In this document: positions 1-20,899 of the stretch, piece after piece
Numbering within the stretch: the first letter of the stretch is position 1
Layout: the number at the start of each line of letters is the position of its first letter
IMG/VR virus record: IMGVR_UViG_3300017763_000263
Coordinates: 1 to 20,899 of that record
Direction: 5' to 3' (one strand)
DNA: 20,899 bases
Origin: a virus
Program-made: the position numbers and the translations under genes
Notes under the pieces: model-generated
Seen by the model: only the letters and a program-made list of their open reading frames with translations
Told to the model about the DNA's origin: nothing
Database searches by the model: none

Positions 1-3000
1 GATCCAATTCTAACTTTGCCGCCATTAGGTTGTAATAATAAATTATAATAAGTTGCAGTATTTGTTCTTTGTTGCTGTATATAACCATTACCATTAGTAA
101 TTGACCCAACAAACATTCCATAACTATTAAGGTCAGCACTAAATATTGCTGCTCCACCTGCTCCTGACCCTGCTGCGGGTACTGATGCAGATGCAGGACC
201 TATAACTTGAAAATCAGCTAATGGAGTACTTGTAGAACCTACCATAACATTTCCATTATTATTAGGAAATACAATAGATGTTCCATCTGGACTTGCTAAT
301 GCATTGACACTTGCATAGCCTGAAGCAGCAACATTTCCTGAATGGTCTATAGAAAATCTATCTCCAATCGCGTTCCAGTGCAATATTAATTTATTGGATT
401 CATGTACAAGCCAAGGATAATTAGTAGAACCATTTGTAGCACCTGTATTTCTAAAACCAATACAATATCTCTGGCCTGTGGAAATAGCTACAGGGTAACT
501 AGAACCGAAGTCTGCGCCAACACAAATTCTTGGAGTAGTCGTTTTACCTGTAACTGTTAAATTAGCATTTCCGCCATCAAGTTGCATAACACTTACTGTA
601 TCTGCAGCTGTTGCTCTAATACCTGAAGCAGTGCCATAAGAGGAGCCGGAAGAGCCAAAGAATCCATTAGAACTTTCATATGAAATATAAGCACCATCAA
701 TAAGTACTGAACCTTGACCATTTTTTGATAAAATAACAAATTCTGCACCACCAGTCATGGTTAGTCCATTTTGACGAGTATATCCGTTATTTGCTAAATC
801 ACCTAACCACGAACCACTTTGAATAAAGAATCCAGTAGAATTTATATTATCAAGTGTTTGAGCATTACCGCCATCTGCTGAAGTAATATAATTCGGATTG
901 CTTGAAGGAACCCATGAAGGTGTTACATCAGCATTTGTTGCACCAGTATAACCTAGATTTGCAAGAGTTAGTGTTCTTGTGCTATGTGATTGAATCACAC
1001 CATCAGTCATATTTAATTGGTCAATAACTGTTGCGCCTGATGTGTTAATATCTGAGTCTGTACCTATAATCGTATTACCAGAAGATGTTACATAACCTTG
1101 TCCAGTAACAAAAGTATGAATTTGATCAGCAGTAGCAAGAGCTGTTCCGCTATTAGCAATAGCTGCTGTTTTTGCTCGTACAACGCCTGACCCACTTGTA
1201 GATGATAATTCAATAGTAGTATTATCAACAGAGACTTCAATTTCATTTGCACCTGCAGTGATACCATCACCTCCAATTACATTCAAAGTTGCAGAACCCG
1301 AACTTGCTCCTCCAGTCATACCACTTCCGGCTACAACTGCAGTAATATCTCCTCCACTCGCTTCTGAGGCGTCTCCGCTTTCATCTACATAAAAACTTTC
1401 TCCTGTTGCTGCAGTTACTGATATAGTTCTTGAAGCTGCCGTATTACTTACACTGTTTATTCCTGAATTTTGTGTTCCTGCTGTACCTCCTATTTCTGCA
1501 AAGAAATAATAAGTATCAGCAGTATATGAGTCTGTATCTGATATTACAAAATTTCCTCCACTAAGTAGGTTTGTATTGTTTGCTTGAAATACATGGGCTT
1601 CATGAAATCTAAATCCTGGTTCAGCTTCAAAAGAAGTATCAACATTATACTGAGTACCACTTCCACTACCTGTTGTTCTTGTTACACCATTTGTAAAAGA
1701 AGTACCTAGATTGGCTATTTCGGTTGGGCTACTTAAGTCTGAATTAGTAGATACCATAAGCCTCATCTGAACTTTTGCAGGTATTTTATTAACTGCCTGT
1801 GATTCTGTTGCATTTGTTCCATAAGAATAACCTGACATTGTTGCAGGTTTTGACACACTAATTGTTAATGTTTGAGTAGCGTCTAAAGTTACTGTTTGAG
1901 CGTCTGTGGTTGCAGAAGAATTAGTTACAGTTTTTGAAATAGTTGATACTGCAGTACCTGTTGTTTGTGCTATTCCTGAGAAGAATTCATCGGAGAAACC
2001 GTCTTCAGATGAAAACACTTTAGAACCACTTGCATTATATATTTCTACGTTATTTAATTTAACTACTGAATCTGTTCCTGTTTTTACGACTTCTATAGGT
2101 GCATCTGCATCTGCTCCAGCTTTGAATATTGTACTACCTTGTGATATCTGAACCAAACTTGTTCCTGTTCCTGAAGATAATCCTCCCGACACAGAACCTG
2201 TTAATGTTAAATCTTTAGCAGTTACTGCTCCTGTTCCAGCTGCAACAAAGTTACCGCTACCTAAATTAATACTTGAACCTGTTCCTGATATAGCTAGTCC
2301 TGTAGAACTAAGCGTTGCGTCTCCAAAGGTTCCTGTTGAGCCTGTAAGACTTCCCTTTACTGTTAAATTACTGCCGTCCCATCTTAAATGTTTAGCAGAG
2401 GTTCCAATATCAAACTTGTATGCTCCTGAACTATAGCCTAAAAAGAATCCTGCATCCGCATCGGCATAATCTGTTTTACCTGTAGAATAAATTTTTCCTG
2501 ATGTATTTACTTCTAATATACTTCCTACATATAATCTATTTGTTAAAGTTGTGTTTGCACTAAGTACACTTGCATTTACAGTACCTGTTGTTATTTTTGC
2601 ACCATTTATAGTAGTAGTATTATTATTTACAGCTGCTGCTACACCGCTTGGAACAACAAAACCTGAATCATTTGTAAAGTCACTTACATTAACTGGTTTA
2701 TTAGCAAGACTATCGAAATCTCCATCGAAAATATCAACAGGAGTTCCTCCATCTGTTAACTGAGTATTTGAGTTAGTAAAAGTAACTACTCCGTTAAAGT
2801 TTATATGTTCAGTAACAGTGGCATATGCAACAGATATAGTTGAAGAGTTTGCACTCGTTTCTGTACCATAATATCTTACAGTATAAAAAGTATTAGAAGA
2901 TGTAGCATCCTGTGTATTTGGTGAATTTAACCAAACATTATTAGGTTGGTTAGTCGCAGTACTAATACCTGTGCCTGTTACGGCGCCACTAGAAAAAGTA

Positions 3001-6000
3001 TAAGTGTTTCCAGAAGGGGCAGAAGGTGCACCTGATGTTGTTTTTTCTTGATATAAATAACCTTGTATAGTTCTAAGTCCTGGGTCCCCAATGAATTTAA
3101 CATAAGTTAGTCCACTAGGAACACTCGTAGGCTCTGAGCCTGTCCATTCATAGAAGTTTACAAATGTTCTACTTCCTTGAGTAAAGCTTGCCCCACTTCC
3201 TGATGCATTGTTTGCATATATAGGTACTACTCCTTCTGAAGTACCTACAAACTTAACATATCCAGAATTGAATACACTTGCTGATATACCTGGAGCTGAG
3301 CCTGTGTACTCTACATACTTAACAAAGGTTAAACTACCTTGAGTAAAACTTTTATTAGTACCGTTAGCATCAGAAGCATAAGCTACTTTGACACCTTGTG
3401 TTTGCCCGTCAGTACCTTTAGCTATTGTAAGTGTTGTAGTTCCATCCCCATCTGTAATTGGTATAGTAGTATTTCCTGAACCATCAGTACTTGGAGTACC
3501 TACAGAAACTGAAGTTCCTGCCTTTGACTTTGAAAGAGTATATTTTCGAGTTAATGTTTTTGTTCCTGTACCGCCATGTACACTTGCTGGTATCAATGCT
3601 CTTACTGTGAATGTTTCTATATCACTAGACCAACTAGACCCTGTTAGGGCATAAGCTCCAGTAGATTGAGTAAGTGTAAAGGTTAATCCATTTTGAGTAA
3701 CACTAGTATTTGTGCCACTTGTTCCTATATAGAATAGCACACTTGAGTTTGTACTTACAGAAGTAGCACCTACAAAAGTTTCAAAAGCTCCACCTGCATC
3801 ATCATAAAATCCACTAGCATTTGTAGCACCACTTGAATTTGTAGCTACAGTATGTGTAGAATTTGTTAAATTACCTGTAACGCCTCCAATACCTCCAGCA
3901 CCGTCTTGTACTGAGAATAATGTAATAACATCTGTTGCTTTTAAGCTTCCACCTTCAAACATTCTGCATCTTATTTGTGTTTCTGAATCTAGCGCTGGCT
4001 CATCCCCATCTGCTAATGTGAAGGTAGTAGCTGTAGAAGCTATTGTGTTATTAGAAGCGTCTGTTGTTATCTGAGACCAGTTTTGTCCTTGGTCTGTGCT
4101 TTTATAGTAATCGAATGTAGGTGTTACAGCGTGTCCTTGAGGAGTTGCTGAAATATCGATAGTTGTAGAATCATCTGGAGGGCTTCCATTGTCATATCTA
4201 ATTACAAAGTTACTCGCCGCAAGTTTAACTGTTCTTGCATCTAGTCCACCACCTGCAGCACCGTCTAGTCCTGCTGTAACTGCATACGTCTCACTAATAC
4301 TATAATTTGTAGAAGCATCTGTAATAATTTTTGCAAGTATAACATCGTTAGAAGGTATAAAACTTTGCTTTTTAATAGCTACTCCACTATACGCTCTAGT
4401 GGTAGTATTATTAACTCTCAGAGAAGTATTGCTGGTTATAGCATTAATTGTTCCCATAAATAAAGAAGTTCCGCTACTTACAAATACTTTATCTCCTACT
4501 TCAAATTCTGTAGTAAAAGATGTTCCAGACCCTGTAATTAAATTAGTATTAACCCCCATAGAGGCAGTACCAGAAATTGCTGTTAGTCCTTCGTTAGAAG
4601 CACCTACTTCCTTCCAGTATTTTATAGCTAATTTATCACCATTTGCAGAAACTGCAGTGCTGTTTTCTACAAATTGAACTGCTTTAAATTTATCTGTAGA
4701 TTCACTAGCATCGAACAATAAATAAGCAAGAGAATTAGCTCCCATATTATTAAAATTTTGTTGATAACAGCTAGAAGTATTAGTACTATTTAAATAAGTT
4801 ATTCCATCAGGTGCATCGAATTGATATCCATAGTTGCCTACAGATACTGTAGAAGCGCTAATTGTTAAGGCTTGATTTAACACTCCGCCTTTCATAATCT
4901 GTTCTATCTTAGGTCCTGGATATAAAGAAAGTTTAGATGCTACTACTTCAATTTCATTTTTAATATATTTTGAGTAAAAACCGTTTGTTGTTAGAACTCT
5001 TAGAAATACAGTATATAATACACCTGGAGTTACATCTTTAATTCTGTGACCTGTAGAATCTGGTCCAATACTTATTGTTTTCTTAAATCCTTTCCCTTCA
5101 GCATCTTCTAGCCCAACTATCAGTATCTCGTACCCTGCAATAAATTCGTATTTTTTATTTGAATTTGCTTCTGTACTTAGAGGGGGTGTCCATCCTACTA
5201 GTAAATCAACTCCTGTGCTATTTATATCGATAGATTCTGCCGCACTTTCATGCCCTGCAGGTATAGCACTTAGTCCCATACTTGTAGGTGCAGGAATTAT
5301 TCCCTCCCTTGTAGGTGGTTTTCTTATTTCAGGAGTTTCTTCTATTATATAACCTCTTTCTACTAAGTCATATAAATCTTCTGAATGTCCCACGGCACTA
5401 ATATTGTAGGTTTTTTCATTTGAGTCCTCTGATATAGATGTAATTAAAAAAGGTTTAGGTGCAGAAGCTACTAAGTCACCAGTAGCTTGAGTTGTTGCTG
5501 TTATGCTCCACATAACTTCACTGTTTGGGGTTGAAGAAAATGCTGAAGATACTGTTACAATATTATTATTATAAGAACTTACAGGTTTACTTTCAATTCT
5601 AGAATATTGAGACCAGAGTATTTGAACATTGTCTCCGCTGTCATCTTCGGTGTTTATTGCTGCAGTTTCTGATGTTATTGAAGTTAGTAAATCTCCACGT
5701 TTATATTCTGTTGAGCTTATAGTTGCTGTATCTTGATTAAGGTATGCGCCTCCTGTAGGATAAATTAAATTTAAATCAAAATTAGTACCCGAAGCACTTA
5801 GGTCTACTGCTCTATCTAGTCTAACTACAGTAGAGGAGCTAGAAGAAGAAGAGTCTACTCTTCCTGAAGATTGAGTAGTATATATGTCAGAATCTTGTAC
5901 TTCTATCAGGTCTCCAGGTTTTAAATGCGCTGCATTAAGTCCTGTTCCAAAAGTTACAACTTCTTCTGAAAATCGCTCTGTAAGTAGCATCCATTTTCCG

Positions 6001-8186
6001 TGACGAATTGCTTGTCCTTGTGAGGTACATCCAAGAGCTACTACTTCGGTAGGATTAATTCTATTAGTTTCTAATATGTTTTCGGTGTCTTCTATGACTT
6101 CTACTTCTTGCCTGTAAAAAGCATCTGGGTTATTATAAGTTACTCTGACTTGATTTGAACGAAATCTAGTAGGAGTTGATTGGTACGTAAAAGAGCCGCC
6201 TATAACATTACCTTTGGAAAATGTATATATCGGAGATTTTTTAGAGTTTAACTGAGGAGACACTTTACCGTTGAAATAAACAAGCATACCTCTAAAGATA
6301 GATATAATATCTGATAAGTATCTTTGGGCTTCTGCAAGTTCAGTAATATACATATTACAAGTAAATCTAGGTTCGAACCCTCCTTTACCGTCAGGTACTA
6401 ATTCATCACAATATTTTGCTATTTGGTACAGTTGGAATTTATCTATTTGTGCAAAGTCATCATTAGAATCTATGTATTTTCCTAAACCATAACGGTCATT
6501 TGTCATTATATCTAATAATATCCATGCAGGATTATCAGTCCATACTAACTCGGTATTAACTCCTGAAGTAAAAGTATTTAAGTCACCTCTAAAATTTCCA
6601 TCCCAATCTTGGTCGGTGCTTTCGGTAGCTCCAGTAGTAACATTTCTATTATATGTTGCGGGGGAGTCAGAATATAATTCATTTCTAGGTTTATAATTTG
6701 TAGGTACTTTTATTTTTAAACCTCTAAGATCGTATCCTCTATTTGGTATACTACTAAAGTTTTGTGCATCTAATATTACTGCTCCATAAGCTGTATAAGG
6801 GTAACTTAATTTATCCTCTATAATATTTTGTATAGCTTGTAGTTGACTTGGGGCAGTATGGATAAAATCTCCATGTTCTGCCTGTGTAGGAGTCACTTTT
6901 TGTATATTTACTCTATAATCAGTAAAAGGTTGAAATTTTTCTATGTCAAAAGAAAAACTATAATTAAATGGGGTTCTTGTTAGTCTTCTCACAGTACCTG
7001 TTCCATTGTTATTAGTATTTGGCTTATTTAGTTGACTTCTGGCTTGTAGAGAAGAATCTGATACTCCGAATATTCTTTCCGAAGTATAGTTTGTGCCATC
7101 AGTTGTATATTCAAAATCTATTAAAAATTCTGCATTAGCTGCAGCTTCTTTCCCGCTTCTAGGTTTATGAGCAAATATTCCGGAAGGAAAGTTTATGGTA
7201 ATACTTATTTGATCTACTTCACCTGGATTAGTAACCCCCATTGTTGTAGCAGTTACTCTATTAGCGTCTCTTGCTGCTGTAGGTTCTGGAGTATCACTCC
7301 AACCTGACTGAGAATTTGGAGTACTACCTATACCGCTTAAAGACGATAAATCAGTTTGAGCTATTTCAGTAGAAGCATTATAAACTATAGAAGAACTTCC
7401 TAAACCTACAGGAGGTTTCAAGTAACTTTGGTCTCTAGTACCCGGTCTAAAAGCTATAGCTGTATTTTCAAAATTATACTTTGGAGTACTTGCAACAGTT
7501 TGTGAAGGAGTTGTAACAAAAGCAGAAACATTAGAAGCATTAATACCTTGTGCAGACGCTAAAGTTGCTTGGGAGGCACTTTGTATTGAACCTATTAGGG
7601 CTATTAAATCTACATGAGTAGTAACATTAGATACAGTTGTTCTTGCGGGGGACATAAGGTATACTCTTTTTTGATCAATGTATGTACCTATGGAAGCTAC
7701 TAAATCACTTCCTCCAACCCCTGCTCCTGGTATATGTACTGAGGTTCTTCCTGCCTTGTTGAAAGCATCTAGTGTAGTAAATATATTTGTTGTACAAGTT
7801 AATAAAGTTGTACCTGCAACAATGCTCATAGTACCAGATTTTCCTGCTTTATGTATTCGTATGTATTGAGAACCTTCAGATGTATCTTTGCCTGAGAACA
7901 AAGACCCATTATTATCAGTTATAACTCCTGAAGATGCTGTATAAGTTACATCTGTTGAATTTGTAGGCCCAAAACTTTTATTATTAGAGCCTTCCATAAC
8001 AGGAGTACTATCTAAATATACTGAAGCTGCTCCATCTACTAAGCCTTCGATCGGGCCTTCTGAAAGCATATCATATATTAATGCTGTTTGTTTTTCAGTC
8101 GAAGTTTTTTTATTTGAAGTAACATTTGAAGTAGACCCTGCCCCTGCTCCTTTTCCTTCTTTCATTGTTAATTTTATGTCTGACAT
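1..8186 (-). CDS. J: Giant gpJ-like tail tip protein / central tail fibre (3' end outside window)
   Basis: The frame starts at ATG 8186 and stays open to the window edge, giving at least 2728 residues with the C-terminus missing; lambda gpJ has 1132. The first ~950 residues look like a gpJ tip hub: DMLSEGPIEGLVDG near 39-52, NPAWILLDIMTNDRYGLGKY near 547-570, and GDLIEVQDSD near 760. Known role of the family: the hub closes the tail tube and contacts the receptor. A fibronectin type III-like domain follows (~965-1080), then beta-rich modules, a tandem repeat (~1599-1703), and a segment resembling the J C-terminal (DUF1983-type) region (INGAKITTGTVNASVL). Further on are Ser/Thr/Gly-rich fibre sequence, a GDITAVVAGSGMTGG motif (~2270) and GNVMVGSTSTPLADFQV (~2640), reminiscent of fibre ends that precede a self-cleaving chaperone domain. 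A seven-serine run lies near residue 779. The start overlaps the gpI stop by one base (TAATG), with GGAG nine bases upstream. Hub identity is firm; receptor binding by the distal part is inferred. Confidence 0.92.
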   Translation of the reverse strand, partial: MSDIKLTMKEGKGAGAGSTSNVTSNKKTSTEKQTALIYDMLSEGPIEGLVDGAASVYLDSTPVMEGSNNKSFGPTNSTDVTYTASSGVITDNNGSLFSGKDTSEGSQYIRIHKAGKSGTMSIVAGTTLLTCTTNIFTTLDAFNKAGRTSVHIPGAGVGGSDLVASIGTYIDQKRVYLMSPARTTVSNVTTHVDLIALIGSIQSASQATLASAQGINASNVSAFVTTPSQTVASTPKYNFENTAIAFRPGTRDQSYLKPPVGLGSSSIVYNASTEIAQTDLSSLSGIGSTPNSQSGWSDTPEPTAARDANRVTATTMGVTNPGEVDQISITINFPSGIFAHKPRSGKEAAANAEFLIDFEYTTDGTNYTSERIFGVSDSSLQARSQLNKPNTNNNGTGTVRRLTRTPFNYSFSFDIEKFQPFTDYRVNIQKVTPTQAEHGDFIHTAPSQLQAIQNIIEDKLSYPYTAYGAVILDAQNFSSIPNRGYDLRGLKIKVPTNYKPRNELYSDSPATYNRNVTTGATESTDQDWDGNFRGDLNTFTSGVNTELVWTDNPAWILLDIMTNDRYGLGKYIDSNDDFAQIDKFQLYQIAKYCDELVPDGKGGFEPRFTCNMYITELAEAQRYLSDIISIFRGMLVYFNGKVSPQLNSKKSPIYTFSKGNVIGGSFTYQSTPTRFRSNQVRVTYNNPDAFYRQEVEVIEDTENILETNRINPTEVVALGCTSQGQAIRHGKWMLLTERFSEEVVTFGTGLNAAHLKPGDLIEVQDSDIYTTQSSGRVDSSSSSSSTVVRLDRAVDLSASGTNFDLNLIYPTGGAYLNQDTATISSTEYKRGDLLTSITSETAAINTEDDSGDNVQILWSQYSRIESKPVSSYNNNIVTVSSAFSSTPNSEVMWSITATTQATGDLVASAPKPFLITSISEDSNEKTYNISAVGHSEDLYDLVERGYIIEETPEIRKPPTREGIIPAPTSMGLSAIPAGHESAAESIDINSTGVDLLVGWTPPLSTEANSNKKYEFIAGYEILIVGLEDAEGKGFKKTISIGPDSTGHRIKDVTPGVLYTVFLRVLTTNGFYSKYIKNEIEVVASKLSLYPGPKIEQIMKGGVLNQALTISASTVSVGNYGYQFDAPDGITYLNSTNTSSCYQQNFNNMGANSLAYLLFDASESTDKFKAVQFVENSTAVSANGDKLAIKYWKEVGASNEGLTAISGTASMGVNTNLITGSGTSFTTEFEVGDKVFVSSGTSLFMGTINAITSNTSLRVNNTTTRAYSGVAIKKQSFIPSNDVILAKIITDASTNYSISETYAVTAGLDGAAGGGLDARTVKLAASNFVIRYDNGSPPDDSTTIDISATPQGHAVTPTFDYYKSTDQGQNWSQITTDASNNTIASTATTFTLADGDEPALDSETQIRCRMFEGGSLKATDVITLFSVQDGAGGIGGVTGNLTNSTHTVATNSSGATNASGFYDDAGGAFETFVGATSVSTNSSVLFYIGTSGTNTSVTQNGLTFTLTQSTGAYALTGSSWSSDIETFTVRALIPASVHGGTGTKTLTRKYTLSKSKAGTSVSVGTPSTDGSGNTTIPITDGDGTTTLTIAKGTDGQTQGVKVAYASDANGTNKSFTQGSLTFVKYVEYTGSAPGISASVFNSGYVKFVGTSEGVVPIYANNASGSGASFTQGSRTFVNFYEWTGSEPTSVPSGLTYVKFIGDPGLRTIQGYLYQEKTTSGAPSAPSGNTYTFSSGAVTGTGISTATNQPNNVWLNSPNTQDATSSNTFYTVRYYGTETSANSSTISVAYATVTEHINFNGVVTFTNSNTQLTDGGTPVDIFDGDFDSLANKPVNVSDFTNDSGFVVPSGVAAAVNNNTTTINGAKITTGTVNASVLSANTTLTNRLYVGSILEVNTSGKIYSTGKTDYADADAGFFLGYSSGAYKFDIGTSAKHLRWDGSNLTVKGSLTGSTGTFGDATLSSTGLAISGTGSSINLGSGNFVAAGTGAVTAKDLTLTGSVSGGLSSGTGTSLVQISQGSTIFKAGADADAPIEVVKTGTDSVVKLNNVEIYNASGSKVFSSEDGFSDEFFSGIAQTTGTAVSTISKTVTNSSATTDAQTVTLDATQTLTISVSKPATMSGYSYGTNATESQAVNKIPAKVQMRLMVSTNSDLSSPTEIANLGTSFTNGVTRTTGSGSGTQYNVDTSFEAEPGFRFHEAHVFQANNTNLLSGGNFVISDTDSYTADTYYFFAEIGGTAGTQNSGINSVSNTAASRTISVTAATGESFYVDESGDASEASGGDITAVVAGSGMTGGASSGSATLNVIGGDGITAGANEIEVSVDNTTIELSSTSGSGVVRAKTAAIANSGTALATADQIHTFVTGQGYVTSSGNTIIGTDSDINTSGATVIDQLNMTDGVIQSHSTRTLTLANLGYTGATNADVTPSWVPSSNPNYITSADGGNAQTLDNINSTGFFIQSGSWLGDLANNGYTRQNGLTMTGGAEFVILSKNGQGSVLIDGAYISYESSNGFFGSSGSSYGTASGIRATAADTVSVMQLDGGNANLTVTGKTTTPRICVGADFGSSYPVAISTGQRYCIGFRNTGATNGSTNYPWLVHESNKLILHWNAIGDRFSIDHSGNVAASGYASVNALASPDGTSIVFPNNNGNVMVGSTSTPLADFQVIGPASASVPAAGSGAGGAAIFSADLNSYGMFVGSITNGNGYIQQQRTNTATYYNLLLQPNGGKVRIG

Positions 8187-8878
8187 TAGAATATACTCCA
8201 AGTAATTGCATCGGCGTTTTCGCCTATAGTTGTTGAATTTGCGGCACTGGTGCCTTCGCTAGAGGATGTAATAAGATATTGTGTATTTGAACCTATTGAC
8301 ATATCTCCTTCTAAAAAGGCAAAATTCATTGGAGACCCTCCAACTATTAATCTGCCATACAGTAAAGGTACCGGTACTCCTTGTTTTACGTTATTTACAG
8401 GGCCGTCAAAATAATAAGAATCCCCTGCTTCTGAAGGTTTTTTAGGTGTCATTAATCCCATTATACCTCGCATAGCTAAAGTACTCCCTACAAACAACAT
8501 AGCAGCTACAGTTTGGCCGGCTGTCAGACCAAGTACCCCTGCCGTGGGAGGGAAAAAGAGTGCTGCAACTATAAGAGCTACTCCTATAATAACTTTTAAT
8601 CTATCTTTAAAGCCTCCTGCACCTGCAGGTATAGGAGTAATTATTAAGTCTTCTTCTCCCAGCTCGGTACTTAAGTTAGTGTAATCTAATAATTCTTTCC
8701 CTTTTTGCACATGGAACATAATTCCTTTTTCTGTACAATCTACTAAGTATTTGGTTAACTTATTATTTCTTTGAACATCTATACCGTGCATAGCTTCCTG
8801 TACAGTGGCTGCATTTAATTTCCAATGTTCTCCAAAGAGTTTTCCCATTTTTCCTTTTAAGTAAATATTTCTTGTCAT
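8186..8878 (-). CDS. I: Tail tip assembly protein, lambda gpI-like
   Basis: This 230-residue protein sits between gpK and gpJ homologues; lambda gpI has 223 residues. The N-terminal ~80 residues form a soluble domain (VYLKGKMGKLFG-like start, read here as IYLKGKMGKLFG at 5-16). A Gly/Ala-rich hydrophobic stretch spans ~93-142, and a conserved tail follows with PVNNVKQGVPVPLLYGRLIVGG at 160-181 (key residues GVPVPLLYG). In lambda, gpI is needed to assemble the tail tip initiator with gpJ and gpL and is not clearly retained in the virion. The ATG overlaps the gpK stop as ATGA, and GGAG lies six bases before it, so translation is probably coupled. The product ends in TAA, sharing its last base with the J start. 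Family assignment is confident; the exact assembly step is inferred from lambda. Confidence 0.88.
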   Translation of the reverse strand: MTRNIYLKGKMGKLFGEHWKLNAATVQEAMHGIDVQRNNKLTKYLVDCTEKGIMFHVQKGKELLDYTNLSTELGEEDLIITPIPAGAGGFKDRLKVIIGVALIVAALFFPPTAGVLGLTAGQTVAAMLFVGSTLAMRGIMGLMTPKKPSEAGDSYYFDGPVNNVKQGVPVPLLYGRLIVGGSPMNFAFLEGDMSIGSNTQYLITSSSEGTSAANSTTIGENADAITWSIF

Positions 8879-9213
8879 TTTGGCTCCAGTAAATAGTGGC
8901 TTTTTTGTGGATAACTTACTATAAAGTAAGGAATATCCATTGCGTTACAATTATCAATATCATAATCACTTGGTCCGCAAATTTCTTGGTCATAGTGACT
9001 ATGGACTACATATAAAATATTTGAAGTCATCATATATTGTGTGTATAGATTTGCGTCAATTTCAAAAGTATTTTCATTTTTTGAAATGTTTTCACACAAA
9101 ATCCATTTTTCTTTGTTATTTTGTTCTATTATAAGTCCACACATTTCCCTTGGGGCAGAATCTGCGGCTGCTTTATAGAACTCGTTTAAAAATTTATCTA
9201 AAGTTTTTGGCAC
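8875..9213 (-). CDS. K: Tail tip JAMM/Mov34 protein, short gpK-like
   Basis: A 112-residue protein at the lambda K position. It has a JAMM (Mov34/MPN) metalloprotease-like core: Glu23 in PREMCGLI, then His71-Ser-His73, Ser82 and Asp85, expected zinc and catalytic residues. It lacks the C-terminal NlpC/P60 endopeptidase domain of lambda gpK (199 residues), so it is a JAMM-only form. The HxH to Ser spacing is eight residues rather than the usual seven, so activity is uncertain. I chose GTG at 9213 because a perfect GGAGG lies exactly eight bases upstream (9222-9226). A longer frame from TTG at 9228 would add five residues but overlaps that ribosome binding site. The start overlaps the end of gpL by 20 bases and the stop overlaps gpI by four. 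Proposed role, from the family: processing or maturation of tip proteins, or cell-envelope action during entry. Confidence 0.85.
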   Translation of the reverse strand: MPKTLDKFLNEFYKAAADSAPREMCGLIIEQNNKEKWILCENISKNENTFEIDANLYTQYMMTSNILYVVHSHYDQEICGPSDYDIDNCNAMDIPYFIVSYPQKSHYLLEPK

Positions 9214-10414
9214 CTGGAAATCCTCCAAATGGTAGTATTACTCTAGTATCTGTATCTGTTCTTCCTGTGCTAGAAGTAGAGGAAAGAGTTATTGGATTAA
9301 ATCCAAATCTTTTTTTACACCCTGTTAAAGACTTACTACATATATCAGCTATAGCCCAATATTTACTGCCTATAAAAGGAAATTGACCTAAACTTGTTTT
9401 CTTTGCTTTGAATAATCTAACTTTTCCATCAATAGTAGCAGTAATATAGTCATTATATTTATCATTAGTATAACTATAATAAGTAGTAGTATTACTATAA
9501 ACGCTAAACACTCTTAATCTATCAAAAGAAGCATTAGAATCTGAAGGAGTGCCTGGGCTACTGGATTGAGCTATTGCTTGCCAGTAGTTAGTTAGAGTTG
9601 TATTATGTGCACTTGTATCTACTAATCCTGTTACAGTGATTCTCTGTAACGCAGTACTTGAAGTAATATTAGTAGTATTTTTATAATAAGAGTCTTTAGA
9701 AACTCCCCCACTTGAATAAGTAGAAAAAGAAGTTGTGCTAGGGATAATATATTCATCGTCTTCATTGGCATATACAGTATATTCAGTATTACCATTTTCT
9801 CCTGCCTGTACTCCATACGCTACTTTATATTTTGATTCCGTATGCCAAGTACATCCACCACATTTTTTACCTTCTGCTAAATCTTGACTTGCTCCTTGGT
9901 AAATCCAAGGGCATCCGCCTGCTACTATTTGTCGTGCAGGGATTTTGATTCCTTCTAAGTCAGAAGCAAGTGAAAGTTCAAACTGTACTGTGCTTTTATT
10001 CTTATTTGCAACTCTGTCTATAAAAAATACATCTTTTGGAAACTCGGGAGGATTATTTGAATTATAACTACCAGGAACTTTCGTATATTTTTCCAGTGTT
10101 GTTCTTCTAGTCACTTTGCAACCTAGTAGAGCATTATAATCTGCTCCGGCCGCGGCAGAAAACACTGATTCAATATTTGCAAAAGCAAGAGTTGGTCTTG
10201 GATTCTGCCCTCCAGACTCAAAGCCTTCGGCGTGTACGGGTATAGCTGTATATACTTGGTCATTTGTACCATCTGATTTAAATGTTACGGTACTCCCAAC
10301 ATTTTCCCCTGAATGAAAGTATATTTTAGAACTTGCTGTAAGTTCTATTTCAAATAATATAACTAAAGCGGAGTTAGGGGTTTGTTTCTGTAAATCTTCT
10401 ATTAATGTACTCAT
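9194..10414 (-). CDS. L: Minor tail protein L, Fe-S type, with large insertion
   Basis: A 406-residue homologue of lambda gpL (232 residues), a tail tip protein that binds an iron-sulfur cluster and is joined with gpM and gpJ at the distal end. The N-terminal domain holds LIEDLQK, FEIEL and PRPTLAFANIES (~72-83), typical of the family. Cysteines are at 99, 168 (GGCPWIYQG), 185 and 188 (CGGCTW), 359 and 366 (ICSKSLTGCKKRFG). C168, one of C185/C188, C359 and C366 are the likely cluster ligands. In lambda the second and third ligands are about 20 residues apart. Here about 170 residues separate them, and the last part (~318-358, ending in GSKYWAIAD) looks like a small aromatic-rich carbohydrate-binding-type module. 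The protein ends with the conserved LPFGGFPGAKNFR. ATG 10414 overlaps the gpM stop as ATGA. Family call firm; the nature of the insert is inference. Confidence 0.9.
   Translation of the reverse strand: MSTLIEDLQKQTPNSALVILFEIELTASSKIYFHSGENVGSTVTFKSDGTNDQVYTAIPVHAEGFESGGQNPRPTLAFANIESVFSAAAGADYNALLGCKVTRRTTLEKYTKVPGSYNSNNPPEFPKDVFFIDRVANKNKSTVQFELSLASDLEGIKIPARQIVAGGCPWIYQGASQDLAEGKKCGGCTWHTESKYKVAYGVQAGENGNTEYTVYANEDDEYIIPSTTSFSTYSSGGVSKDSYYKNTTNITSSTALQRITVTGLVDTSAHNTTLTNYWQAIAQSSSPGTPSDSNASFDRLRVFSVYSNTTTYYSYTNDKYNDYITATIDGKVRLFKAKKTSLGQFPFIGSKYWAIADICSKSLTGCKKRFGFNPITLSSTSSTGRTDTDTRVILPFGGFPGAKNFR
9222..9226 (-). promoter_or_regulatory. Ribosome binding site for gpK (decides the start)
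   Basis: GGAGG on the minus strand lies inside the end of the L gene, eight bases before GTG at 9213. It supports that GTG over the TTG at 9228, which overlaps the site itself. Confidence 0.75.
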
Positions 10415-10797
10415 GCTTCATATACTCTTAAAAGTGTTGCACTAGCAGTATAGAAATCGTCATAGTCCCAAGTCTGCGACCAATTTTCACAGACAACTTT
10501 TATAGTAGTTTCTGTATTTCCATTTTCACTGCCGTTAGTATCGGGTATTGTCCAGTTAAAAGCAGTTACTCCATTTTTTGAAGTAAAAAATGCAATAATA
10601 TCATCAATTTCTGCTTTAGGTCTAGTATTAAATGATACGTTAAACTTTGAGCTTAGAGCATTTATTCCATTTGCTACTCTTTGTTCGTACCCATCCCCGA
10701 ATGTTGTTTTAAAAATAATAGGAGTATCATCGCGTGAAAAACCTTTATCAGGTACTGCTCTTGTACTCCCGTCTAATAATATAAATCCTGTTGCCAT
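10411..10797 (-). CDS. M: Minor tail protein M
   Basis: This 128-residue protein matches the lambda gpM family (109 residues) in size, position and motifs. FGDGYEQRVANGIN occurs at about 33-46, FNWTIPD near 79-85, and CENWSQTWDYDDFYTASATL near 103-122, the family's usual Trp/Tyr-rich end. In siphoviruses of the lambda group, gpM forms a ring at the distal end of the tail tube between the last tube ring and the gpL/gpJ tip, and is added after the tape measure complex. The ATG shares its first base with the tape measure stop (TAATG), and the TGA overlaps the L start, so translation of H, M and L is probably coupled. I see nothing unusual in it. Confidence 0.9.
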   Translation of the reverse strand: MATGFILLDGSTRAVPDKGFSRDDTPIIFKTTFGDGYEQRVANGINALSSKFNVSFNTRPKAEIDDIIAFFTSKNGVTAFNWTIPDTNGSENGNTETTIKVVCENWSQTWDYDDFYTASATLLRVYEA

Positions 10798-13700
10798 TAT
10801 TTTCCGCTTAGTAGCCCTCCATATCTTTGTTGTTTTGCTATTTCTGTCTGAACTGCTGCCTGTATACCTTTTCCTAAAGCACTTGCTTTTTCTGCATCCA
10901 TACTAGAACTTCCGTCTGAATTAACTGTTACATTTACCACTGAATTTGTTACTGCTCCGTCTTTTACTTCTACCGGTATTTTCTCTCCACTAGGTATTGG
11001 TATTACAGCTTCTCTTCCATGAAGTATTGCTCCATATCCTGAAGTAGAGCCGTTTGCAATTCCACCTGCTGAATATCCTTTTACTCTTTGTCCTGCTTCA
11101 AATACTCCGCCTTTTCTTGCAAAAGGATTAACACTGTTTATTAGTAACTGTGATGTATTTGCTACAACTGCCGTAGTATTTGCTACTATAACTCCACCTA
11201 AACTAGCCATTGCTCCTTGAGTTGTTGTTTCTAGAGTTGCTGAAATTGCTAATTTAGCTAGTAAATCTCCTAGAAGATTTGAAACAAGACTTTGAATCAT
11301 ACTCTGTAGTATTGCTTCTGCAACTCCTAAAGCTACTTCTTTGGCTGCATCTGATGCTTTCATATCACCTTTTGCTACTTTCATTAAACCTGTTGTCATA
11401 CCACCTTCTAAAGCTTTGCCTCCAGCGGCAGCGGCTTCATCTATTGCTCTTTGTGTTTCGGTTCTAGAATCTATTTTCTTTTGAAGCTCTAAATGTTGTT
11501 TTGCTACATTAAAATGGTCAATTGCTATCTGGTCTTGTAAAGATGATCTGTTGTCTTTCATTGATTCTGTACCAAATTTGGATAACAGCCCATTAAGACC
11601 TTGTGTATAATCCTCCTGAGCCTTCTTAGGGTTCCTCCTTCTGTCTATTACTCCCTTTGTCCTAGAAGACATTTGACTGAAAAAAGGATTATCTGCATAT
11701 AGTTTATCTGTCATTAATTTTCTTAAAGCAGCTGTGTACTCCTTAACTTGATTCACTTCTTCGCCAAATTTTGCTAAGTTATTTCTTTTTTGTTGTTCTT
11801 CTGTAAGTAATTTTTGAACTCTTAATTGTTCATTTGATAAATCCAAAGCTAATTGTGCTATTCGTACATTCTCAACAGCATCAGCTATAGCATCTGCATT
11901 TGCTGAGTCTTTTAAAGCATCTAAAGCAGCTTCTGCTATTTTCAATTTTTTTACGTCATCCATTACTTTTATTCTTTTAGTCTCATTTTTTAGTAATAGT
12001 TCGCTCTGATTAGCCTCAAAACTTCTAGTAACCTTTGCAGCTTCCATTGCTAGATTTTGCTTTTGTTTTGCATTTACAATATTAGTTTCACGAATTAGTA
12101 TATTTGCTAAATCACTTGCTAGTTTATTTACTTTTTTATCTTGTGCATCTAAAGACGCTTCTTTTTCTTTGTCTATTATACCTTTTTCCTGGTTCATCTC
12201 CAGCACTTTTCTCTGTGCAGCTAAAGAATCTTGCATCTCTCTTACTGAGCTTCTCATGGCTTGGCCAAATCTTCCTTTTCCTCCCATTTTTGATAGATTT
12301 TTATCGTAAGTCTTCTGTACTTCGCTAGCAAGAGAAACTTTACTAGCTAAACTACCATATTGAGCTTCTATTTGTTGTATGTCATTTATTTGATCTATGC
12401 TTAACTCCTTTCCGCTATTAACTATTGTTTGGTATTCTAATAACTTTTCTTTTGCATTAACAAATTGTTCTGTTTGTCCAACAGCTGCAGTATTAAAAGT
12501 AAAGTCTGAAGACATTAATTCTGCCATGCCTCCTAAAGAGGCTGCTAAACCTGTTTGAGCTTTACCCTGTTCTCCTGCAAATTGTGTTTCACTTTTTATC
12601 ATTGGTTTATTTCTATAGTAACCTTTATTTTGCCCTTCTACGTTCTTTTTCTCCATTTCTGCTTCCGGGTCAAAAGCTGTCATATATTTGGCTGCTTGAG
12701 CACTTAAAGCTCCACTAGAAAGAGCTTTGGCTGTTTGCATATTCATTTCAGTGTTATACATCATAACTCTTTTTGCTACTAACTTATTTACCTCTGCTTC
12801 CCCTTTTTTGGTACGTTCTAATCTTTCTACTTCTTTTGTTCTTAATGCTATCATTCTATCAAGTTCTTGGGAAATTTTTATATTTGTTTCTGCTACGTCT
12901 TCCATCATCTCTTTTCTTGCAATAGCTAACTTAGCTTCCTTTGACTCTGTATCTTTAAGCATATTTATAACGCCCATAACTGCAGAACCTATCATAGTTA
13001 TTATACCTATAATACCTGCGGCTTTTAAAGCCATATTCATACCTTTTGCAGCATTTTTAGATGCGGTAACCATCATTAACTGAGTTTTTTTATAGAAAAT
13101 TTCTGTTTTTTTATATTTTGATCTTTTACTTAGCTCTGATTTAGTAGTTTCTATGTTTTGCTTACCTGTAGATGCTTTATGCGCCAAATCCATTTTATCA
13201 AGGGAGTTTTTAAAGTCTATTTGTTCTTGTTTTGTCATCTTTTTCCAGATTCCAGACTTAGCTTTCCAAGTTCTTCTATATGCTGCGACTTGGCCTTGAC
13301 TTAAATTACCTGATTTATCTTTGTTCAAACCTTTAATCCCTAATTTTCCTAATTTTCCTTTAGTATACTTTGCACCTTCTGCACCTAGTTTCTTTTCTCC
13401 TCCTGAAGCTAATGCCTGCGAAGCTAATGCGGTTTGGGCAAGTTCATCTTGTAGGATATCTAAGGAACCTTTGGTAGCAACTACATTTTTGGCGGCACTG
13501 GCTGACATAGCTTCAAAATTTGGTAACATTACTCTTAAAATAGGAACAGCAACTAGTGCTAATGCAGAAGCTAAAGCAGCTACATTTTCTGTAAAGAATG
13601 GGAGAACAGTCTGAGCAATTCCACCCAAAGCATTTTTTAATATATCTAATAAATCATTAAAAGAAGATGTAAACTGACCTAATGCAAAAGCCCCGGGTTC

Positions 13701-14444
13701 CATTACTTCTTGTATTGCTCCAAACTTAGTTTCTGCTTGGTCAAGAACTTCATTTGCGATTGCTTGTGACTTTTCAAACTGGTTTAAATCAGTAACAGAT
13801 TTACCTATAGCTACACCATAAGCTTTCAGAGCAGGTTCTAATCTAAGTACAATACCTAGTTCATCTAATAGTTCTGGTTCTGCTTTTGTTACACCACGAA
13901 CAAGACGGTTAAATGAATCTGACAAATCTCTTCCCAATGCAATCGATACATTGGTTGCTGCAGTACCTAATCTTTCTAATTGGTCTCTGTTTAATCCAGC
14001 AGCTGTACCGATAGCAGCAGCTTCTGCGGCTTCTTTGAACGCTAACTGACCTTGAGTAGCCTTTCGAATACTATCTGTAATTGTACCATAAGCCACACCA
14101 GTTATAGAACCAAAAGCTTTTTGGCCTTCAATCATATTTCTAGTATTCATGGAAGTTTGTAAGAATTGATAAGCAGCAGATAAAGCAAAAACGTTAGCAG
14201 CTAGAGTCGCATACGCAGGCACAATTCCACCACTGATGCCTTGTTGCATCTTGGAGAAATTTTTAGTTTGATTTGAGGATTGTTTACTTAATCCTTTGCC
14301 CGCACGGTCTGCGGCTTGGGTAGACTTCGACAGGCCATCGAACTCCCCACGAGCTTTCTTGACTTTCTTTTGTATATCTTTTAAAGAATCACCATCGGTG
14401 ACTTTAATGGTGACTGTACCACCGTCTACTTTTTTTCCTGACAT
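10797..14444 (-). CDS. H: Tail tape measure protein
   Basis: A 1215-residue protein, the longest complete gene here, placed between the GT chaperone and gpM as tape measure genes are. An N-terminal Lys-rich coiled-coil-like region (1-70) is followed by a hydrophobic stretch (~72-95), a tape-measure family region with LGRDLSDSFNRLVRGVTKAE at 170-189, a second hydrophobic segment (~280-308) and a likely transmembrane helix at ~475-496. A long charged, mostly helical middle follows (~500-1030). The C-terminus has hydrophobic helices and a Gly-rich end, GGIANGSTSGYGAILHGREA, resembling the conserved tape-measure tail. It measures tail length during tube polymerisation and, by family knowledge, enters the cell envelope on infection. 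No lysozyme or peptidase domain was recognised. Using the rule of roughly 0.15 nm per residue, the tail should be about 180 nm long. No clear Shine-Dalgarno was seen before the ATG, 17 bases after the T-frame stop. Confidence 0.92.
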   Translation of the reverse strand: MSGKKVDGGTVTIKVTDGDSLKDIQKKVKKARGEFDGLSKSTQAADRAGKGLSKQSSNQTKNFSKMQQGISGGIVPAYATLAANVFALSAAYQFLQTSMNTRNMIEGQKAFGSITGVAYGTITDSIRKATQGQLAFKEAAEAAAIGTAAGLNRDQLERLGTAATNVSIALGRDLSDSFNRLVRGVTKAEPELLDELGIVLRLEPALKAYGVAIGKSVTDLNQFEKSQAIANEVLDQAETKFGAIQEVMEPGAFALGQFTSSFNDLLDILKNALGGIAQTVLPFFTENVAALASALALVAVPILRVMLPNFEAMSASAAKNVVATKGSLDILQDELAQTALASQALASGGEKKLGAEGAKYTKGKLGKLGIKGLNKDKSGNLSQGQVAAYRRTWKAKSGIWKKMTKQEQIDFKNSLDKMDLAHKASTGKQNIETTKSELSKRSKYKKTEIFYKKTQLMMVTASKNAAKGMNMALKAAGIIGIITMIGSAVMGVINMLKDTESKEAKLAIARKEMMEDVAETNIKISQELDRMIALRTKEVERLERTKKGEAEVNKLVAKRVMMYNTEMNMQTAKALSSGALSAQAAKYMTAFDPEAEMEKKNVEGQNKGYYRNKPMIKSETQFAGEQGKAQTGLAASLGGMAELMSSDFTFNTAAVGQTEQFVNAKEKLLEYQTIVNSGKELSIDQINDIQQIEAQYGSLASKVSLASEVQKTYDKNLSKMGGKGRFGQAMRSSVREMQDSLAAQRKVLEMNQEKGIIDKEKEASLDAQDKKVNKLASDLANILIRETNIVNAKQKQNLAMEAAKVTRSFEANQSELLLKNETKRIKVMDDVKKLKIAEAALDALKDSANADAIADAVENVRIAQLALDLSNEQLRVQKLLTEEQQKRNNLAKFGEEVNQVKEYTAALRKLMTDKLYADNPFFSQMSSRTKGVIDRRRNPKKAQEDYTQGLNGLLSKFGTESMKDNRSSLQDQIAIDHFNVAKQHLELQKKIDSRTETQRAIDEAAAAGGKALEGGMTTGLMKVAKGDMKASDAAKEVALGVAEAILQSMIQSLVSNLLGDLLAKLAISATLETTTQGAMASLGGVIVANTTAVVANTSQLLINSVNPFARKGGVFEAGQRVKGYSAGGIANGSTSGYGAILHGREAVIPIPSGEKIPVEVKDGAVTNSVVNVTVNSDGSSSMDAEKASALGKGIQAAVQTEIAKQQRYGGLLSGK

Positions 14445-14461
14445 TTTATTTATCTATTCGG

Positions 14462-14881
14462 TTACCCGGCCTTTGCTTTTGATTTACTCTTAGCATTTAA
14501 ATCTTTATTTATCTTGTTAGAGTGTCTCGCTTGTATTTGCCGTAAAAAGAAAACAACAGTTTTTTTATGTGTTATTTTGTATAAATCTAATAATGTTCCT
14601 AAAGGGCTCCAGTCTTTGCCTAAATGATAACCCATATTGGTGTCCCAAATACATGGTAGAGCATCATGTAGTATAAAAGCTTCTTGAACTTCCCAAGGAT
14701 AGTCATTAAGGCTGGGAGGTAGTACACTTAAGTCTAACTCCCTTCCTGTTTGTTCCGCTATTTTATAGTGTAGTTCTAAGTCTACTTGTCCATCTTTATA
14801 CTGAGTGTCTAGTAAACCAAGTATCTCTGTTACTTGGTCTTGGTAAAATTTTCTAAATCTCCTACCGTTTCTGTTATCCAA
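14462..14881 (-). CDS. GT: Tail assembly chaperone, T-frame extension made by -1 frameshift (GT product)
   Basis: This open frame overlaps the G gene in the -1 frame. Its only upstream start is a TTG at 14881 with an AGGAG ten bases away, so it is better read as the second half of a G-T fusion. Slippage at A AAT TTT (14845-14851) gives ...GDLENF joined to YQDQVTEILGLL... The predicted fusion is 138 + 127 = 265 residues, close to lambda gpGT (279). The T part is mainly helical, with PPSLNDYPWEVQEAF near ORF residues 55-69 and a Lys/Ala-rich basic tail (KSKSKAKAG). In lambda the G part coats the tape measure protein while T recruits tail tube subunits, and neither stays in the virion. It ends 17 bases before the tape measure start, as expected. 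Confidence 0.85.
   Translation of the reverse strand: MDNRNGRRFRKFYQDQVTEILGLLDTQYKDGQVDLELHYKIAEQTGRELDLSVLPPSLNDYPWEVQEAFILHDALPCIWDTNMGYHLGKDWSPLGTLLDLYKITHKKTVVFFLRQIQARHSNKINKDLNAKSKSKAKAG
14816..14851 (-). promoter_or_regulatory. Programmed -1 ribosomal frameshift element
   Basis: Reading the minus strand in the G frame, the codons GAA AAT TTT supply the heptamer A AAT TTT (14845-14851), which fits X XXY YYZ. After a 6-base spacer (ACCAAG, 14839-14844) comes a perfect 8-bp stem, ACCAAGTA (14831-14838) with TACTTGGT (14816-14823), closing a 7-base loop. Slippage by -1 enters the T frame exactly; the G stop codon lies just inside the hairpin. Position, direction and spacing all match the G/GT frameshift of lambda-like phages. 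Confidence 0.88.
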
Positions 14882-15258
14882 GTATCGAAGTCTCCTGCAT
14901 TTTTCATAAGAATCTCTGCATCTTCTTGAGTATATACTAGTTCATCTTCTGGGTCTACTCCATCTAGATTTACTAGAAGCATTTTTTCTAGATACTTGTA
15001 CTTTAGGCCACTCCAGCCTTTAATAACTGATTTGCAGTACTCAATTAAAAATTTATCATCATCTAACTCTTCCTCGAATCCTCGAGTTTTTCTATTAAAC
15101 TTCTGTGATAGACATCTTGCTCTTAATTTTATTAACTCTTCTCGAGCTAAAAAACATAGGTCAATTGTCATTCCTGAAAATTCAGGATAATCTATTGTTA
15201 CTGTCTTGCTAGGTGTCATAAGACTAGCTAGCGATACGTTTTTCTTCTGTTCTGTCAT
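14830..15258 (-). CDS. G: Tail assembly chaperone G
   Basis: A 142-residue protein between the tail tube and tape measure genes; lambda gpG has 140 residues. It starts MTEQKKNVSLASLM and contains an N-terminal domain with VTIDYPEFSGMTIDLCFLAR (~20-39), then a helical, acidic region (FEEELDDDKFLIEYCKSV, ~61-78). It resembles tail assembly chaperones that hold the tape measure protein soluble and guide tube assembly. An AAGGA lies about ten bases before the ATG, after a hairpin/T-tract that may lower its expression relative to the tube protein. Most ribosomes should stop at TAA 14830-14832, and a fraction shift to make GT. Primary sequence similarity to lambda G is weak, so the call rests on size, position and the frameshift. 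Confidence 0.83.
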   Translation of the reverse strand: MTEQKKNVSLASLMTPSKTVTIDYPEFSGMTIDLCFLAREELIKLRARCLSQKFNRKTRGFEEELDDDKFLIEYCKSVIKGWSGLKYKYLEKMLLVNLDGVDPEDELVYTQEDAEILMKNAGDFDTWITETVGDLENFTKTK

Positions 15259-15273
15259 AATGTTCTGTTCCTT

Positions 15274-15299
15274 AAAAGTGGGAGGATTTTACCCCTCCC
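15274..15299 (-). terminator. Hairpin with T-tract after the major tail gene (attenuator or weak terminator)
   Basis: On the minus strand, GGGAGG (15294-15299) pairs with CCTCCC (15280-15285) around an 8-base loop, followed by ACTTTT. It sits in the 49-base gap after the major tail protein. The T-run has only four bases, so partial termination or 3'-end protection of the tube mRNA seems likelier than full stop. Its flanks match those of the hairpin after the capsid gene. Confidence 0.55.
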
Positions 15300-15307
15300 G
15301 AGTTTAA

Positions 15308-16450
15308 TTATAGTACTGTAGGTCCTACAGCTACTAAAGTGATTTCGTCTGTTCCATCTACTGAAGTAGGTAGTGCATGGAAATTAGTTTCCAAACTAAC
15401 TATATCATCAAGTGAATGGGTTGGTACTTCTAAATGACAAGTAGGTAAAGTCATTGTAAGTTTAGGTGTATTACTTGAGCCTCCAACAGCAAATACTAGA
15501 TTAAAGTCATTAGTGACATTCGTAGTATCTCCCATCAAATCTTCAAATAAATCTGTACTTGAAGCTCCAGTAGCTGGAGTATTTAAATAACAAGTAAAAC
15601 TACCTGTTACACTTCTTGTTCCTGCTACATGCCCTAAAGGTTGATTTACAATTCCTATAGTTTCTGGTGTTAAATATGTCATATTATTACTAATAGTCAC
15701 ACTTCCACCTGTTAGTGTTAGGTCATAAGCGCCTACAATAGGACCACTTGCTGTTGCTGTTACTGTTAAGTCTGTTAGTCTATTTCTAATAAAATTATTA
15801 GTATCCCCTGCTGCTGTACCTTCGTAGATTGTTGGAGTTGGCATAGTTGATACTTCTGAAATAAGTTTTCCAAAACCTGACCACTGAGCTGTTGCTATAC
15901 CATCTATATCAAAGTCTATAGTTACTTCATTTACTGCACATTCTGAAATTTGATACTTAACTGGAAGTGATTTTCCATGTCCCATTTCAAAAGTTAATGT
16001 AAAAGTATCTAATGTTGCATGATTAGACTTACTAAAGTTAATTGTAGCTGCTGATGCAGAAGATGTAAATCCAGGACCGTCGGCACCGGAAGGAGTGGTT
16101 CCAATTGCTTTATTACCTGCTAATGCATTCCATAAAGCTTCTTCCACCATATGCTCGTCGCCACTGCTACCAGCATGTTCTCCACTTGCGTCTCCGCCTC
16201 CTGTAGCAAAAGGTCTAATATAAGTTGAAAACGACCATTCTACTGGTGCGTATGAATCTGTAAACATTTGTCTACCCCTTCTACTAACACCATCTGCTTT
16301 AGCGAATTCGTTGAGTGTTACCTCTGTTGTGTTTGTCGCCTGAGAAAAACTAAATCCATCTAAAACTGGTATATTATACACCTTAGGTGTACTATGTGAG
16401 TCTGTCAGATGAACTTTGGTATCTCGACTAAAATAAAATGTATCTGCCAT
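15308..16450 (-). CDS. V: Major tail tube protein
   Basis: A 380-residue protein at the lambda V position. The N-terminus (DTKVHLTDSHS, then YNIPVLDGFSFSQATNTTEV at 25-44 and VTLNEFAKADG) resembles the Phage_tube_2 type of tail tube proteins, which form hexameric rings stacked into the tube. The rest is Thr/Ser/Gly-rich beta sequence. The C-terminal ~170 residues (from about LTDLTVTATASG at 225) could be a second copy of the fold or a surface domain. It is longer than lambda gpV (246). Expression should be high: it has its own 63-base upstream gap, a strong AGGAG eight bases before the ATG, and a hairpin/T-tract after its stop. The family call is confident; the two-part internal layout is a guess from the sequence pattern. 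Confidence 0.85.
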   Translation of the reverse strand: MADTFYFSRDTKVHLTDSHSTPKVYNIPVLDGFSFSQATNTTEVTLNEFAKADGVSRRGRQMFTDSYAPVEWSFSTYIRPFATGGGDASGEHAGSSGDEHMVEEALWNALAGNKAIGTTPSGADGPGFTSSASAATINFSKSNHATLDTFTLTFEMGHGKSLPVKYQISECAVNEVTIDFDIDGIATAQWSGFGKLISEVSTMPTPTIYEGTAAGDTNNFIRNRLTDLTVTATASGPIVGAYDLTLTGGSVTISNNMTYLTPETIGIVNQPLGHVAGTRSVTGSFTCYLNTPATGASSTDLFEDLMGDTTNVTNDFNLVFAVGGSSNTPKLTMTLPTCHLEVPTHSLDDIVSLETNFHALPTSVDGTDEITLVAVGPTVL

Positions 16451-16458
16451 TTTAATTT

Positions 16459-16463
16459 CTCCT
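16459..16463 (-). promoter_or_regulatory. Strong ribosome binding site of the major tail gene
   Basis: AGGAG lies eight bases before ATG 16450, within an AT-rich 63-base gap (16451-16513). That gap is among the few true intergenic spaces here and contains no convincing terminator. I could not identify a promoter in it with confidence. Confidence 0.7.
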
Positions 16464-16513
16464 ATTTTTATGAAAAGAGCTTTAGCTAAACTTTAGTTTG
16501 CCGCTGCTGTTTT

Positions 16514-16963
16514 CTAGTATTGGATTACGCAGGTTATCTCCCCTATTCCTAAGGGATCTAGCACTCCTTCATCCGTATCAATACTAATAATTGAGGTTTG
16601 AATTGTACTCTGTACATTACCTAATTTATCAGTATACGTTATTGGGTTATTAGTTTCTAACACAGTTTCTACATCTTCCATTAATTTTTCTAATGCTTCT
16701 ACTGCGTCCTCTTCTTGCACATAACAACGAATGGTTAAAGTTAAATATCTAAACTTTTGTCCCGCTGTTAAGTACTCTCTTGTTTCGCTCCCAGCATTTA
16801 TATGTATTGCTGGAAACTCTTCAATTTCGTCCCAAAATTTTAATCTTGGAGAAACATTAGAAACAGAACTTAAAAAATGTCCTGTTCCATTAATTCCTTC
16901 AAATTTTGAAACTAATGAATTTACTATCGAACTTCGTCTTGTGGTATAATCTCGTTCTGCCAT
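16514..16963 (-). CDS. U: Tail terminator-like protein, gpU position
   Basis: A 149-residue protein just upstream of the tail tube gene, as lambda gpU (131 residues) is. An N-terminal helix (RRSSIVNSLVSKFEGI, ~9-24) is followed by PRLKFWDEIEEFPAIHINAG (~39-58), the strands FRYLTLTIRCYVQEED (~71-86), a helix (EALEKLMEDVETVLE) and a C-terminal strand ending GIGEITCVIQY. This alpha/beta pattern fits the tail terminator fold. Such proteins form a hexamer that caps the finished tube and provides the head-joining surface. ATG 16963 shares one base with the stop of the preceding gene (TAATG), and AGGAG lies six bases upstream. The name rests on fold pattern and position rather than strong sequence identity. 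Confidence 0.72.
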   Translation of the reverse strand: MAERDYTTRRSSIVNSLVSKFEGINGTGHFLSSVSNVSPRLKFWDEIEEFPAIHINAGSETREYLTAGQKFRYLTLTIRCYVQEEDAVEALEKLMEDVETVLETNNPITYTDKLGNVQSTIQTSIISIDTDEGVLDPLGIGEITCVIQY

Positions 16964-18609
16964 TATAAACTCCTAGTCCTTATAAATTTATTGCCTGTTA
17001 ATTCTGTAGCTATCTCTCTAATAGTTCCACCAATAAGCTTTCTTGGGTCTCTATCTGTACTTCCCATTTTTCCTCCTGGCTCAAAGGTTGAGTACGGATC
17101 CTTCATATAAGTATACTGTACTTCTGTTCCGCCTCTAGGTCCTACCATTACGTTTTCAACCTGGGCGCTTCTTCTAAATCTGCCCGTTCTATTTTGTAGT
17201 GCGGGAGCTACCATATTGCTCAATAATCTTTCTGCTAATTGAGCTTGTATTAATTCTTTTAAAGCTATAGGGCTTGTTGTATTCCCTGAGGCTTTTTTAG
17301 TTGCTTTTCTTGCTAAAGCTGAAACAGTTACTGCTCCTACTTTTGAAATTCTTTTATTAGATTTTCCTCCAATTGAAAAATCTGCATTTGTGTTACTCTT
17401 TTTTCTATTCTTTCTTTTTGCTTTTTGTATTAAAGCTTTATTCGCTTTAAATCTCATATCAGGAGTTCCATCTTTTTTAAGTAACTTATCTATTATTAAA
17501 CCAGGAACTGTTCTTTGATAATCTTCTTTAAAACTAGAGGAAGCTCGATAGTCTGGGTCTGCGTTTTTACTAAGTAGATCCAGTGCAATTGCTCTTATAA
17601 CTTTTCTTACATTAGCTACATCGGCATGTGTCATCTCTTGTTGTTGTAAACTTCCTGCAGTAACATCTCCTAAAGACATTTTAATATCAATTTCTTTTTG
17701 GTTTTTTACAATACTACTAATTTTATCCTGATTTATAGCAAACTCTAAGTCAAGTCCCGTCATAAAATTATCCATAGCCGTATTATATTGCGTATTTGAA
17801 ATTGCTATTTTTACAAGTCCAGGATTTTTATATAATTCTTTTAATCTTTCTGTAATTCCTGCAACAGGTACGGAAGTATCTTCTTTATAAGGAGTTTTAG
17901 CTCCCCTGAACTTACTTGCTGTAGGCCCATGTAGCTTTCCTAAATTACTCTTAGTACCGAGCCCAGGCTTGGACATATCGTAAGTTCTTAAATCCTCTGA
18001 CATGCTATAATTTGAAGTATATTTTGTCATACCTCTTATTTTTGTTTTTTTCAAGACTTTTCTAAACGCAAAATTGTACATTTTTTTGTCTAATTCATCT
18101 CTGTCACGTTTACTTAAGCTTCCTGCATATTGGCAAGTGATTGTAAAGCCTCCTCCTGAAAAAGGACTTCGCTGCTCTCCAGTTTCTCCCAGCACTTTAT
18201 TTCCTATTAAAACATGCTTTCCTGGATTTTTTTGTCTAGGTCCTGCTTTTGTTCCTAAGTACCCAGAAGCTTTTTTCATCTTAGCCACAGTAGTATGTAC
18301 CGTATACCCAGCTTTTTTATGTTGTTTTTCTACATTAGTAAAATCTACAAACACGTCTTGGGCAGATGCTAGCATTGCAGTTTTTATTGCTTTTTCATTT
18401 GATAATAAATAGTTATATAGTTCTGGGTCTTTCCTATTATTAGCATATGTAACTGTAGCACCCCACATTGTCATTGCTATTCTTTTTGCATCATGTTCTA
18501 TAGTTATTAAAGAATTTCTATATTGAAATTTTCTAAGCTCCTCTAAATGCCCATTTTTCCCTGATTTTATTAAATTAAGTAAATCATTTCGGATCGCTGT
18601 AATTGCCAC
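16963..18609 (-). CDS. Large neck/tail-completion protein with gpZ or HK97-gp10-like C-terminus
   Basis: A 548-residue, Lys-rich protein between the connector and the tail terminator, where lambda has Z (192 residues). Only about the last 100 residues look familiar: IALKELIQAQLAERLLSNMV (~448-467), LQNRTGRFRRSA (471-482), YTYMKDPYSTFEPGG (499-513) and RDPRKLIGGTIREIA. They match the pattern of neck or tail-completion proteins of the HK97-gp10/gpZ type. The first ~440 residues are unrecognised, with mixed helical sequence and a strongly basic patch (KRKNRKKS, 398-405). The start is GTG at 18609, sharing a base with the connector TAG, and no good Shine-Dalgarno is visible, so translation is probably coupled. 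The likely role is joining the tail to the head; what the long N-terminal part does is unknown. Confidence 0.62.
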   Translation of the reverse strand: MAITAIRNDLLNLIKSGKNGHLEELRKFQYRNSLITIEHDAKRIAMTMWGATVTYANNRKDPELYNYLLSNEKAIKTAMLASAQDVFVDFTNVEKQHKKAGYTVHTTVAKMKKASGYLGTKAGPRQKNPGKHVLIGNKVLGETGEQRSPFSGGGFTITCQYAGSLSKRDRDELDKKMYNFAFRKVLKKTKIRGMTKYTSNYSMSEDLRTYDMSKPGLGTKSNLGKLHGPTASKFRGAKTPYKEDTSVPVAGITERLKELYKNPGLVKIAISNTQYNTAMDNFMTGLDLEFAINQDKISSIVKNQKEIDIKMSLGDVTAGSLQQQEMTHADVANVRKVIRAIALDLLSKNADPDYRASSSFKEDYQRTVPGLIIDKLLKKDGTPDMRFKANKALIQKAKRKNRKKSNTNADFSIGGKSNKRISKVGAVTVSALARKATKKASGNTTSPIALKELIQAQLAERLLSNMVAPALQNRTGRFRRSAQVENVMVGPRGGTEVQYTYMKDPYSTFEPGGKMGSTDRDPRKLIGGTIREIATELTGNKFIRTRSL

Positions 18610-19205
18610 TAGATAATAACTCTATATAAATCAAGTACTCTTTTTATATGGTCTGGGAAGTCTGTATTGTCCCTAACTCCTGAAGTTCCTTGATTCTGCA
18701 ATGTCGCTCCTGCTATTGTTCTTCTTTCTTTATGTTCGTCTTTGAGATAGTAAGTAACTAAATCAAATAATCCTAATTTCAAGTCTGCTGGTGTAGAGGC
18801 GTATCCTGCTTTGTACTCTATCTGTACGCTCCCAACACCATTTGCCCAATATTTTTCGTTTCCAGAATCCGTTGTACGGATAATTGAATCGCTGGCAATA
18901 TCCACGTAATATTCATAATTACCTGTGGTTAGAGTTTGATAAGCTTCTCCATAAGTTGATCTTTCTTTTACTGATTCAACGCTTACCAAAGGGCTCTCAC
19001 TTATAATAATAGTACTAGTATATTTGTCCTTGATTGTAAAAGTTTCTGTTTTTGCAGAAGAGAAGTAATCAATAAATGATGTACCGCAATACTTTTTTGC
19101 AAGGTCACTGACTTGTGGAACTATAATATCGAGACGCTGATCTTCTTTCTGACCATTAATGCCTTCTGCGTTTTTATATTCCTGTACTGTTATTAAGTCT
19201 GCCAT
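18609..19205 (-). CDS. Head-tail connector (HK97 gp6-like adaptor)
   Basis: A 198-residue protein directly after the capsid gene. It begins MADLITVQEYKNAEGI and continues with a helical segment (QRLDIIVPQVSDLAKKYCG, ~23-41). A beta-rich middle follows, then VQIEYKAGYASTPADLKLGL (~126-145), FDLVTYYLKDEHKERR and IKRVLDLYRVI. This is the typical layout of gp6-like connectors, which form a ring beneath the portal and provide the surface where neck proteins dock. Ring membership is known for the family, not shown here. The ATG follows the capsid hairpin and T-tract by only four bases (AATT) and has no visible Shine-Dalgarno, which is unusual in this cluster. It ends in TAG overlapping the next gene's GTG. 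Confidence 0.8.
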   Translation of the reverse strand: MADLITVQEYKNAEGINGQKEDQRLDIIVPQVSDLAKKYCGTSFIDYFSSAKTETFTIKDKYTSTIIISESPLVSVESVKERSTYGEAYQTLTTGNYEYYVDIASDSIIRTTDSGNEKYWANGVGSVQIEYKAGYASTPADLKLGLFDLVTYYLKDEHKERRTIAGATLQNQGTSGVRDNTDFPDHIKRVLDLYRVII

Positions 19206-19209
19206 AATT

Positions 19210-19237
19210 AAAAAGTGGGAATGTTAGGTACATTCCC
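19210..19237 (-). terminator. Hairpin with T-tract after the major capsid gene (terminator or attenuator)
   Basis: On the minus strand, GGGAATGT (19230-19237) pairs perfectly with ACATTCCC (19217-19224) around the 5-base loop ACCTA, followed by AC and five T residues. It lies in the 50-base gap after the capsid stop and ends just before the connector ATG. Partial termination here would make capsid mRNA exceed that of downstream genes. Confidence 0.68.
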
Positions 19238-19255
19238 GAAAACCTTAATTAGCTA

Positions 19256-20899
19256 TTAACTAGCTGGTTTATACGTGAAGCCCCATGCAGAAGGAGTGCC
19301 ACTGATTAATTCAGAGAACCCGATTCTTTGAGAAGCAACAAGTACTCTTCTTTGGTTAGCTACTTCGTAGTCAGACTCAATGGTTACACCTCTAAGTCTT
19401 GGCATTACGTAGTTTCTAGTGTAAACAGCGACCGCGCCATATTTACTAGCAGCTTTAGTTGCGAACTCATCACATAGTATTACTCTTGATCCGAATACTT
19501 GTCCGATTTCACCACTTAGCTTAGTAGCCATATCACCAACTAATTGAACATCTTGGAACTCAACATCTTCTAGTAGATTGAAGTAAACATCCTGTGATAC
19601 GATATATACTACATCGTTAGGATTAACTCCATATTTACCCATATTTTTTCTCATTCCTAATAGATCAGCTGCAGTTACTTTGTCAGTCGCTGCGAAAGGT
19701 GCTGCTCCATCTGAAGTTGCGTGAGAATTGTCTGTTATCTTATGTAATAGACCATCAAATGTACCTGAAGTATAAACACCATCAGCGTGATTACCTGCTA
19801 AGATAGCATTCTCAATTCCTCTTGCATGTGATCTAACCATAGATTCTCTAATTAAAGGAAGAATCGGTAAGATTGCATCTTCTTCAGTTTCATTACCTAA
19901 GTAAGACTGAGAAACTAGTTTTTGAGTTGATAATGTTATCTGCTGTAAGTCTACTCCATTATAAGGAGCGCCTAAAGCGTCGCTTCTAGCATCTAAGTTA
20001 CCTTTTGGTGAAGAACCTGAAGCTGCTTGAGATGCTGTAAATTCAGCATATCCAGCATCTGGTAAGATTGGGATAAGCATGTTAGCAGAAGTCATAGCGA
20101 TTTCTCTAAATAGAGGTGCTAATACTAGCTCGTTTTGAATATCTCTTTCGATGTTAGTTGAAACGACTTGTTCAAAGTCTGCTGTTGATACTTCAACACC
20201 TGACATTGAATTAACTTTTTCCATTAATGATTTTGAAATATCATTGTTCCATCCTTTACCAGTCGCTAGACCAGCAAATTTTGCATCAAGAACATCTGCT
20301 TCAAATTCTTTTTTCCAATCGCCAGAGTTACTTCTATCAGAGAAATGTCTTTTAGACTCTCTAATATTCATAATCTCTTCTGATTTTTCAGCTAGTTGTG
20401 ATTCTAAAGTTTTTACAACTGACTCTAAATTAGAGTAGTCATCTTTAATTCTAGATTCAACATCATTCATGAGCTTTTCGGCTCCTGTTAATCCAGCTTC
20501 AACTATAGTTTTAGTTTTTTCCTGATCCGCTACTTCGTTAGCTTTTAGAACTTTAGCTTCATCAGTTGCTTTTTGAGCAGCTTCTTCTGCAGCCTTCTGT
20601 TCAGCAGCTTTTGATTCAGCTTGCTTCATTGCGATTTCAGCAGCTGTATCAGCAGCTACTTTCTTTGCAAAAGCATCTAAATCGAAATTGCTTTCAGGAG
20701 ATTGTTTTTCGTTTGACATATTTGTCTCCATGTTATGGGATTCCTCCCGTCTTGGCTGCTCAACATTAACAGCGTCTGCTGATTCTGCTGGGTTAGCCTT
20801 GTAAAAAGTTTGCTTGTACTCATTGTACTGTTCCATACTATCAAATGACTTGCTTAAGCCAAAGGTTGCCCCTTGGTTGCAAGGAACTGATACTACAGA
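19256..20899 (-). CDS. HK97-fold major capsid protein, possibly fused in frame to a prohead protease (5' end outside window)
   Basis: The frame covers 547 residues in the window and is still open at the edge. From the first ATG at 20836 it gives 526 residues; numbering below uses that. After ~35 linker-like residues, a charged, Ala/Glu/Lys-rich coiled-coil region (~50-165) fits the scaffolding delta domain of HK97-type capsids, normally removed by the prohead protease. The capsid fold follows, with NIERDIQNELVLAPLFREIA (~228-247), LSTQKLVSQSYLGNETEEDA (~302-321), RSHARGIENAILAG (~335-348), GVNPNDVVYIVSQDVYFNLL and a C-terminal RRVLVASQRIGF. The 21 codons before the first ATG read SVVSVPCNQGATFGLSKSFDS, like the end of a prohead protease. 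Internal ATGs at 20731 and 20719, with GGAGG and GGAG upstream, could start the capsid separately. Capsid identity is firm; fusion is inferred. Confidence 0.9.
   Translation of the reverse strand, partial: SVVSVPCNQGATFGLSKSFDSMEQYNEYKQTFYKANPAESADAVNVEQPRREESHNMETNMSNEKQSPESNFDLDAFAKKVAADTAAEIAMKQAESKAAEQKAAEEAAQKATDEAKVLKANEVADQEKTKTIVEAGLTGAEKLMNDVESRIKDDYSNLESVVKTLESQLAEKSEEIMNIRESKRHFSDRSNSGDWKKEFEADVLDAKFAGLATGKGWNNDISKSLMEKVNSMSGVEVSTADFEQVVSTNIERDIQNELVLAPLFREIAMTSANMLIPILPDAGYAEFTASQAASGSSPKGNLDARSDALGAPYNGVDLQQITLSTQKLVSQSYLGNETEEDAILPILPLIRESMVRSHARGIENAILAGNHADGVYTSGTFDGLLHKITDNSHATSDGAAPFAATDKVTAADLLGMRKNMGKYGVNPNDVVYIVSQDVYFNLLEDVEFQDVQLVGDMATKLSGEIGQVFGSRVILCDEFATKAASKYGAVAVYTRNYVMPRLRGVTIESDYEVANQRRVLVASQRIGFSELISGTPSAWGFTYKPAS
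20719..20748 (-). promoter_or_regulatory. Candidate internal translation start region for the capsid protein
   Basis: GGAGG (20743-20747) lies 11 bases before ATG 20731, and GGAG lies six bases before ATG 20719 in the same frame. Either start would yield a capsid precursor of about 490 residues without the protease-like segment. Part of the GGAGG can fold into a short GGGA-GGAA-TCCC hairpin. Confidence 0.45.

Follow-up and report, generated by a model that had tools for sequence, protein, structure and literature searches.

The capsid gene at the edge of this viral contig has no visible beginning, which raises the question of whether it forms part of a continuous protease-delta-capsid polypeptide and, if it does, from which start codon the capsid protein itself is made. 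The window (the whole stretch of DNA analysed) is the entire virus record of 20,899 b, and the contig terminates within the gene in question; therefore, the edge at position 20899 is a contig end and not a gene boundary. The original prediction held that no stop codon separates the capsid start region from the window edge, that the sequence there resembles the end of a prohead protease domain, and that capsid might be produced from an internal ATG at 20731 or 20719.

A single reading frame encodes the protease, delta and capsid parts

The minus-strand capsid frame, closed by a stop codon at 19256-19258, is indeed free of stops up to the window edge (Table 1). Relatives were found at 80 viral loci, and added scans using divergent members gave 263 distinct fused ORFs, which serve here as the deeper set, while start-site counts refer to 192 distinct ORFs. 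In relatives with sufficient upstream DNA the frame continues for another ~140-160 aa without a stop, so that the complete protein has a length of ~680 aa. A stop or a separate start shortly beyond 20899 was looked for and is absent in every relative, in line with the continuous frame foreseen from the window alone, and no stop codon lies between the protease and capsid parts in any relative of the group, at 42-99% identity. Of the 34 loci that were not caught by text patterns, some are truncated at a contig end and the others again consist of one long ORF, in nearly every case of 670-712 aa, and MAG contigs at 42-66% identity are fused as well. The arrangement is thus not that of a T5-like two-gene head module, which has separate protease and capsid genes, since all relatives carry one ORF. 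Because a stop between the two parts is missing from relatives at every depth, the fusion cannot be attributed to chance, and the protease-delta-capsid fusion is confirmed.

Table 1. Coordinates of the fusion gene and of the elements within it (positions in the window)
Feature	Position	Strand	Basis
Fusion ORF within the contig, 547 aa, N-terminal letters SVVSVPCNQGATFGLSKSF (~670-700 aa when complete in relatives)	19256..20899	-	Open frame, relatives
C-terminal end of predicted S78-type prohead protease domain (SVVSVPCNQGATFGLSKSF), remainder off contig	20843..20899	-	Alignment with T5 and HK022 proteases
RNA hairpin H1: outer stem GGCU..AGCC; middle stem of CUCAAUC/GAUUGAG type (CCCAG/UUGAG in the window); inner CAGC-AGAC-GCUG at 20781-20770	20754..20798	-	
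RNA hairpin H2: GGGA-GGAA-UCCC, ends 7 nt 5' of the Shine-Dalgarno sequence	20737..20748	-	
Internal Shine-Dalgarno sequence GGAG, 6 nt 5' of the ATG	20726..20729	-	
Conserved internal ATG (192/192); predicted codon 1 of a 487-aa protease-free capsid precursor	20717..20719	-	
Other in-frame ATG named in the original prediction; Met not conserved, start role improbable	20729..20731	-	
Predicted delta (scaffolding) domain, ~168 aa, predicted coiled coil	20216..20719	-	T5 capsid precursor alignment; long helices in low-confidence model
Predicted mature HK97-fold capsid protein, ~319 aa, N-terminus at or within ~2 residues of VNSMSGVEVS	19259..20215	-	Alignment with T5 mature capsid 5tjt; Pfam Phage_capsid

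The window itself contains only the final residues of the protease domain, and the profile scores come from relatives. The upstream extension matches the Pfam S78 profile (PF04586) with 57-60 bits in five relatives (cut-off 21) and TIGR01543 with 60-86 bits in ten (cut-off 59). The catalytic His (FNH, H64) and Ser (FSVGF, S109) are invariant in alignments of 24 and 49 sequences, and align with those of HK022 gp4 (FNH, MSVGF) and of the T5 protease. The suggested protease end therefore withstood the profile check and, judged by these matches, what lies upstream is a complete protease domain of the S78 type, although its proteolysis of the delta domain is inferred only. Modelled on its own (pLDDT 68), the protease part has T4 gp21 as its best PDB match (E 5e-3), and in a viral structure library it matches many prohead proteases with E-values down to 4e-12; the AlphaFold model of the whole fusion was poor (pLDDT 46) and unusable. 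The top match in the viral library, BFVD A0A6J7WTK4, is a 656-aa 'Prohead protease [uncultured Caudovirales phage]' with 46% identity, and is probably an unrecognised protease-capsid fusion annotated from its N-terminus alone.

The window protein matches PF05065 with 32.5 bits (cut-off 24.2), while the capsid part of one relative (L007) matches the T5-type precursor 8ho3 with an E-value of 6e-58 (phmmer) and 5tjt with 7e-51. The N-terminus of the mature T5 chain 5tjt aligns to VNSMSGVEVS at window position 20215, give or take one or two residues. On these alignments the capsid part is an HK97-fold major capsid protein of the T5 type.

The minus strand of the window represents a head-to-tail module comprising a connector, a major tail protein, two overlapping tail chaperones, a 1215-aa tape measure protein, lambda-like tail tip proteins and a large J-like protein. 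The ORF of the latter (3-8201, minus strand; at least 2733 aa) is cut short by the opposite end of the contig. The two chaperone ORFs for tail assembly (14462-15258, minus strand; phrog_3914 and phrog_313) overlap in the lambda G/GT layout, so that a programmed frameshift is likely there. The module is a mosaic, combining a lambda-like tail tip (I, K, L, M) with a T5-like capsid.

The predicted internal start and its counterparts in other fusion families

Both ATGs named in the original prediction are present, but only the second stood as a candidate start. The ATG at 20719 is found in all 192 distinct ORFs, each time with GGAG no more than 16 nt upstream, at a spacing of 6 nt in 186 ORFs and of 9 nt in the other 6. 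In the deeper set an internal Met preceded by a Shine-Dalgarno sequence occurs in all 263 ORFs (GGAG in 214, AGGA in 49). The start at 20731 was rejected: an ATG occupies this position in only 86 of the 192 ORFs, the remainder having ACG, AAG, CCG or a shifted sequence, and the GGGAGG upstream of it sits in the 5' arm and loop of hairpin H2. Position 20731 instead contributes the leading G of the GGAG belonging to the 20719 start.

The nucleotides of this site are conserved even where the encoded residue is not. The codon giving the first G is always of the form xxG (94 ACG, 86 ATG, 4 AAG and 2 CCG; n=186) and thus specifies Thr, Met, Lys or Pro, and the adjacent Glu codon is GAG in 186/186, although GAG accounts for 28% of Glu codons. 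ACG makes up 4.5% of Thr codons, and 100 of the 316 ACG codons of the ORF set fall at the GGAG site. GGAG located 5-9 nt 5' of an in-frame Met was counted 192 times at the 20719 column versus 6 times among 2,814 other Met codons. The internal start site is also easier to open, requiring 6.7 kcal/mol compared to 9.8 kcal/mol for other Met codons. Some amino-acid constraint close to the internal start, where MSxE is conserved, cannot be excluded. A conserved in-frame internal start, a Shine-Dalgarno sequence and a common stop, which together define a nested in-frame pair, are all present, and the production of two proteins is inferred from them. A comparable GGAG precedes the first (upstream) start in about three-quarters of relatives; therefore, which product is dominant is undecidable from sequence alone. 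In two relatives a small ORF of 88-91 aa (L007:4328-4603 and L003:4337-4603) sits between the portal gene and the fusion gene (4593-6647 in L007), with 11 nt shared at the fusion start; such a layout typically goes with translational coupling, here of the first start.

Protease-capsid fusions as such are already known (NF045541, NF045540, and thaumarchaeal proviruses, PMC6563490), while no description of the conserved internal start or of the RNA element was found in a partial, open-access-only literature search. The window's group scores 47-59 bits against NF045541, far under the cut-off of 525, and so is not a member of that family but a fusion lineage of its own among T5-type head proteins. 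The NF045541 fusions of proteobacterial genomes likewise combine protease, scaffold and capsid in one polypeptide; among their 24 ORFs a junction ATG is present in 22 and is preceded by a Shine-Dalgarno sequence in 20 of these, compared to 1 of 83 at five other conserved ATG columns (p 3e-18). The NF045540 fusions (15 ORFs) have a ClpP-like protease fold unrelated to S78, yet their aligned junction ATG carries a Shine-Dalgarno sequence in 8 of 8 cases versus 5 of 169 elsewhere (p 6e-11), and other members have a Shine-Dalgarno-preceded ATG nearby. Both p-values count related ORFs as independent. Unlike the window's group, these two families give no hairpin signal 5' of the junction starts (median p 0.77), indicating that hairpins are dispensable for internal starts in general. 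The NF045541 and NF045540 fusions with Shine-Dalgarno-preceded junction ATGs (L427-L450, L457-L486 and L424-L426) are annotated as single products, which deserves review.

RNA structure upstream of the internal start and alternative readings

The strongest synonymous constraint in the ORF, at window sizes of 8, 16 and 32, lies in alignment codon columns 174-206, covering ~100 nt 5' of the internal start. This stretch folds as two hairpins. H1 is formed by the pairing of GGCU with AGCC and of CUCAAUC with GAUUGAG, frequently capped by CAGC-AGAC-GCUG, while H2, which ends a few nucleotides 5' of the Shine-Dalgarno sequence, occurs in the variants GGGA/UCCC, GGGC/GCCC and GAGGA/UCCUC or longer, frequently with a GNRA loop. 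In 96 distinct sequences 88.3% of cells are paired, compared to 19.8-40.6% with slid partners and 81.2% in shuffles. Changes on both sides affect 139 cells as against 64 in shuffles; the number of pair types in these sequences is no higher than in shuffles. A tree from which the element was left out puts the independent double (compensatory) changes at about 20, several of which alter amino acids on both arms, e.g. Ala/Thr with Pro/Ser. Clades at 42-66% identity keep the Shine-Dalgarno sequence and ATG, have H1 lost or altered, and carry a hairpin of unrelated sequence at the place of H2. The 36 nt that end at the Shine-Dalgarno sequence are more stable than synonymous shuffles, with a median p of 0.06 in 25 representatives versus 0.41 in 500 same-gene control windows; the Mann-Whitney value of 1e-10 is optimistic because the representatives are partly related. 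A longest-ungapped-stem statistic did not separate the internal start site from controls and is uninformative. With the covariance model, records of up to 105 kb give a single strong hit per contig and far relatives give weak hits at the equivalent position, with no match in the T5, VPG01 or HK022 loci, and the element has no match in Rfam 15 at the gathering score.

Several other sources of the constraint were considered and rejected. A DNA-level site is unlikely, since the stems vary in sequence yet stay complementary, and G-U changes exceed C-A mismatches at well-paired positions. No conserved slippery heptamer for a programmed frameshift was seen at the hairpins on inspection by eye, and the zero frame is open anyway. 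The constrained stretch contains TTGAGC, but a conserved -10 promoter element was not seen. A second fold element 3' of the ATG (aligned nt 684-740) shows no covariation despite its good energy and probably derives from the alanine-rich coil.

The fusion gene is most readily understood as an in-frame nested gene with two products, a protease-delta-capsid protein and a protease-free delta-capsid protein, a reading to which we assign a probability of about 0.8. It is favoured over a plain fusion because of the conserved Shine-Dalgarno sequence and ATG, the constrained hairpins, their retention in far relatives and the junction starts in two other families. Initiation at the upstream ATG, located off the contig, would yield the full-length fusion, and initiation at the GGAG-N6-ATG would yield a delta-capsid protein without protease, presumably most of the capsid precursor. 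Both products would co-assemble via their delta and capsid parts, so that the protease, carried in by the fusion, would enter the prohead in a fixed proportion. Inside the prohead the protease would free itself and all delta domains, cutting at the T5-equivalent site near 20215. In the absence of protein or RNA data, initiation at the internal start, the ratio of the two products and self-release are all inferred, and so is the function of the hairpins, which most likely would keep the initiation region open and insulated from the upstream coding RNA and may also shield or set the 5' end of the capsid mRNA. Insulation of the initiation site is the preferred role, with mRNA processing or a protein operator remaining possible.

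Processing of the mRNA is the alternative that survives best, although we regard it as unlikely. A nuclease cut near H1 and H2 would leave a stable capsid mRNA with a 5' hairpin, and the ratio of products would then depend on RNA cleavage more than on initiation. RNase III sites precede T7 gene 10, such sites are common 5' of highly expressed phage genes, and two adjoining stable hairpins, often GNRA-looped, stand directly 5' of the capsid start here. However, a conserved cleavage motif is absent, the stems are short for RNase III, and the far clades lose or alter H1 but keep H2 and the Shine-Dalgarno sequence.

Production of a single polypeptide, each copy of which cleaves itself and in which the internal ATG and GGAG are incidental, appears distinctly improbable. 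In its favour are the mechanical simplicity of a 1:1 arrangement, the uninterrupted frame and the Shine-Dalgarno sequence belonging to the first start, but this reading leaves unexplained why the internal signal is retained in 192/192 ORFs despite the varying amino acid before GGAG, why base pairing survives amino-acid changes on both arms, and why a junction start recurs in two other fusion families, one with a different protease. It would also place one protease per capsid subunit inside the prohead.

Still less support exists for the element as a binding site at which a phage protein, for instance the capsid precursor or some late regulator, would repress or activate initiation at the internal start, so that the ratio tracks the capsid level. 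A small structured element beside a Shine-Dalgarno sequence is a usual form of translational operator, and there is a single strong copy per contig in records of up to 105 kb; but the loop and stem sequences of H2 vary freely among clades, unlike those of a sequence-specific operator, and no candidate binder was identified. Finally, an artefact, in which a missed stop or an assembly error joins two genes, could be entertained from the window alone, which shows just a contig edge, but is refuted by the relatives, where the fusion recurs in over 260 distinct ORFs whose sources are independent metagenomes as well as MAG contigs.

Relation to T5 and to nested protease genes

The closest characterised relatives of both the capsid and the protease are the head genes of T5 (protease T5.150, or pb11, and major head protein pb8; Demerecviridae). 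The protease of the group is ~45-52% identical to those of T5-like phages, the order protease, delta, capsid is shared, and the predicted cleavage region is equivalent. T5 has 775 copies of pb8, whose N-terminal scaffold is cut off by pb11 (PMC5292684). However, in T5 and Vibrio phage VPG01 the two genes are separated by a stop plus 17 or 7 nt, whereas the window's group lacks the stop and has the capsid start inside the ORF. Since T5 and its relatives possess adjacent separate genes, the parsimonious history, itself an inference, is that the protease stop was lost and the capsid start kept. A published precedent is provided by the thaumarchaeal proviruses NCAV2-Pro1 and NitIsl-Pro1, in which an S78 protease domain is fused to the MCP; these differ in being archaeal, and the accessible part of that publication makes no mention of an internal start (PMC6563490). 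Two candidates for fused relatives were discarded, namely the 'coat protein' of Moraxella phage Mcat1, which is actually two overlapping genes, and the distant loci L308 and L309, where protease and capsid are separate.

The proposed mechanism is analogous to that of lambda C and Nu3, nested in-frame genes with a long protease-bearing product and a short, protease-free co-terminal one. In herpesviruses, UL26/UL26.5 similarly give a long protease-bearing product and a shorter in-frame co-terminal one without the protease, but the short products, to judge by the title of a cited reference on cytomegalovirus, come from nested transcripts and not from an internal Shine-Dalgarno sequence (PMC4498786). 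In both systems the nested product is scaffold only, whereas that of the fusion gene would be scaffold plus capsid protein.

We lean towards the view that phage protease-capsid 'fusions' are generally dual-product genes, as three families with two unrelated protease folds have a junction start that would set the protease dose, to which the marine T5-like group adds a conserved, coding-embedded and perhaps regulatory RNA element. If this is true, it suggests how the maturation protease of a phage can be joined to a capsid protein needed in hundreds of copies without each subunit having to carry a protease. Genes annotated as 'protease/MCP fusion' are then predicted to yield two proteins; therefore, database records of capsid starts are probably incomplete for fusion families. 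The group would also represent a clean example of an RNA structure conserved within a coding region beside an internal start.
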